Of a stretch of 64,000 bases of DNA, positions 1-64,000 are shown in pieces. The translations under genes were made by a program, and so were the position numbers. The stretch spans positions 2,302,501-2,366,500 of the forward strand of contig NZ_CP054394.1 in NCBI RefSeq assembly GCF_022539405.1. Direction: 5' to 3'. This DNA comes from Natranaerofaba carboxydovora. Lineage in GTDB: Bacteria > Bacillota > Natranaerobiia > Natranaerobiales > Natranaerofabaceae. The notes below the pieces were generated by a model. It searched no databases and was not told the DNA's origin. It was given only the letters and a program-made list of their open reading frames with translations. Every line of letters begins with the position of its first letter. The stretch's first letter is position 1.

Positions 1-3
1 TTT

Positions 4-813
4 TTATTTCAATTTATTTGCTATAGCTTTTCTATCTTCATAAGTATAAAAATACTCAAAACCAGTTTCCAAAAGTAATTCATGAGCATGCTGAATTTTA
101 TCTCCTATCTCTTCTTCACTATGAGCATCAGAACCTATGGTGATAACCTCTCCGCCTAGCTCTTTATATCTTTCCAAAACTTCAAAAGATGGTAAAGGCG
201 TCAATAAGCCGTATCTGTAGCCTGATGTATTTAGCTCGATACCCTTCCCTTTATCGATTATTAGTCTTAATATATCATCGATCATGGGTTTAAGTTCATA
301 AGTAAAAATTATATCATTTTTCCCTTTAAATCTTTTTATATAACGCCTCATTAGATCAAGATGACCAAGGCAGTCAAAGTTATCATAATTCTCTAGGCAG
401 TAGTACATTTCTTCTAAATATAGTTTGTATGCTTTTTCGGCAGATATCGACTTATGAAAACCCCAGTCATTTACCTCTACTCCATTCACCTCGTGCAAAG
501 ATGCCAGCACAAAATCATAGGAGTGAGCCTTGATATATTCTTTACTTGCATTCAAGGTGCTTCTAGACAAACCAAGCTCTACTCCTATTTTAATCTTAGG
601 GCAATCTTTTTTCATAGAAACTTCCTTGATCTCTTCAAAATACTTTTTAGTATATTCTTTGAGAGACTCTATACTACCGCCATCTAAATCATCTGGCTCC
701 AAATGATCTGTTATACAAATTTCCTTAATGTTTTTCTTTTTTGCTTCTTCTATCAATTCCCTAATATCCATATTAGAATCATCCGAGAATTTGGTATGGA
801 CGTGATAATCCAC
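4..813 (-). CDS. PHP-domain phosphoesterase, histidinol-phosphatase (HisJ/HisK) type
   Basis: A 269-residue PHP-domain hydrolase that would remove phosphate from a small substrate, classically histidinol phosphate. Visible metal-site motifs are DYHVHT at the N-terminus, CITDH near residue 35, a conserved Glu in GVELGL, LASLHE, GHLD and IGSDAHS near the C-terminus, all in the order expected for the family. Length fits HisJ-type enzymes. No other his gene is nearby, so the substrate is uncertain. The first ordinary start codon is GTG at 813, but it lies about 30 nt from the good ribosome site AAAGGAG (about 843-849). That site is 8 nt from an in-frame ATA at 834-832, which would add seven residues (see findings). 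The gene is complete at the window edge, with its stop at 4-6. Confidence 0.85.
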   Translation of the reverse strand: MDYHVHTKFSDDSNMDIRELIEEAKKKNIKEICITDHLEPDDLDGGSIESLKEYTKKYFEEIKEVSMKKDCPKIKIGVELGLSRSTLNASKEYIKAHSYDFVLASLHEVNGVEVNDWGFHKSISAEKAYKLYLEEMYYCLENYDNFDCLGHLDLMRRYIKRFKGKNDIIFTYELKPMIDDILRLIIDKGKGIELNTSGYRYGLLTPLPSFEVLERYKELGGEVITIGSDAHSEEEIGDKIQHAHELLLETGFEYFYTYEDRKAIANKLK

Positions 814-872
814 TAGATTAGTTACAGCAGATATATTACCATCTCCTTTTACTTATATACTGCTTTTGCTTT

Positions 873-2534
873 TTACTCTAATACTGCCCCGGTACTTGCC
901 GATTTAACCAGTCTAGCATATCTAGCCAGATAACCTTTATTAACTTTTAATGGAGGTTTCTCAAATTCTTCTCTTCTCTTTTTTAGCTCTTCTTCTGATA
1001 GCTCTACATTTAACTTTCTTTCAGGTATATCTATCTCAATAATGTCCCCATCACGAAGTAGACCTATCTCCCCTTCTTCCATCGCTTCTGGTGAAATATG
1101 TCCAATAGCCGCTCCCCTGGTAGCCCCCGAAAATCTACCGTCTGTAAGAAGAGCTACATCTTTATCAAGGCCCATTCCAGCTATAGCAGAGGTTGGGCTT
1201 AACATTTCTTTCATACCAGGACCACCCTTTGGTCCCTCATACCTTATTACCACAACATCTTTTTCTTTTATTTTCCCATCAAAAATTGCCTCAATCGCTT
1301 CCTCTTCAGAATCAAAAACCTTCGCGGGACCTTTATGTCTAAGCATCTCTTCTGCAACAGCAGACTCCTTAACAACTGCACCCTCAGGAGCCAAATTCCC
1401 TTTAAGAATCGCAAGCCCTCCTGTAGGCCTATGGGGAGAATCAATGGGCTTTATAACATTTTCATCTTCAATTTCTTTATCTTTTACATTTTCCCCAATT
1501 GTCTTCCCTGTTATTGTTTTGGCATTCTCATCAAGCAAATCACCCTTTATAAGCTCATTCATAAGGGAAGGTATGCCTCCTGCCTCATGAAAATCCTCCA
1601 TATGATGTTCACCACTAGGACTTAACTTCGTTAAATAAGGTGTATCCCCACTTATTTCATCAAACAAATCTAACTCCAAGGATATGCCCGCTTCATTTGC
1701 AATAGCAGGAAGATGAAGCACGGTATTAGAAGAACCAGCCATTGCCATATCAACAGCTATCGCATTTTTAAAAGCAGATAGGGTCAGTACATCCAAAGGC
1801 TTAAGATCACTTTCCAAACAGTTCATCACTTGTTTCCCTGCTTCTCTTGCAAGCCTAAGCCTCTCACCGCTGTGTGCCATAGCTGTACCATTATATGATA
1901 GACCCATTCCAAGAGCTTCTGTCAAACAGTTCATACTATTAGCTGTAAAAAGCCCAGCACATGACCCACATCCAGGACAGGTCTTTTCTGCCACAGCTTC
2001 AAGTTCCTGTTCATCTATCTTGCCATTTTTGTATGCCCCTACCCTCTCTATACAATTGCTAAAATCAAGCTTTTCACCTTTAAGTTTCCCGGCTTTCATC
2101 GGACCACCACTTACCACAACGCTAGGAATATTAAGCCTTGCAGCAGCCATCAACATCGCCGGTGTGATTTTGTCACAGTTGGTAATAAGAACTAAACCGT
2201 CAAGGCCGTGTGCCATAGCCATAGATTCTATAGAATCACAGATAAGCTCCCTGCTTGCGAGGGGATAGCGCATCCCTTCATGCCCCATGGCTATGCCATC
2301 ACAAATTCCAATTGCAGGAAACTCAAGGGGAGTGCCCCCATTCATCGTTACCCCTTTTTTTGCTTCCACTGCTATCTCATCAAGGTGTTTATGACCCGGA
2401 ACTATTTCATTTTGAGAATTAACAATCCCTATCAAAGGACGTTCTATCTCTTCTTTACCATAACCCATACCATAAAAAAGGGCTCTTGCCGGTGCACCTT
2501 TAGGACCTTTTTTTACTACATCACTACGCCTCAT
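873..2534 (-). CDS. ilvD: Dihydroxy-acid dehydratase
   Basis: Converts 2,3-dihydroxy-isovalerate or 2,3-dihydroxy-3-methylvalerate to the 2-keto acid in valine, leucine and isoleucine synthesis. Diagnostic blocks are [58 protein letters not shown] and TDGRFSG. The NEIVPGH segment has Gly where [2Fe-2S] dehydratases have a cluster Cys, so this resembles the oxygen-sensitive E. coli type; that reading is from family knowledge. The start is placed at the ATG at 2534: AAAGGAGAGG lies 9 nt before it, whereas the ATG eight codons earlier has no ribosome site. The product is 553 residues. No ilvB, ilvC or leu genes are adjacent, so the gene looks monocistronic. Confidence 0.95.
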
Positions 2535-2582
2535 AATTGTTAACCTCTCCTTTAACATAAAATATTTTATAAAAACATGACA

Positions 2583-2620
2583 TTGATTCTAATGCAAAAA
2601 TTCTATTCACAATAAGCTAA
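2583..2620. repeat. Repeat family A, half copy (left arm)
   Basis: Matches the left arm of the palindromic repeat whose full copies lie at 55010-55106 and 59943-60044: TTGATTCTAATGCAAAAATTC followed by TATTCACA and AAGCTAA. The matching right arm is missing. It lies between divergent ilvD and the amidohydrolase gene. Confidence 0.6.
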
Positions 2621-2786
2621 AATTTGGCAAATCACTTTAAAAAATACTCGCCATATTATTATAAATCTATATTTAGAAATACTCTTAATAAAAATAAACT
2701 CCTGCTAAAAAGTAAATCAAATTTTATTTGCAATTAAGAAACAAATTATAATATTATAAAACAAAGGGGAGGAAAGGGGATCTGTT

Positions 2787-3704
2787 ATGAATATCAAAAA
2801 ACCTGAAGTTTTTCGAGAAGATAAATACAATAAGCCCGATTACTGGCAAATCCATAAAAAAAGGGTCGAAAGCTTGACCGAAAACCTAAATGATATTTTA
2901 GAAGACAAACCTTTTACAGACACTCATATCCACCTTTATCCGCCAAAATTATTTAACGCAATTTTTAACTGGTTTGACTGGGCAGGCTGGGTAATCCCTT
3001 ACAAAAAAGATACAGACAGCCTTTATAAATATTTAGAACTAGCAGGAATCAAAAGAAGTTTTTTGCTTCTGTATGCACACAAACCAGACATATCTTATTC
3101 TCTTAACAAATGGGCAAAGGATTTTTGCATAGATAAGATGCTCCTACCTTTCGGGTGTATTCATCCAGGCGACAAGGACCTAGACAGAATTCTAGGAGAA
3201 GTTCTTGATAACTGGAGCTTCCCCGGTATCAAGCTCCATCTTTTAGTACAAAAAATAAGAGCTGATGACTCTTCCCTCTCTCCTGTATACGAAGCACTAA
3301 ACAAAAGGGATAAGTGCCTTATAATTCATGCAGGCACCTGCCCCTATCCTGAGAGCCATTTAAGTATTGATTATCTTTATAACGTCCTAAAAAAGTTTCC
3401 ATATTTAAGAGTTCAGATAGCACATCTTGGCCTATACGAATTAGACAAATCATATTACCTGGCCAAAAACTACGAAAATGTATACTTAGACACTTCTTTC
3501 ATCCTGGGTAACCCGGCATTTCCCCTGGGAAATTACATGGAAAAAATTTTAGATCTTGAAGACAAAATAGTATATGGAAGTGATTTCCCTTTAATTAAGC
3601 ATGACATGGTAAAAGGAATCGAAAAAATATTAGAGCTAGAACTAGACAAAGACTTTTACCAAAAGTTATTTTCAACAAATGCCACTAAATTTTTGGGGTC
3701 CTAG
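2787..3704 (+). CDS. Amidohydrolase-family metal-dependent hydrolase (Amidohydro_2 type)
   Basis: A 305-residue TIM-barrel hydrolase. The metal-binding HxH lies in FTDTHIHLYP (about residues 46-55), with later metal or active-site blocks IIHAGTCPYP, VQIAHLGLYE and VYGSDFPLIKH. These match the Amidohydro_2 superfamily, which includes decarboxylases and lactonases. The substrate cannot be told. A strong ribosome site (AAAGGGGAGGAAAGGGG) precedes the ATG. The gene converges with the CoA-transferase gene and the two overlap by 4 nt at their 3' ends, so no separate terminator fits between them. Confidence 0.8.
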   Translation: MNIKKPEVFREDKYNKPDYWQIHKKRVESLTENLNDILEDKPFTDTHIHLYPPKLFNAIFNWFDWAGWVIPYKKDTDSLYKYLELAGIKRSFLLLYAHKPDISYSLNKWAKDFCIDKMLLPFGCIHPGDKDLDRILGEVLDNWSFPGIKLHLLVQKIRADDSSLSPVYEALNKRDKCLIIHAGTCPYPESHLSIDYLYNVLKKFPYLRVQIAHLGLYELDKSYYLAKNYENVYLDTSFILGNPAFPLGNYMEKILDLEDKIVYGSDFPLIKHDMVKGIEKILELELDKDFYQKLFSTNATKFLGS

Positions 3705-4873
3705 ATTATTTTATCCTCTTTCAAATTAGTAATCTCATCTTCACCGAAACCTAGTTCTTGTAAAACCTCTTCAGTATGTTCACCGTATTCTGGAGGCTGT
3801 CTGTGCTCTCTTTTTTCTTCCTCACTAAATTTAATAGGAGTATCTACAACTTTTACATTACCACCCCTTGGATGAGGTATGTCCTTAAGAACTTTCCTAT
3901 GTTTTATCTGAGGATTATTTTCTAGTTCATCTAGGTCAAGGACAGGATCACAGCACACATCCTCATTAGCAAAGATCTCTTCCCATTCTTCTCGGGTCTT
4001 AGATAAAAATATGTTTTTTACTTCATCTTTTACTTCTTCTTCTTCAGACAGCCTTTTCGAAATCAAATCCTCTCTTTTAACCACCTTACAAAAATCTTCC
4101 CAAAATTTTGGCTCAAGGGCCGCTAGAGCCATATGTTTACCATCTTTGGTAGGGTAGACATTATAGCATGGTAGCTTACCACTAAGGGTAGCCTCTCCCC
4201 TTTTTAGGTCTTCACTTATTCCAAGCTGAGATATGAGCATTGTCGCAAAAGAAACAGCACCATCAAGCATAGATATATCTATATACTGACCTTTGCCTGT
4301 TTTTTCACGGTTATACAAAGCAGCCAAAATTCCAGGCACCGCCATCAAAGAACCTCCACCTATATCTCCTATTTGTACTGGAGGTATAACAGGGTCTTTG
4401 TCTTTTTCGCCAGTTAACCCCACAATTCCAGACAGTGAAGTAAAGTTCAAATCATGTCCTGACTTATCCCTATAAGGTCCATCCTGCCCATATCCAGATA
4501 TAGAACAAAGTATTACCCCTGGGTTTTTCTCCTTAAGTGTTTCATACCCAATACCTAACTTCTCCATAATGCCAGGCCTAAATCCTTCTACCACCACATC
4601 GTATTCCTGAATTAGTTTAAAAAGTATCTCCTTGCCCTTTTCGCTTTTTAAATTTAATTTTATCGCCCTTTTATTCCTATTAAGCCCCCAAAATAACGGA
4701 CTTTCTTCAAGGCCTTCAAAATGCGGCTCAAGCCACCTCATATAATCCCCAAGCCAAGGATCCTCTACCTTCAAAACATCTGCACCCATATCACCAAGCA
4801 TTTGAGTAGCAAAACCTCCGGGCAAAAGCCTTGATAAATCAAGTATCTTAACATCCTTTAACAATGAATACAT
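3701..4873 (-). CDS. CaiB/BaiF-type (class III) CoA transferase
   Basis: A 390-residue member of the family that moves CoA between carboxylic acids or racemises 2-methylacyl-CoAs. Evidence is the N-terminal VKILDLSRLLPGGFATQMLGD block, GADVLKVEDP, RNKRAIKLNLKSEKG, the VVVEGFRPGIMEKLGIGY block that precedes the CoA site, SISGYGQDGPYRDKSGHD, and GQYIDISMLDGAVSF. In VEDP the Asp is in the region of the catalytic Asp of formyl-CoA transferase, but I cannot assign it without an alignment. Whether it is a transferase or an alpha-methylacyl-CoA racemase is unresolved. GGGGGAAG precedes the ATG at a longish spacing. It could serve branched acyl-CoA metabolism with the operon at 20.3-28.0 kb; that link is inference. 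Confidence 0.85.
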   Translation of the reverse strand: MYSLLKDVKILDLSRLLPGGFATQMLGDMGADVLKVEDPWLGDYMRWLEPHFEGLEESPLFWGLNRNKRAIKLNLKSEKGKEILFKLIQEYDVVVEGFRPGIMEKLGIGYETLKEKNPGVILCSISGYGQDGPYRDKSGHDLNFTSLSGIVGLTGEKDKDPVIPPVQIGDIGGGSLMAVPGILAALYNREKTGKGQYIDISMLDGAVSFATMLISQLGISEDLKRGEATLSGKLPCYNVYPTKDGKHMALAALEPKFWEDFCKVVKREDLISKRLSEEEEVKDEVKNIFLSKTREEWEEIFANEDVCCDPVLDLDELENNPQIKHRKVLKDIPHPRGGNVKVVDTPIKFSEEEKREHRQPPEYGEHTEEVLQELGFGEDEITNLKEDKII

Positions 4874-5030
4874 AAAACCATGCTTCCCCCAATCTTAATT
4901 TTAATTTTTTTATTAACATTGCTAACCATTCATTTGATATAACTATTAATCACTCTTATAGATTCTATCACAATTATCAGAATTTTTTAATAATGTTCTG
5001 TTATAGTTCATTGTTAATATTTATTGTAAA

Positions 5031-5117
5031 CACCTGCCTGCTACCATAAATGAGCTTTTAATTTGCGAGATTTTTAGCACAAATAAGTTCCCCCGACATG
5101 TTGGTAGCAGGCAGGTG
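5031..5117. repeat. Repeat family B, copy 1 (16-bp perfect stem)
   Basis: Left arm CACCTGCCTGCTACCA at 5031-5046 is perfectly complementary to the right arm at 5102-5117, around a 55-nt A/T-rich centre. A second copy lies at 34012-34092 and a partial one near 56977-57025. About 25 nt upstream of the stem are also alike in copies 1 and 2, so the unit may be longer than the hairpin. It sits between two minus-strand genes (MFS upstream, CoA transferase downstream). Confidence 0.9.
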
Positions 5118-5131
5118 CTCTGACATCTCAT

Positions 5132-6289
5132 TTAGAACCTTCCCATCAAAGTAAACCTAAACATGACCAAAGATGCCAGAACTATTAATAAACCAAACAG
5201 CATAAAAGACAAAGGAAAACCTATAATGCCTAATATTCCACCAAAAATAAAAGAAGAAATAGCTATAGACATATCAATAGTACTTTCGAAAAACGATAGA
5301 GCAGTAGCTCTTGTTTTGTCCTGGCTCCTATCTACAAGCCAGGCAGCAATTGCAGTTATAGCACCGCTAAAGCCAAAACCAACAAAAAAGCTGCTAAGAT
5401 AAAAGACCAAAGATGACAATGGTAATATCACATATATACCGACCCCTATCCCTGCGCTGATAAGACAGGGCCATACCACTCTCGCCCTACCAAAAATATC
5501 AGACAAATAGCCGGCCGCAAGATTGGCGAATATGCCAAACACCCCAAAGAAAGTAAAGTAAATTGCAGGATTGTCCATATTCATCACCTGAGAAACATAA
5601 ATCGAACTAAATGTAAATATCACACCATGAGAAAAGGCTCCAAGAGAGGTAGCAATATAGATAGGCCACAAATTTTTATCTCTTAACACTTTTATATTCT
5701 TTTCTACCTCTTCTTTTATACCAGAAGTCTTTTGTGCCTCAAAGGCTGGAGGTGTTATCATAGTTCCAAGAATAAAAGCTGCTACTCCTATGCCAAAACT
5801 AACTATGAACCAGGCATCAAAATTATAAGCATCCTTTAATTGCATAGCGATAGCAGGACCAAGAAGAAGAGCAAGAGTATTAACAAGCCTGTACATACCT
5901 AGATAACTGCCTCTTTTGTCCGGGGGAGAGATATCAGCAGTAAGAGACGTTCCTGCCGAAAAATAAGCAGCAAGGCCTACTGCCTGATACACCCTTGCCA
6001 TTATCAAAGAAAACACACTATTACTAATCATAAACAGCAAAGGAGCAGTAGCAAAGGCAAATATTCCAATCAAAAGGGGAACCTTCCTCCCTCTACTATC
6101 TGCCATAGGTCCAAAATAAAACCTCAAAAGAACAGCAGCAATAAAAAAAACAGTGTTTTGTAACCCCGCATAGAATTCATTGCCACCAAGCTCTATCACA
6201 TGAATAGGGGCTGTAACAAGAGTCGCAAAAAAATTAATAAATGTTAGTAGTGCAGCACCCAAAAGTAACAAAAAGTTCTTGTTTGTCAT
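5132..6289 (-). CDS. MFS transporter
   Basis: A 385-residue integral membrane transporter of the major facilitator superfamily with about 12 hydrophobic segments. The loop between segments 2 and 3 carries the family motif as GPMADSRGRKVPL (residues near 60-72), and the matching loop in the second half reads GYLSDIFGRARVV. No cytosolic domain is added. The start ATG has TTAGGAGATG 8 nt before it. Family members expel drugs or move sugars and organic anions; nothing in the sequence fixes the substrate. Repeat B copy 1 follows its 3' end. Confidence 0.85.
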   Translation of the reverse strand: MTNKNFLLLLGAALLTFINFFATLVTAPIHVIELGGNEFYAGLQNTVFFIAAVLLRFYFGPMADSRGRKVPLLIGIFAFATAPLLFMISNSVFSLIMARVYQAVGLAAYFSAGTSLTADISPPDKRGSYLGMYRLVNTLALLLGPAIAMQLKDAYNFDAWFIVSFGIGVAAFILGTMITPPAFEAQKTSGIKEEVEKNIKVLRDKNLWPIYIATSLGAFSHGVIFTFSSIYVSQVMNMDNPAIYFTFFGVFGIFANLAAGYLSDIFGRARVVWPCLISAGIGVGIYVILPLSSLVFYLSSFFVGFGFSGAITAIAAWLVDRSQDKTRATALSFFESTIDMSIAISSFIFGGILGIIGFPLSFMLFGLLIVLASLVMFRFTLMGRF

Positions 6290-6396
6290 CTAGTTCATCT
6301 CCTAAATTGTTTAAATAACTGGCAAATCCAAATTTAAGTTTAACAAATTGGCTGAGAATTGACAAAAAATTTATAAAAAATGTTAAAATATAAATG

Positions 6397-6436
6397 TGAT
6401 TCTGATGCAAAATTATATGAGCGAGTTTAGTTTATA
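6397..6436. repeat. Repeat family A, half copy
   Basis: TGATTCTGATGCAAAATTATATGAGCGAGTTTA matches the reverse complement of the right arm of repeat A, with two small deletions. It lies upstream of the carbonic anhydrase gene. Confidence 0.55.
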
Positions 6437-6504
6437 ACTTAAGTGCTAATTGGTCAGACTTTTATGTTAATCTAGCAATATTTATTTGAAAGGGGTTAAA
6501 AACA

Positions 6505-7044
6505 ATGATATTACCTTATAAAGACAAATACCCTGAAATCAAAGATAGTTCTTTTATAGCTAGCAGTGCCATAATTACCGGTGATGTTAAAGTTGGCAAA
6601 AAAACAAGCATATGGTATGGTTGTGTAATAAGAGGAGACGTAGCGCCAACAATAATTGGTGACGGGGTAAACATACAAGATAATACTATCTTACATCAAA
6701 GCCCTGAACTGCCGGTCATAATTGAAGATGGTGTAACTGTTGGTCATAACGTGGTCCTTCATGCCTGCAAGGTCAGAAAAAACGCCTTAATAGGTATAAG
6801 CAGTACAGTATTAGATAATGCAGAAATTGGCGAAGGAGCCATGGTGGCTGCAGGAAGTGTAGTGCCACCTAGTAAAAGTATCCCACCAAAAACTCTAGTG
6901 ATGGGGTCGCCTGCCAAAGTTATTCGCGAGCTAACAGAAGGTGAAATTGAGGAAATGAATAGGATTAGAAATAGTTACGAAGAGAGAGGTCAGTATTATA
7001 AAAAACTAGAAGAAGACTATTTTAATAGTGAGGAAGGTGTATAA
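6505..7044 (+). CDS. Gamma-class carbonic anhydrase-like protein
   Basis: A 179-residue left-handed beta-helix protein. The hexapeptide ladder runs from about residue 15 to 135 (VKVGKKTSIWYGCVIRGD, IGDGVNIQDNTILH, IEDGVTVGHNVVLHACKV). The three zinc-ligand histidines of the family are present: H64 in ILHQ, H81 in GHNV and H86 in LHAC; the last two are spaced 5 apart, as in Cam. It lacks the long acidic loop of Cam, as most YrdA/PaaY-type relatives do. It may hydrate CO2, but many relatives are inactive or bind other ligands. The next gene starts 2 nt after the stop, so the two are probably translationally coupled. Confidence 0.85.
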   Translation: MILPYKDKYPEIKDSSFIASSAIITGDVKVGKKTSIWYGCVIRGDVAPTIIGDGVNIQDNTILHQSPELPVIIEDGVTVGHNVVLHACKVRKNALIGISSTVLDNAEIGEGAMVAAGSVVPPSKSIPPKTLVMGSPAKVIRELTEGEIEEMNRIRNSYEERGQYYKKLEEDYFNSEEGV

Positions 7045-7046
7045 GT

Positions 7047-7922
7047 ATGGTTTACAGCACTCCTTTGTACAGACCACCAAGTGAAGCTTCAAGCCTAATA
7101 CTCCAGATCACCCATGGATGTTCCCATAACGCGTGTACTTTTTGTGGAATGTACAAAGAAAAAAAGTTTTACATCAAAAGCCTAAAAGAAATAAAAAGCC
7201 ATATCGACGAGCTTGCTAACGACCCAAGGATTATAAAAAGAATATTCTTAGCAGATGGTAATGCCCTGGCTGTAGATACAGACACCCTGGTCAAAACCCT
7301 TAACTATATTAAAGAAAAATTTCCAAACGTTGAAAGAATCTCGATTTATGCTGGACCAAAGGATGTTTTAGACAAGACCGATAAAGAGTTAAAAACTCTT
7401 GGAGAAAACGGCTTAGAGCTTTATTACCTGGGGATCGAAAGTGGAAGCGATAAAATACTAAAAATGGTTAACAAAGGGGTAACAGTCGAGGAAATGATAG
7501 AGGCAGGACAAAAAATCATGAACAATGATCTAAAACTTTCTGCAACTATTATCTTAGGTCTTGGTGGAAAAGAATTAATAAAAGAACATGCAGTAGAAAC
7601 AGCCAAAGTAACAAACAAAATAAACCCTACTTATCTTGGAGCACTAACCCTGATGGTAGACCCTAGATCCTCACTACACAAAAAAATAGAAAAGGGTGAA
7701 TTTCAACCATTAGATTCAGTAGAAATACTTCAAGAGTTAGAAATCCTCCTAGAAAATTTTGAACTAGAAAATACAGTTTTTAGATCTAACCACGCTTCTA
7801 ACTACTTACCCCTTAAGGGCACATTAAATAAAGACCGGGACAAACTTTTAGATATGATTAGATCAGCACTAAAAAATCCTAAAAAAGCAGGACTAAGACC
7901 AGATCATTTAAGAGGCTTATAA
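7047..7922 (+). CDS. Radical SAM protein
   Basis: A 291-residue protein with a single radical-SAM domain. The cluster motif is HGCSHNACTFCGMYK near residues 24-38. It reads C-x4-C-x2-C instead of the textbook C-x3-C-x2-C, a spacing seen in some members of the large COG1032-like group. Downstream are FLADGNAL (the GGE-like strand), YYLGIESGSDKILK (SAM ribose contact) and ATIILGLGG. No B12-binding or extra cluster domain is visible. It is the second gene of a two-gene operon with the gamma-carbonic anhydrase and is followed by a strong terminator. The reaction is unknown. Confidence 0.85.
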   Translation: MVYSTPLYRPPSEASSLILQITHGCSHNACTFCGMYKEKKFYIKSLKEIKSHIDELANDPRIIKRIFLADGNALAVDTDTLVKTLNYIKEKFPNVERISIYAGPKDVLDKTDKELKTLGENGLELYYLGIESGSDKILKMVNKGVTVEEMIEAGQKIMNNDLKLSATIILGLGGKELIKEHAVETAKVTNKINPTYLGALTLMVDPRSSLHKKIEKGEFQPLDSVEILQELEILLENFELENTVFRSNHASNYLPLKGTLNKDRDKLLDMIRSALKNPKKAGLRPDHLRGL

Positions 7923-7961
7923 GCCTGCATAGCTTATAGGGTCAATATTATAATTGTTCAT

Positions 7962-7990
7962 AAAAGCCCTTTCGGGGCTTTTGTTATTTT
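7962..7990 (+). terminator. Rho-independent terminator
   Basis: AAAAGCCCTTTCGGGGCTTTT forms a short GC-rich hairpin followed by TTGTTATTTTT, 40 nt after the radical SAM stop codon. Confidence 0.85.
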
Positions 7991-8323
7991 TCTGTATTAA
8001 TATAATTTATGTTTATATTAATTTTTATTATATCAGGTCTTTATACATTTTTATTTATATTTTTATATATTGACATTATTACCTATCATAATTGGGACCA
8101 TTAATAACAATTTTCGAGGAAAATTAAAAAAATTCGATATTTTAGGTCGATTTTCTCATTTCATATTATCTTCCATGAAGATTAGTAAGTAATTTATCAG
8201 AAAATCATTACTTTTATACTATTACTTGTTGTTTTTTTATGGTTTAAAATAAGGCATAAAACATGTTTCGAAAATTTTTTTATTATTTCTACTAAAATCT
8301 AGACTTCAGGAGGGAAACTGCTA
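7991..8323. other. Long A/T-rich leader before the chemoreceptor gene
   Basis: No gene is visible. The stretch is very A/T-rich. A weak hairpin can form around 8117-8159 (GAGGAAAAT against ATTTTCTC with an inner TCGA/TCGA pair). TTGACA at 8070-8075 has no good -10 at the right distance. The ribosome site CAGGAGGG precedes the gene at about 8307-8314. Confidence 0.4.
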
Positions 8324-10417
8324 ATGAAATCAATGTTAAACAGTTTAAAAGGAAAACTAATAATGTTATTCCTTTTAGTTGGCTTAATACCTATTTTGGC
8401 TGTAGGTATTATTTCTTTTATTTCCGCAGAAGATAATTTAAGGGAAGAAGTATCAAATTCTATGGAGATGTATTCAGAGATTTCAAATGAACAATTAAGT
8501 GAATTTTTCGAAGAAAGAGAAGGAGATGTAATAACTTTTTCCCAGGTTGAAGATGTAAGGACAAGCCTGGAAACCTTAAGAGATGCAGATTGGGATACTA
8601 ATGATGAAGAGTGGCAGGAAAGAATAGATGTCCTACATAACATTAGTCATACTATAGAAGATGAATTTGGTTATTCTTTTATATTTTTCACAGATCCTGA
8701 AGGAGAGATTGTCTATGGTACCATCGAGGATACCATAGGTGAAGATATTTCCATGAGAGATTACATCCAGACCTCTCTTGAAGGTGAAGTTAATTGGGAC
8801 GAGTTCTTTTACTCCGAAATCATCGACCAAAATGCTCTTGTCGTATCAGGGCCTGTACACGGCCTGGATGGTGAAATAATAGGTACTATTAATTTGATGT
8901 TTGGTGATGAACACATTAATCAGACAATTCATGAAGGAATAGACATTATTGGCGATACTGCAAACGCTTACCTTATCAATGAAGAAGGATTATTGCAAAC
9001 GAATACATTAAGAGGCGAATATCAAGAAGATGCAGTTCTTCAAGAGTATGTAGAAAGCAGCGGTATAGAAGTACTAAAAGATGTTTTGGCACAAGATCTT
9101 GAAGAGGAAGAGCTTTTTCAATTCAGTGAACAGATGGAATACGAGGACTATATGGGAAATTCAGTCCTTGGACAGTTAGGTATTACAGTACTTGGAGATA
9201 CCCCTGTCGGTTATGTTATAGAGGTAGAGCAAGATGAAGCTTTTGCCGGAGCAGCAGAACTACAGAATTATCTATTAATTGTTGGCTTTATAGTAGCTGC
9301 AATAGTTGCTATTACCGGTTATATGATCGGGGGTAAATTTTCAAACCCAATTATTCAAGCTGCAGAGCATGCAGAAAAAATAGCATCAGGCAATCTTCAA
9401 GATGACATCTCAAAAGAGCATCTTAAGAGAAAAGATGAAATAGGACAGATGGCTAATTCTCTAAATAATATTTCCAATGCCTTTAAAGATCTAATTGGCA
9501 AAATAAAAGAATCTGCAGAAAAGGCAACGGCTTCTGCAAATGAAATAAATATCGCATTAGATGAATCAAATAAAGGAATGGAAGAAGTAAGCCAGGGTAT
9601 TGAACAGGTATCCGAAGGAGCAGGCGAAAATTCTAACTCTCTTTCTGAGACCAAAAAAGCTATCGAAGATATCTCAAATTCGGCCCAAAACATGGCAAGT
9701 TCAGCAGAAAAAGCTGCCGATAACAGTTCAAGTACAAGCGAAAATGCTGAAAATATTAATAAAATGATGGACAAGTCTTTAGAAAAACTTGATGAAGTTG
9801 GAAAAGGCAGAGATAAAGTCAGGGAAAGTTATCAAGAGGCTGAAAACGCTGTTTCTAATATAACAGAGTTTGTAAACACAATAACAGAAATCTCCGAGCA
9901 GACTAACCTTCTTGCCCTTAATGCTACAATTGAAGCAGCAAGAGCTGGAGAACATGGAAAAGGTTTTGCAGTAGTAGCTGACGAGGTCAGAAAATTAGCC
10001 GAACAATCATCGAAATCTGCCGAAGAAGTTAAGTCAGTTGTAGATGAAGTAAAAAACAAAACTTCAGATGCTTTTAAAGCAGTCGAAGAAACTGAAAAGC
10101 CCATCTCTGAAACTTTAGAAACCATTAACAATGTTAAAGAACGGGTAGATGAAATAACAACTCAAATAAAGGGTATAGATAGTGAAATTCAAAATATTGC
10201 TGCAGGAGCAGAAGAACAATCTGCATCAAGTGAAGAAGTAGAAGCTTCAGTTGACGAAGTACTAAACACCGTAGAAAGCACATCACAAAACGCCGAAAAA
10301 ATAAGCGCATCTACCCAAGAACAAACTGCAAGCTTAGAAGAGATAAGCGCAAGTATGCAAGAACAGCAAGAGGTTATAGAAGGTCTCTTAGAACAAATCA
10401 AATTCTTCAAAACATAA
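8324..10417 (+). CDS. Methyl-accepting chemotaxis protein with extracellular Cache-type sensor
   Basis: A 697-residue transmembrane chemoreceptor. Membrane segment 1 is about residues 12-34 ([20 protein letters not shown]). The extracellular sensor of about 280 residues reads like a double Cache domain ([47 protein letters not shown]-like). Membrane segment 2 is about residues 318-340, then HAMP, then the signalling coiled coil. The hairpin tip that binds CheA/CheW is clear near residue 524 ([19 protein letters not shown], then [15 protein letters not shown]). It relays ligand binding to the flagellar motor; the ligand is unknown. The ectodomain is very acidic, as expected for a high-salt exterior. 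No che gene is adjacent. Confidence 0.95.
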
Positions 10418-10450
10418 CGAATACGAATAATAATTAAAAGTAAAAAAGCT

Positions 10451-10508
10451 AAAAGTCGCCAGGGAGCAAAGATGACTGTGTACTGAATTGCTCCCTGGCG
10501 ACTTTTTT
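10451..10508. terminator. Bidirectional terminator, 19-bp stem
   Basis: AAAAGTCGCCAGGGAGCAA (10451-10469) is perfectly complementary to 10488-10506, with an 18-nt loop and T/A runs on both sides. It lies between the convergent chemoreceptor and acyl-CoA ligase genes and can serve both. Confidence 0.9.
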
Positions 10509-10545
10509 AAACTTACCTTTTTTTATTAACTGATTTTATCTAAAT

Positions 10546-12141
10546 CTAACCTACACTTTTATCACTGTCTTCCCAGTATTTTCTTCTAAGTTCAAATTTT
10601 TGCACCTTACCAGTAGCTGTTGTTGGTAAAGCATCAACATATTCTACGCTTGTTGGACATTTATAGCCTGCTATTTTTTCCTTGCAATATTTAATTATCT
10701 CCTCTTCAGCAGGCTTTTCATCTCCTTTTGGAACAATAATAGCTTTTGGTGTTTCTCCCCATTTTTCTGAGGGCACTCCTATAACTGCACACTGAGCTAC
10801 TGCTGGATGTTTGTAAAGCAAATTCTCTACCTCAACAGAGGAGATATTTTCCCCACCTGAGATGATAATATCTTTATCACGGTCTTTTATCTCACACATT
10901 CCATTTTCGTCAATTGTAGCCAAATCTCCTGTATGGAAATAACCTGGCCTTTTGGCGTTAAAGGCTTCCTCAGTAGCTTCAGGTTTGTTCCAGTACCCTT
11001 TCATAACCTGATTACCTCTGATAACTATCTCTCCTATCTCTTGACCGTTAGGTTCAACATCATTACCTACATTGTCAACAACTCTCACATCAGTTCCAAG
11101 AGCTTCAAAACCCTGCATCTTTTTCAACTCATACTTGTTTTCTTCAGTGGTAAATCTAAAGCTATGACTAGTTGTAATAAATGGAGCCACCTCTGTCAGC
11201 CCGTAAAGCTGTCTAATCTCCCAACCAAATTCATTTTCTATAGTTTCCATAGTAGTTTGCGGTGGTGGACTTCCTGCTGTAGTTAGCCTTACATGGCTAT
11301 CTCCTTTAGTAGTTATATTAGGATTATCATTATAATGGGCGATAAGCATATTAAGTACAGTAGGCGCTGCACATAGATAAGAGACATTATATTTATTAAT
11401 CCGGTTAAATACTTCAGCTGGATCAACTTTTTTCAGACAAACATGCACACCTCCATTACCTGTAATTGAATAAATATGTCCCCAGCCATTAACATGGAAC
11501 ATCGGAAGGGTCCAGAGATAGACATCGCCATCATTGATCTGAAAATGTGTACTCAAAATTAACGCATGCCAGTGCTCTGTCCTGTAAGTCCTCATAACTC
11601 CCTTAGGGTCACCTGTTGTACCACTTGTATAATTAATTGTGCAGACATCGTCTTCATCATAATCGGGACGCTCGGGCTGCTCAGGGCTTGAGCTTTCTAA
11701 TAATTCTTCATAATCTTCCCAGTCTCCTTTGGCATCCTTAGCATCATAAGCAACATAATACTCTGCAGGAAGCTCAGCTCTAATTTCTTCAATCCTATCA
11801 GTTAGCTCTGAGTCACAAATTATTACTCTAGCACCACAATCCTTCAAAATATAGTCATACTCAGAAGGCTTAAGCCTGTAATTAAGGGGTACATTAATAA
11901 TTCCTAGTTGATTAGTGGCATAAAAAGTCTCTAAAAGCCAGTGAGTATTAAATGATAATATCGCTACCCTATCACCATATTTGAGGCCCCACTTCTTGAA
12001 TAAATTAGAGAGCCTGTTAACACGTTCATTAAACTCATTATAAGTAAACTCCGTTCCATCATCTGCTATTACACCCAGATGATCCCCATAAATATCTACT
12101 GCCCTATCCAAAAACTCTACTGTTGTCATTGGTACTTTCAA
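10546..12141 (-). CDS. AMP-forming acyl-CoA ligase (fatty-acid CoA synthetase-like)
   Basis: Activates a carboxylic acid with ATP and CoA. The adenylate-forming blocks are in order: NYTSGTTGDPKGVM (P-loop), the QLYGLTE motif, YFHTGDLATIDENG, the hinge KDRDKDIIISGGENIS, and the C-terminal lysine region PTTATGKVQKFELR. It is closest in style to medium/long-chain or DMSP-CoA-type ligases; the substrate is unknown. A TTG start at 12141 is favoured: AAAAAGGGGG lies 9 nt before it, and the resulting N-terminus (MKVPMTTVEFLDRAV) looks like relatives. The ATG fourteen codons earlier has no ribosome site. The product is 531 residues. It stands alone, separated from the acyl-CoA operon. Confidence 0.9.
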   Translation of the reverse strand: MKVPMTTVEFLDRAVDIYGDHLGVIADDGTEFTYNEFNERVNRLSNLFKKWGLKYGDRVAILSFNTHWLLETFYATNQLGIINVPLNYRLKPSEYDYILKDCGARVIICDSELTDRIEEIRAELPAEYYVAYDAKDAKGDWEDYEELLESSSPEQPERPDYDEDDVCTINYTSGTTGDPKGVMRTYRTEHWHALILSTHFQINDGDVYLWTLPMFHVNGWGHIYSITGNGGVHVCLKKVDPAEVFNRINKYNVSYLCAAPTVLNMLIAHYNDNPNITTKGDSHVRLTTAGSPPPQTTMETIENEFGWEIRQLYGLTEVAPFITTSHSFRFTTEENKYELKKMQGFEALGTDVRVVDNVGNDVEPNGQEIGEIVIRGNQVMKGYWNKPEATEEAFNAKRPGYFHTGDLATIDENGMCEIKDRDKDIIISGGENISSVEVENLLYKHPAVAQCAVIGVPSEKWGETPKAIIVPKGDEKPAEEEIIKYCKEKIAGYKCPTSVEYVDALPTTATGKVQKFELRRKYWEDSDKSVG

Positions 12142-12183
12142 AAAAACCATCCCCCTTTTTAATAAATCTTTAAGTTTTAACAT

Positions 12184-12705
12184 TAAATCAAATTACAAAT
12201 CAAATTTAGCTTAAATGAAAACTAATAAAACCAGTCCAAAATTATAGGTTGCATATACTAAAGGTTATTAATGTTAATCAGGCGTAATAGTATTAATATA
12301 GCGAAACTTTAAAATATTCAGAATTTTAATCTCGTTAATATTATACAAGGACAGTTAAATAAATTCAAGTATATGTCATAAAAACTATTATTAAACCAAA
12401 AAAATAAACTAAAAAAACTCTTGTCTTTTTTGCGAATATTCTGTAAAATATAAAGCAGCTATTCTAATACATCATTCTAAAAATAATCTTCTATTCTATA
12501 ACGGTGCCCTGAAAACAAAATACTTCTACAAATGATTATTGTAACATTGTAGCAACTACTACCGTAAATATCTCATCAGTCACCCATCTGGCACCATACA
12601 AATTTTACAAAAAATAAAGAAGGAATTTATTAAGTATAAGCGAATATTATTTATATTAGAGTGAATTTTCTAAATATTTAGCATATTTCAAGGAAGGGTG
12701 AGATT
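12184..12705. other. Gene-free divergent intergenic region
   Basis: About 520 nt between the divergent acyl-CoA ligase and the secreted-protein gene. It is A/T-rich, with no ORF of note, no strong hairpin and no member of repeat families A or B. Both promoters must lie here, but I see no convincing -35/-10 pair. Confidence 0.4.
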
Positions 12706-13374
12706 ATGAAAAAATTTTTCATATCAGTATTAGCTTTAGGATTACTAGCAGGCTTTATGCTTCCGATTGGTGGGACTCATGATTACAATACTCCCCCCGA
12801 CGAGGTAGTTAACAATTACTGGGAACTACATCAACTAGGAGAAATTGAAGAAGCCAACAAATTATTGGCTGAAGATGATATTAAATTAATTAATGAGAAA
12901 GATAATAGTAAAATAAAAATAAGAATTAATAACCAAACAGAAAATATTGGGGATTTTGAGAAAATTCTTTTAGAAAACCTTGAAATTGAAGCTACCAATT
13001 ATGAAGAAATCGAAAACAGAAAAAGGTATGCTCTTTTTGGTACAAAGGGTGCACTAGCAGATGTAAAAGTCACAAAGCCTAACTTCGAAGAAGTTTTCGA
13101 TAAATTCATCTCGGAAGGACAAGAAGAGCTAATATCAATCAAAAATAATGGTGCTAGTAACAAAGAAATAAAACAAAAAGCAGAAGAAATTTTAGAAAAC
13201 CTATTAGAAGAATCTCCTAAAGTCACACATCAAGAACAGGTTATACTTCGTTTAGTTGAAATCCGTTCTTCAGGAAGAATGGAAGGATGGCAAGTAGCTG
13301 ATTGGAACTTTGAAGCTATAAACGCTAGAATTGATTCAATAAATAAAAAAATGGATAATGAGTTTAGTTTATAA
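12706..13374 (+). CDS. Secreted protein with DUF4878/NTF2-like N-terminal region
   Basis: A 222-residue exported protein. An N-terminal signal peptide (MKKFFISVLALGLLAGFML) is followed by PPDEVVNNYWELHQLGEIEEANKLL, a pattern typical of small cone-fold (DUF4878/lumazine-binding-like) extracytoplasmic proteins in Firmicutes. There is no lipobox Cys. The remainder is charged and mostly helical. The ribosome site AAGGAAGGGTGAG is good. The Yip1-like gene follows 40 nt downstream with its own site, so they may be co-transcribed. Function unknown. Confidence 0.7.
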   Translation: MKKFFISVLALGLLAGFMLPIGGTHDYNTPPDEVVNNYWELHQLGEIEEANKLLAEDDIKLINEKDNSKIKIRINNQTENIGDFEKILLENLEIEATNYEEIENRKRYALFGTKGALADVKVTKPNFEEVFDKFISEGQEELISIKNNGASNKEIKQKAEEILENLLEESPKVTHQEQVILRLVEIRSSGRMEGWQVADWNFEAINARIDSINKKMDNEFSL

Positions 13375-13414
13375 TTACTCACAGATTTATAATTACTAAG
13401 GAGGAGATCACCAG

Positions 13415-13981
13415 ATGACTTCGGCTTATCAATTAAGAGAAGCTGCGTTTGTCACAGAAAATGTTAAAGCAGAATTAAGAGAAAGAAAATATTACTTTAA
13501 ATTAGGACACTATATTGCAGCAATAACAGGCATTATTTTTGGTGTCAGCAGTTATTTTGCTACAAATGAATTATTGTCACCAGATTTAGGTACAAATTTA
13601 TTTGCTTTCGCGGCTTTAGTAGTAGCATTTTATTTTGTCGCTAAGTTTTCTCAAATAATTCTTGGATTTGTACTGTGGGTTGTAGCCAAAATGTTTCATT
13701 ATAAAATTCCTATTGCTCAAATTGTAAGATCTATAAACTTTGCTTTCTTACCATTATGGTTAGCGGCACCTATCGTACCATTTATTACTGTAGCACCAAA
13801 CCCTATAACAGGGCCTGTATTATATATTATCAATATATTTTTAGTTATTATTATGATATGGTTTATTAGATCATTGATACATGTGATGGATGCAATCTTG
13901 TCAACTAATATTCACCAGGCAATAGTTATAACTGGAGTTAGCTGTTCTTTAATTCTTACTTTTATATTGGTTTTCACATAA
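13415..13981 (+). CDS. Yip1-like integral membrane protein (paralogue 1)
   Basis: A 188-residue membrane protein with about five hydrophobic segments, starting near residue 32. After a short charged N-terminus (ENVKAELRERKYYF) comes a polytopic domain with the pattern FLPLWLAAP in segment 3-4. The protein at 28338-28895 has the same layout (RNLALRYTTINF at the N-terminus, ALIPLWVAMPGL in the same place), so the two look like diverged paralogues of a Yip1-type family. Each lies next to a DUF4212/solute:sodium symporter pair. A role in assembling or tuning the transporter is inference only. An IS110 element now separates it from the symporter genes. Confidence 0.65.
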   Translation: MTSAYQLREAAFVTENVKAELRERKYYFKLGHYIAAITGIIFGVSSYFATNELLSPDLGTNLFAFAALVVAFYFVAKFSQIILGFVLWVVAKMFHYKIPIAQIVRSINFAFLPLWLAAPIVPFITVAPNPITGPVLYIINIFLVIIMIWFIRSLIHVMDAILSTNIHQAIVITGVSCSLILTFILVFT

Positions 13982-14306
13982 TTCACTCAAATAAAATTTT
14001 AAGGTTTTCAAAGAAGGAATTAGGCATAAATTATAGAATAGATGAAGTTAAGTTTTTACAATTTTCAGAATTTTTAGTTAATGATAGCCAGCAAGCGAGT
14101 AAATTTTCTTAGAACCTCAAGTAAAGTAAAACTATAAACAAATAAAATTCTTGAAAGGAGGGGTTGACCTTCTAGTTATATAAAAATCATCCGTGTTAGT
14201 TAGATTGTTAAATGGTGTTAAACGGCGGTTGTTAAATTATTTAAAGAGACGTGCTATGAATAGTCAAGTATAAATTTTTCAAAGATTTTTCAAAGATCAC
14301 TGTTGT
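13982..14306. other. Intergenic flank left of the IS110 element
   Basis: About 325 nt without a convincing gene. It holds an orphan ribosome-site-like GAAAGGAGGGG at about 14152-14162 with no ORF behind it, two tandem copies of TTTTTCAAAGA near 14276-14298, and a 16-nt segment (14252-14267) that is an inverted near-copy of 15819-15834 on the other side of the IS. The orphan site could be the remnant of a leader separated from its gene by the insertion; that is inference. Confidence 0.4.
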
Positions 14307-14333
14307 TCTTTGACAACCACATAAGGATTTTGG

Positions 14334-15554
14334 CTAAGAATTATTATCTGGAGACCACTTGTAGTTACTTTGATAAGGGCGATTGTTTTTCCACAAAGAG
14401 AAAATCATATGTACTAATTTTCGAGCCACAGCACCAGTTGCAACATTAGAATGCTTACCTTCTTGTTTCTTTTTTTCATAGAACTCTTTAAGTTCAGGAT
14501 TAAACCGCCTAGCTGATACAGCTGCCATCCACAAGCTATGCCTTAAAACAGGGGACCCTCTTTTGGACATTTTGTTTTTAGAACCTTCAAACTCTCCAGA
14601 AGCGTACACACTAGCATCAATACCAGCAAAAGCTACAAGGGCTTTGGCATTTTTGAATCTGTGGATATCCCCAACTTCACCAATTATGGCAGCAGCAAGG
14701 GTAGGTCCAATACCAGGCACAGTTTCTAACACATGGCGATACTCAGTATCTTCAGAAGGACGCATCTCTTCCATGACCTGATCTATGGCTTCTTCAATAG
14801 TGTTTATCTGGTCTTCAACAAACTCAATTTGCTCCATAAGAAGCCTAAGCTCTAAAGCATAAGCATCAGCGGCCAGATTTATCCCAAAGGTTCCCTTGGC
14901 TAGATCTTTAACCTGCTGGGCTTTATCACTGCCAAACCTTCCCCTTGAATGTTTCTTTAAGAACTCTGTTAACTCTGAAAGATCCACATCAGCTAGTTCT
15001 TCAGGGGAAGAAAATTCTTGTAAAAGCTTTTTAGAACTGTTGATAAACACACCAGAAAAACACTCAGGGTATTCTGGGAAAACTCTGTCTAAGATAGCTA
15101 GTACCTTGTTTTTCAAATCGCCAACACTTCTAACAAGATCAAAGCGGTGTCTGGATAGAGTTTGAAGTTTCATAACAGTTTCAGATGCAAGCTCAGACTG
15201 CGGCAGTCGCCCGAAACGGACCATATCAGCTAAGATAAAAGCATCTTTTAGATCTGTTTTGGTCTTTCTGATATAGAAGTTTCTGATGGCATGAGATTGG
15301 ATAGGATTAATCACATGAACCTCATAACCCAATTCTGTTAAATGATAGTAAAGAGAAAGCCAGTAGTGGCCTGTAGCTTCAAGGCAAAATTTGCAGTTGT
15401 CAGTTGTAATTCCTAAGCGTTCAAAGTTACTAAGAAGTTTATCTACACCCTTTTTTCTATTATGAATATTAATACTAAGAACTGAATTACCTTCAGCATC
15501 AATGATGCAAACTTCATGCTTATGTTTTGCAATATCAATACCGCCAAAAAACAT
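14334..15554 (-). CDS. IS110-family transposase (DEDD recombinase)
   Basis: A 406-residue recombinase. The N-terminal RuvC-like DEDD domain shows GGIDIAKHKHEV (first Asp), CLEATGHYW (Glu) and KTDLKDAFILADM (Asp pair). The C-terminal Transposase_20 domain shows VPGIGPTLAAAIIGEVGD and YASGEFEGSKNKMSKRGSP, which holds the conserved serine of the family. The start is the ATG at 15554, preceded by AAAGAGAGG; the longer frame upstream has no ribosome site and runs through the structured 5' region. The frame is intact, so the element may be active. Confidence 0.93.
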   Translation of the reverse strand: MFFGGIDIAKHKHEVCIIDAEGNSVLSINIHNRKKGVDKLLSNFERLGITTDNCKFCLEATGHYWLSLYYHLTELGYEVHVINPIQSHAIRNFYIRKTKTDLKDAFILADMVRFGRLPQSELASETVMKLQTLSRHRFDLVRSVGDLKNKVLAILDRVFPEYPECFSGVFINSSKKLLQEFSSPEELADVDLSELTEFLKKHSRGRFGSDKAQQVKDLAKGTFGINLAADAYALELRLLMEQIEFVEDQINTIEEAIDQVMEEMRPSEDTEYRHVLETVPGIGPTLAAAIIGEVGDIHRFKNAKALVAFAGIDASVYASGEFEGSKNKMSKRGSPVLRHSLWMAAVSARRFNPELKEFYEKKKQEGKHSNVATGAVARKLVHMIFSLWKNNRPYQSNYKWSPDNNS

Positions 15555-15777
15555 TACAAAGATACCTCTCTTTAACAAAATATTGACAGGGCCAGTCCCC
15601 AGCACCTCACAAGTCCCAACCTTGCTCGTTACTCGAGGCATACAGCAAGCTATATCCACAACGTGCTCATTCGAGAAATCTTATGAGGGCGGGGCTCCAC
15701 TCTCTATACCAGGACAGCTTAACTTCCCATGGAGGTGATCGAAGCCCCTGCCTCATTAGAGATATTAGCTACTTAAG
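15555..15777 (-). ncRNA. Candidate bridge RNA region of the IS110 element
   Basis: The 223-nt non-coding 5' region of the transposase folds convincingly on the minus strand. A 9-bp stem with one bulged A pairs 15743-15752 with 15688-15696 (GGCAGGGGCT with AGCCCCGCC). It encloses an asymmetric internal loop (15733-15742 and 15697-15708) and an inner 6-bp stem (15725-15732 with 15709-15714). A stem, large internal loop and capped stem is the design of the loops in IS110 bridge RNAs. Further hairpins lie nearer the gene (CTCAT/ATGAG; CTTGC/GCAAG). The fold was drawn by hand. Confidence 0.6.
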
Positions 15778-15872
15778 GCCAAAATCCCTATGTGGTTGTC
15801 AAAGATCAGTGAATTCTTTTGACTATCAATAGCATGTCGGGAACTAACTATATTGTACAAGGAGGCTAAAAA

Positions 15873-16232
15873 ATGGCTGATGAAGAAAAAAAGAATGAAT
15901 CTTATGACGATACTGATGTGTATTTTGAACATGAAGTTAACTTGTTAAGCCCCAAGACCCCCTTTATGAAAGATTTCTTAAAACTCAGTTTACCTTTAGT
16001 AATTATCTATGTATTTGTCCTCATAGCAGGACCTGCAGTAATTTTTTTAACTGCGGAAACGGCTGATGGGATGGGACCTTTAACAGAAGCTACAATTCTA
16101 AGCTTTCCTGTTCACTGGTTTATAGTTGCCTTTATCTGTCCTGGCGTTCCATTTATACTCTCTATTATTTTTGCAATACAGCAGGATAAATTATTTGAAA
16201 AATACGCTGATAGTGAGTCTGAAAGCGCATAA
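15873..16232 (+). CDS. DUF4212-type small subunit of a solute:sodium symporter
   Basis: A 119-residue protein with two membrane segments (about residues 42-62 and 80-103), an acidic N-terminal tail and a short cytosolic C-terminus. Size, the segment FPVHWFIVAFICPGVPFILSI, and position directly before an SSS-family transporter match the DUF4212 small subunit that pairs with VC_2705-type symporters. A good ribosome site (AAGGAGG) precedes the ATG. The IS110 element lies just upstream, so the original promoter may have been displaced. Confidence 0.85.
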   Translation: MADEEKKNESYDDTDVYFEHEVNLLSPKTPFMKDFLKLSLPLVIIYVFVLIAGPAVIFLTAETADGMGPLTEATILSFPVHWFIVAFICPGVPFILSIIFAIQQDKLFEKYADSESESA

Positions 16233-16313
16233 AGGGCACGATCATGATTAAGATAAAAAAATTATTTTTTAATTATAAGAGTTTGATTTTATTAAAAGGA
16301 GGCGAACTTATTA

Positions 16314-17996
16314 ATGGATGTTGCTGGTTTAGATATTAGTTTTAAGTTAGGTGCAACCATATTAACAATAGCAATGCTTGTAATTTTCCTTGCTGTAGGT
16401 CTAACACAAAAGGTTAGTTCTACAGAAGGTTACTGGGCTGCTGGACGTTCAATCGGCCCATTAGAAAACGGTATGGCAGTGGCTGCTAACTGGATGAGCG
16501 CTGCCAGTTACCTTGGAGTTGCTGGTACCTTTAGTGTTTTAGGTTTTTTTGCTTTTGCTTATATAATTGGATGGAGTACAGGGTATTTTATCCTGTTAGT
16601 CTTTATGGCAAGTCAGATTAGAAAATACGGAAAATATACCGCACCAGACTTTATCGGAGACCGGTATTATTCAGATGTTGCAAGAGCCATTGCAGCAGTC
16701 ACTACAGTTTTTATCGCTATAACATATGCTATCGCGCAGTATTCAGGAATCGGTCTAATGTTTGGTTACATCCTTGGGGCACCTTACGAAACTGCAGTAA
16801 TAATAGGAACAATAGTAGTTATCGCATACATTTTGATCAGTGGTATGCTTGGAGCTACCAGGAACATGGTTGTTCAGTACGTAATTTTGATCATAGCATT
16901 TTTAATACCTCTAGTAATCCTTGGCTATGAATATGGTTTGCCACTATTCTTTATACCATGGATAGGTTATGGCCCACAGGTGCAGGCAGTTATGTCAGAA
17001 GTTAGTACAGATTTTGTAGCACCTTTTGCTCATATGAGTGCTTATCACTTTTACGCTCTTATGATTACATTAATTTTTGGAACAAATGGTCTTCCTCACG
17101 TTCTTCAACGTTTTTACGTGGTTAGAGACGAAAGTATTTCCCGTTGGTCAGCAGTTTGGGGATCCCTTTTTATATTACTGCTTTATCTAGGGACTCCAGC
17201 TTACTCTACTTTTGCGATTTTTCAATATTTCGGAATGACAGGAGAATTTCCTCTAGCTGGTGAGTGGGCAGACGCAACGGTTGTTCTTGCAGCCCAGTAT
17301 AGTGAAATCGTTCCAGGAATAATCGTTGGCCTTTCAGCAGCCGGTGGTGTTGCAGCAGCTTTTGCTACTACTGCAGGTCTATTCATGGCAGGTTCAGCCG
17401 GTATATCTAACGACCTTTATACAAGAATTTTCAAACCAAACGCTACCCAAAAGGAACAGGTTCTTGTTGCTCGTGTTGCCACAGTAGTAATGGGTATTAT
17501 CGTTACCTTATTTGCTCTTGATCCTCCGGCAATGATTGCTGACTTGGTTGGTATGGCCTTTGCAATTGCTGCAGCTGTTATATTCCCAGTGTTCTTTATG
17601 GGTATCTGGTGGGAAAAAACCACCAAAGAAGCTGCTATTACCTCTATGGTCTTTGGTTTAATAGTAAACGTGGTAACTTTTGCCGGTATGGGCCATCCAT
17701 GGTTTGACCAGTGGTTACCGGCCACTTCTTCGGGACTATACAGTGTGCCAATATGCTTTATAATTATTGTAGTTGTATCTAAGATGACTCCAAAACCACC
17801 TGAAAGAATTATTCAGTTAATCAGATATGTGAATAGTCCAGTTCCAGGACATAAAGCGGGTTTTGCTGCTTCAGCTAACGAAAATCTAAATGAAGAAACA
17901 ACTCCTGAGCCAGAAACTAACGAAACTAAAAAAGAGTCAGATGAACCTGGACCATCAGCTTCTGGGCCAAATTTTGCACCAAATCCTACAAAATAA
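16314..17996 (+). CDS. Solute:sodium symporter large subunit, VC_2705/ActP-like
   Basis: A 560-residue transporter of the SSS family with about 13 membrane segments. Family signs are YWAAGRSIGPLENGMAVAANWMSAASYLG near residues 38-66, GYILLV-type segment 3, NGLPHVLQRFY near residue 260, and SAAGGVAAAFATTAGLFMAGSAGISNDLY near residues 340-370. The last 50 residues form an acidic hydrophilic tail. With the DUF4212 partner it should import a small monocarboxylate with Na+; acetate is the best guess because acetyl-CoA synthetase follows. AAAGGAGG lies 11 nt before the ATG. Confidence 0.9.
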   Translation: MDVAGLDISFKLGATILTIAMLVIFLAVGLTQKVSSTEGYWAAGRSIGPLENGMAVAANWMSAASYLGVAGTFSVLGFFAFAYIIGWSTGYFILLVFMASQIRKYGKYTAPDFIGDRYYSDVARAIAAVTTVFIAITYAIAQYSGIGLMFGYILGAPYETAVIIGTIVVIAYILISGMLGATRNMVVQYVILIIAFLIPLVILGYEYGLPLFFIPWIGYGPQVQAVMSEVSTDFVAPFAHMSAYHFYALMITLIFGTNGLPHVLQRFYVVRDESISRWSAVWGSLFILLLYLGTPAYSTFAIFQYFGMTGEFPLAGEWADATVVLAAQYSEIVPGIIVGLSAAGGVAAAFATTAGLFMAGSAGISNDLYTRIFKPNATQKEQVLVARVATVVMGIIVTLFALDPPAMIADLVGMAFAIAAAVIFPVFFMGIWWEKTTKEAAITSMVFGLIVNVVTFAGMGHPWFDQWLPATSSGLYSVPICFIIIVVVSKMTPKPPERIIQLIRYVNSPVPGHKAGFAASANENLNEETTPEPETNETKKESDEPGPSASGPNFAPNPTK

Positions 17997-18094
17997 ATTT
18001 AATTAAATAGCAGGAATATTATTAAATATATAGAATATATGATAATAAGATTTCAGAAAATTCATTACAGTTAAAATCTTAAAAAAATTATCAA

Positions 18095-18207
18095 GGTAAA
18101 GAAGCGGGGTATTTCACCCTGCCTTCTTTGCCCCAGTTTCTTTTTTACTAGTTAACTTTCTAGCTAGTAATCAAAAATTTAAACCGGACCTAATTCCCTG
18201 GTTTAAA
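18095..18207 (+). terminator. Terminator plus second hairpin before acsA
   Basis: GGTAAAGAAG (18095-18104) pairs with CTTCTTTGCC, with an inner GGGT/ACCC pair, and is followed by CCAGTTTCTTTTTT: a plausible terminator for the symporter. A second hairpin pairs TTTAAACC (18178-18185) with GGTTTAAA (18200-18207), about 45 nt before the acsA start; it could be an attenuator or only a symmetric site. Confidence 0.6.
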
Positions 18208-18253
18208 AATGTTTTCCTAAACATAATTTAGGGTACAAGGAGGGAAAATTTTT

Positions 18254-20221
18254 ATGTGCGCAGAATTTAAAGAGTTCTCAGAGAAGGACAAAATTAATCC
18301 ACCTAAGGAATTTGTAGAAAAGGCTAACCTTAAATCTTACGACGAATACAAAAAAATGTACGAAGACTCCGTTAAAAACAGGGAAGATTTTTGGGCTAGA
18401 ATGGCAGAAGAAAAAGTCGACTGGTTCAAAAAATGGGACAAAGTAAATGAAGAAGATCTATCCAAAGGAGAAATCAACTGGTTTGTAAACGGAAAACTAA
18501 ATGTATCATATAACTGCCTGGACAGACATCTTAAAACCCACAGAAGAAACAAAGCAGCAATAATATGGGAAGGTGATGAAGGCGAAAGTAAAACTTACAC
18601 ATACCAGCAGCTACACCAAGAAGTATGTAAATTTGCTAATGTTTTAAAAGCACAAGGTGTCAAAAAAGGCGATCGGGTGGCAATCTATCTACCAATGGTA
18701 CCTGAGCTTCCTGTTGCGATGTTAGCATGCGCTAGAATCGGTGCAATTCACAGCATTATCTTTGCTGGTTTTAGCCCCGATTCTATTAAAGACAGGGTAT
18801 TGGACTGCGAAGCAAAAGTTATCATTACTTCAGATGAAAGTGTAAGAGGCGGAAAAATCGTACCTTTAAAAGACAATGTTGATAAAGCTGCTGAAAACCT
18901 AGATGTTGTAGAAAAGATCATTGTCCTTGAGCGTACAAGCGGCGATATAAATATGAAAGAAGGACGAGATGTCTGGTGGCATGAAGAGATGAAAAAAGCA
19001 GACGATAAATGTGAACCAGAAGAAATGGACGCAGAAGATCCTTTATTTATCCTTTACACTTCAGGTAGTACCGGCAAACCAAAAGGAGTACTTCACACTA
19101 CCGGGGGATATTTACTTTATACTCAAATGACCACTGAATATATCTTTGATATAAAAGATGACGATGTATACTGGTGTACGGCAGATATTGGCTGGATAAC
19201 AGGCCATAGTTATATTGTCTACGGACCCCTTGCAAGCGGTGCTACAACTTTAGTTTTTGAAGGTGTCCCCACCTATCCTGAACCTGATAGATTTTGGCAA
19301 GTTGTTGAAAAATACAAAGTAAACATTTTCTATACTGCACCAACTGCACTTAGAGCTTTAAAGAAAGCAGGAGATGAGTGGATAGAAAATAGAGATTTAA
19401 GCAGCCTAAGGCTACTTGGAACTGTAGGAGAACCTATCAACCCTGAAGTGTGGAGTTGGTATCATTATGTGATTGGCCAAGAAAAATGCCCAATCGTTGA
19501 TACATGGTGGCAGACAGAAACTGGAGGAATCTTAATCTCTCCAATACCTGGAGCCATACCAACTAAACCAGGTTATGCTACTGTTCCGTTTTTCGGAGTC
19601 GAGCCTCTAATTTTAAAAGATGAAAATAACGAATGCGACACTAACGAAACCGGATTCCTAGTAATTAATAAATCCTGGCCGTCAATGTTAAGAGGAGTTT
19701 ATGGAGATCACGAAAGATTTATGAACACATATCTTAAAGCTTTTCCTGGATATTATATGACTGGTGATGGTGCATTTGTAGACGAAGATGGTTATGTCCG
19801 CTTAACCGGCAGAATCGACGACGTTATAAACGTATCAGGCCATCGCATGGGTACTGCAGAAGTAGAAAGTGCCCTGGTCGAGCACGATGCAGTGGTTGAG
19901 GCAGCAGTAGTAGGAGTTCCGCACGATGTCAAAGGTGAAGGAATTTACGCATATTGTATCCTTTCTGAAGGATATGACAAGTCAGGAGATCTTAAGAAAG
20001 ATCTAATAAACCATGTAAGAGACTCCATCGGACCAATCGCTAAACCTGAAGATATACACTTTGTTGATGGACTGCCAAAGACAAGAAGTGGTAAGATAAT
20101 GAGAAGAATTTTGAGAAAAGTTGCTGAAGGTGAAACGGATAAGTCAAAGCTTGGAGATACCACTACACTAGCCGAACCTGAGGTAGTAGATCACATTATC
20201 GACACAAAGGGCAAATTCTAA
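18254..20221 (+). CDS. acsA: Acetyl-CoA synthetase (AMP-forming)
   Basis: Makes acetyl-CoA from acetate, ATP and CoA. The 655-residue length and block order fit the family: [37 protein letters not shown] near residue 265, [16 protein letters not shown], the WWQTETGG substrate pocket, [17 protein letters not shown], and the C-terminal [11 protein letters not shown] with the acetylatable lysine. The acetate-specific pocket Trp is present in [17 protein letters not shown] lies before the ATG. Directly downstream of the symporter, it completes an uptake-and-activation pair. Confidence 0.95.
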
Positions 20222-20289
20222 TTTTATAACAGTTTTATCTATCATTTATTTAGTAAAGCATAAGTATTTAATAAATAAAGTATAGCAAT

Positions 20290-20335
20290 AAAGAAAGCGC
20301 CGGAGTATTCCGGGCGCTTTCTTTATTATTTTAGC
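20290..20335. terminator. Bidirectional terminator
   Basis: AAAGAAAGCGCC pairs with GGGCGCTTTCTTT around a 10-nt loop. A-rich and T-rich flanks serve both acsA and the convergent mutase operon. Confidence 0.9.
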
Positions 20336-20348
20336 TTGTTATAGTTCT

Positions 20349-20750
20349 TTACGGCTTTACGTTTTCATTAATCCAATTAACAATATCCTCTGTCGATGTA
20401 CCCGGTGTGAATATTGCATCCGCTGCTCCCATGTTTAGTAGTTCCTCTTTTTCGTCATCTGGGATAGTTCCTCCACCAAGTATAGTTATGTCACCTGCTC
20501 CTTTTTCCTTTAACATCTCCCTTATCTTTGGTATAAGGGTCATATGCGCTCCGGACAGTATACTTAGCCCTACAATATCAACGTCTTCCTGCAGTGCAGT
20601 TGAAACTATTTCTTCAGGTGTTTGATGAAGTCCGGAATATATAACCTCAAAGCCCGCATCTCTTAGAGCTCTTGCCACCACCTTAGCTCCTCTATCATGA
20701 CCATCAAGTCCAGGTTTTGCAACCAAAATCCTAATTTTATCTTCAGCCAC
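20349..20750 (-). CDS. B12-binding small subunit of an acyl-CoA mutase (probably IcmB-type)
   Basis: A 133-residue cobalamin-binding Rossmann domain. The base-off/His-on motif DGHDRG has the Co-ligating histidine at H18. [12 protein letters not shown] and GGGTIPDDE, which line the corrin and nucleotide tail, follow. It lacks a catalytic barrel, so it must pair with the large subunit encoded 52 nt upstream. Separate large (about 560) and small (about 135) subunits are the arrangement of Streptomyces IcmA/IcmB and also of archaeal-type methylmalonyl-CoA mutase. GTG start with GGGGAG 9 nt before it. Last gene of the operon; the bidirectional terminator follows. Confidence 0.9.
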
Positions 20751-20802
20751 TAAAAATCACTCCCCTCGGAATTCTTTAATTTTAGAATAATTTAAGAATG
20801 TT

Positions 20803-22488
20803 TTAGAATATCGGATCTTCTTTAAATTCACCAAATACCTCTTTTAACGCAGAAATTATTTCACCTTCGGTGCAGTATGCTTTAACACAGTCAAGTATCT
20901 TAGGCATCAAGTTATCATTTCCTTTAGCTGTTTCTTTTAATGCATTAAGGGTGTTACTTACCTCTTCGTTGTCTCTTTCTTCTCTTAACTTAGCAAGTCT
21001 GGCTTTTTGATTCTCCTCAACAGCAGGATCAACTTTAAATAGATCGATCTCCATTTCATCATCTTCTATATACTCGTTAACTCCAACAGTAATACGTTCT
21101 TTACTTTCTAGCTCTTCCTGCTGCTTATAAGCTGCATCAGTAATCTCCTGCTGGAAGAAGTTCTTTTCGATTGCTGGAATTACTCCGCCAAGAGCATCAA
21201 TCTTCTCGAAGTATTCTTCTGCTTCTTGTTCAAGTTTATTGGTTAAAGATTCAATAAAGTACGAACCTGCAAGTGGATCAATAGTATTTGTCACTCCTGA
21301 TTCATGTGCTAGAATCTGCTGAGTTCTAAGAGCAATTTTAACAGCCTTTTCTGTTGGAAGTGCTAGAGTTTCATCCATTGAGTTAGTATGAAGGGATTGA
21401 GTACCACCAAGTACAGCTGCCATTGCCTGATAAGCAGTTCTCACAATATTGTTCTCAGGCTGCTGAGCAGTTAATGAACATCCTGCAGTCTGAGTATGGA
21501 ATCTTAACATCAATGATCTTTGATCTTTAGCCCCATATTTTTCTTTCATTCTCTTAGCCCAAATTCTTCTTGCCGCTCTGTATTTACAGATCTCTTCAAA
21601 CACATCGTTATGGGCATTAAAGAAAAAAGATAACCTAGGTGCAAAATCATCAACATCTAACCCTTTTTCTTTACCGGCTTCTACATATGCGAAACCATCT
21701 GCAAGGGTAAAGGCAAGCTCCTGAGCAGCAGTAGAACCAGCCTCCCTAATGTGATAACCACTAATACTTATGGTATTCCATTTAGGAACATTCTTAGCTG
21801 AATATTCAAAGATATCAGTAATAATCCGCATGGAGTGTTCCGGTGGGAAAATCCATGACTTTTGAGCAATATACTCTTTTAGGATGTCATTTTGAATAGT
21901 ACCTCTTAACTGATCCTTAGGTACGCCCTGCTTTTCCCCCGTGGCAATGTACATAGCATAAAGTATTGAAGCAGGTGCATTAATTGTCATTGAAGTACTT
22001 ACCTGATCAAGGGGAATCTGATCAAACAAGGTTTCCATATCCGCTAGGGAATCTATCGCAACTCCAACCCTACCAACTTCACCAGTAGCCATATAAGAGT
22101 CCGAGTCATGACCCATAATAGTAGGCATATCAAAGGCTACGCTAAGACCTGTTTGACCCTGGGAAAGTAGATATCTATAACGCTCGTTTGACTCTTTTGC
22201 AGTACCAAATCCTGCAAACTGACGCATGGTCCATACCCTACCCCTGTACATGGTAGGCTGAACACCTCTAGTATAAGGATAGCATCCTGGCCAACCAAGA
22301 TCTTCTTCATAATCCATGCCTTCTATGTTTTCAGGAGTATAAAGTGGATCTATAGGAACTCCTGAGATAGTTTGAAAGTTGATATCCCTCTCTTTACCTT
22401 TCGCATCATAAACTTCTTTTTTCCATTTTTTGTTCTCTTCTTTGATATTTTTTAACTTATCATCATCAAACATTTTCTTATCTGCCAT
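20803..22488 (-). CDS. B12-dependent acyl-CoA mutase large subunit, predicted isobutyryl-CoA mutase (icmA-like)
   Basis: A 561-residue barrel subunit of the methylmalonyl-CoA mutase superfamily. A routine label would be methylmalonyl-CoA mutase, but the two residues that select the substrate read otherwise. F91 (in MRQFAGFG) replaces the Tyr, and Q209 (in EYIAQKSW) replaces the Arg that holds the malonyl carboxylate. Their spacing of 118 equals Y89/R207 in P. shermanii MCM and F80/Q198 in isobutyryl-CoA mutase. A118 argues against the hydroxyisobutyryl-CoA type, which has Asp there. The expected reaction is isobutyryl-CoA to butyryl-CoA. Neighbouring acyl-CoA dehydrogenases fit. No MeaB-type chaperone GTPase is in the window. 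Confidence 0.85.
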
Positions 22489-22515
22489 AACAAAACTCCC
22501 CCCTAATCCTAATTA

Positions 22516-23661
22516 TCATTCTTGAGTTATATATCTAGAAATTACAAGTCTATGCACTTCACTAGTACCTTCATAAATCTCTGTAATCTTAGCATCCCTC
22601 ATCATACGCTCAACAGGGTACTCCCTGGTGTATCCATATCCTCCAAGTACCTGCACAGCATTTGTCGTAACATCCATAGCTGTTTCAGAAGCATACAGCT
22701 TGGCCATAGCCGAATACTTAGGAAACAAAGGATCGTCGTTCGTTGCTTTATAAGCAGCCTGATAAGTTAGCAGCCTAGCAGCCTCAATATTAGTCGCCAT
22801 ATCGCTTAGCATAAATGAAATGGCCTGGAATTTGGAAATGGGGCGGCCAAACTGTTCTCTCTCTTTAGAGTAGTCTCTTGCTGCTTCAAAAGCTCCCTGA
22901 GCGATACCAAGAGCCTGAGCAGCTATCCCTGTTCTTCCATTATCCAATGTTTTCATTGCGATTTTGAAACCATCACCTTCATTGCCAAGAAGATTCTCGG
23001 CAGGAACTCTACAATCTTCAAATACAAGTTCGGTGGTCTTTGAAGACCTAATCCCTAGCTTTTCTTCTTCTTTACCAAAACTAAATCCAGGCGTTCCCTT
23101 CTCTACTATAAAAGCACTTATACCTTTATGGGCTTTTTCTTTATCAGTTGCAGCAAAAACCACGTAGGTATCTGCAACCTCACCATTAGTTATAAATATC
23201 TTAGTTCCATTTAGTATATACTCATCCCCATCTTTGACAGCAGTTGTTTTCATATTTGCAACATCACTACCAGCCGCTGGTTCAGTCAATCCAAATGCGC
23301 CAAGTTTTTCACCTTCTGCCATGGGCTTTAAATACTTTTGTTTTTGATCTTCACTACCAAAATAATATATCGGTGAACCGGCAAGGGAAATATGAGCTGA
23401 TAATAGAACTCCTGTGGATGCACAGACTCTAGATATCTCTTCAACAGCTATTGCATAGCTTATATAATCTGCTTCAGCACCCCCATACTGTTCTGGCCAA
23501 GGAATTCCTGTTAGCCCTATCTCTGCCATCTGATCAAAAAGACCTCTATCAAATTCTTCTTTCTCATCTCTTTCTGCTGCTCCTGGGGCAACTTCTTTAT
23601 CGGCAAAATCCTTAACAAGCTTTTGCATCATTCTCTGTTCATCAGTGAGGTTAAAATCCAT
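22516..23661 (-). CDS. Acyl-CoA dehydrogenase (2)
   Basis: FAD enzyme that introduces the 2,3-double bond into an acyl-CoA. Family blocks are [19 protein letters not shown] (FAD and substrate contact), [56 protein letters not shown], and the C-terminal [33 protein letters not shown]; its Glu in IYEGT is the usual catalytic base of short-chain enzymes. The start is the ATG at 23661 (381 residues): GGAGGG lies just before it and overlaps the earlier in-frame ATG. The gap to the other dehydrogenase gene is 31 nt. Close relatedness to its neighbour suggests one acts on a straight and one on a branched acyl-CoA; that is inference. Confidence 0.92.
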
Positions 23662-23692
23662 TAACACTCCCTCCATTCGTCTAATTCAAATT

Positions 23693-24841
23693 TTAGCCTT
23701 TTTCTAATATATCTCTCGAGATCACTAATCTTTGAATCTGATTTGTACCTTCATATATTTGTGTTACTTTGGCATCCCTGAAGTGACGCTCTACTGGATA
23801 CTCTCTTGTGTAACCATACCCACCTAAAATCTGAATAGCTTCAGTAGTTACTTTCATTGCAGTATCCGTTGCATATTGCTTAGCCATAGAAGCAAGTTTG
23901 CCACCTTTAGGGTCCTTTTCATCTCTTGCTTTAGCTGCTTGGTAGGTCAGTAATTTCGCTGCCTCTATTTCTGTTGCCATATCAGCAAGTTTAAATGATA
24001 TTGCCTGAAATTTGCTAATAGATCTGCCAAACTGCTCTCTAGTCTTTGAATACTCAAGAGCTGCCTCATAAGCTGCTCTAGCAATTCCAAGCCCCTGGGC
24101 AGCGATACCAATTCTACCACCATCTAACAAGGACATAGCAATCTTAAATCCTTCACTCTCTTTGCCTAACATATTCTCCGCTGGAACTTTAGCATCACTA
24201 AAAGCAAGCTCACATGTTTTTGAACCATTAAGTCCCATTTTCTTTTCTTCCGCTCCTATTGAAAATCCTGGCGTGTCCTTGTCCACTAAAAATGCGGTAA
24301 TCCCTTTAACTCCTTTTGACCTGTCAATAGAGGCCAAGACAGTATAAACATCTGCTTCGCCTGCATTTGTAATAAAGTTCTTAGTACCATTTAAAATATA
24401 ATTGTCTCCATCTTTTACTGCTGTTGTCTTTATACCTGCAGCATCAGAACCTGCATTAGGTTCTGTTAACGCAAATGCTCCTAATTTTTTACCCTGGGCC
24501 AAGTCAGTTAAATATTTGTTCTTTTGTTCTTCAGTTCCATAATATAGAATCGGCAGTGTTCCAACAGAAGTGTGTACTGACAATATCACCCCAGTAGTTC
24601 CGCACGCACGAGATATCTCCTCAAGAGCCATCACATATATTAAGCTTGAAGCCCCAGAACCTCCCCATTCTTCAGGGATAACAATTCCCATCATTTCGTT
24701 TTCTGCTAATTTTTCAATATTCTCTCGGGGGAATTCTCCTTTTTCATCTATCTCTGCAGCTTTAGGAGCAATTTCTTGATCAGCGAATTCTTTAAACATT
24801 TTCTGCATCATTTTTTCTTCTTCTGTCAATTCAAATCTCAC
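23693..24841 (-). CDS. Acyl-CoA dehydrogenase (1)
   Basis: A second FAD-dependent dehydrogenase, about 382 residues, with the same architecture as its neighbour: [75 protein letters not shown] and [34 protein letters not shown] with the catalytic Glu. GTG at 24841 sits 7 nt after AAGGAGGG; the TTG one codon earlier is also possible. No electron-transfer flavoprotein genes are in the window, so electrons must leave through partners elsewhere. Part of the minus-strand acyl-CoA operon. Confidence 0.92.
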
Positions 24842-24923
24842 CAAAATACCCTCCTTTATTTAGACAAGTAAAAAACATATTTACTAAAAAAGCCTACATC
24901 AAATTAGTTATTTTTTGTTTTGT

Positions 24924-26117
24924 TTAAATTCTCTGTACTATTGTTGCTTCACCCTGAGCAGCACCACTGCAAATTGTAGCAAGACCTAATTCTACATCTC
25001 TTCTTTGCATCTCATATAGAAGAGTTAATAAGATCCTTCCTCCACTTGCACCGATAGGATGTCCAAGGGCTACTGCCCCACCATTTACATTTACTTTTTC
25101 AGGATCCCATTTGCCAATCTCGATACTAGTAAGGGCAACAGAAGCAAAGGCTTCATTAACTTCAATTAAATCTATGTCATCTGTCTTAAGGTTTGTCTTC
25201 TCAAAAGCTTTGTTTGCCGCAAGTGCTGGAACTGTAGATATATAAGGTGGTTTTTCTGATGCCATACCCTGTGATACTATTTTAGCTATAGGTTTCAAAC
25301 CAAGCTCATCTGCTTTCTTTTTGCTCATCAATACAAGAGCTGATGCTCCGTCACTTATCGGAGGGGCATTCCCCGGGGTGACTGTCCCATCTTTTTCAAA
25401 AGCAGGAGGCAGCTTAGCTAATTTTTCTAGGTTAGTATCAGGCCTTGGGCATTCATCTTTTTCTACTGTTTCAACCTTACCTTTTTTACCTTTTACTTCA
25501 ACCGGGACTATTTCCTCAGATATATATCCTTTTTCCATAGCTTCTACAGCTTTTTCATGACTTCTAAGAGCCCATTTGTCCTGGGAGTCTCTATCTATGC
25601 CGTATTCATCTCTTGGGACTTTGCTACCGTGTACTCCCATATGAACATCGTGCACAGGGCACCATAACCCATCGTTTATCATTCCGTCAATAAACTTTGT
25701 ATGACCCATTCTTTGACCAAATCTGGCTGACTCCATCAAGTAAGGTGCCTTACTCATGTTTTCCATGCCACCTGCCATAACTATCTCAGCTTCCCCGGCT
25801 TTAATCATTACATCTGCGTAGTTAACAGCTCTAAGACCGGCAGCACAGACTTTGTTTAGAGTATCAGAAGGAACTTTTTCTGAGAAACCTGCTTTCAATG
25901 TAGCCTGTCTTGACGGAATCTGTCCCGTTCCTGCCTGGACAACCTGACCCATTATTACATTTTCAACTTTTTCTTTGTCGATTCCAGCCCTTTTAGCAGC
26001 TTCTTCAAGGGCCGCCGCACCAAGTTCAGGTGCCGCTAGTCCAGAAAGCCCACCACCAAAGGCACCAAAAGGAGTCCTAGCACCTTCGACAATAACTGTC
26101 TCTTGTAACTCAGCCAT
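24924..26117 (-). CDS. Acetyl-CoA acetyltransferase (thiolase)
   Basis: A 397-residue thiolase that cleaves or forms acetoacetyl-CoA. The acylated cysteine is C91 in NKVCAAGL, the general-base histidine H353 in LGHPIGASGGR, and the second cysteine C383 in CSGAAQGEA. The last block usually reads CxGGGxG, so this variant is unusual but keeps the Cys and the final Gly. TTGAGGTG lies before the ATG. The 211-nt gap upstream, to the ligase gene, holds two hairpin elements. Its place in an operon with dehydrogenases and a mutase suggests the final step of short-chain acyl-CoA breakdown. Crotonase and hydroxyacyl-CoA dehydrogenase are not in the window. Confidence 0.95.
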   Translation of the reverse strand: MAELQETVIVEGARTPFGAFGGGLSGLAAPELGAAALEEAAKRAGIDKEKVENVIMGQVVQAGTGQIPSRQATLKAGFSEKVPSDTLNKVCAAGLRAVNYADVMIKAGEAEIVMAGGMENMSKAPYLMESARFGQRMGHTKFIDGMINDGLWCPVHDVHMGVHGSKVPRDEYGIDRDSQDKWALRSHEKAVEAMEKGYISEEIVPVEVKGKKGKVETVEKDECPRPDTNLEKLAKLPPAFEKDGTVTPGNAPPISDGASALVLMSKKKADELGLKPIAKIVSQGMASEKPPYISTVPALAANKAFEKTNLKTDDIDLIEVNEAFASVALTSIEIGKWDPEKVNVNGGAVALGHPIGASGGRILLTLLYEMQRRDVELGLATICSGAAQGEATIVQRI

Positions 26118-26149
26118 TTACTTTTCACCTCAACTTTGATTAAATATTA

Positions 26150-26194
26150 TTGAGTCTAGTGCAAAAAGCAATAGACTTTTTGCACTAGAATAAA
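26150..26194. repeat. Repeat family A, short copy
   Basis: TTGAGTCTAGTGCAAAAAG and CTTTTTGCACTAGAATAAA face each other across a few bases: the two outer arms of repeat A with the centre deleted. Inside the acyl-CoA operon it forms a hairpin in the transcript before the thiolase gene. Confidence 0.75.
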
Positions 26195-26195
26195 C

Positions 26196-26265
26196 AAGGA
26201 AGACACCCCCCTTATCATCTGATTAGCCGCGATCAATGGATAAGTTTACAAGGAGCATCTTCCTT
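26196..26265. other. Structured intergenic element inside the acyl-CoA operon
   Basis: AAGGAAGA (26196-26203) pairs with TCTTCCTT (26258-26265). Inside, CTTATC...GATAAG and TGAT/ATCA pairs form a second near-continuous hairpin with single bulges (about 26211-26244). It lies between ligase and thiolase genes next to a short repeat A copy. It could be an mRNA processing or attenuation element, or another mobile palindrome. Confidence 0.55.
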
Positions 26266-26328
26266 CTGGAGGTTAAATTCTTATAGTTAAGAAAAATATG
26301 TCAGTTAATTATATTCTATTATGATCTA

Positions 26329-27972
26329 CTACATTCCTTTTTTCTTCTTCTCGTTCTCTCTAAGTTCTACTCTTCTAATCTTTCCGCTTACAGTCTTTGG
26401 TAGTTCATCTACGAATTCAATCTCTCTTGGATATTTATAAGGCGCAGTAATATCTTTAACAAAGTTCTGGATCTCTTTCGCCAAATCGTCCGATGGTTCA
26501 TAACCAGAAGCCAAAATAACAAACGCCTTTACAATTTCGCCTCTTGTCTTATCTGGACTAGCAATAACAGCAGATTCTGCAACAGCCTCGTGCTCAACCA
26601 GTGCACTCTCAACCTCGAATGGTCCAATCCTATAACCAGAACTGATAATAACGTCATCGTCCCTACCCACAAACCAGAAGTATCCATCTTCATCTTTCAT
26701 AGCTCTATCTCCAGTTAAATACCAATCACCACGGAAGGTTTTTTCTGTTTTTTCTTCGTCTTTCCAGTACTCCTTAAACAGTCCTACAGGTCTTTCCGGC
26801 TTAACTTTAACAGCAATATCACCTTCCTGGTTAACTCCTACCGGGTTACCATCTTCATCTATTACATCTACAGTATACCCTGGAGCCGGCTTACCCATAG
26901 AGCCTTGCTTTAACTCAATACATGGGAAAGTCCCTACCAATAGGCATGTTTCTGTTTGTCCAAAACCGTCCCTAATTAAAATTCCTGTATGCTTTTTCCA
27001 TTCTTCAATAACCTCAGGGTTAAGCGGCTCCCCTGCAGCAACACAGTGTCTCAGGTGCTTAAAGTTGTACTTACTTAAGTCGTCCTGAACAAAAACTCTG
27101 TAAATGGTAGGAGGGCCACACAAGGTTGTAATAGGATACTCTTCTACAAGCTGCAAGTTTCTTTCTGGCCCAAACTTACCACCACCTGGCTTGTGAGCAA
27201 AAACAGTTGCACCACAATTCCAGGGGCCAAAAATACTACTCCAGGCAGCCTTAGCCCAGCCAGTATCACCGATATTAAAGTGAACATCTTCTTCAGTTAA
27301 ATCAAGCCAAAACTTACCTGTAATCGTATGACCCAACGGATATGAAGAATGAGTATGAAGAGTCATCTTCGGATATCCGACTGTTCCAGAAGTAAAGTAT
27401 ATAATAGCATCCTCATCATGCCTGGTATTTTCAGTTTCACATTCAGGCGAAGCATTTTCCATAGCTTTGTCATAATTTATCCAACCGTCGCGATCACCAC
27501 TTGTTATAATCATAGTATGAAGAGTTTCACAGTTATCCTTAACGTTTTCGACTTTTCCAGCATTCTCCGGATCAGTAAGTACTCCCGCTGCATCGGATCT
27601 GCTTATTCTGTATTCTATATCCTTATCGCTTAACATTGCAGTACCCGGTGATACTACAACACCAGCTCTTAAGCATCCCAAAACAGCTACCCAGAACTGC
27701 CAGTCTCTTGAAAGTAAAACAGTTAAAACGTCACCTTTTTTCATACCATTATCTCTTAAAACATTAGCAAAACGCTTTGAAGCATCAGTAAGATCACTAA
27801 AAGTAAACTTCTTCTCAGTACCAAGGTCATCTACCCACCATAAGGCAAGCTTGTCAGGATTTTTCTCGGTCCACTTATCAAAACAATCTCTCACCCAGTT
27901 AAAATACTCAGGGACCTCCAGTTTAAACTCCGCTTTAGTTTTGTCATAATCTTTCATGTTGTAACCGCTCAT
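26329..27972 (-). CDS. AMP-forming acyl-CoA synthetase, medium-chain (MACS/AcsM)-like
   Basis: A 547-residue ligase heading the acyl-CoA operon. Blocks: IYFTSGTVGYPKMTLHTHSSYPLGH (P-loop with Tyr and Met variants typical of the MACS group), DTGWAKAAWSSIFGPW, DGFGQTETCL, GDWYLTGDRAMKDEDGYFWFVGRDDDVIISSGYRIGPFEVE, and PKTVSGKIRRVELRE with the catalytic lysine. MACS enzymes activate butyrate, isobutyrate and similar C4-C8 acids, which fits the downstream mutase and dehydrogenases. AAGGAGGG lies before the ATG. A candidate promoter and an 11-nt-period direct repeat lie upstream. Confidence 0.9.
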   Translation of the reverse strand: MSGYNMKDYDKTKAEFKLEVPEYFNWVRDCFDKWTEKNPDKLALWWVDDLGTEKKFTFSDLTDASKRFANVLRDNGMKKGDVLTVLLSRDWQFWVAVLGCLRAGVVVSPGTAMLSDKDIEYRISRSDAAGVLTDPENAGKVENVKDNCETLHTMIITSGDRDGWINYDKAMENASPECETENTRHDEDAIIYFTSGTVGYPKMTLHTHSSYPLGHTITGKFWLDLTEEDVHFNIGDTGWAKAAWSSIFGPWNCGATVFAHKPGGGKFGPERNLQLVEEYPITTLCGPPTIYRVFVQDDLSKYNFKHLRHCVAAGEPLNPEVIEEWKKHTGILIRDGFGQTETCLLVGTFPCIELKQGSMGKPAPGYTVDVIDEDGNPVGVNQEGDIAVKVKPERPVGLFKEYWKDEEKTEKTFRGDWYLTGDRAMKDEDGYFWFVGRDDDVIISSGYRIGPFEVESALVEHEAVAESAVIASPDKTRGEIVKAFVILASGYEPSDDLAKEIQNFVKDITAPYKYPREIEFVDELPKTVSGKIRRVELRENEKKKKGM

Positions 27973-28337
27973 AAGTTGTCACCCTCCTTAGGTTATAATA
28001 AATCTTTGGCAGATTAATTTTATTTAAATTTTTAAATAAATTCTGACAAATCACAAAATTTAGCTACCAATAATACATTATTATCGCAGTATCATCTCAG
28101 TATCATCACAGCTTATTGTAATAATTTATCTGACATTCTCAGGCTACTAAAGGCTAATTCGAAGTTCTAACTTCCACCGTTTTGCTTTACACCCCCCTTG
28201 ACTACTGCTCCAAAAAAAGACATAATTCATTCTTATCTTTTTCTTTTGACTTTTTACATTATTCTGAAAAAATTCTCAAAAATCCTTCTTTTAATGAAAA
28301 ATTTTTAAAGTTTTACTGGATATTTTGATAACCAAAA
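27973..28337. other. Intergenic region upstream of the acyl-CoA operon
   Basis: About 365 nt without a gene. It contains a candidate minus-strand promoter (28021-28049) and a direct repeat of CAGTATCATC at 28087-28096 and 28098-28107, 11 nt apart. The rest is A/T-rich. No clear terminator is seen for the Yip1-like gene that ends at 28338. Confidence 0.45.
28021..28049 (-). promoter_or_regulatory. Candidate sigma-A promoter of the acyl-CoA operon
   Basis: On the minus strand TTGTCA (28049-28044), a 17-nt spacer and TAAATA (28026-28021) lie about 50 nt before the ligase start. The -10 is a weak match. Confidence 0.4.
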
Positions 28338-28895
28338 TCACTGCACCATCCAGAGATATAAAAAGCTTACCAGGTATATAGCGAGTCCTAGAGTTACAAG
28401 AGCCATTTTTAGATATGATAAGCCTGAAGCGCTCTTTGTTGCAACAAAAAATGTAAGAGCTACATAAGCCGAAGCTAAAATTGTAAAAACAAACAAAGCC
28501 GCACCAGCAATCCCTGCCTGTACTGCAGCAAGACCGGGCATTGCAACCCACAACGGAATAAGGGCAACACCGGTGTTTGTATATACCAGTGACAATGGTT
28601 TATGGGCTCCAAGAGCTCTAGTAAAAGCCCACACCAGCAGGGCTGCACCAAAATGGATGATGAAAACCACAAATATACCTGCTCCTATAATAAGTCCTTG
28701 CACCAGGAAAAGCTCAATTGTAGACAACTCTTCAAAAAGCTGGGGGTTAAGAAAAATTGATGTCAAGCTATATATAAGCGCTATAGCAACAAAGTTGATT
28801 GTTGTATACCTTAACGCCAGGTTCCTTTCTTGAATTTCTCTAAATATTTCTTCGTCTAATTTTAAAACTCTTATCATGGCGGTTAAAAAAAACAT
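28338..28895 (-). CDS. Yip1-like integral membrane protein (paralogue 2)
   Basis: About 185 residues with five hydrophobic segments. It shares layout with the protein at 13415-13981: a short charged N-terminus (LKLDEEIFREIQERNLALRY), then paired membrane helices and ALIPLWVAMPGL in the equivalent place. The ATG at 28895 is preferred, because AGGAGGT directly abuts the first ATG at 28904 and is 9 nt from the second. It follows the frameshifted symporter gene, from which a strong hairpin (28927-28960) separates it. Function unknown. Confidence 0.65.
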   Translation of the reverse strand: MFFLTAMIRVLKLDEEIFREIQERNLALRYTTINFVAIALIYSLTSIFLNPQLFEELSTIELFLVQGLIIGAGIFVVFIIHFGAALLVWAFTRALGAHKPLSLVYTNTGVALIPLWVAMPGLAAVQAGIAGAALFVFTILASAYVALTFFVATKSASGLSYLKMALVTLGLAIYLVSFLYLWMVQ

Positions 28896-28926
28896 GGGGT
28901 CCATACCTCCTAGAACATTTCATTAA

Positions 28927-28960
28927 ATATGGTGAGAAAGTTTTTACTTTCTCACCATAT
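28927..28960. terminator. 14-15-bp perfect hairpin after the symporter gene
   Basis: ATATGGTGAGAAAGT pairs with ACTTTCTCACCATAT across a 4-nt loop, between the symporter stop and the Yip1-like gene. The following T-run is weak, so it may be a partial terminator or an mRNA processing/stability hairpin. Confidence 0.6.
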
Positions 28961-29008
28961 TATACACCTTTAGGTACATAATTCCAAATCAATTGGATTA
29001 TATCCTAC

Positions 29009-30677
29009 TTACCAGGGCATAAGACCCCAAATTGAAATACCTATACAAACAAGAGCAACAATCAGTGGAAAGCCTGTCCAGTTGTAACGATTTTCATCAT
29101 AATCATTACCCCAGCCGTGAATATAATCTACAAGCCTCTTCTCTTCATCTGAAGGTGCAAGGTGATTAAGACTTGGAACCTTATCAAATATTAAGGATAA
29201 GATTATGAACAGTGCAAAAGCCATCGGCACTGTTACAAGCCCACCTGCCATACCTAGCTCGGCAGTAGGCCCATGGCCTACAACTATAGCATCTAACACG
29301 TGTGGAGAAATAATTATATAAATTGCTCCACATAGAAGTGATGATATAACAAGGGCAAGTTTATGTGCTTTTTTCCACCATACACCAAGTAAGATCCCCG
29401 GTGTAATTGTCGTAGCAAGCATTCCAAATGCCCAAAGTATACTTGTAACCAAGAACTCCGGTGGCCTAAAGGCCAGAAGAACTACTATAATTCCACCTAT
29501 TGCAACAGCCAAGTAACCAAGGTTAACTTTCTTTTGGTCATCCATGTTTGGTGCAACTATCTCTAAAAGGTCACTTCCAACCATAGCTGATATAGCCATC
29601 AGGTTACCACTAATTGTAGAGAGACCACCTGCGATAGCACCAGCCATAACAAATGCTGCAACCCATTCTGGATTATAGAATAGATTTAATATAAGTATTA
29701 TTTGGTCCGGGTTAGCAATCTCGATACCTTCAGTCGCCTCGAAATAAACTCCAGTAAATCCAGTCACATAAGCACCAGTAAATAGTAGTCCAAGGAAAAA
29801 TGCAAACCAAACTGTAGCTTGTCTAGCATGTGCCCTTGACCTTGAGGTAAAAAACCCTCATAGCAAGGTGGGGCAGGGCAATCGGTCCAAAGGAAAATGC
29901 AGGGATTAAAGCAAAGTACCATCGAAATCTATTTCCTTCTCCCATAAACTCCTGCTCAATATCAAAAAATGTAGGTGATGCCTCCATCATAGCTGGCACT
30001 AAGTCCCCATAACCAAGGTTCGGGAACCACCAACCATCAGATCCAAGAAAATGCATAACTGCACCCATTGGAACAACCATAGCTATAATCATAACCGCAC
30101 ACTGAAAAGCCTGGTTAAAGGACGCCCCGTACATTCCACCAAGGACGATAAAACCAAGAGTTACAAATCCAGCAATAATTACAGATGTTACATAAGGAAT
30201 ACCAAACATTAGCTCAAAAGTTTGTCCCAGTCCAACCATCTGTCCTAGAGCATACATAAGCATGGATAGAATCATCCAGATAAGACATACAACAGTTGCC
30301 TCAGAACCATAGCGGCGCGAAATAAATGACGCTGGTGTAAATGTTTGAATCCTTCTCAAATAAGTTCCATATAACAATGTAAGAAGCGGTATTGAAAGAG
30401 CCCACTGTGTCCAAAGGAAAACAAAGGGCACCTGTAATCCAAGAATCAAACCACTAACACCCATAAAAGTTGCAAGACTTGCCCAGGTAGCAACCATAGC
30501 AAGACCATTAACTACCGGTCCAATTGTAAATCCTGCTGCATAAAGGTCACTAGAAGTTTCAGTTTTTCTCTGAGATGCTATAGCCACACCATAAAATACA
30601 ATAAACAAAAACCCAAGCCAAGCTACTCCAAGCCACATATTGTGTAATACAATTTCTTCTCCTACTACATCACCCAT
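29009..30677 (-). pseudogene. Solute:sodium symporter large subunit, split by a one-base frameshift
   Basis: Two adjoining minus-strand frames together make one SSS-family transporter. The first half (30677-29823) carries GVAIASQRKTETSSDLYAAGF, VNGLAMVATWASLATFMG and ALPHLAMRVF, then runs into a stop. The second half continues in the next frame, starting TSRSRAHARQATVWFAFFLG and running through NPDQIILILNLFYNPEW, VMAGAIAGGLSTISGNLMAISAMVGSDLL to 29009. The break is at the A6 run 29849-29854 (T6 on the coding strand); removing one base restores a frame of about 555 residues. No other disruption is seen, so it is a fresh mutation, a sequencing indel, or slippage. It pairs with the small subunit, whose stop abuts its ATG. 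Confidence 0.85.
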
Positions 30678-30974
30678 TTAGTTGCCCCCCTCTTCTGAAG
30701 AATCATCTGATGCCTCACCAACAAACTCTTCCATCTCTTCATCAAACTTGTTGGCTACAACGGTATAAATGTAAGTAACTGCGATCATCCCAAACCAACC
30801 AAAGAATAGGGTAGTAGCATAATGGGTGGGAAATCCAAGAATGTAGCCACCTTTCAAATCAGGGAATAGAACAAAAATAAATACGGTATAAGCCATTACA
30901 AAGAAAAGTAAAGCAAATACAATGGTTAGCATAATTTCTTTCTTATAAAGCTGACTCTTTTTTTCTTCATTCAA
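30678..30974 (-). CDS. Small subunit of the second solute:sodium symporter
   Basis: A 98-residue protein with two membrane segments (about residues 12-34 and 50-72) and an acidic C-terminal tail (EEFVGEASDDSSEEGGN). Position before an SSS transporter, size and topology match a DUF4212-like small subunit, although sequence likeness to the 15873-16232 protein is low. The start is TTG at 30974 with AAAGGAG about 10 nt before it. Its stop codon is followed at once by the ATG of the large subunit, giving tight coupling. Confidence 0.7.
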   Translation of the reverse strand: MNEEKKSQLYKKEIMLTIVFALLFFVMAYTVFIFVLFPDLKGGYILGFPTHYATTLFFGWFGMIAVTYIYTVVANKFDEEMEEFVGEASDDSSEEGGN

Positions 30975-31394
30975 AACCTTTCAGCTCCTTTCTCCCGGGT
31001 TAAAATTACAAACAATTGACACAATAATAAGTTAGTGATTTTCCTTCATACTTCATCCACTATACAGCGAATTAGACAAAGTGCATAATTTGTTTAGCTT
31101 ACCTCACCTCCTCAAAAGGGGTTTTGAATTTTTTGAAAATATCGACTCTTTGGTCTGCAGCTCTGTAGTCTAGTATATTAAATAGGGGAATAATCAAAAT
31201 TGCGTTTTAATATTCTGAATATTGCAAGAAGTTTGTCAAAGCGCCTAGTATAAACTCATAACATTGCCAAGAGCTTATCCCTATAAAATGAAAAAATTCC
31301 ATCTCATAGCTAACTATTCGACGGTTTTATAAAAAATCCTCCTTAAAATTATAAATAATTAAAATTTTTAAAAAATTTAAATTATTACATTAAA
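30975..31394. other. Gene-free intergenic region
   Basis: About 420 nt upstream of the second symporter operon and downstream of an MFS gene. It is A/T-rich, with no ORF, no repeat A or B copy and no clear terminator or promoter that I can support. Confidence 0.4.
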
Positions 31395-32690
31395 TTATCT
31401 TTTTTTCTCCTTTATAAAGAAACTAGCTATAAGAGCAAGGACCGAAAAAAATAAATAAACTCTAAAACTATCAACATAGGCAAATAATTCATAAACCCGC
31501 ACTCCATTTAACAATTCTCCCGTCCATAAACTATCAAGTCGCCACCCTATTAGGTTATTCATCAAAGATGTTCCAAGAAAAGGGGCTACATTTATAACGC
31601 TTGTGGATATACCAGAAAAATTAACATCATTCACTTCTTTTACATTAGTAAAACAAAGCATAGCAAAAACCCCCCAAAACCCCATTAAAAAGTTTAAAAA
31701 TGGAATTAATAAGGCAGGAGGTTTCCCTCCAGCTAGAAATAATATAACTCCCCAGCTGACTGTAAAAATTAAAGCACCTATCTGAATTAACAGCTTTCTT
31801 TTTCCAAGATAATCAGCGAGCCTACCCATAATCGGAGACCCAACTATAACCCCAAGGGTAAAAAATAACACCTGGTTAGCTGCCACATCTCTATCCATAC
31901 CATAGCTATGACTTAAATACGGCACTCCCCAGTTACCAGAATAGCTCATTATGATACCAAGTATCCCAAATATTATAATAAAATTCGGCCATGTATAGGG
32001 GTTTAAAAACACTCTTTTTATTCCTGTAAAGACAGAAATTTTACGTTGATTATCATTATTCTCATTCTCCGATTCAGTTTCATCCGAAACAACAGGCTTA
32101 AAACCCATATCAGCAGGATTATCTCTAATGATTTTCCACATGAAAATAGCTAGCACTAAAGAAAAAATGCCAATCAAAATAAAAGAGCTTCTCCATCCTA
32201 TTCCAATAACCAAAAGGGCAAAGGGAGTAGTAGCAAGAAGACCTCCTACATTTCCAACCAGGGAAGTAAGCCCTGTAACAGTCGCAAATTCCTCCTGTTT
32301 AAACCATACTGACTGAATCTTAAAAAGGCTAACAAGAACCGTCGAAACTCCAAGGCCAACCAAAAGCCTTGATAAAGATGCCAGAAAATAACTATCCACA
32401 ATACCAAACAAAGCCGAACCAATACCGGCAAACAATATACCAAATGTAGCAACTTTTCTTGGACCTATAGAATCGGCAAATATCCCGACAGGAATCTGCA
32501 TGGCAGCATAAGCATAGAAGTACATAGAAACAAGATTACTAAGCATAGCCCCTGTAAGGCTGAGTTCTCCAGATAAATCTTCAGACACAACAGCCACTGA
32601 ATAACGGTGAAAAAAACCTACTAAAAAAGCAAGGGCCATAACAAACCATATCAGCCACCTATAACTTTCCCTTTTATCTACAAATCTCAC
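31395..32690 (-). CDS. MFS transporter
   Basis: A 431-residue transporter with 12 membrane segments. The first-half loop motif reads GIFADSIGPRKVATFG and the second-half loop GRLADYLGKRKLLIQIG. The segment HRYSVAVVSEDLSGELSLTG in the first helix pair resembles organic-anion (ACS/OPA-like) carriers. Substrate unknown. GTG start with GGGGGAG before it. Divergent from the lipid kinase gene. Confidence 0.85.
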   Translation of the reverse strand: MRFVDKRESYRWLIWFVMALAFLVGFFHRYSVAVVSEDLSGELSLTGAMLSNLVSMYFYAYAAMQIPVGIFADSIGPRKVATFGILFAGIGSALFGIVDSYFLASLSRLLVGLGVSTVLVSLFKIQSVWFKQEEFATVTGLTSLVGNVGGLLATTPFALLVIGIGWRSSFILIGIFSLVLAIFMWKIIRDNPADMGFKPVVSDETESENENNDNQRKISVFTGIKRVFLNPYTWPNFIIIFGILGIIMSYSGNWGVPYLSHSYGMDRDVAANQVLFFTLGVIVGSPIMGRLADYLGKRKLLIQIGALIFTVSWGVILFLAGGKPPALLIPFLNFLMGFWGVFAMLCFTNVKEVNDVNFSGISTSVINVAPFLGTSLMNNLIGWRLDSLWTGELLNGVRVYELFAYVDSFRVYLFFSVLALIASFFIKEKKR

Positions 32691-32776
32691 AGGAAATCTC
32701 CCCCAACCCTTTCATATTTAAGTTAGTTAAGATGTAAGAAGGAATATAGCCTCAGAAAAAAGAATACAAGTCTATT

Positions 32777-33724
32777 ATGAATACTAATATTGCGAGCACT
32801 ATTATAACAAAAAACAAAATCGGCATAATAATTAATCCTTATGCGGGAAACAACAAAGCTAGAAGAGCATGGCCAAAAATAGAAAGCCAATTAATTAAAT
32901 TTAATATTTCTTTTGAAAAATATTTTACCGACTCTTCTATACATGCCTCTCATCTTGCTAAACAAGTTATCTCTAAAGATATCTCTACAATTGTATTAGT
33001 AGGTGGTGATGGCACCTTAAACAGTTTGATTAATGGTTTATCCATAGAAGAATTAAATCGTATAAATATAGGTATTATTCCCCAGGGAACAGGAAACGAC
33101 TTTTGTAGATCACTTAACATATCATCAAAAATTGAAGACTTATTAAATCTCATGCAAAAAGATCAAACCAGATTGGTTGATTTGGGTAGGGTGAATAACA
33201 ATTTATTTGCCAACATCTCAGGCTTCGGTTTTGATGCCCAGGTGGCAGATGATATAAATAAAAACAATAAAATTTTGGTAGGCAGAACAGCTTATCTATA
33301 TTCAATTCTTAAATTATTAATTAAATACAAAAATATACCCCTACATATCATTATAGATAACCAAACACATATTTCAGAAAATGTTTTTTTAACTGCTGTA
33401 GGTAATACGGGATATTACGGCGGAGGGATTAACATAATACCCTCTGCTAAACCAGATGATGGTTATTTTCACCTATGTACCGTAGGAGATATCAAGAAAA
33501 GACAAGTTCTAAAATCCCTGCCAGGAGTCTTTTCAGGGAAACACTTAACACATCCCCAGGTAAATGAGTACAAAGCAAAAGAAATTATCATTCATCTTGC
33601 TGATAAAAATAACATAGGTCCGGAATGTCCAAATGTGCCTGTTCACGCCGATGGTGAAATTCTAACTTATTTGCCAGCCAAGTTCAACATTATACCATCA
33701 AAGTTAAAAATTTTTGCGCCATAA
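32777..33724 (+). CDS. Diacylglycerol kinase-family lipid kinase
   Basis: A 315-residue kinase of the DAGK/YegS/sphingosine kinase family, which phosphorylates a lipid hydroxyl with ATP. Motifs: INPYAGNNKARRAW (residues 19-32), the nucleotide loop LVGGDGTLNSLING (74-87), and IPQGTGNDFCRSL (101-113). The C-terminal beta-sandwich contains GNTGYYGGGINIIPSAKPDDG and ends with VPVHADGEIL. No good ribosome site precedes the ATG, so expression may be low or the start may differ. It probably recycles diacylglycerol in membrane lipid turnover. Confidence 0.88.
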   Translation: MNTNIASTIITKNKIGIIINPYAGNNKARRAWPKIESQLIKFNISFEKYFTDSSIHASHLAKQVISKDISTIVLVGGDGTLNSLINGLSIEELNRINIGIIPQGTGNDFCRSLNISSKIEDLLNLMQKDQTRLVDLGRVNNNLFANISGFGFDAQVADDINKNNKILVGRTAYLYSILKLLIKYKNIPLHIIIDNQTHISENVFLTAVGNTGYYGGGINIIPSAKPDDGYFHLCTVGDIKKRQVLKSLPGVFSGKHLTHPQVNEYKAKEIIIHLADKNNIGPECPNVPVHADGEILTYLPAKFNIIPSKLKIFAP

Positions 33725-33728
33725 TATT

Positions 33729-33953
33729 AATTCTGGTGCAAAAATTCCATTCACATAAGTAAAGTGTTTTTAATTGATACATCTAAAATTCGTTAGCAGT
33801 CGAAATAAGGCTACCTAATCCAAAAACTCATCCTGAGTCAGGTTAGCTAATGACATCGGCGTCATCAGGCCTTATTTCTCCTGCTTCCTCATCAAGATAT
33901 ATTGCAAGTAAAAACAAAACTTTGCTCATATGACTTTTTGCACCAGGATCAAT
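33729..33953. repeat. Repeat family A, interrupted copy with an inserted structured segment
   Basis: The left arm (33729-33781, starting TTCTGGTGCAAAAATTCC) and the right arm (about 33906-33953, ending TTTTTGCACCAGGATCAA) match full copies of repeat A. They are separated by about 125 nt instead of a few, and the extra DNA sits at the apex of the hairpin. The insert folds by itself (next entry). Confidence 0.75.
33796..33884. other. Branched palindromic insert
   Basis: Outer stem: GCAG (33796-33799) with CTGC (33881-33884), then GAAATAAGGC (33802-33811) with GCCTTATTTC (33869-33878). Inside are two hairpins: ACTCA-TCC-TGAGT (33826-33838), extended by GCTACCT against AGGTTAGC, and TGAC-ATCGGC-GTCA (33851-33864). 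Together they make a three-way junction on either strand. Confidence 0.65.
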
Positions 33954-34011
33954 ACTTAATTATAGAGCAAACTTAGGCTTATTAAAGTTCATTATTGATG
34001 TTTTTTATTAA

Positions 34012-34092
34012 CACCTGCCTGCTACCATAAGTGAGCTTTTAATTTGCGAGATTGTTAGCAAATTCTTGCGACACGTTGGTAGTAGGCAGGTG
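34012..34092. repeat. Repeat family B, copy 2
   Basis: Left arm CACCTGCCTGCTACCA (34012-34027) pairs with TGGTAGTAGGCAGGTG (34077-34092), with one G-T type change from copy 1. The centre (GAGCTTTTAATTTGCGAGAT) is almost the same as copy 1. Confidence 0.9.
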
Positions 34093-34221
34093 CTAAGACC
34101 ACTAAAAATATACTTTAACAAAGCCTAAATTTCAAATTTTCAAAGGAAAAATAAGTTTACTGTTGAAATCTTAATTGTTAGAAGTTTAAAAAATTATTTT
34201 AATAAGCGAGGTGTATTTTTA

Positions 34222-34836
34222 ATGGAATGTGGTAAATGTGGTTCCCACGGATGTTTTAAAGGCAATACTGACAAACTACCTAAAGACTGCCCTTCAAAAG
34301 AAGAATCAACTAAAGAAAAGCTTAATGACTACATCACCTGCGAAGAAAATGAAAATATAGCATTAAATGCTGCCAGAACAGAAAGCGAAGGTTATAAAAG
34401 ATGGACAAGGCTTGAAGAAATTATCCAGTTTTCCAAAAAAGCAGGTTACAATAAATTAGGCCTTGCATTCTGTGTTGGGCTAAACCAGGAAGCCAAAAAA
34501 ACAGTAAGAATATTAGAAGATCATGGATTTGAAGTAATTTCACTTATATGCAAAATGGGAGCGGTCCCTAAAGAAGACATAGGCTTAGAAGACAAGGAAA
34601 AAGTAAATCCTGGTAATTTTGAACCTATATGTAATCCAATTGCTCAGGCCGAGATTTTCAATGAAAAGGAAACAGACTTTAATGTCATCCTTGGGCTTTG
34701 CGTAGGACATGACTCATTACTTATCAAACATTCAAAAGCCCCTGTAACTACTTTTGCAGTAAAAGACAGAGCCCTTGGACATAATCCCCTTGCAGCAATA
34801 TACTGCGACTTTTACATGAAATCCCGCTTTCAGTAG
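34222..34836 (+). CDS. DUF1847 family protein
   Basis: A 204-residue Cys-rich cytosolic protein of the DUF1847 family, common in anaerobes. It opens with MECGKCGSHGC, a likely metal or Fe-S site, then has RWTRLEEIIQFSKKAGYNKLGLAFCVGL, FEPICNPIAQAEI, LGLCVGHDSL and VKDRALGHNPLAAIY, with conserved Cys in the order expected. Biochemical role unknown; a metal- or redox-linked function is inference from the cysteines. GCGAGGTG precedes the ATG. It is preceded by a dense block of A and B repeats and followed by a strong terminator, so it is a single-gene unit. Confidence 0.8.
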   Translation: MECGKCGSHGCFKGNTDKLPKDCPSKEESTKEKLNDYITCEENENIALNAARTESEGYKRWTRLEEIIQFSKKAGYNKLGLAFCVGLNQEAKKTVRILEDHGFEVISLICKMGAVPKEDIGLEDKEKVNPGNFEPICNPIAQAEIFNEKETDFNVILGLCVGHDSLLIKHSKAPVTTFAVKDRALGHNPLAAIYCDFYMKSRFQ

Positions 34837-34873
34837 TAAATCAGGACAGTAATACGCATCGTTAAACAACACA

Positions 34874-34924
34874 AAACCCCTTGGAAACTTCTTTATCTAA
34901 AACCTTCCAAGGGGGTTGTTTTTA
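34874..34924 (+). terminator. Rho-independent terminator
   Basis: AACCCCTTGGAA pairs with TTCCAAGGGGGTT and is followed by GTTTTTAA, downstream of the DUF1847 gene and facing the exonuclease gene. Confidence 0.85.
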
Positions 34925-34975
34925 AGACATTTAAATTTATTGAAATTTAAAATTTTCTGTAATTTTAAATTATAA

Positions 34976-35794
34976 CTAGCAATAGGGAAATTCTTTAAAC
35001 TCCTCAATTCTTTCATATTTGTTTAAGAACTTTTCTTTGTAATATTCTGAATCTTTATTCTGTATCAAATCCCTTACTTCTTGCAAGGTATTTATATTGT
35101 GCTTTTGTAACTTATTAATATAGTTGATCAGGACTTGAGCTGTCATGTATGCATCTCCTTCTGCGCTGTGTCTACCTTTTACTTTTATCTTCAGATACTC
35201 GAGAAGATAATCTAGGCTGTGACTTGGCAAGTGAGGATAAAGCACCTGACCTAATTGAAAAGTATCTAATACCGGGTTATGAATTTCCTCCTGGCAGAAC
35301 CAATTTAATTTTAAATTCAGAAAAGTCAGATCAAAGCTTGCAAAATGAGCTACCAAAGGCCTACATTTAATAAATTCTAAAAACTCACACAGTACAGGGC
35401 CTACAGGTTCTTTATCTTCCACCATTTCATTGGTTATCCCTGTTAATTTTTCCACTTTTTTGGGTATGTGCCTCATGGGGTTTACGAGCCTACTAAAAAC
35501 TTTATCCTCTTGAATCTCACCATTTTTCACTACCACACCGGCAATTGAGGTGATTTCATCACCTTCATACGGCTTTAAACCAGTAGTTTCAGTATCAAAT
35601 ACCACAAACTCTGTATCTGTTATGTTTAGATCATATTCCACGTTATTTTTTATTTCTTTACACTTTGCTCCAAGCATTTTAGAGGTAGTTCTATCCGGTT
35701 CAGATTGATATACTCTGCCTATACTCGCCTCATTTTTTTTCCTTTGCTGACCTTTTTGTAACCTTAAGAAAAAGTCTCTAACTAAAATAGACAA
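34976..35794 (-). CDS. DnaQ-like 3'-5' exonuclease (DEDDh)
   Basis: About 272 residues with one DnaQ-type exonuclease domain. Exo I is VVFDTETTGL, Exo II AHFASFDLTFL, Exo III HSAEGDAYMTAQVL, giving the D-E-D-Dh set with the catalytic His. It lacks polymerase or helicase parts, so it is a stand-alone nuclease, not a PolC fragment. The start is placed at TTG 35794: GGAGGTG lies 7 nt before it, while the ATG at 35851 has no ribosome site. It follows the cNMP/CBS/DUF294 gene by 66 nt. In other bacteria this pair recurs beside ActP-type symporters and Acs, suggesting a link to acetate control. Confidence 0.88.
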   Translation of the reverse strand: MSILVRDFFLRLQKGQQRKKNEASIGRVYQSEPDRTTSKMLGAKCKEIKNNVEYDLNITDTEFVVFDTETTGLKPYEGDEITSIAGVVVKNGEIQEDKVFSRLVNPMRHIPKKVEKLTGITNEMVEDKEPVGPVLCEFLEFIKCRPLVAHFASFDLTFLNLKLNWFCQEEIHNPVLDTFQLGQVLYPHLPSHSLDYLLEYLKIKVKGRHSAEGDAYMTAQVLINYINKLQKHNINTLQEVRDLIQNKDSEYYKEKFLNKYERIEEFKEFPYC

Positions 35795-35860
35795 ATTATC
35801 ACCTCCAAACCCTCTCCCATAACTAACCTTATATAATGTAGTTACATACATATATACATA

Positions 35861-37804
35861 TTAGCCATAGATATAAAAAGCAAATCCTGTGAGATTTTGC
35901 AGTCTCTCAACAGCTAAAAGGGATTCTCTTAATATGGTTTTTTCCCATTTTGTAAGCTTATTTAACGCTACCATGTTATCCGGCTCAAGTCCCTGTTTTA
36001 CTTTATCTACACTATCTTTAATTCTAAACATCATCAGCGCTTCATAAGAAGCATGAATAAAATCAGCATCATCCTTAGAAAGGACATTTCTTTCTTTAAG
36101 CATATCAAGCCTCTCATAAGTGTTTGTAGAAACTATACCTTCTCTAAGAGAAAACACCCGCAAACAATCAACAATATGAACGCAGGCTGACTTTTTAAGA
36201 TTTACCCACTCACCATATTTCTTATCTTTTTGAGCTTTTATCTGCTTGAAAAACCCAATTGGAGGCTTCCTTCTCAAATCATCTCTTACTAAAAACTGTA
36301 GGGCCACACTACTCTCCCTAAAAGTTCTTATAACAAAGTTCTTTAATAGATCACAGTAACGTTTCTTGCCATATATATGCCTGAAATCCAAAAATATGGT
36401 CATAAGTCTAACATTTTCCCCATCGGGGTTAGTAGCCCACTTTTTGACTACATTTCTCCAGCTCTTAAAGGAACGACACCATTTTGGATTATTAGCCATT
36501 ACATCTCCAGGACATCTTTTAAAACCTAATTTTACTAACCCTTCAACAATTTTATCTCCAAGGATTAAGAAGTATTCCTGAACTTCTTTTTCGTCCAGTT
36601 TGTATACATCTTCAAAAACTATTCCATTATCTTGATCAGTCCTCATAAACTGCTCTTTTCGCCCACTACTTCCCATATTTATAAAGCTATAATTAACAGG
36701 CGGCGGGCCATGACCTTCTGCTTCCATTTCCTTCTCTGATATCTGAATAACCTTACTTGTAAGTTGATCATAAAATTCTGTTATAACTTCACAAACCATC
36801 TTAGCACTAGCTCTTTCTTTAATAAGCTCATCTATTAGACTATCTATCTCATCTCTTGCCACTAATAGGTCATCAATTGTCTTAGCATTTTCTAAACTAG
36901 CAGCAATATTTAACGCCCCAGCCTTTCTTGATTTGACCAGGTCTCTAATTGTCAAAATTCCAGCTAGCTTTTCTTTTTCAGTTACTACTATATGCTTTAT
37001 TTTATGCTTAACCATTAATATAAGAGCATTGTACATATATTCTTCTGGATCTAAAGTTATAAGATGCTCACTAGATATATCTTTAGCTTTAACATTTTGG
37101 GGCGAAATGTCATTTGCGACAATTCTATGTGTTAAGTCCTGCTCTGTTATTATTCCCTGAGGTATCTCATTGTCATCTACAACTACTACAGAGCTAACGT
37201 CATGTTCTCTCATAATTTCAGCAACCCGTTTTGCAGTGTCATCTTTTTTACATACTATTACCGGTGATATCATATTTTGCTTTACTGAAGTCCGAAGAGA
37301 AGCTTCATCTACAGATAAATCCTTTCCTCCGCTTCCTTCAATCAAAAACTTTTCGTACAGATTCTTTATTCTTTCTCCAAGTTCTTTTTGAAAATATTGT
37401 GAAAACTGGGGGTTTTCATCTGCAAGTTCTTCAAAAGTATCTTCATCTATTACTAAACAGTTCATTTCCTCAATTACCTTAGATGAACCTGCATAGCGCC
37501 CATCGGTGAAAAAAGCTGTCTCACCAAAGAAGTTATATGGTGTCCTTTCCCCCTGCTTTATCTCTTCACCATTTTCCCCTTTGACAAGTATCTCTACTTT
37601 ACCTGATAGGACTATAAATAATAATCCCTTACTCTGATCACCCTGTCTAAACACATAACTACCTTCATGATAGCTTCTAATATGAAGCTTATCTAGGGCA
37701 GTATTTAAAGTATTTTCGTCAAGAAAGCTAAACGGAGATACATCTTTAAGAACTCCAAAGTAATCTTTTGGTGTTTCTTGTTTTAAAAAAGCCAAGGACA
37801 TCAT
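35861..37804 (-). CDS. cNMP-binding/CBS/DUF294 nucleotidyltransferase-like regulator
   Basis: A 647-residue signalling protein. A cyclic-nucleotide-binding domain covers about residues 20-140 (FRQGDQSKGLLFIVLSGKVEIL, FFGETAFF). A CBS pair covers about 175-295 (MREHDVSSVVVVDD, KHKIKHIVV). Then comes the DUF294 nucleotidyltransferase-like domain with NMGSSGRKEQFMRTDQDNGI, where Gly-Ser and the Asp pair form the active-site signature, and a DUF294 C-terminal domain. It should couple nucleotide levels to nucleotidylation of an unknown partner. AAAGGG abuts the ATG pair; a TTG three codons in (37795) has better spacing, so the start is uncertain. Confidence 0.88.
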   Translation of the reverse strand: MMSLAFLKQETPKDYFGVLKDVSPFSFLDENTLNTALDKLHIRSYHEGSYVFRQGDQSKGLLFIVLSGKVEILVKGENGEEIKQGERTPYNFFGETAFFTDGRYAGSSKVIEEMNCLVIDEDTFEELADENPQFSQYFQKELGERIKNLYEKFLIEGSGGKDLSVDEASLRTSVKQNMISPVIVCKKDDTAKRVAEIMREHDVSSVVVVDDNEIPQGIITEQDLTHRIVANDISPQNVKAKDISSEHLITLDPEEYMYNALILMVKHKIKHIVVTEKEKLAGILTIRDLVKSRKAGALNIAASLENAKTIDDLLVARDEIDSLIDELIKERASAKMVCEVITEFYDQLTSKVIQISEKEMEAEGHGPPPVNYSFINMGSSGRKEQFMRTDQDNGIVFEDVYKLDEKEVQEYFLILGDKIVEGLVKLGFKRCPGDVMANNPKWCRSFKSWRNVVKKWATNPDGENVRLMTIFLDFRHIYGKKRYCDLLKNFVIRTFRESSVALQFLVRDDLRRKPPIGFFKQIKAQKDKKYGEWVNLKKSACVHIVDCLRVFSLREGIVSTNTYERLDMLKERNVLSKDDADFIHASYEALMMFRIKDSVDKVKQGLEPDNMVALNKLTKWEKTILRESLLAVERLQNLTGFAFYIYG

Positions 37805-38122
37805 CCCTTTGTTCTTTGTAAGATTATGTTAAAAGCTAAAGGTTTATACCCATTGTATAATAAAATCTGAATACAAACAAGATTAATTGTTGAAATTTTT
37901 CAAATATTTACTCTATGACACCTACTTATATTAAAATGATTGACAAAAGACAATTCCTTTTAATAAAATTTATCATTACAAGTAGAAATATTTTTCATTT
38001 AAAGTGCAGCAAAAGACTGATATAATATTCATAACATCTCTTATTGGTTAATAACTTTATTTAAGAATGTGATTTAGTTTTTTTAGTTTTAGTTTTCGAT
38101 TAGAAAGGAGGGAATACCCCCC
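37805..38122. other. Divergent intergenic region with candidate promoters
   Basis: About 318 nt. On the minus strand TTGTTT (37880-37875), a 17-nt spacer and TACAAT (37857-37852) could drive the DUF294/DnaQ genes. On the plus strand a TATAAT at 38021-38026 lacks a good -35. Nothing else is seen. Confidence 0.4.
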
Positions 38123-38863
38123 ATGGATGACGATAAAAAGGTTAGAGAGGCTTTGAAAGAAACTGAAATACTATATCAGCCCAAACAGCTTCTTGATACT
38201 TTTGGTTCATCAACCGTAAGATATTACGTGTTAAGTGAGTCTATCTGCGATGAACTAACAGGACAGAACTCTAAAGATACAGTAGTAAGAAAAGGAGAGT
38301 TAATCTGGGAACCTCCAAGGGTACTGAGCCCCGTCCACATGCTTAAGATGGAAGGATTTAACGAAAAAGCACGCCAGGCTATAGAAATGATAGCAAAAGA
38401 AAACCCAAATCTTGCGGCTTTCTTTTATTCTATAAGATATGAAAAGAAAGCAGAAGAAATGCATGTGGTAAATGGCAGCCTAGAAGAAGTTTCTGAGAGA
38501 ATAATAAATGAAATCGAAAGAGATTCCGAACCACTAACTGCAGTAATAAAGGGTGTTGGAGGCTACTGGGATGTTTCTTTGATGAAATTTATCCAGGACA
38601 TGGTAATAAGAAGTGCACGTTTTTCACAGTTCCCGGATCTTAAAGACAAAGGCTTAATAAAAATAGATGAGTCTGGTTATCCAATCGTAACTAAAGACTC
38701 CACGGGAATACCCCTTGCTGCCAAAAATAAAATTGAAGATATGTTTCGACGCGTTAAAGATGGTGAAATGGAAGCAAACCATTTAAAAGAAGAACTTGAT
38801 AAATGGGGACTTTTTGAACAGTACGAAGATAGATTTTTAAGTTTATTTAAAAGAGATGAATAA
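38123..38863 (+). CDS. Conserved-looking hypothetical protein
   Basis: A 246-residue soluble, acidic protein that I do not recognise. There is no signal peptide, membrane segment or Cys cluster. An N-terminal segment (EALKETEILYQPKQLLDTFGSSTVRYYVLSE) leads to a part with EPPRVLSPVHMLKMEGF, a central helical region and TAVIKGVGGYWDVSLMKFIQDMV. The C-terminus is charged and probably helical. AAAGGAGGG lies before the ATG, and a strong terminator follows, so it is a single-gene unit with normal expression signals. It is divergent from the DUF294 regulator. Confidence 0.7.
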   Translation: MDDDKKVREALKETEILYQPKQLLDTFGSSTVRYYVLSESICDELTGQNSKDTVVRKGELIWEPPRVLSPVHMLKMEGFNEKARQAIEMIAKENPNLAAFFYSIRYEKKAEEMHVVNGSLEEVSERIINEIERDSEPLTAVIKGVGGYWDVSLMKFIQDMVIRSARFSQFPDLKDKGLIKIDESGYPIVTKDSTGIPLAAKNKIEDMFRRVKDGEMEANHLKEELDKWGLFEQYEDRFLSLFKRDE

Positions 38864-38868
38864 ATACA

Positions 38869-38911
38869 GGCTAGCAACTTAAATAAATAAGGTTGTTGGC
38901 CTTTTTTTTTA
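38869..38911 (+). terminator. Rho-independent terminator
   Basis: GGCTAGCAACTT pairs with AAGGTTGTTGGCC and is followed by ten T residues. Confidence 0.92.
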
Positions 38912-39052
38912 AATTGTTTTATTATATTAAATTATTGTTATATTCTGTATTTTTTAAGTTTATATGGTAATATAACAAATAATTAAAAGTTAGCAAATTA
39001 AAGATTTGGGTTGTTAAAGTAAAATATTCGTTATTGTCGGGATTTGGCTTAC

Positions 39053-39081
39053 TTTACAATACTTTGACAAGCTTATATAAT
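39053..39081 (+). promoter_or_regulatory. Sigma-A type promoter of the betaine-binding protein gene
   Basis: TTTACA (39053-39058), a 17-nt spacer and a perfect TATAAT (39076-39081) lie about 50 nt before the coding start. Confidence 0.7.
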
Positions 39082-39134
39082 ATAGAGGTAAGGATGTTAT
39101 AAAGTTTTAACTATTATTTAGGGGGGATGACAAA

Positions 39135-40007
39135 ATTAAGAAAAGCAAAGTTTTAATCTTAGCACTTGCTGCTGTGTTCTTAATAGGTTCAGTTTTTACA
39201 GCTACTGGCTGTGAACCTGAAGAAGCAGCAGGAGAAGAGGTTGATTTGGTTTACGTTGAATGGGCTTGTGCAGTAGCTACTTCACATCTACTAGCTGAAG
39301 TTATCGAGTCAGAATTAGGTTATGATGTTAACCTTACTTCTGCAGAGGCGGGCATGGCATACTCTGACATAGCTGCTGGCGGCATGGACGTATTCCCAGC
39401 TGCATGGCTACCAGTAACTCATCAGAGCTACCACGAAGAATACGAAGGTGAGTTTGACGACTTAGGTCCATTATATGAAGGAGCTAGAATTGGACTAACT
39501 GTGCCAGAGTATGTAGACATTGACAGCATTGAAGAAATGGACGAGATCGCTGAGGACCTTGACCATGACATAATTGGTATTGAGCCAGGCGCAGGTGTTA
39601 TGGATGCAACTGAATCAGCTATCGAAACTTACGACAGTCTTGAAGACTTCAACTTAGTTGAGAGTAGTGACGCTGGTATGACAGCTGAGCTAGAGACTGC
39701 AATCGGAAATGAAGAGCCAATTGTTGTAACTGGCTGGACACCTCACTGGAAATTTGCAGAGTGGGATCTTAAATTCTTAGAAGATCCAGAGCTAGTATAT
39801 GGTGAAGAAGAAACCATTAACGCACTTACTAGACTTGGATTTGACGAAGATGCTCCAGAAGTGTATGAGCTATTAGAAAACTTCCATATTACTGACGATC
39901 AACTAGGTGAGATCATGGGTATGATCGAAGACACCGGCGACGAAAGTGGTAGTGCTGCTGAATGGGCAGAAGAAAACCAGGATGTAGTAGAAGATTGGCT
40001 GCCGTAA
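39135..40007 (+). CDS. Glycine betaine/choline-type ABC transporter substrate-binding lipoprotein (OpuAC family)
   Basis: Extracellular binding lipoprotein of the OpuAC family, probably for glycine betaine or a related osmolyte. From the ATT at 39135 the product is 290 residues with a typical lipoprotein signal ending in the lipobox TATGC. Binding-fold signs are VYVEWACAVATSHLLAEV, AWLPVTHQSY and VVTGWTPHWKFAEWDLKFLEDP, with Trp residues that usually box the trimethylammonium group. The first ordinary start (GTG 39174) would cut the signal peptide in half. GGGGGG lies 8 nt before the ATT; alternatively one A was lost after an ATG at 39127. It is extremely acidic. No permease or ATPase gene is adjacent. 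Confidence 0.85.
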   Translation: MKKSKVLILALAAVFLIGSVFTATGCEPEEAAGEEVDLVYVEWACAVATSHLLAEVIESELGYDVNLTSAEAGMAYSDIAAGGMDVFPAAWLPVTHQSYHEEYEGEFDDLGPLYEGARIGLTVPEYVDIDSIEEMDEIAEDLDHDIIGIEPGAGVMDATESAIETYDSLEDFNLVESSDAGMTAELETAIGNEEPIVVTGWTPHWKFAEWDLKFLEDPELVYGEEETINALTRLGFDEDAPEVYELLENFHITDDQLGEIMGMIEDTGDESGSAAEWAEENQDVVEDWLP

Positions 40008-40047
40008 TTTAAAATCAAAAATATTTTTGTGTAACTATGTTACGAAT

Positions 40048-40090
40048 TAAAAAAATAGAGAGGGGCATCTTGCCCCTCTCTATTTTTTTA
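40048..40090. terminator. Bidirectional terminator
   Basis: AAAAAATAGAGAGGGGCA pairs with TGCCCCTCTCTATTTTTTT across a short loop, between the convergent binding-protein and tetR genes. Confidence 0.92.
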
Positions 40091-40100
40091 ATCCTTCTTA

Positions 40101-40697
40101 TTATTTTTTCAACCCTTCTTTTAATATTGTAATAGTCTCTTTAATTTCGTCCTTCTCAGGCCTCTTGCCTTCTATTATTATCTGTGGTGAAATCACTTCA
40201 ATCATAACTCCTCTAAAAATCTTCGCAGCAAGAACTGGATTAGCTTCCTTAATCTCGCCCTTAATTTTAGCTTCCTCAAATTCTTGTTCCAAATCCCTGA
40301 TGAAATTTTCTCTTATATCCACCATCCAATCTTTAATTCTTTTCTGAAATGGATGATTAGAATTAATCATAAGCCTTCCAATTTCTTTGTTATCCCAAAG
40401 GTATTCAACATGTGCCATAAGATGATTTTCTAGGGTTTCCCAGATATCTTTCCCTTTAATCTCTTTAAAGTTAATTTGCTTTTGATACTCTTTTACCCCC
40501 ATTTTGAATATACGGTTTAACAGATCTTCTTTACTCGAAAAATACTCATAAATAGTACCTTTGCCCACACCGGCAAAATCAGCAATTTCCTGCATTCTTA
40601 CCTCATGAAAACTTCTTTCACTAAAAATTTTGCATCCTGCATCCAAGATTAATTTTTCTTTTTCTTTAACTGCGTCACTATTCGACACTTTCTCCAC
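40101..40697 (-). CDS. TetR/AcrR-family repressor of the RND operon
   Basis: A 198-residue regulator. The N-terminal helix-turn-helix reads MQEIADFAGVGKGTIYEYFSSKEDLL (residues about 35-60); the C-terminal ligand domain is family-specific. Its GTG start at 40697 lies inside the 3' end of the RND pump gene (20-nt overlap), so it is co-translated with the pump and can feed back on it. A second GTG three codons in (40688) also has a usable ribosome site. A near-palindrome at 45183-45200 is a likely operator. It resembles the TetR protein at 59313-59894 in length, C-terminal pattern (ARIFRGV-like) and position. Confidence 0.9.
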   Translation of the reverse strand: MEKVSNSDAVKEKEKLILDAGCKIFSERSFHEVRMQEIADFAGVGKGTIYEYFSSKEDLLNRIFKMGVKEYQKQINFKEIKGKDIWETLENHLMAHVEYLWDNKEIGRLMINSNHPFQKRIKDWMVDIRENFIRDLEQEFEEAKIKGEIKEANPVLAAKIFRGVMIEVISPQIIIEGKRPEKDEIKETITILKEGLKK

Positions 40698-43600
40698 CGC
40701 CTATCTTTTCTTTAATCCTAAGTGAAAGATCATCCAATAGAGAGTATACCACAGGGATTAGAACCAGTGTTATTACTGTCGATACCGCCAGACCTCCAAT
40801 AGTTACAGAGGCCATTGGTGTTCTCATTTCGGCACCTTCTCCTATTGGCATTGCCATAGGTAACATCCCAAGGATAGTTGTAAGTGTAGTCATTAGAATA
40901 GGCCTTAACCTTATTCTCCCAGCTTGAATAATCGCGTCATATCTATTTACTCCCTGCTGGTGATATAATTGATTGATATAATCGACCATAACAATACCAT
41001 TGTTAACAACAATTCCGGCAAGCATTATGACACCTATAAAAGCTACAATACTAAGTGGCCTACCACCTATCAAAAGAGCAGCAATAACACCTATCAAAGT
41101 TTGAGGAAATGTAAACATTATTATAAAAGGATACAGCAAAGACTCAAATTGAGAAGCCATCACCATATAAACAAGTATAACTGCAAGACCAAGAGCAAAG
41201 AAAAGCCCTGTAAATGCATCCATCATATCACTATAGGCCCCACCATATTCAACTGTATAACCAACAGGTAGTTCATAATCGCTAAGCTCCTCCTGAATAT
41301 CATCTACTACACTACCCAAATCTCTGCCTTCTATCTGTACTCCCACAATTCCACTTCTAACCTGATCCTCTCTTTCTATTTGCCTTGGCGCTTCCACCAT
41401 CTCAATATTAGCTACTTCTTCAACAGGTATCTGCTCACCTGTCGGTGTGTCAATAAGCATTCTTTCCAAGGCTGATACATCAAACTCATAAGGAAAGTCT
41501 GCTTCTAAGCGAATATCATATTCTTCTCCTGCTTCTCTATAAAAGCTAATAGTTTCTCCATCGATTACCCTGCTAAGAGTATTCCCAACTTCGTGAGTAG
41601 TAAGACCATAGGAAAAAGCTTTATCATTATCTAGCTTTAATGCTATCTCTGTTGTCACATCTTCAAAGTTAGAAGTTGTATTAGCGACACCTTCCACCCT
41701 CTGTGCTTTAGTAGAAATATCGTCAGTCAACTCTTCTAAAACTTCCAGGTCGTCTCCTCGTATTTCTATAGTGACATCTTCTCCCATTCCTCCGCCTTCA
41801 TCGGCCATATCATCTATAGAAACAGACTTATCAACTCCAGGTTCTTCAGGTAACAACTCTCTTATTTCATCTGCTATTTCAAAAGCATCCCTATCTCTCT
41901 CCCTATCAGACACCAGACGAATTGACAAACTACCCTGTCTAGATCCGCCACCGTCACCCGCAATCATATCACCACTGCCACCGGACTCTGAAAATAATAC
42001 ATCTATTTCCGGAATATTTTCTATCAATGTATCCTCGAGTTCTTTCATCCTTTCATCAGTTTCTTCCATAGTAGTTCCCACCGGGTAAGTCACATCCACA
42101 CTTAGCTCACCAACGTCAGCCGATGGCAAAAACTCAAAACCCAATAAAGGAACCATAAACACACTGCTAACCATTATCACAAGAAAAATCGCTATGACTC
42201 TAAACCGATAAGTCAAAGCCCATTTTAGTATTCCTGTATAACGCTCTATTGTATTAGATACAAAAGAGTCCATCTTTCGAGGAAGATAAGACATATTTGA
42301 TTTAATTTCACTGATATTTCTACCCAAAAGTTTAACCGACAACAGTGGGATAAGCCCAAGTGCTACTACCAAAGAAGCAACCAGGGCAAAAACAACTGTC
42401 CAGGCAAGAGGTTCAAAAATTATCCCTGCAATACCTTCAGCATAAGCCGCCGGTAAAAAAGCTGCAACTGTTGTTAAGGTTGATGCAATTATAGCACCCG
42501 AAATTTCTTGACTTCCCTCTATTGCTCCATCTACCGGTGTTAAGCCTTCTTCTCTTTTTCGGTATATATTCTCCAACAAGACAATAGAGTTATCAACCAC
42601 CATCCCTATACCAAGAGTTAGTCCACCAAGGGTTATCATATTCATTGTATAGTCCATAAAATAGAGAAGGTTAAACGTACTCACTATAGAAATTGGTATC
42701 GCAATTCCGATGACAAGGGTGGGCCTTATACTTCCCAAAAATAACCACAGTATAACAACTGCTAAAATAGCACCTATTACTGCTGTAATGTACATACTAT
42801 CTATCGCATCTTCAATAAAAACACTCTGGTCCATAGCTATATTAAAGCTAATATCCCCGGGCAAATCTTCTTCCATAGCTTCCATCTCGGCTCTAGCAAG
42901 CTGTGCTACCTGTACAGTATTTGCCCCACTTTGAGTTTGGATAGCAATGGAAACTGTAGGTTCTCCATTCATTCTGGTTATTGGCTCCATCTCTTTTAAC
43001 TCATCCTCGACATAACCTATTTGCGAGAACCTTACAGGACCACTCTCAGTCTGTCCGACTATTAAGCCTTCTATTTCTTCTGGTGATTCAAATTCACCCT
43101 CTACCTTAACAGAGTATTCAAATCCCCCTTCTACTACATCTCCACCAGTAATATCAATGTTTGTAGCCTGGATTACCTCGGATACATCATTGTATGTCAG
43201 CCCATAACTAGAAAGCTTGTAAGGGTCGACCCTTAGATCAATCTCCCTCTCTAATCCACCCATCGTGTCAACAGAAGCAACGCCTTCTAATCTTTCAAGC
43301 CTACTCTGCACAACACCTTCAGCCAAATCCGTCAATTCTTCATGACTCATATTACCGCTTATACCAGCCTGAATTATCGGTAACATATCAGGGTCTATCT
43401 GCATTACTGTAGGGTTCCCCACATCATCGGGAAGTTGATCTATTGTCATATCGACAACTTCCCGTACATCAAGTGAGGCAAAATCCATATCCGTACCCCA
43501 GTCAAATTCGAGTATTATAGTGCTCTGACCGGAACTAGATGTAGACGATATCCCACTCAAGTTATCTACTGTCGATAATCCTTCCTCCAAAGGAGAAGTC

Positions 43601-43788
43601 ACCATATTTTCTACTTCACCTGGTCCGGCACCTTCGTAATCAACCATTACCAAGAGCACGGGAAGTTCCATGTCAGGATAAAGGTCTATGGGAATCATAG
43701 TAACAGAGATTGTAGCAAGCAAAAGAATTATCAATACTACCATCATAACCGTAACTGGTCTTTTAATTCCAAGCTTTGATAAATTCAT
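40678..43788 (-). CDS. RND efflux pump inner-membrane subunit (AcrB/HAE1-like), system 1
   Basis: A 1036-residue proton-driven pump with 12 membrane segments and two large extracytoplasmic loops. N-terminal KRPVTVMMVVLIILL, GAGPGEVENMVTSPLEE, the membrane-4 motif LGIGMVVDNSIVLLENIYRKREEG and the C-terminal mirror GVIMLAGIVVNNGIVMVDYIN are family signatures. The membrane-4 site reads VDN rather than the VDD of E. coli AcrB. The adaptor gene upstream overlaps by 4 nt (ATGA). Substrate unknown. A TolC-like partner lies upstream in the same operon. Confidence 0.93.
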   Translation of the reverse strand: MNLSKLGIKRPVTVMMVVLIILLLATISVTMIPIDLYPDMELPVLLVMVDYEGAGPGEVENMVTSPLEEGLSTVDNLSGISSTSSSGQSTIILEFDWGTDMDFASLDVREVVDMTIDQLPDDVGNPTVMQIDPDMLPIIQAGISGNMSHEELTDLAEGVVQSRLERLEGVASVDTMGGLEREIDLRVDPYKLSSYGLTYNDVSEVIQATNIDITGGDVVEGGFEYSVKVEGEFESPEEIEGLIVGQTESGPVRFSQIGYVEDELKEMEPITRMNGEPTVSIAIQTQSGANTVQVAQLARAEMEAMEEDLPGDISFNIAMDQSVFIEDAIDSMYITAVIGAILAVVILWLFLGSIRPTLVIGIAIPISIVSTFNLLYFMDYTMNMITLGGLTLGIGMVVDNSIVLLENIYRKREEGLTPVDGAIEGSQEISGAIIASTLTTVAAFLPAAYAEGIAGIIFEPLAWTVVFALVASLVVALGLIPLLSVKLLGRNISEIKSNMSYLPRKMDSFVSNTIERYTGILKWALTYRFRVIAIFLVIMVSSVFMVPLLGFEFLPSADVGELSVDVTYPVGTTMEETDERMKELEDTLIENIPEIDVLFSESGGSGDMIAGDGGGSRQGSLSIRLVSDRERDRDAFEIADEIRELLPEEPGVDKSVSIDDMADEGGGMGEDVTIEIRGDDLEVLEELTDDISTKAQRVEGVANTTSNFEDVTTEIALKLDNDKAFSYGLTTHEVGNTLSRVIDGETISFYREAGEEYDIRLEADFPYEFDVSALERMLIDTPTGEQIPVEEVANIEMVEAPRQIEREDQVRSGIVGVQIEGRDLGSVVDDIQEELSDYELPVGYTVEYGGAYSDMMDAFTGLFFALGLAVILVYMVMASQFESLLYPFIIMFTFPQTLIGVIAALLIGGRPLSIVAFIGVIMLAGIVVNNGIVMVDYINQLYHQQGVNRYDAIIQAGRIRLRPILMTTLTTILGMLPMAMPIGEGAEMRTPMASVTIGGLAVSTVITLVLIPVVYSLLDDLSLRIKEKIGGGESVE

Positions 43789-45128
43789 GAGTTATTCAAC
43801 CTCACTTCATCTCCTGGACCAACATCACTTAGACCGGCAGTAATAACTCTTTCTCCTTCATCTAACCCATCTACAACCTCTATCATACCATCCTCAGCAA
43901 TACCTGTTTCTATTATGCGAAAATCCACAACGTATTGCCCTCCTTCATCTTCTACAACATATACTCCTGATTCGCCGTCCTCTTCCAATATTGCATTACG
44001 AGGAACTACTATCACATCTTCGCTAGAATCAACCACTACTTCAAGGCGGCTAAACATTCCTGCTCGAAGTAAACCTTCTTCATTTGGGATAACGACCTCT
44101 ATAGGATATCCCCTGCCATCTTCAGGCGGCATATCACCAATACGCTGAATAGTGTTTTCATAAGGTTCTTCCCTGGCGGAAGGAACATTTACCAGTACAT
44201 CTTGCCCTGCATTCACATTATTGATATATGTTTCTGGAACTACAGCATTAACAATTACCACATCTGTATCAATAAGAATCATTGATGGGGAGGCTGTATC
44301 AGCCATATCCCCTTCACTAACATCAAGAGAAGCAATCGTGCCACTTCCAGGGGCCTCTACCTGCGCCCTGTCAAGAGTCTGCTGGGCAAGTCTAACCCCA
44401 ACATCAGCCTGGTTCACCTGAGACCTAAGTGCCCTTAGCTGTTCTTCTCTTGCCCCTTCTTCTACTGCATCCATTGCAGCCTCAGCCGCTTTTGCCTGCT
44501 CTTTAGCATTTTTGTACTGCATTTCTGCCTGTTCTAATTCCTGGTCAGAAACAAACCCTTCTTCATGAAGTGATTCTATTCTTTCAAATTCTTTTTCCAT
44601 CTGCTCTTCTTGATCCTTTGCCATATTTAGCGTTGTCTCCATCTCTGTAACTTCGGCATCCCTTGGTCCTGCCTCAGCCTCATCTAGCTGAGCCTGAGCA
44701 GCATCTCTTGCTGACTGAGCTTCTTCTAGCTGTAGTCTATAATCATGATCATCAATAGTCATGAGAAGTTCCCCTTCTTCCACTCTATCGCCCTCTTCTA
44801 CATGGATGGATTCAATCTCACCAGAAAGCTGAGGTATAACCATCACTGTATCATCTGGTTCGACATTTCCAGTCAGAGAAGCTGTTTTTTGAAGATTATC
44901 TCTGTGGATAGGCTCTGCTTCAACAAGTGGTGGTTCTTCTTCTTTTTCTTCATCTGCTACTGTTTCTCTAACCTCACCAGACAAGTAATATCCTCCCCCG
45001 GCCAAAAACAATACAAGAAGAACAACCAAGCTAATAATAATATTCCTTTTTTTCTGCGTCTTCTTCTCTTTAATTTCCTCATTTAGTTCTTCTTTCTCAT
45101 TTAATTCTTTTTTATTGTTATTACTCAT
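43785..45128 (-). CDS. RND periplasmic adaptor (HlyD/MFP family), system 1
   Basis: About 447 residues. A Lys/Glu-rich cytosolic N-terminus and one membrane anchor (about residues 27-47) lead to the lipoyl half-motifs (VIPQLSGEIESIHVEEGDRVEEGELLMTIDD and the partner ARVEAPGSGTIASLDVSEGDMA-like block), a coiled-coil hairpin between them (about residues 125-240), then beta-barrel and membrane-proximal parts. It bridges the pump and the TolC-like exit duct. Start at ATG 45128: GGGAGAGG lies 8 nt before it; the ATG six codons earlier has only a distant AAGGAG. Overlaps the pump gene by ATGA. Confidence 0.9.
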   Translation of the reverse strand: MSNNNKKELNEKEELNEEIKEKKTQKKRNIIISLVVLLVLFLAGGGYYLSGEVRETVADEEKEEEPPLVEAEPIHRDNLQKTASLTGNVEPDDTVMVIPQLSGEIESIHVEEGDRVEEGELLMTIDDHDYRLQLEEAQSARDAAQAQLDEAEAGPRDAEVTEMETTLNMAKDQEEQMEKEFERIESLHEEGFVSDQELEQAEMQYKNAKEQAKAAEAAMDAVEEGAREEQLRALRSQVNQADVGVRLAQQTLDRAQVEAPGSGTIASLDVSEGDMADTASPSMILIDTDVVIVNAVVPETYINNVNAGQDVLVNVPSAREEPYENTIQRIGDMPPEDGRGYPIEVVIPNEEGLLRAGMFSRLEVVVDSSEDVIVVPRNAILEEDGESGVYVVEDEGGQYVVDFRIIETGIAEDGMIEVVDGLDEGERVITAGLSDVGPGDEVRLNNS

Positions 45129-45182
45129 TGAGTTATCCTCTCCCATTTTAACTATATGTCTCCTTTCCTTCCATCTTTTCCG

Positions 45183-45200
45183 GCCGACTGGTCAGTCGGC
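45183..45200. promoter_or_regulatory. Candidate TetR-family operator
   Basis: GCCGACTGGTCAGTCGGC is an 18-nt near-perfect palindrome (7-nt arms around GGTC). It lies between the TolC-like stop and the adaptor start, next to a possible -35 (TTGACT on the minus strand). The DNA between is otherwise A/T-rich, so this GC-rich symmetric island stands out. Confidence 0.7.
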
Positions 45201-45210
45201 TACAGTCAAA

Positions 45211-45238
45211 GTAAAAGCCCAAAATTATGGGCTAAAAG
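45211..45238 (-). terminator. Short terminator overlapping the TolC-like stop codon
   Basis: AGCCC and GGGCT flank the stop codon, followed on the minus strand by TTTTACTTT. A weak terminator here would make adaptor/pump transcription partly dependent on an internal, TetR-controlled promoter. Confidence 0.55.
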
Positions 45239-47222
45239 AATCCATATCTCCATCTTCCATGCCAGGACCCATACCAGAATCTCCTGTACCAGGATCCTCA
45301 GGCCCAAAATCAAAATCCTGATCCTGATTCATTCCAGGAGCCGTGTTAAAACTTCCAGACTCTGGCCCGTCTTGATTCATACCTGGATCCATATCCATAC
45401 CAGAATCCATACCATCATCTTCCATGTCGTCCATCTCATCAGAATCTTCCATATCAGGGCCTTCTGGGGCCATTCCGTCTTCCATATCCTGTTCCATATC
45501 CATATCACCGCCAGCATCTAATACAATTCCTTCTTCATCTAAATGTATAAGCTCTCTTTTGGCAAGATATGCTTGAAATTTTGCCTGTTCTATCAAACTA
45601 ATTGTCTCATTTAATTCTGTAAGGCTGTCAAGATAATCATTTTCTGTAATCATACCATTCTCTATCATTATTTTATCTGCCTTGACTGACTCCACTTGAA
45701 GGTCTAACCCTTCTTCTGCAAGTCTATAATCATTCATAGCTTCATTGAATGCATTATAATTTTCATTCATTGATTTTTCAATATCTTCCCTGGTAACTTC
45801 CTTGTCTAATTCAGCTTGTTCTAGCTCAACTCCGTACATCCTATAGGAATCCGAATCTACACCATGTTCATTCGCTGCAAAATCCAAGTTATCTTCTGCA
45901 AATTCAACTTTTTTCTCTTGAAGCCTAATCTCATTACCTGCATACTTAGCATAATCAAGACTCTGTTCAAAATTAAAACTCTCTTCAAAGTCCTCTAAGT
46001 CAAAAGAAATTGGTTCTAAATAAACTGTTTCATCCATATCAACACCTATAAAACTTAAAAACTCTCTTTTCAAATCATCTCTACTGTTTTGTAGGCTTTC
46101 TATATTATCTTCTATTTCATTTTTTTGAAGTTTCAATGCATCCACTGAGAGGTCCGTGCTCAAACCAGCATTTTTTCTTGCTTCTTCTTGTTTTATAGTT
46201 CTTTCTACATTAGCTAAATTCATTTTTGCTGTTTCTAACTGTTCATCCATAACAAGTAATCCTATATACATACTTTCTGCACCAAACTTCAATTCCTTCT
46301 TCCCAATTTCTTCCCACTCCATATATGCAATATCTCTTTCTTGCTTTGTTTCTCTTTTTCCCTGCTCGGCTTCAGCAACCATATCGTCAAGCATATCTTC
46401 GTAATCCATCTCATCAGTAGCATCAAGTAATTGATCAAACATGGCAATTTGCATTTGTATAGCCGATAGGTTTGCAATTTCAGTCATAACAGGAGCTGTT
46501 TTATCAATCAACTCCTCATATACCTCATCATCTATTCCTATATCACCTTCTCCATTACTCCCCGATCCATCACCGCTACTTTCCTCCTGTGTTACGTCTC
46601 CAAATTGTTCCTCCATTGCTTCTTCTATTGCTTCATCAACTGCTTCTTGTACAGCATCATCTATCATTCCCGCAATCACATCTTCCATTTCAGGCATCGC
46701 TTCCTCATCTAACACCTCATATAACTCCTCAACTGCCTCAACTAGGTTATCTTCTGCTTCCTTCATTTCTTCATCTTCAAGACGCTTTTTTTCTTCTTCC
46801 AAGTCATCTATTAGATCATCAATATCTTCTCTCATCTCTTTCATGTCTTGATATTGTTCTTCTGCCATGTCAACACCAATATCCGCCATTTCAAGGCCTA
46901 GCTCAGCCTGCAATGCCTGAGGTGAGTTTAGTACGATGTCTCTAGCGCCTTCAAGAGTTAGTCTTCGATAGTACGCGCCTGTCTCTTCTTCATCCTTTTC
47001 TACCCCAAAAGTATCCTTTTCTTCATCCACCACTTCAAATAAATCTTCAATACTTACCTCATAGTTATCATCCTCTTTTTCATTTTCATCATTATTTTCT
47101 TTTACTTCTTCTTTTTCTTCTTCATCATTATCATTGTTTTCTTCCTCTGCCATAACACCAGGCATTATTATAAAGACAGACAATAACCCGACAACGAAAA
47201 TCATAAGTAATAACTTCTTCAC
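45225..47222 (-). CDS. TolC-family outer-component-like protein with acidic insert and Met/Asp-rich tail
   Basis: A 665-residue exported protein: signal peptide (about 1-25), an Asp/Glu-rich spacer (26-85), then two TolC-type helical repeats. The first starts LTLEGARDIVLNSPQALQAELGLEMADIGVDMAEEQY. The second is around YIGLLVMDEQLETAKMNLANVERTIKQEEARKNAGLSTDLSVDALK. A very acidic Glu-rich stretch (about 120-240) interrupts the first repeat. The last 100 residues (from about 565) are almost only Asp, Met, Gly, Glu and Pro, with about fifteen Met, unlike known TolC proteins. GTG start with GAGGAGGG before it. It is coupled to the FmdB-like gene upstream. Confidence 0.8.
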   Translation of the reverse strand: MKKLLLMIFVVGLLSVFIIMPGVMAEEENNDNDEEEKEEVKENNDENEKEDDNYEVSIEDLFEVVDEEKDTFGVEKDEEETGAYYRRLTLEGARDIVLNSPQALQAELGLEMADIGVDMAEEQYQDMKEMREDIDDLIDDLEEEKKRLEDEEMKEAEDNLVEAVEELYEVLDEEAMPEMEDVIAGMIDDAVQEAVDEAIEEAMEEQFGDVTQEESSGDGSGSNGEGDIGIDDEVYEELIDKTAPVMTEIANLSAIQMQIAMFDQLLDATDEMDYEDMLDDMVAEAEQGKRETKQERDIAYMEWEEIGKKELKFGAESMYIGLLVMDEQLETAKMNLANVERTIKQEEARKNAGLSTDLSVDALKLQKNEIEDNIESLQNSRDDLKREFLSFIGVDMDETVYLEPISFDLEDFEESFNFEQSLDYAKYAGNEIRLQEKKVEFAEDNLDFAANEHGVDSDSYRMYGVELEQAELDKEVTREDIEKSMNENYNAFNEAMNDYRLAEEGLDLQVESVKADKIMIENGMITENDYLDSLTELNETISLIEQAKFQAYLAKRELIHLDEEGIVLDAGGDMDMEQDMEDGMAPEGPDMEDSDEMDDMEDDGMDSGMDMDPGMNQDGPESGSFNTAPGMNQDQDFDFGPEDPGTGDSGMGPGMEDGDMDSFSP

Positions 47223-47239
47223 CAGTTAACCCTCCTCAT

Positions 47240-47452
47240 TTAGCAGCAGCTTCCCCCACTACAGGTGCCACAACCACTGCTACCACTATTTCCTCCAGAA
47301 CTTTTGCCTCCTTTAACCATTACAGAGGTAAAAATCTGTTTTGTTTTATCTGAACCACACTCCTTACAGCACACTTCATCTCTTCTTTCATAAGATATCC
47401 TCTTAGAAAATTTACTGCTGCACTCTTCACATTTGAAATCATAATTCGGCAT
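47240..47452 (-). CDS. FmdB-family zinc-ribbon protein
   Basis: A 70-residue protein with the regulatory zinc ribbon of the FmdB/CxxC_CXXC_SSSS family: YDFKCEECSSKFSK and VCCKECGSDKTKQIF, giving two Cys pairs. The C-terminal tail is Gly/Ser/Cys-rich and ends GTCSGGSCC, with five more Cys. The start is the ATG at 47452; AAGGAGGG lies 10 nt before it and overlaps the earlier in-frame ATG. It lies 17 nt before the TolC-like gene, so it is the first gene of the RND operon. Function is unknown; metal binding is likely. Confidence 0.88.
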   Translation of the reverse strand: MPNYDFKCEECSSKFSKRISYERRDEVCCKECGSDKTKQIFTSVMVKGGKSSGGNSGSSGCGTCSGGSCC

Positions 47453-47734
47453 ATATTCTAAACCCTCCTTCATGTTAACGTAGATTACATAATTTCACAA
47501 AAAATCTTAAAACCATTTACATTTTTAATTTTAATCCTATCTACAAAATAAGTCTACCTCAAAACCAAAAATAAATCTACCACATTTTATCTACATTAAC
47601 ACTGCAACAACACTCACACTAACACCAACATCAACACCAAAAAATGGATCACTAAACTTCCTAATCTACACTTACATAATTATATCATTATTATCTATAT
47701 CTACTTTACATAATTACATATATTCTCCTTAATT

Positions 47735-48481
47735 CTACTTAACACTATATCTTCTTCTCTGAATAGCAAGTATCAAAACACCAACCACAACAAAGCCTAA
47801 AGCCACTACCTGGGGTGCAGTTAATCCCCACATCATTTCAGGGTTCACCCTGACAAATTCCACAACAAATCTATATATGCCATAAAGCACCAAAAACCAG
47901 GAAAGTAAATATCCATCAAAGTACTTATGCTTACGTAAATATAAAAGGATAACAAGTACCACTACCATCAAAAGGCTCGAATAAAGCTGAGCAGGGTGTC
48001 TGCTGATATCATCTACCGCCGGATAGACTACAGCCCATGGCAAATCACTTGGCAAACCATAACAGCATCCATTTAGAAAACATCCTATCCTGGTTATGGG
48101 ATACCCAATAGCAACAAGAATAACCCCAAGATCCATCAGCCTAAAAAAAGAATACTTCCTGTAATAACTGTAAGCCAAAACACCAAGTGCTGCAAAGATA
48201 AATCCTCCATGAAAGACAAGCCCACCATCTCTAAAGCCAAGCATCCCCCACATGAACTCATGCCTGTAAAATTCAAAGTTTCTCGCTACAAAAATAAACC
48301 TAGATCCAAGTGCTGCAAGGACTATTACAAGTATCAAAACTTCTAATATATGATCTTCTTTAAATCCTTCTTTTGGCGCCTGCTTTAGCGCATAAAAAAT
48401 TCCCACCACAAACGCAATGGCAATCATAACTCCGTAGGAGTAAATAGCCATTCCACCTATCTCAATTAATTCAGGACGCAA
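47735..48481 (-). CDS. lgt: Prolipoprotein diacylglyceryl transferase
   Basis: Transfers diacylglycerol from phosphatidylglycerol to the lipobox cysteine of lipoproteins. The 248-residue membrane protein has seven hydrophobic segments and the family blocks GLVFHGGFIFAALG (with the essential His), RIGCFLNGCCYGLPSDLPWAVVYP and HPAQLYSSL. TTG start with AGAGGG 7 nt before it. Monocistronic in appearance. It would act on the binding lipoprotein at 39135-40007. Confidence 0.95.
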   Translation of the reverse strand: MRPELIEIGGMAIYSYGVMIAIAFVVGIFYALKQAPKEGFKEDHILEVLILVIVLAALGSRFIFVARNFEFYRHEFMWGMLGFRDGGLVFHGGFIFAALGVLAYSYYRKYSFFRLMDLGVILVAIGYPITRIGCFLNGCCYGLPSDLPWAVVYPAVDDISRHPAQLYSSLLMVVVLVILLYLRKHKYFDGYLLSWFLVLYGIYRFVVEFVRVNPEMMWGLTAPQVVALGFVVVGVLILAIQRRRYSVK

Positions 48482-48658
48482 TCGTATCCCTCTTTTCTTT
48501 TATTTACCGTTTATTTCTTCCCAAATAACCATTTATGTTATATAATTTCTAACTACACCTTATAATAATACTTCGCTTTTTTATTTTATTACTTTTTATT
48601 ATTTTTGAAAAGAGGTAGTTATTTATTTAGTATAGTTATTTGAAAGGAGTTTTTATTT

Positions 48659-49045
48659 ATGAACGAAGAATTTAACAACCTTCTCTGTGAAAAATGCAAA
48701 AACGCTTTCTTTGCTGAAGCAAATAAAGAAATTTGTGAAAGATGTGCTGAAAACATGTTTGAAAAAGTTAAAGAATATATTGAAGAAAATCCAAGTAACA
48801 CCATCAATCAGATTATTTCTGAAACAGGGGTAGAAGGAAAATACATAAAAAAATGGATCAGGGAAGGAAGACTAATACTAAATACCCCGGAAGGCCAAAG
48901 AGAAAAAGAAAAAGCAGATAATTTTAAAAAACAGGCAGGTAAACTGCTAGAAGAAGAAAAAGAAAAAACCTCTGGCCATGATAAACAGGATGATAAAAAA
49001 GATGACAGAGACAGACCTTCAGACGGTGGTTATTACACAAGGTAA
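48659..49045 (+). CDS. YvyF-like flagellar-operon zinc-finger protein
   Basis: A 128-residue protein. Two CxxC pairs at the N-terminus (LLCEKCKNAF, EICERCAEN) form a zinc finger. A winged or coiled helix part follows (KVKEYIEENPSNTINQIISETGVEGKYIKKWIREGRL), the pattern of the YvyF/TIGR03826 family found in Bacillus and Clostridium flagellar loci. The last 40 residues are a Lys/Asp-rich, probably disordered tail. There is no flagellar gene nearby. GAAAGGAG before the ATG. Confidence 0.75.
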   Translation: MNEEFNNLLCEKCKNAFFAEANKEICERCAENMFEKVKEYIEENPSNTINQIISETGVEGKYIKKWIREGRLILNTPEGQREKEKADNFKKQAGKLLEEEKEKTSGHDKQDDKKDDRDRPSDGGYYTR

Positions 49046-49077
49046 CAGCCTTCTAGCATAACGAGTATAGCTTTATG

Positions 49078-49116
49078 GTTTGTCTCCCATAAGTTAGTTT
49101 TTATGGGAGACAAACC
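49078..49116. terminator. 16-bp perfect hairpin between convergent genes
   Basis: GGTTTGTCTCCCATAA (49078-49093) pairs with TTATGGGAGACAAACC (49101-49116). T-runs are short on both sides, but its place between two convergent 3' ends suggests a bidirectional transcript end or stability hairpin. Confidence 0.65.
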
Positions 49117-49181
49117 AAAGCAAACTTATATTAACCATTTGAGATATCAATTGCTAGTTAGATACTAATTGCCAAAATTTA

Positions 49182-50252
49182 CTATTCATCTTTACTGACA
49201 CCAGCATCTGAAAAGGTAGCCATCTCATTAATAATCTTCACAGCTGCCTCAACAGAGTTCATGGCAAGGACAGCCCCTGTTCCCTCACCAAGTCTCATAT
49301 CCATACTAAACATAGGCTTAATCCCAAGAAGGGATAACATTACATTATGTCCAGGCTCTTTGGACAAGTGCGACCCTATCATGTAATTAACACTACCCTC
49401 ACAAAACTTAGAAGCCATAACAGCAGCCGCTCCCGAAATAAATCCATCTATCATCACAGGAATTCTTTTACTTGCACAGCCCAAAAACACACCGCACAAC
49501 CCTGCTATCTCAAGGCCACCTATTTTCGAAAGCACATCTAAAGGATCATCTGGATCAGGACTGTTAACTTCTATAGCCTTTTCAATGGCCTTAATCTTAT
49601 TCTCTAACCTGTCATCTTCAACACCTGTCCCCCGTCCAACTACTTGGCGAATGGGAGCATCTCCATATAAATATATTATTGCAGCACTAGGAGTGGTATT
49701 ACCTATACCCATCTCGCCTGTAGAGACAATTCCTACACCATCATCACTGAACTTTTCAGCTATTTCAAAACCTACCTGCATAGCCTTTAAAGCCTCATCT
49801 TTTGTCATAGCTGGTTCTTTAGCCATATTCTTAGTCCCTGGTGCAACCTTTCTATGCAGTACCTTGTCGATATCAGATATATCTTCATAAACCCCAACGT
49901 CAACTAATGTAAGCTCTACTCCTTCATGATTTGACAAAACATTAATTGCTGCACCTTCACCAGCAAAGTTTTGCACCATCTGGGCAGTAACTTCTTTAGG
50001 AAAAGCAGACACCTTCTCTTCAACCACACCATGATCTGCTGCCATCAAAACTCCTGCCTTCTTTTTAAGGGAAGGAATAGGCTCTTTGTATATTCCAGCC
50101 AGCTTTTTGGCAAGTTCTTCAAGTACTCCAAGGCTTCCAGGGGGTTTTGTCAGATCATCTAGCCTCTCCTGTGCCTTTTTCATAGCCTCTTCATCCAAAG
50201 GCTCTATCCCTTCAATAACATCATCAAGAACATCTTTAAGCTTTTCACTCAA
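49182..50252 (-). CDS. cobT: Nicotinate-nucleotide:dimethylbenzimidazole phosphoribosyltransferase
   Basis: Makes alpha-ribazole phosphate for the lower ligand of cobalamin. The 356-residue protein shows LTKPPGSLGVLEELAKKLAGIY near the N-terminus, AADHGVVEEKVSAFPKEVTAQM, GEMGIGNTTPSAAI, VGRGTGVEDD, and the C-terminal DMRLGEGTGAVLAM with the catalytic Glu. TTG start with GGAGG 9 nt before it. A cobalamin riboswitch with terminator lies just upstream, so B12 should shut the gene off. No other cob gene is adjacent. Confidence 0.96.
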   Translation of the reverse strand: MSEKLKDVLDDVIEGIEPLDEEAMKKAQERLDDLTKPPGSLGVLEELAKKLAGIYKEPIPSLKKKAGVLMAADHGVVEEKVSAFPKEVTAQMVQNFAGEGAAINVLSNHEGVELTLVDVGVYEDISDIDKVLHRKVAPGTKNMAKEPAMTKDEALKAMQVGFEIAEKFSDDGVGIVSTGEMGIGNTTPSAAIIYLYGDAPIRQVVGRGTGVEDDRLENKIKAIEKAIEVNSPDPDDPLDVLSKIGGLEIAGLCGVFLGCASKRIPVMIDGFISGAAAVMASKFCEGSVNYMIGSHLSKEPGHNVMLSLLGIKPMFSMDMRLGEGTGAVLAMNSVEAAVKIINEMATFSDAGVSKDE

Positions 50253-50287
50253 TTTTATCGACCTCCTAAATTTGTTTTAATGAAAAT

Positions 50288-50333
50288 AAAAAAAGTTCTT
50301 GGAGCCCATTAGAAAATGAGCCCAAGAACTTTA
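50288..50333 (-). terminator. Riboswitch-controlled terminator before cobT
   Basis: On the minus strand AAAGTTCTTGGGCTC pairs with a GCTCCAAGAACTT arm and is followed by TTTTTTATTTT. It lies between the riboswitch and cobT, so it is the expression platform. Confidence 0.9.
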
Positions 50334-50365
50334 CCATCATCCTTAGGGTAACTATCGCCCTCACC

Positions 50366-50575
50366 AAAAAGGCAGGTCTTCTGGCTTCGATTCTCCCTAC
50401 TTCCCCGCCTTCCCAAGCACCTTTGTTCTCCTTTACCTTAACTCTCCCTAGCATAACTTTAATTAGGAGTAGATGCCAGTGGCATGATGGGGGTTCGTCC
50501 TCGATTACAGCGGCGGGACCGCGCCGGTTAAAAGCCCGGCTTCCCTATTATCCCCAAGAGAGGGGACCTTTTTGG
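50366..50575 (-). ncRNA. Cobalamin riboswitch
   Basis: The minus-strand transcript contains GCCACTGGCAT (B12-box region), paired GC-rich helices around AAGCCGGGCTTTTAACCGGC and GGTCCCGCCGC, and ends with the 3' signature GAAGCCAGAAGACCTGCC. Size (about 200 nt) and order match the class. A terminator and cobT follow at once. Confidence 0.93.
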
Positions 50576-50657
50576 ATATTAAATTGTTGATTCGCTAGTG
50601 TAAGAATCAATTGTAATATTTTCAAATGTATTTTCACTGTTACATTTTCACTATTTT

Positions 50658-50687
50658 ATTTTAGCAATACCACAGCTAAAATGTCAA
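50658..50687 (-). promoter_or_regulatory. Promoter of the cobT riboswitch transcript
   Basis: On the minus strand a perfect TTGACA (50687-50682), an 18-nt spacer and TAAAAT (50663-50658) lie about 85 nt before the aptamer. Confidence 0.7.
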
Positions 50688-50740
50688 CTTCAGAAAAACT
50701 TCATAAAACCAGCAAAAATCCATTATTTACGATACTATCC

Positions 50741-52753
50741 TTACCCTTCTCTTTCTATTACAAATTCTGGGGTTATATCTACCTCAAACAACCTTCTCCA
50801 GGGCAAGTTAATCTCTAACTTTGACAAACTTTTTAGTACATAACCAGGCTGATCACCCTCATCAAGACCAAGACTGCAAAAGCCTTCACAACAATCACAG
50901 TCCCCACTATCCCCTAAAGCTAATCTCCTACCATCAAAATAATCTTCATAAAACTCTTCTAACTCACCCCTAAATTTATCATCAAAATAATCTTTAATCT
51001 TATCGTAATCTTCACCAAGGTCATGCTGATCTCCATCATTATCTTCTAATTCACCCATATAATCTATTACTTCTTTACGAAATCCACCTGCATATAGATA
51101 GTCTTTAGAAAATCTATGAAAGATCAGACTTGCCTGAGCTCTAGCCCCAAGGAGCTTAGAGTCATTATCAAGATAGTATCTATCTTCATATTCAATATCT
51201 TCACTACCTGCCAAAATATAAAAATGCCTGTTATTTGCCTGGGCAAGGGACTGACCAAGACTGTTCCCAGCAGTATTCCAACCGCTGTATGACAGAAGGT
51301 CAAAAAGTTCCACTTCTTCTAGTAAACCTTCAACAAAGGTCTTACATCCTCCATTTAGCTTTCCAACATCAGAAACTGCCGCATACCTACCCATATTGAG
51401 ATTGTATGATATCTCTCTAGCAAATTCTTTTATACTCTCTGTTAATTCATCCCTTACTTCTATTTTTTCATCTTCATCAAGTTCTATTTGTCTCTTAAGC
51501 CTTTTTACAAGGTCCTCTGTCATCTCACCACAACCGCAGTTTAAATTATTAACAAATAAAAGGATATCTGCTTTTTCTCTATCATCTACAAGCTCTCCCC
51601 CAAGGGCATTAATACGTGCTTCTATATTTTTTTCAAGGGGGATATCTTCTAGAAGAGGGATCCACTCTTCTGGATCATAATATTCTGGATCAATATTGTC
51701 TTTTATAATTTCTGGTACTTCAGGATATATCGGATAAAACAAAGGCTCTCTATCATAAGCCTTATTAATATATCTAGAGATCAAAATCCCATCCACTTCA
51801 TCAGTTCCTGGGAAAATTTCAATTTTGTCTTCTATATTAAGAGAACTCTTCTTCTCTTCAATCTCTTTTTGCTCCACTCTATGAAGACCATAATCTGCCG
51901 CATCGTCTTGGGATATTACCATATAATCTATATAATCATCATCTAATAGCTCTAAGAGCTTGAGATTTATCCTTTGATTCATCTCCCTAGAATTAATATA
52001 GCCCTTCAAAATACCATCCGGGATTCTATTTTCTAACCTCTCAAGATTTGCAGTGTACTCAACTTTTCCCTCATTATGGACCCTGTCATAATTTATCGCC
52101 CAGTACCTAATATCATTATAAAGATCATCATCCACATCCCCAGCAAAAGTAGGTGCCAACCTTTGGATCGAAGAATAGACATAAACTTCAGCATCAGGAT
52201 ATATCTCTTTAAGTTCTTTTAGTATATTGGTTCCTTTTTTAATCCTTTCTTCTTTGTCAATATTAGGCTCTACATTTCTAGAAGAGACAAGCCCGCCAAA
52301 AAAGAGCATATCCGCAGATATTACAAAGGCATCAACCTCCCCGTCATGGCCAAAAGCCTCATCAGCTTCATTTAACTCTCCATACCCTTTATTTTTCAAA
52401 AAATCCCCTATCTTCTCTATTAACTCGCTGTCAAACCCCTCATCCTTTGGCGAAATCTCTTCCATTAATTCCTCTGGCATGGTATTAATATTTACCCCAC
52501 CACTTACCTTGGCAGTCTTCTCTGGAACAAAGGTATTAGCAGGTCTATCATCTAAGGCCAACAGCACAATATTTTCATCCACATAATCATCACTGCCAAA
52601 AGAACTAATAATCCCAAAAATACCAAAAAGCACTATTACAAAAAGAACAATTTTTTTAATTATACTGCTTCTTATTTTGCTTTGATTGTTTTGATTGTTA
52701 TGATTGTTTTGATTGCTATGTTGTTGTGTTTGATTTTGGTTTCTATTTTGCAT
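50741..52753 (-). CDS. DUF4127 family protein
   Basis: A 670-residue membrane-anchored protein. The N-terminus is an Asn/Gln-rich run (residues 1-24), then a Lys/Arg-flanked membrane anchor (about 29-50) and the DUF4127 domain, with LLALDDRPANTF at its start and SADMLFFGGLVSSR, YSSIQRLAPTFAG, MVISQDDAADYGLHRVEQ further on. The C-terminal part carries DCDCCEGFCSLGLDE. The family is found in Firmicutes and has no firm function. The Asn/Gln run is encoded by a tandem DNA repeat (52678-52732), so its length may vary between strains. AAGGGG precedes the ATG. Confidence 0.85.
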   Translation of the reverse strand: MQNRNQNQTQQHSNQNNHNNQNNQSKIRSSIIKKIVLFVIVLFGIFGIISSFGSDDYVDENIVLLALDDRPANTFVPEKTAKVSGGVNINTMPEELMEEISPKDEGFDSELIEKIGDFLKNKGYGELNEADEAFGHDGEVDAFVISADMLFFGGLVSSRNVEPNIDKEERIKKGTNILKELKEIYPDAEVYVYSSIQRLAPTFAGDVDDDLYNDIRYWAINYDRVHNEGKVEYTANLERLENRIPDGILKGYINSREMNQRINLKLLELLDDDYIDYMVISQDDAADYGLHRVEQKEIEEKKSSLNIEDKIEIFPGTDEVDGILISRYINKAYDREPLFYPIYPEVPEIIKDNIDPEYYDPEEWIPLLEDIPLEKNIEARINALGGELVDDREKADILLFVNNLNCGCGEMTEDLVKRLKRQIELDEDEKIEVRDELTESIKEFAREISYNLNMGRYAAVSDVGKLNGGCKTFVEGLLEEVELFDLLSYSGWNTAGNSLGQSLAQANNRHFYILAGSEDIEYEDRYYLDNDSKLLGARAQASLIFHRFSKDYLYAGGFRKEVIDYMGELEDNDGDQHDLGEDYDKIKDYFDDKFRGELEEFYEDYFDGRRLALGDSGDCDCCEGFCSLGLDEGDQPGYVLKSLSKLEINLPWRRLFEVDITPEFVIEREG
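52678..52732. repeat. Imperfect tandem repeat (TTTTGATTG units)
   Basis: About six imperfect copies of a 9-10-nt unit (TTTTGATTG, TTATGATTG, TTTTGATTG) lie within the DUF4127 gene and encode its Asn/Gln-rich N-terminus. Confidence 0.75.
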
Positions 52754-52822
52754 CTTTGTGATTACCCCTTTACTACCCCTTAAGATAGATTATTCAAATT
52801 CAAAATTATTTTATCAATTATA

Positions 52823-54154
52823 TCAAATGGTATTTTTCTTTGATTTTTCCTCTTCCATTAATCTGATCCGCTCCATGGCACCCTTACTTGTAAAATAAAA
52901 TAACATTGTAAGGATGAATACTAGACCACTAAGTACTATCCAGCTAAACTGATAACTACCAAATACATCAGCAATGTAACCAAATATAGGCGGAACTATA
53001 ATAACCCCAAATCTAAGAAAAATTAATGCAAGGCTTGTAGCGGTCCCATTTTGATTTTCAGGGACAAGCTCGCCAACAGCGGTAAAATAAACTCCAGGAA
53101 TACCTAAGACAAAAAATCCCATAAAAAATGAGAATACCAACCCTCCAACAAGTCCAAAGGAAAATACGTATACCAATATACTTGTCATCAACAAGACAAA
53201 GGAAATCAAAAGCCCCTGTACAAAAAGACCTTTTCTTCTATCTCCACCAAAAAAATTCTCATTTATATATCCCCAGCCAGGTTGACCAAACATACCCCCG
53301 ATCTGAAATAAAGCAAGAGGCGCTCCAACAAACCCCTGTGATATACCCATATCCTGTCCAGCAAATATAGTATAATGGGTACTAATAGAGCTTATCCCAG
53401 CACCAAAAATAAATCCCATAGCACCAAAAGATATCAGAAATCTATTTTTAATAAGAGAGATTATATCTTCTTTAAAGCTTATTTTTTTGCCTGCATCTTT
53501 ACCTGCATCCCTATCAACAACAGCAGGGTTTTTTCTTACATTAGAAGCCTTACCACTTGTTGCCCTATCGGAATTGTAAAAATAAAAAATCAAAACACCG
53601 ATAAATACAGCCGCTCCACCTGACAAAAATAAAGAAACTCTCCACCCATATAACGCCCCAATATAAGGTAGAAGCATTGCAGCCATGAAGCCGCCAACAC
53701 CACCACCTGCATGGACTATCCCCATAGATACAGCTCTTTTCTTAGGAGAAACAAGTTCCATAACACCTTTATTTGCAGCAGGAGTAACAAGGCTAAATCC
53801 TATCCCTGCAAAAAAGGCAAGGATAAGCATAAAAATATATCCCGGCACGAAAGTATGAAAGACCATAAGCCCTCCCATGCTTAATGCACCAAGCATCAAG
53901 CCCTTCCTAGGCCCTATTATATCGACAATCTTACCGCTAAAAAGGGCAATAGCCGTAGCACTAGCAAAAAAGAAAGTAGAATATAATCCCGCCTGGGCCC
54001 TTGTAAGGACAAACTCCTCTGTAATAAAGGGCATAATGGTCTTTATCCCCTGCATATTAAGCACTGTAGCTATATAAGCAGTGGATATAATCATCAATAT
54101 AAACCAGGTATTACCTTTTATTTTTTGGCCTACTTTTTCAACATAATAACCCAT
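52823..54154 (-). CDS. MFS transporter next to thiD
   Basis: A 443-residue, 12-segment transporter. Loop motif GKIVDIIGPRKGLMLG in the first half. A polar region (about residues 195-225, RATSGKASNVRKNPAVVDRDAG) links the halves. Segments near residue 125 (GFSLVTPAANKGVMELV) and 150 (HAGGGVGGF) resemble anion or cofactor-precursor carriers. It starts 17 nt after the thiD stop, so the two are one operon, and transport of hydroxymethylpyrimidine or a related precursor is a fair guess. Confidence 0.82.
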   Translation of the reverse strand: MGYYVEKVGQKIKGNTWFILMIISTAYIATVLNMQGIKTIMPFITEEFVLTRAQAGLYSTFFFASATAIALFSGKIVDIIGPRKGLMLGALSMGGLMVFHTFVPGYIFMLILAFFAGIGFSLVTPAANKGVMELVSPKKRAVSMGIVHAGGGVGGFMAAMLLPYIGALYGWRVSLFLSGGAAVFIGVLIFYFYNSDRATSGKASNVRKNPAVVDRDAGKDAGKKISFKEDIISLIKNRFLISFGAMGFIFGAGISSISTHYTIFAGQDMGISQGFVGAPLALFQIGGMFGQPGWGYINENFFGGDRRKGLFVQGLLISFVLLMTSILVYVFSFGLVGGLVFSFFMGFFVLGIPGVYFTAVGELVPENQNGTATSLALIFLRFGVIIVPPIFGYIADVFGSYQFSWIVLSGLVFILTMLFYFTSKGAMERIRLMEEEKSKKNTI

Positions 54155-54171
54155 TTGTATTGCTCCTTTTT

Positions 54172-54978
54172 TTACAGTACTAAATACGCTCCAAAGTTTA
54201 GAACCCTAGAACCCTCGCCAGGCTTAAACCCTGTTTCTATAGCTTTGTTAGTAAGTTTTTTTGCTTTTTTGATAGCTGTCTTTAGGTCATCTCCCCTTGC
54301 CAAAAGAGCACATATAGCAGCTGACAAGCTGCAGCCTGTCCCGTGCAAAGGCCCAAGGTCAAATCTTTCTTCAGAGAACCAGGTTTTTTCTTTATCTTTA
54401 GTCACAAGGAGGTCAAAGGATTTATTTTCACTTTCCTTTTCCTTTTCCATATGACCTCCTTTTAATAATACATTATTAGCTCCCTGGTCTACAAGCTTTT
54501 CACCAGCTGTTTCCATCTCTTCAAAGCTGTCTATCTTTTTATCTGTAAGCTTTTCTGCTTCAGGTATATTTGGCGTGATTAAAAGTGAAAGAGGCATTAA
54601 TTTTTCTTTTAAAACTTCTACAGCTTCATATTTTAAAAGTAGATCACCGCTTGTGGATACAAAAACTGGATCTACTACAAGATTCTTCTGATTATGTTTT
54701 TTTACCTCTTCCACAACAACTTCTATTATCTCCCGGCTAAAAAGCATCCCCGTCTTAGAAGCCTTTATATCAAAATCACTAAAAACAGCTTCAAGCTGTT
54801 TTCTAACACCTTCTACACTAACATCATAAACACCGCTAACTCCCTGGGTATTCTGGGCGGTAACAGCAGTTACTACACTAAGGCCAAAAGTAGAAAGACC
54901 GCTAAAAGTCTTAAGATCTGCTTGAATCCCAGCCCCACCACCGCTATCTGACCCAGCTATTGTTAGTACACTTTTCAA
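54172..54978 (-). CDS. thiD: Hydroxymethylpyrimidine (phosphate) kinase
   Basis: Phosphorylates HMP and HMP-phosphate for thiamine synthesis. The 268-residue ribokinase-fold enzyme has LTIAGSDSGGGAGIQADLKTF at the N-terminus, GLSVVTAVTAQNTQGV, LVVDPVFVSTSGD, LLKGGHM and the C-terminal DLGPLHGTGCSLSAAICALLA anion hole with the catalytic Asp/Cys region. The second of two TTG codons (54978) is preferred: GGAGG lies 9 nt before it, and the product then starts MKSVLTIAGSD as in relatives. No thiE, thiM or thiC is adjacent and no TPP riboswitch is seen upstream. Confidence 0.93.
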   Translation of the reverse strand: MKSVLTIAGSDSGGGAGIQADLKTFSGLSTFGLSVVTAVTAQNTQGVSGVYDVSVEGVRKQLEAVFSDFDIKASKTGMLFSREIIEVVVEEVKKHNQKNLVVDPVFVSTSGDLLLKYEAVEVLKEKLMPLSLLITPNIPEAEKLTDKKIDSFEEMETAGEKLVDQGANNVLLKGGHMEKEKESENKSFDLLVTKDKEKTWFSEERFDLGPLHGTGCSLSAAICALLARGDDLKTAIKKAKKLTNKAIETGFKPGEGSRVLNFGAYLVL

Positions 54979-55009
54979 AAGCAACTTCCTCCTTCTAAAC
55001 TAAATTTTT

Positions 55010-55106
55010 ATTCTAGTGCAAAAAGTCATATAGCAAAGTTTTGTTTTTAATTGTATCAATTAAAAACACTTTACTTATGCGAGTAGACTTTTTGCACCAG
55101 AATCAA
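55010..55106. repeat. Repeat family A, full copy
   Basis: Starts ATTCTAGTGCAAAAAGTC and ends GACTTTTTGCACCAGAATCAA with inverted arms. The inner parts (AAAGTTTTGTTTTTAATTG and AATTAAAAACACTTTACTTATG) pair less perfectly. It lies between the thiD gene and the small Cys-rich protein gene, in the orientation opposite to the 59943 copy. Confidence 0.9.
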
Positions 55107-55133
55107 CGTTAACTTGCTTTATCAATTATACCT

Positions 55134-55334
55134 TTACTCGCCTCTTACCACTTTGGCAAACCTTTCAAAGGACCTGTCATAAGTCTTCTCAACCTCAGCA
55201 GGGAAAAAACAGGCAGGAAGTTGGTTCTTTTCCCTATGATAATGAAGACACTCACAGCAAGCACCTTTTCTAGGACACCCAGAATAAGTACAATTACACC
55301 TGTCTAAGTTTTTTTGAGTTTGATCGCAGTCCAT
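55134..55334 (-). CDS. Small Cys-rich protein (DUF6485-like)
   Basis: A 66-residue cytosolic protein with eight Cys, seven of them in CNCTYSGCPRKGACCECLHYHREKNQLPACFFP. This pattern fits the DUF6485 family of short metal-binding proteins in anaerobes. AAGGAGG lies before the ATG. It begins 6 nt after the LysE-family gene stop, so the two are co-expressed. Function unknown. Confidence 0.8.
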   Translation of the reverse strand: MDCDQTQKNLDRCNCTYSGCPRKGACCECLHYHREKNQLPACFFPAEVEKTYDRSFERFAKVVRGE

Positions 55335-55340
55335 CTTATA

Positions 55341-56075
55341 TCATCCTCCTTGAAGAAAATTAATACCACTCCAAACAAAATATCCACCCATCCCTATAAT
55401 AAATATGGACAAAGAGGCCATAACACCTCTGTAAATACCATCTGTAATAAACTTTTTACCTGAAGCAAGAATCAAGGAAATAAAACTAAGCCATAAAAAA
55501 TCAGCCATCATATGCCCTACAAAAAAGAACAGCAAACCTCTAGTACCATACTGCAAAGATATAGTTATATACCCTGCACCAACCGTAGCCCACCAGATAA
55601 ACCAGTAGGGATTACTAACAGTAGCAATAATTCCAGCTACAACTGTGCCATTAACCAGTTCATCGCCTAAATCATCTATATTATTCTTATTATCTGGGTT
55701 GTCTTGAGTATCGGTATATATGTTATCGTAGTTAGCAATCTGATTATCATCTAAGCTTGCATCATCTATACTAATAGAACCTGATCTGGCATCAGAAAAC
55801 ATCTTATACCCCATGAGAAACAATACAGTTCCACCAACAAGACCAATAACGCCACCTGCCAAGTCACTTGCCATATATGAACCAAGCCCTGCTGCAAGCA
55901 AAAGAACTACAAGAGCTTCCATTATTCCGTGTCCAAAAGTTACCAGAGGGCCTGCTTTAAACCCTTTTTTAAGAGAGTGCTCTGCAGTCACCGCTGTGAG
56001 GGGGCCAGGGGCCATTGCACCAGACAGCCCTACCAAAAAAGCCGTGACCAGTATATAGGCTGCATCCAATTTCAC
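55341..56075 (-). CDS. LysE-family transporter
   Basis: A 244-residue membrane protein with six hydrophobic segments. The N-terminal part VGLSGAMAPGPLTAVTAEHSLKKGFKAG is the LysE/RhtB signature, and SNPYWFIWWATVGAGYI in the second half is the matching repeat. An acidic cytosolic loop (about residues 98-135) links the halves. Family members export amino acids or similar solutes. GTG start with GGAGGGGG before it. Confidence 0.85.
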   Translation of the reverse strand: MKLDAAYILVTAFLVGLSGAMAPGPLTAVTAEHSLKKGFKAGPLVTFGHGIMEALVVLLLAAGLGSYMASDLAGGVIGLVGGTVLFLMGYKMFSDARSGSISIDDASLDDNQIANYDNIYTDTQDNPDNKNNIDDLGDELVNGTVVAGIIATVSNPYWFIWWATVGAGYITISLQYGTRGLLFFFVGHMMADFLWLSFISLILASGKKFITDGIYRGVMASLSIFIIGMGGYFVWSGINFLQGG

Positions 56076-56202
56076 TTCCCCCTCCAGTTCTAGTAAAATA
56101 TATGATATTATTAATTCTATAGAGCTTATACATTTTAGTCAACGATTTTAAAAATTGGAAGTTATGCTTACTTTTGTTACAACTGGGAGGTTAAATTAAT
56201 AA

Positions 56203-56943
56203 ATGATTGAAGATAATTATAACTACCGCATTCTCATTATAGAAGATGAAAAAGGACTTGTTAAGGTCTTAAAAGCATATTTAGAAAAAGAAGGATATGA
56301 GGTGTTTTACTCTCACGACGGAGAAGAAGGCTTAAAACTTTTTTATGAAAAAAATCCAGATCTTATAGTCTTAGATTTAATGCTTCCTTCAATGTCAGGG
56401 GAAAATATAGCTAAAAAATTAAGACAAACTGATAACACCCCGATAATAATGCTAACTGCCAAAGGAGAAGAAGAAGAAAAATTAGAAGGCCTTGGAATAG
56501 GTGCTGATGACTATGTAGTTAAACCTGCAAGCCCAAGAGAGATAACAGCCAGGGTAAAAACCATCCTTAGAAGATCAGAAAAAGATCAGGGCAGGGTGCA
56601 AAAAGATATAATCGAGACAAAAAACCTTACCATTAACACCTTGTCTCACAGGGTATATCTAAAACTAGATAAAGCAGACGAAAAAGATGAATCAAGTCTA
56701 GAGTTTGAAGAACTATCCCTTACCCCAACAGAATACGAGATTCTAAAACAGCTAGCTCTCTATCCAAAAAGGGTATTCTCTAGAGAAGACCTTGCCGATA
56801 TAGTCTTTGGCTACTTCTGGGAAGGTGACCCAAGAACTGTAGATACCCATATAAAAAACCTCAGAAAAAAAATCGAACCCGACCCAAAAAAACCAACTTT
56901 TATTAAAACGGTATTTGGGGCAGGGTATCAGTTTCAAGAATAG
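56203..56943 (+). CDS. OmpR-family response regulator
   Basis: A 246-residue regulator. The receiver has the acidic pair in IIEDE, phospho-acceptor D58 in VLDLMLP, T85 in LTAKGE and K107 in VVKPAS. The C-terminal winged helix reads LTPTEYEILKQLALYPKRVFSREDLADIVFG, then RTVDTHIKNLRKKIEPDPKKP and GAGYQF. It lies before the sensor kinase gene, with a repeat-filled gap of about 200 nt between. A likely target site is the 11-nt-period direct repeat at 58715-58732. Confidence 0.93.
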   Translation: MIEDNYNYRILIIEDEKGLVKVLKAYLEKEGYEVFYSHDGEEGLKLFYEKNPDLIVLDLMLPSMSGENIAKKLRQTDNTPIIMLTAKGEEEEKLEGLGIGADDYVVKPASPREITARVKTILRRSEKDQGRVQKDIIETKNLTINTLSHRVYLKLDKADEKDESSLEFEELSLTPTEYEILKQLALYPKRVFSREDLADIVFGYFWEGDPRTVDTHIKNLRKKIEPDPKKPTFIKTVFGAGYQFQE

Positions 56944-56952
56944 CGATTAGCA

Positions 56953-57025
56953 GTATACCAACGAAGGGCTTTTAATGTATACCAACGTTCACAAGAATTT
57001 GCTAAAAACCGCGCAAATTAAAAGT
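56953..57025. repeat. Repeat family B, partial inverted copy, with a short direct repeat
   Basis: TACCAACGTTCACAAGAATTTG and CGCAAATTAAAAG (within 56977-57025) match the reverse complement of the centre and one arm edge of repeat B copy 2, about four positions in five. GTATACCAACG occurs twice (56953-56963 and 56977-56987). The GC-rich stem itself is absent. Confidence 0.6.
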
Positions 57026-57028
57026 TAA

Positions 57029-57094
57029 TTTAACTGCAAAAAGTCTATTCACATAAGTATAGAGATTTTTTATATGACTTTTGGCAGTTAAATC
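57029..57094. repeat. Repeat family A, short diverged copy
   Basis: ATTTAACTGCAAAAAGTC and GACTTTTGGCAGTTAAAT form inverted ends; the centre TATTCACATAAGTA is that of repeat A. The ends changed together on both arms (CTGCAAAA/TTTGGCAG), which keeps the stem. Confidence 0.65.
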
Positions 57095-57140
57095 AAAGTT
57101 CACTTAAGGTAAAATGAGATAAAAGGAGCATGTATAAATA

Positions 57141-58670
57141 ATGACCCATATCAAAAAACTTCTAAACCCAAAAAGTTTATTTTTTCGCCTTTTTATTGCC
57201 CTTTGGCTGCTTTCTGGTGGGATGTTATTTTTGGCAGGGGTATATATTAACTTCACCATTGACCAGGAGTTTGCCGAATTTGTAGAGACTACCCAAATGG
57301 GAGAGAGACAAAATATCATTGAAGCAGTATCAGATATTATTGCTGAAGGAGACGATACAAGACAGGCACGTGAACAGATGGCCATTAATCAATTGGCAAG
57401 AACTCATAACGAAAGGATAATAATAAAAGACCAAGAAGGGGAAATAATCCATGACTCCATGACAGATGGTCATGGGCATATGGGTATGGGAAACGGTGGA
57501 ATGGGAGGTCCCATGAGAGATAGAGATGATATGCCAGGTCAGGGGCCACGCCCTGACCACACAGATGATACCACCGAAAAGCCCTTTGAGGAAATTCCTT
57601 CTAATATAATAGAAGAAAACACCTATCCTCTTGAGATAAATAGCGAAACCACAGGAAGTATTATACTTCTTCCTACAGATAGAGGGCCAGATTTTTTTAC
57701 CCCTACTGAGCTAGATTTTAGAAGTGAAATAAGTAGAAGTATAGCCATAGGTGGAGGCATCTCCCTTGTTCTTGCAGCATTAATAAGTTCTGTAATATCC
57801 GTCTCCATCTCTAGACCGATAAGTAACCTAAAAGAAACAGCTGAAGGATTAAAAGAAGGCAAACTTAATCTAAGAGCCCCAATAAAAGGACCTGGAGAAA
57901 TACGAGAACTCTCTTTAAGTTTTAATGCCATGGCAGAAAACTTAGAAAAAAACGACTATCTAAAAAAGAAGTTAACCCAGGATGTATCCCACGAACTAAG
58001 AAATCCTGTAGCATCCCTAAAAGGATATTTAGAAGCCTTTCAAGACGGGGTACTGCCAACAGACAAAGAAAATATCACTCATACAATAAACGAAGTACAA
58101 AGACTTGAAAATCTAACAGAAGAACTTCACCAGTTAGCTTTGCTTGATTTCAAAGAAAGAAAGCCTAATAAAAGTCCACTAAACTTAAATGAACTTGCAG
58201 AAAAAATAAATGCCACAGCAAAACCCCAGGCTCTAAATAAAGGAATAGAATTTCATTACAAATCTATAGAGGAAGATATAATAATCGAAGCTGACGAAGA
58301 CCTTTTGTATAGAGCAATCAAGAATCTCATCCAAAATGCCTTAAATCACACTGAAGCTGGAGGAAAAGTAGAGCTAGGCATCCAAAAAAATCAAACAAGT
58401 AAAGAAAACCCAGGCGAAAGTGCCCTGATATATGTAACTGATACCGGCAAAGGCATCCCTGAAGAGAAGTTTCCTTACGTCTTCGAAAGATTCTACAGGG
58501 CTGACGAATCAAGAACAAAAGAAAAAACAAAAAGTGGCAGTGGAAGCGGCCTTGGATTATCTTTAGTAAAAGAATGGACTGAAGCAATGGGAGGAACTGT
58601 AGGAGCTTATTCAAAAGAAAACCAGGGAAGCACCTTTTATCTTAGCTTTCCCTTATCAAACGAACATTGA
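57141..58670 (+). CDS. Sensor histidine kinase with His/Met-rich extracellular loop
   Basis: A 509-residue membrane kinase. Membrane segments are about 14-36 and 198-222, around an external domain of 160 residues. Residues 104-140 are rich in Met, His, Asp and Gly (six Met and four His), like metal-binding sensors. HAMP, HisKA (H284 in DVSHELRNP) and HATPase_c (ALIYVTDTGKGIPEEKFPYVFERFYR, GSGLGLSLVKEW) follow in normal order. It should phosphorylate the response regulator encoded upstream. The start ATG has AAAAGGAG about 12 nt before it. Confidence 0.93.
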   Translation: MTHIKKLLNPKSLFFRLFIALWLLSGGMLFLAGVYINFTIDQEFAEFVETTQMGERQNIIEAVSDIIAEGDDTRQAREQMAINQLARTHNERIIIKDQEGEIIHDSMTDGHGHMGMGNGGMGGPMRDRDDMPGQGPRPDHTDDTTEKPFEEIPSNIIEENTYPLEINSETTGSIILLPTDRGPDFFTPTELDFRSEISRSIAIGGGISLVLAALISSVISVSISRPISNLKETAEGLKEGKLNLRAPIKGPGEIRELSLSFNAMAENLEKNDYLKKKLTQDVSHELRNPVASLKGYLEAFQDGVLPTDKENITHTINEVQRLENLTEELHQLALLDFKERKPNKSPLNLNELAEKINATAKPQALNKGIEFHYKSIEEDIIIEADEDLLYRAIKNLIQNALNHTEAGGKVELGIQKNQTSKENPGESALIYVTDTGKGIPEEKFPYVFERFYRADESRTKEKTKSGSGSGLGLSLVKEWTEAMGGTVGAYSKENQGSTFYLSFPLSNEH

Positions 58671-58704
58671 ATTCATATGAACAAAGTTTTTTGCACCAGA
58701 ATAA
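58671..58704. repeat. Repeat family A, half copy (right arm)
   Basis: ATTCATATGAACAAAG and TTTTTTGCACCAGAATAAA match the right arm of repeat A. It begins right at the kinase stop codon. Confidence 0.6.
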
Positions 58705-58714
58705 AATTTTAGAT

Positions 58715-58754
58715 ATCTTCACAAGATCTTCATATCCTCCTGTTAAAGTATAAT
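58715..58754 (+). promoter_or_regulatory. Promoter with OmpR-type direct repeat
   Basis: ATCTTCA occurs at 58715-58721 and 58726-58732, 11 nt apart, followed by a perfect TATAAT at 58749-58754. The downstream repeat overlaps the place of the -35, as in promoters activated by OmpR/PhoB-family regulators. Confidence 0.65.
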
Positions 58755-58786
58755 TAACAACAAACAAAACAAGGAGGAATTTAAAA

Positions 58787-59209
58787 ATGATTAAACGTTT
58801 AGGAGTAGTTTTAACAGTAGGAGCACTTGCTTTAGCTCTACTTATCACACCTGGAGAACTTCTTGGAGCAGAAACAGCAGAAGGTTTTGGTGCTAACGGC
58901 CAAAGAGGGCCAGCTGAAGATGAAAGGTATGAAGGAAATGCTAGATTTGAAGAAAGAGATGAACTTCGCATCCAAAAAATCGAAGAACTTGTTGAAGAAG
59001 GAGCTATTTCAGAGGAAGAAGGCGATGAACTACTAGAAGCAATTGAAGAAAGAAAAAGTTTTGAAAGAGGAGAATGTCCTGCAGATGGACCAAGAAACTG
59101 TGATGTTAACCTAGAATTAAGAGAGCGTTTTGAAAGTGAAGATGGTGAAGAAACAAGAAATGGTTTTGGTTTTGGCAGAAGAGGCATGGGCCATGGATTT
59201 AACAGATAA
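58787..59209 (+). CDS. Small secreted protein with SHOCT-like segment
   Basis: A 140-residue exported protein: signal peptide about 1-28, a Gly/Glu-rich spacer, then a SHOCT-like helix-turn-helix (residues 62-88, IQKIEELVEEGAISEEEGDELL). Two Cys (97 and 105) and a Gly/Phe/Arg/Met/His tail (FGFGRRGMGHGFNR) follow. AAGGAGG lies before the ATG. It follows the two-component genes and has a probable OmpR-type promoter, so it is likely a direct output of that system. Function unknown. Confidence 0.75.
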   Translation: MIKRLGVVLTVGALALALLITPGELLGAETAEGFGANGQRGPAEDERYEGNARFEERDELRIQKIEELVEEGAISEEEGDELLEAIEERKSFERGECPADGPRNCDVNLELRERFESEDGEETRNGFGFGRRGMGHGFNR

Positions 59210-59253
59210 CAACTAATAAATTCCTGCACTGCACACCACGCACACCACAATAA

Positions 59254-59303
59254 AAAGAAAAAGAGTAGCGGTTCACATAATAAACCGCTACTCTTTCTTT
59301 TTT
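59254..59303. terminator. Bidirectional terminator
   Basis: AAAAAGAGTAGCGGTT pairs with AACCGCTACTCTTT around a short loop, with A- and T-rich flanks, between the small secreted-protein gene and the convergent tetR gene. Confidence 0.9.
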
Positions 59304-59312
59304 ACTGCTCAA

Positions 59313-59894
59313 TTAGCTTTCTTCTTTTTCGTTCAAATTGTTGTTTAAAAATATCCCATCTGTAAGAACAGCCATAGATTTTTCAATTAATTCTTCATTT
59401 GGTTTTTCTCCATCAATTATAATATAATAACAGATCACCTGCTGTTCTACACCGCGAAATATTCTAGTATACAAATTTGAGTCACCAAATGCAACTTTAC
59501 CATTTTTTATGCCTTTTTCAAATTCACTTTTTAACTTCTCTATGAATAATCCTCTAATATCTATCAACCACTCATAAAGCGTCCCTGTAGACAAAATATC
59601 TGATGTAAAAAGAAATCTAGCTACATCTTGATTTTCCCATAAGAATTCAGTTTCTTTTTGCAGCAGCAGTTTTAGCTTGTCAACAAGAGGCATATCTTTG
59701 TTCAAAATTGCCATTTTTAACTCTTTATACTCTCTAATACCTTCTTTCATCATTTCTTCAAATAGTTCTTCTTTACTACTAAAATAAAGATAAACCGAAC
59801 CTTTAGCAATATCAGCTTCCTTTGCAACCTCATCGACTTTAGCATCATGAAAACCTTTTTGCCCAAAAACTTTTCTCGCTGCATCAAGGATCAA
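59313..59894 (-). CDS. TetR/AcrR-family repressor of RND system 2
   Basis: A 193-residue regulator with HTH VDEVAKEADIAKGSVYLYFSSKEELF near residues 20-45. The C-terminal domain resembles that of the regulator at 40101-40697 (LYEWLIDIRGLFIEKLKSEFEKG; IFRGVEQQV). The TTG at 59894 lies at the very edge of helix 1 and has no ribosome site. AGAGGTG is 9 nt before an in-frame ATT at 59906, which would add MKKQ and give the usual N-terminus. It follows its pump gene, with a full repeat A copy between. Confidence 0.9.
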   Translation of the reverse strand: MILDAARKVFGQKGFHDAKVDEVAKEADIAKGSVYLYFSSKEELFEEMMKEGIREYKELKMAILNKDMPLVDKLKLLLQKETEFLWENQDVARFLFTSDILSTGTLYEWLIDIRGLFIEKLKSEFEKGIKNGKVAFGDSNLYTRIFRGVEQQVICYYIIIDGEKPNEELIEKSMAVLTDGIFLNNNLNEKEES

Positions 59895-59942
59895 CTGTTT
59901 TTTAATCTTTCTTCACCTCTTTTCAGATAAAATCATAAATAA

Positions 59943-60044
59943 TGATTCTGGTGCAAGAAGTCTATTCACATAAGCTAATTGTTTTTAGATGTATTACAAT
60001 TAAAACAAAACCTTAGTTCATATGACTTGTTGCACCAGAATCAA
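59943..60044. repeat. Repeat family A, full copy
   Basis: The clearest copy: TGATTCTGGTGCAAGAAGTC at one end and its inverted form at the other, 102 nt in all. It is flanked on both sides by AATAA, a possible 5-nt target duplication. It lies between the pump gene and its tetR. Confidence 0.9.
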
Positions 60045-60061
60045 ATAATTTATTTGTAATA

Positions 60062-63000
60062 TCAATAATTAATAGTATCTTCACCTGCTGTCACCTGGGG
60101 TTTTTGACTTTTATTCTTGATTCTTTCACTTACGTCATCCATCAAAGTATAAATAACTGGCACTACCACCAAAGTCAACAAGGTGGAAACCAAAAGACCA
60201 CCAATAGTAACAGTAGCCATAGGAGCAATAGCTTCTGCTCCTTCACCAATACCAAGGGCTAAAGGCAGCATACCAATTACTGTAGTTAAAGTTGTCATCA
60301 AAATAGGCCTAAGCCTTTTCTTGCCTGCCTCCATAATAGCCTCTTGGCGCGGGGTATCCCTGTCCCGGTACAACAGATTGATGTAATCAACCATTACTAT
60401 ACCATTATTTACTACTATCCCGGCGAGCATTATTATCCCTATAAAAGCAATAATGCTAAAAGTCCGTCCTGTAATCAAAAGCGACCCAACAATTCCAAGC
60501 ATTGTCAAAGGCAAGGTAAACATTATAATAAAAGGATATAACAAAGATCCAAACTGGGATGCCATCACCATATAAACCAAAACCACAGCAAGAGCTAATG
60601 CTACTTTTAGCTCATCAAACGCCTGTACAGTATCCCGGTAAATACCCATATATTCGATACTATACCCAGAGGGTAAATCGAGCTTTCCTACCTCTCCTTG
60701 TATATCATCCATAACAGAGCCAAGGTCTCTGTCCGAAATCTGACCTGTTATTGACCCAGAGCGCATTTGGTCTTGACGCTCAATATCTCTTGGAGCTTCC
60801 CCAAAGCTAAGCTCTGAAATCTCTTCTAAAGGAACCACTTCTTCTGATGGAGTCTGGACTAAAAATGATGAAACAGTAGACAGGTCCCACTTTTCTGGAT
60901 GTTCCATCATTATATTCATATCATACTCTTCTCCATCCTCACGATATAGCGACACCAGCTCACCATCTAAGGCTGTATTCATATAGCCCCCGAGTTGATA
61001 TGGAGTCAAACCATAAGTAAGTGCCCTATCTCTATTCAAATCAACAGTTAATTGCGGGGCTAATTCATCAAAACTTGTATCTACTTCACTTGTACCTTCT
61101 ACACCTTCTACAATTTCAGATATTTCTTCTGTCAGTTGTTCTAATTCATCTAAATCGTCTCCTCTAACAGCAATATCAATATCTTCCTCCATCCCGGCAG
61201 CACCTGCTACCATATCCTGATCAATAACCACCGTGCTAATTCCAGGTGCCTGTGGTAGAATCTTTCTGATTTCCTCAGCAACCTGAAAAGTATCTCTATC
61301 TCTTTCATTTTGGTCAACAAGCATAACCTCGATACTACCTACGTTAGAGACCTCTTCATCCATCAAACCACCGCCGCCAATACTAGAAAAGGTAGATTCC
61401 ACCTCATCTATTTCTGATATTTTATTTGCATATCGGTCAATGGTGTCTTCAGTATCATCAATATGACTTCCTACAGGTGTATTTATATTAACAGTAATTT
61501 CACCCGTATCCATAGGCGGCAAAAACTCAAAACCTACCATAGGTATCATCAGTATAGAGCTTATCAGTACTACAACAAAAAGAGCTCCTATTTTCATACG
61601 GTTAGCAAGGCTCCAACCAATAATCTTTTCATATTTAACTGTCATTTTTTCCAACATATTGTTAAAAGCTATCGTTATTTTATCAGATCTCTTATTCAAG
61701 TCCATATCAGCAGGAATAAACTTTGTTGTCATCACAGGAATAACTCCAGCTGCCACTAATAGAGAAGCCAATAGAGCAAAAGTAACCGTCCACGCAAGGG
61801 GAGTAAATATAATACTTGCCACACCTTCTACAAAGACAATAGGCAAAAAAGCAATCACACTGGTTATTGTCGCTGCAGCAATAGCACCTACAACCTCATT
61901 ACTTCCATCAACTGCTGCCTGGTTAGGTGATAGTCCTTCCTCTCTTTTTCTAAAAATATTTTCTAATATAACTATAGCACTATCCACCATCATCCCAATT
62001 CCAAGAGCTAAGCCGCCAAGAGTGATGAAATTCAGTGTATATTCTCTAAAATAAATCAGATTAAATGTTGCAATAACAGAAATAGGAATTGCCGCCCCAA
62101 TGATTATTGTTGCTTTGACATTTCCTAAAAATAGCCACAGTACTATCATAGCAATAATAGCACCCGTAACACCCATATTGACAAGGGTACTAATACTTGC
62201 TTCTATGAATTCACTTTGATCTGAGGTAACAACAAAGTGCAAATCACCTGGCAGTTCTTCTTCTATACGATCAAATTCTTCTGTCACGCTGTTTGCTACT
62301 TCAACTGTATTAGCTTCACTTTCTTTTCTTACTGAGATTGATACTGAAGATTCCCCGTCAATCTTTGTTATAGGCCTTTGCCTTTCCATAGTATCTTCTA
62401 CTTCAGCAATTTCACCCAACCTAACTGGGACACCACCAGATTCAGCTACAATTAGATTTTCTACTTCATCAACTGTTTCAAATTCTCCTTCGATTTCTAT
62501 CAAATAATCACGCTGGCCTTCTGTCACTTGACCACCAGACATATCCACATTTGAAGCATACAAAAGCTCACCAAGTTCCTGTATAGAGATCCCATAAGCA
62601 GACATTTTATATGGATCAACTTTTATCTGTACTTCTCTTTCTACCCCTCCTGCAACCTCCGCTAAAGCTACACCATCAAGTCTTTCAATGCGATTTACTA
62701 TAACATTTTCGGCAGTATCTGTTATTTCATCTTTGCCTTGAGCTCCTTCAATTCCTGCAGTAATAACAGGCAGCATATCAGGGTCAAGCTGCATGACAGA
62801 GGGACGCCCTATATCATCGGGCAATTCCTCCATAACCATGTCCACCATCTCACGAACCTCAAGGGCAGCACCGTCCATATCACTGCCCCAATCAAATCTC
62901 AATATAATTTCACTCTCACCAGGCCTTGATGTTGACATGACGGTATCTATCCCGTCCACAGTAGACAAAGCATCCTCTAGATTAGAAGTAACCATGTTTT

Positions 63001-63178
63001 CTACTTCCTGTGGCCCTGCCCCCTCATAAGGAGTTGTAATCATAATAGCAGGTAGATCAATATCAGGAAACAAATCTACATTTGTTTCCGATACAGCTAT
63101 AACACCAATTAACAAAACACCTAGAATAACCATCAAAACTGCTACCGGCTGTTTAATACCTAGAGATGGAAGATTCAT
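60062..63178 (-). CDS. RND efflux pump inner-membrane subunit (AcrB/HAE1-like), system 2
   Basis: A 1038-residue pump paralogous to the one at 40678-43788 and collinear with it throughout: KQPVAVLMVILGVLLIG, GAGPQEVENMVTSNLEDALSTV, LGIGMMVDSAIVILENIFRKREEG, FLPPMDTGEITVNINTPVGS, and GIIMLAGIVVNNGIVMVDYIN. The membrane-4 site reads VDS where E. coli AcrB has VDD. It overlaps the adaptor gene by ATGA. Here a repeat A copy separates it from tetR, whereas in system 1 pump and tetR overlap. Confidence 0.93.
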   Translation of the reverse strand: MNLPSLGIKQPVAVLMVILGVLLIGVIAVSETNVDLFPDIDLPAIMITTPYEGAGPQEVENMVTSNLEDALSTVDGIDTVMSTSRPGESEIILRFDWGSDMDGAALEVREMVDMVMEELPDDIGRPSVMQLDPDMLPVITAGIEGAQGKDEITDTAENVIVNRIERLDGVALAEVAGGVEREVQIKVDPYKMSAYGISIQELGELLYASNVDMSGGQVTEGQRDYLIEIEGEFETVDEVENLIVAESGGVPVRLGEIAEVEDTMERQRPITKIDGESSVSISVRKESEANTVEVANSVTEEFDRIEEELPGDLHFVVTSDQSEFIEASISTLVNMGVTGAIIAMIVLWLFLGNVKATIIIGAAIPISVIATFNLIYFREYTLNFITLGGLALGIGMMVDSAIVILENIFRKREEGLSPNQAAVDGSNEVVGAIAAATITSVIAFLPIVFVEGVASIIFTPLAWTVTFALLASLLVAAGVIPVMTTKFIPADMDLNKRSDKITIAFNNMLEKMTVKYEKIIGWSLANRMKIGALFVVVLISSILMIPMVGFEFLPPMDTGEITVNINTPVGSHIDDTEDTIDRYANKISEIDEVESTFSSIGGGGLMDEEVSNVGSIEVMLVDQNERDRDTFQVAEEIRKILPQAPGISTVVIDQDMVAGAAGMEEDIDIAVRGDDLDELEQLTEEISEIVEGVEGTSEVDTSFDELAPQLTVDLNRDRALTYGLTPYQLGGYMNTALDGELVSLYREDGEEYDMNIMMEHPEKWDLSTVSSFLVQTPSEEVVPLEEISELSFGEAPRDIERQDQMRSGSITGQISDRDLGSVMDDIQGEVGKLDLPSGYSIEYMGIYRDTVQAFDELKVALALAVVLVYMVMASQFGSLLYPFIIMFTLPLTMLGIVGSLLITGRTFSIIAFIGIIMLAGIVVNNGIVMVDYINLLYRDRDTPRQEAIMEAGKKRLRPILMTTLTTVIGMLPLALGIGEGAEAIAPMATVTIGGLLVSTLLTLVVVPVIYTLMDDVSERIKNKSQKPQVTAGEDTINY

Positions 63179-64000
63179 GAACTATCACCCATCTCATAGT
63201 CATTTGTTTTGTCAACTTCAACCAAAGCACCGGGCGAAATTTCGGCAAATCCTTCTACAACAACCTGTTCGTCTTCAGAAATACCGGATTTGATCTCTAC
63301 GTAACCGTCATCAATTATCCCTTCACTAACTTTGACAAAATCAACCACTTTATCCTGGTTTTCTTGAGACACTGTATAAACACCGGTTTCCCCATCCATT
63401 TCAACTACTGCATGACTGGGTATCGTTAGTGAGCTTTCTCTTTCATCTATCGTAACATTTATTTGGCTGTACATTCCTGCCCGTACTTTTTCTTCTATTT
63501 CCCGGTCAAGTTCAATCTCTAAAGGATAAGCCTGACTATCTTCTGGTGGAACTTGACCTACATTGGTTATAGTACCCTGGGTATATTCTTTTGAGACTGA
63601 GGGAATTTTCATTTCAACATTTTGTCCTTTTTCTACACTTCCTACATAAACTTCTGGCATTCCTCCAATTACCTGGTAACTATCAGTATCTAACATAACA
63701 ATAGCTGGTGCACTAGTTCCTACTAATTCATCTTCCTTTGCATCAACAAGAGCTATCTCTCCAGATACAGGAGCAGTAATCCTGGTTCGCTCAATCATTC
63801 TGTTGGCTAGATCAACCCCTACTCTGGCTCTATCTACCTGAGAGCGAAGTGCGTTAAGCTCTTCATCCCTTGCACCTTTCTTTACAGATTCTTTGTAACC
63901 TTCGGCAGCTTCTAATTGCTCTTTTGCATTAATATACTGAAGCTCCACCTGCTCAAGCTCCTGATCAGATGCAAAACCACTATCATGCAGTTCTTCTACA
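63175..64000 (-). CDS. RND periplasmic adaptor (HlyD/MFP family), system 2, partial
   Basis: The C-terminal part (about 275 residues) of an adaptor; the open frame continues without a stop to the window end, so the start lies outside. Visible parts are the second half of the coiled-coil hairpin (ELHDSGFASDQELEQVELQYINAKEQLEAAEGY), a lipoyl half (RTRITAPVSGEIALVDAKEDELV) and the beta-barrel region. It closely follows the adaptor at 43785-45128. A TolC-like gene may lie just outside. Confidence 0.9.
   Translation of the reverse strand, partial: VEELHDSGFASDQELEQVELQYINAKEQLEAAEGYKESVKKGARDEELNALRSQVDRARVGVDLANRMIERTRITAPVSGEIALVDAKEDELVGTSAPAIVMLDTDSYQVIGGMPEVYVGSVEKGQNVEMKIPSVSKEYTQGTITNVGQVPPEDSQAYPLEIELDREIEEKVRAGMYSQINVTIDERESSLTIPSHAVVEMDGETGVYTVSQENQDKVVDFVKVSEGIIDDGYVEIKSGISEDEQVVVEGFAEISPGALVEVDKTNDYEMGDSS

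Follow-up and report, generated by a model that had tools for sequence, protein, structure and literature searches.

An insertion element of the IS110 group lies at positions 14249-15859 of the window (the whole 64,000-nucleotide stretch of Natranaerofaba carboxydovora DNA that was analysed), on the minus strand, as are all features below unless a strand is given. Its 5′ non-coding end almost certainly encodes a bridge RNA, predicted in the same orientation as the recombinase gene and upstream of it. Comparison of the putative guide segments with insertion sites across related elements shows that the guide would steer the element into the ribosome-binding site before genes, usually leaving that site intact. 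A bridge RNA in this end had been proposed in a first-pass annotation, and the proposal is borne out by covariation in the stems and by matches of the loops to the flanks and to the element ends. The wider reading, about as likely to be right as wrong, is that a Bacillota-wide IS110 clade carries a guide that copies anti-Shine-Dalgarno logic, lands in ribosome-binding sites and has an end that rebuilds AAGGAGG, so that the interrupted genes, including essential ones such as rpmA (L27), would stay translatable; the long deep inverted repeat of one subclade would be a further recognition or regulatory part, hitherto undescribed.

The element sits between two CT cores, 15860-15861 at the left end and 14247-14248 at the right end, which were placed by comparing the ends across homologs and with an empty site. 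A second copy in the same genome (G000:C1:1898149-1899766) is 100% identical over 1,618 bp, and the flanks beyond it differ; the block common to both copies, 14245-15862, includes 1-2 bases of shared target per end. Comparison with homologs indicates that the element ends are conserved. The element encodes a 406-residue DEDD recombinase (14334-15554) that matches PF01548 (5.7e-46) and PF02371 (1.5e-28), scores above the cutoff of the NCBIfam model "IS110 family RNA-guided transposase" (NF033542) and aligns to the IS621 and ISCro4 structures. Residues D7, E59, D101, D104 and S319-G320 align with the catalytic residues of IS621, from whose recombinase the protein is clearly diverged (phmmer 2.2e-26, in two stretches). 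With its recombinase domains, aligned catalytic residues and identical second copy, the element is real and looks intact, as had been annotated. Its non-coding ends measure ~305 nt on the 5′ side and ~85 nt on the 3′ side, so the only sizeable non-coding part is indeed the one upstream of the recombinase; a long 5′ and a short 3′ non-coding end is the layout of the IS110 group (PMC11208160), and the core of IS621 is CT as well (PMC11208158). A search of G001 and G002 for an empty ortholog of the element's own site found none; the core and the scarless target were observed at the empty site of a homologous insertion in G038, at a locus other than that of the window.

The structured part of the predicted RNA (15587-15764) comprises a target domain, a donor domain and a 3′ hairpin. 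In the consensus of 26 homologous ends, a closing stem, a large internal loop and a capped stem are followed by a second domain with an internal loop and a capped hairpin, placing two internal loops in a conserved RNA upstream of the recombinase, as in the IS110 group. The closing stem of the target loop (GGGGCUUC/GGAGCCCC, helix 2 of the alignment fold) is formed by 15741-15748 (5′ strand) and 15691-15698 (3′ strand), and the capped stem within this loop by 15710-15728 (helix 3); the stem, large asymmetric loop and capped stem described in the first-pass annotation thus recur in the homolog consensus. The donor-domain stem (helix 4) pairs 15680-15689 with 15605-15613, and a hairpin at 15637-15657 (helix 7) caps the donor loop. 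Double changes that keep the pair occur at 15 of 52 pairs compared with 6.9 in shuffled alignments, a count that was not attained in any of 500 shuffles. The covariation score (0.197 vs 0.151, 0/500 shuffles) is far above that of slid controls, and pairing is destroyed when the partner strand is slid. These double changes cluster in the stem of the donor domain (7 of 9 pairs) and in its hairpin (4 pairs). The target-loop stem is nearly invariant, and its support consequently comes mainly from conservation. An outer helix proposed by RNAalifold (columns 17-28 with 222-234) lacks double changes and was excluded from the support, which is drawn from ~26 to 30 homologous ends. The folding energy (MFE) of the single sequence is no better than that of dinucleotide shuffles (z = -0.76), and therefore the evidence for the RNA is covariation in homologs and not stability. 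At the 3′ end of the RNA is a terminator-like hairpin (15587-15601), a feature that is weak alone (2 found vs 1.2 expected). Expression of the RNA, its binding by the recombinase and its role in recombination are predictions from these comparisons.

The first loop is complementary to the target on both strands, as expected of the IS110 group: its 5′ side reads as the left flank and its 3′ side as the reverse complement of the right flank. The left target guide AUCACCUCCAU (15729-15739) matches the Shine-Dalgarno complement in the left flank, while the right target guide GUAUAGAGAG (15700-15709) is complementary to the right flank CT(CTATA). Across 23 elements, 5.57 of 8 positions of the left guide agree with the element's own flank, compared with 4.57 of 8 when guides are permuted; for the right guide, compared in 18 elements, the figures are 3.55 of 5 and 1.69 of 5. 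Neither observed value was reached in 20,000 permutations, and a shift of the register abolishes the match. The left-guide result extends to 30 wider-clade elements (40-46% protein identity, from Lachnospiraceae, Enterococcus, clostridial prophages and others), with 6.23 matches against 5.06 (0/20,000) for guides and flanks transcribed by hand. These permutation tests are inflated to some degree by shared ancestry, and the members with switched targets are distinct elements. The match is clearest in three members that do not sit at Shine-Dalgarno sites and whose guides have switched together with the flanks: L014 (AGTCGCCT, 8/8, and CGGAT, 5/5), L184 (ACAAG, 5/5) and L242 (TCGCT, 5/5). The left guide of the window element is itself imperfect, with 6/8 and 4/8 matches for the two copies and CA instead of CT at the core position, and its right guide matches at 4/5 positions for each copy. 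Two loops named in the first-pass annotation, 15733-15742 and 15697-15708, overlap the left and right target guides, respectively; they are consequently the two sides of one target loop and not two separate loops. Identity of the left guide GATCACCTCC with the universal tail of 16S rRNA is not used as support: the guide has only two other exact matches in the genome, neither of which scored as rRNA. Those two matches (L301 and L302, at G000:C1:1970928 and 1975551) are near-identical sites containing GGATCACCTCCTTTTG that lie ~4.6 kb apart.

The second loop is complementary to the element ends. The left donor guide GAGCACGUUG (15659-15668) resembles the right end AGCACGT, a match conserved across homologs, and the right donor guide GUAACGAGCAAGG (15620-15632) pairs discontiguously with the left end, where G-U-(x)-A and CAAGG of the RNA face TAC and CCTTG. 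Discontiguous pairing of the right donor has been described for IS621 (PMC11208160). The corresponding donor sequences are ATAGCACGT at the right end of the element (left donor, 14249-14257) and TGTACAATATAG at its left end (right donor, 15848-15859); both lie in conserved ends and have the flanks, ATA and TAT respectively, that are found in the IS110 group. In homologs, variants of the left end listed from the table are matched by compensating changes in the RNA (CTCG/CGAGG, CTTA/UAAGG, CTAG/UUAGG with one wobble, and TAT/AUcA); the uncompensated exceptions are L025, which looks decayed, and L238. The donor-binding loop (15620-15668) falls within what had been annotated as further hairpins, and its donor role is added here. 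Both checks proposed with that annotation thus turned out positive, namely the covariation in the stems and the pairing of loops with the element ends and the target.

These matches also bear on a different account of the RNA, in which it would serve as a regulatory leader in the 5′ untranslated part of the recombinase mRNA (an attenuator or antisense target), with loops that have no guiding role. Its position directly upstream of the recombinase and the terminator-like hairpin at its end are what such a leader would display; however, a leader has no reason to carry loops that match the element's own genomic flanks in an own-specific and register-specific manner, or to compensate changes in the element ends within the donor loop, and this account is very improbable. 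The guide function of the bridge RNA is further consistent with the arrangement of promoter elements. When the right and left ends are joined at the core, a -35 box in the right end (TTGACT, 14262-14267), which would be used only across the circle junction, and a -10 box in the left end (TACAAT, 15852-15857) form TTGACT-17-TACAAT in the window element. The -35 box TTGACT, the 17-nt spacing and a TA-type -10 box occur in 16 of 17 elements checked; in the remaining one, L238, TATAAT is found at 17 nt by eye and the script chose another hexamer. In the linear element, no sigma-70-like promoter was found, compared with 3.8 expected, and an internal promoter starting from TTGACA in the left deep repeat was rejected, as a consistent -10 box is missing downstream of it and the promoter scan was negative. 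A promoter rebuilt in this way is a hallmark of IS110 elements, and we infer from the junction sequences that it would be active in the circle.

The identity of the target follows from the guide. The segment ACCUCC of the left guide is the complement of a ribosome-binding site, and the common guide of the relatives, CCUCC(U/A)U, likewise reads as a Shine-Dalgarno complement. Although the first-pass annotation had noted that the loops, if matched to the flanks, would define a target rule, and the guides do match the flanks, the Shine-Dalgarno rule itself was unforeseen. In the window, the Shine-Dalgarno sequence AAGGAGG of the interrupted gene (15859-15865, plus strand) is half element end and half target: it is rebuilt because the element end contributes ACAAG and the target contributes GAGG, and the same arrangement is seen at homologous insertions. 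The target gene itself is an open reading frame of 119 aa (15873-16232, plus strand) located ahead of a gene for a VC_2705-type sodium/solute symporter (TIGR03648, 2.3e-135); after insertion, the gene might be transcribed from an outward promoter or by reading through the element. At the second copy of the window element, GGAGG is present and no ORF starts within 23 nt. At 53 of 72 distinct insertion sites in this clade, an ORF with 40 or more codons, or one running off the contig, starts 3-23 nt past the left end; the corresponding share is 21% for random positions within these loci, 43% for other CCTCCTT sites and 34% for other CTCCTT sites. Genes directly downstream of insertions include those for EF-Tu (G038), ribosomal protein L27 (L168), V-type ATPase subunit K, GalU, type III pantothenate kinase and PurD, some of these sites being contig ends or short copies; G038 has a second EF-Tu copy besides the gene at the insertion. 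Three genomes of another genus have an empty tuf site, and its sequence is what results, precisely at AAGGAGG, when the G038 flanks are joined, with one AG core and no scar.

It is conceivable that the Shine-Dalgarno association is a by-product, in that hosts simply tolerate insertions close to gene starts and the guide match is ancestral. Intergenic insertions are generally better tolerated, and the CCTCC guide is common to most members by descent, both of which would fit; yet the association with gene starts exceeds that of random positions and also that of other CCTCCTT sites, and members whose guides differ are found at different sites that match those guides, making this explanation unlikely. 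Targeting by the guide is accordingly preferred. Selection for this soft landing, in which the ribosome-binding site is rebuilt, may have produced the rule. Insertions before translation genes (tuf, rpmA) suggest that the host is harmed less when the element ends restore the ribosome-binding site.

The proposed mechanism is as follows. By sequence comparison, the left and right target guides of the first loop would recognize the insertion site on either side of the CT core, and the donor guides of the second loop would recognize the element's own ends. Based on the work on IS621, excision would yield a circle in which the joined ends form the promoter that transcribes the RNA, and a complex of recombinase and RNA would recombine this circle with the target, the CT core being the point of joining. 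With the Shine-Dalgarno sequence of a gene as target, which in element orientation reads CCTC-CT-A/T-rich (AAGGAGG on the opposite strand), the element would land divergently, a few bases before the start codon, where the left end ACAAG would join GAGG to rebuild AAGGAGG. Such a scheme would mean that an entire clade of RNA-guided recombinases follows a natural target rule that is explained at the level of the guide; as the guide is complementary to the Shine-Dalgarno sequence, one guide would have very many targets, most of them gene starts. Members in which guide and target have switched together would represent natural reprogramming events and could help to predict the targets of other IS110 elements.

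A precedent is found in IS900, which inserts between the Shine-Dalgarno sequence and the start codon. This IS110-family element of mycobacteria is described as targeting translation-initiation signals (Doran et al. 1997, cited in PMC8141618). The window element resembles IS900 in this class of target, and given this precedent Shine-Dalgarno or translation-initiation targeting by the IS110 family is not new; in the part of the literature searched, IS900 was the sole lead and no report linked Shine-Dalgarno targeting to a guide RNA or to this clade. Similar to IS621 (Durrant et al. 2024, PMC11208160; structures PMC11208158), the window element has the RNA in its left end upstream of a DEDD recombinase, a first loop for the target and a second for the donor, a CT core, discontiguous right-donor pairing, a promoter rebuilt at the circle junction and donors flanked by ATA and TAT. 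In contrast to IS621, which targets REP elements, it targets Shine-Dalgarno sequences, and it has a longer leader before the first domain and deep inverted repeats of 26-31 bp. The seekRNA of ISEc21 (IS110 type; Siddiquee et al. 2024, PMC11187229) likewise derives from an upstream non-coding region, with target matches on both strands and a junction promoter, whereas the linear target of ISEc21 lies inside IS3-family transposase genes. A DEDD recombinase with a guide RNA and inverted repeats near the ends are shared with the IS1111 group; however, the RNA of that group is in the right end and that of the window element in the left, and its STIR repeats measure 7-17 bp and lie a few bp from the ends, compared with 26-31 bp and 35-60 bp inside for the window clade. 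Judged by sequence, the predicted RNA is a bridge RNA of the IS110 group in every feature tested, and differs in target class, long leader and deep repeats.

The deep inverted repeats of the window element are located at 15778-15808 (left copy) and 14304-14334 (right copy, plus strand); they are identical at 29 of 31 positions and are kept in close relatives. Within this close clade, the repeats are 26-31 bp long and lie 35-60 bp inside each end, and the two repeats of one element are more alike than those of other elements (mean score 34.0 vs 27.6); ten wider-clade members checked lack them. As a guess, the repeat could be a binding site or take part in RNA pairing. The limit of 15777 given in the first-pass annotation is the inner edge of the left repeat and must be moved to the true element end at 15859; the annotated region covers the inner two thirds of the long non-coding end. 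The repeats were also considered as the ends of the IS110 element, with the outer 54 and 60 bp being a pre-existing MITE-like repeat that served as insertion target. Both the presence of a 31-bp inverted repeat and the occurrence in G001 and G002 of 88-98 nt units made of the outer ends alone would agree with this idea, which was nonetheless dropped as highly unlikely: the outer ends accompany the element in every genome (G038 has 7 full copies and 0 short ones), they are involved in the donor-guide matches, the CT core and the junction promoter alike, the empty tuf site is devoid of outer sequence, and the short units can be read as deletion derivatives whose ends have stayed intact.

With the element ends at the CT cores, the short units, which contain only the two element ends and neither guide RNA nor deep repeat, look like MITE-like deletion derivatives with intact ends that would be mobilised in trans. 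They comprise L021 (G002), L085 (G001:C8:7660-7754), L096 (G001:C22:14101-14191), L108 (G001:C11) and L121 (G001:C2:88891 region), and four of the five adjoin a Shine-Dalgarno-like flank. The only full-length copy seen in G001 contains stop codons. Three further elements (L022, L023 and L238), 385-586 bp long, are derivatives with internal deletions in which both ends and portions of the guide RNA are retained. Elsewhere in the window, a cobalamin riboswitch is present at 50354-50586 on the minus strand (RF00174, 101.6 bits).
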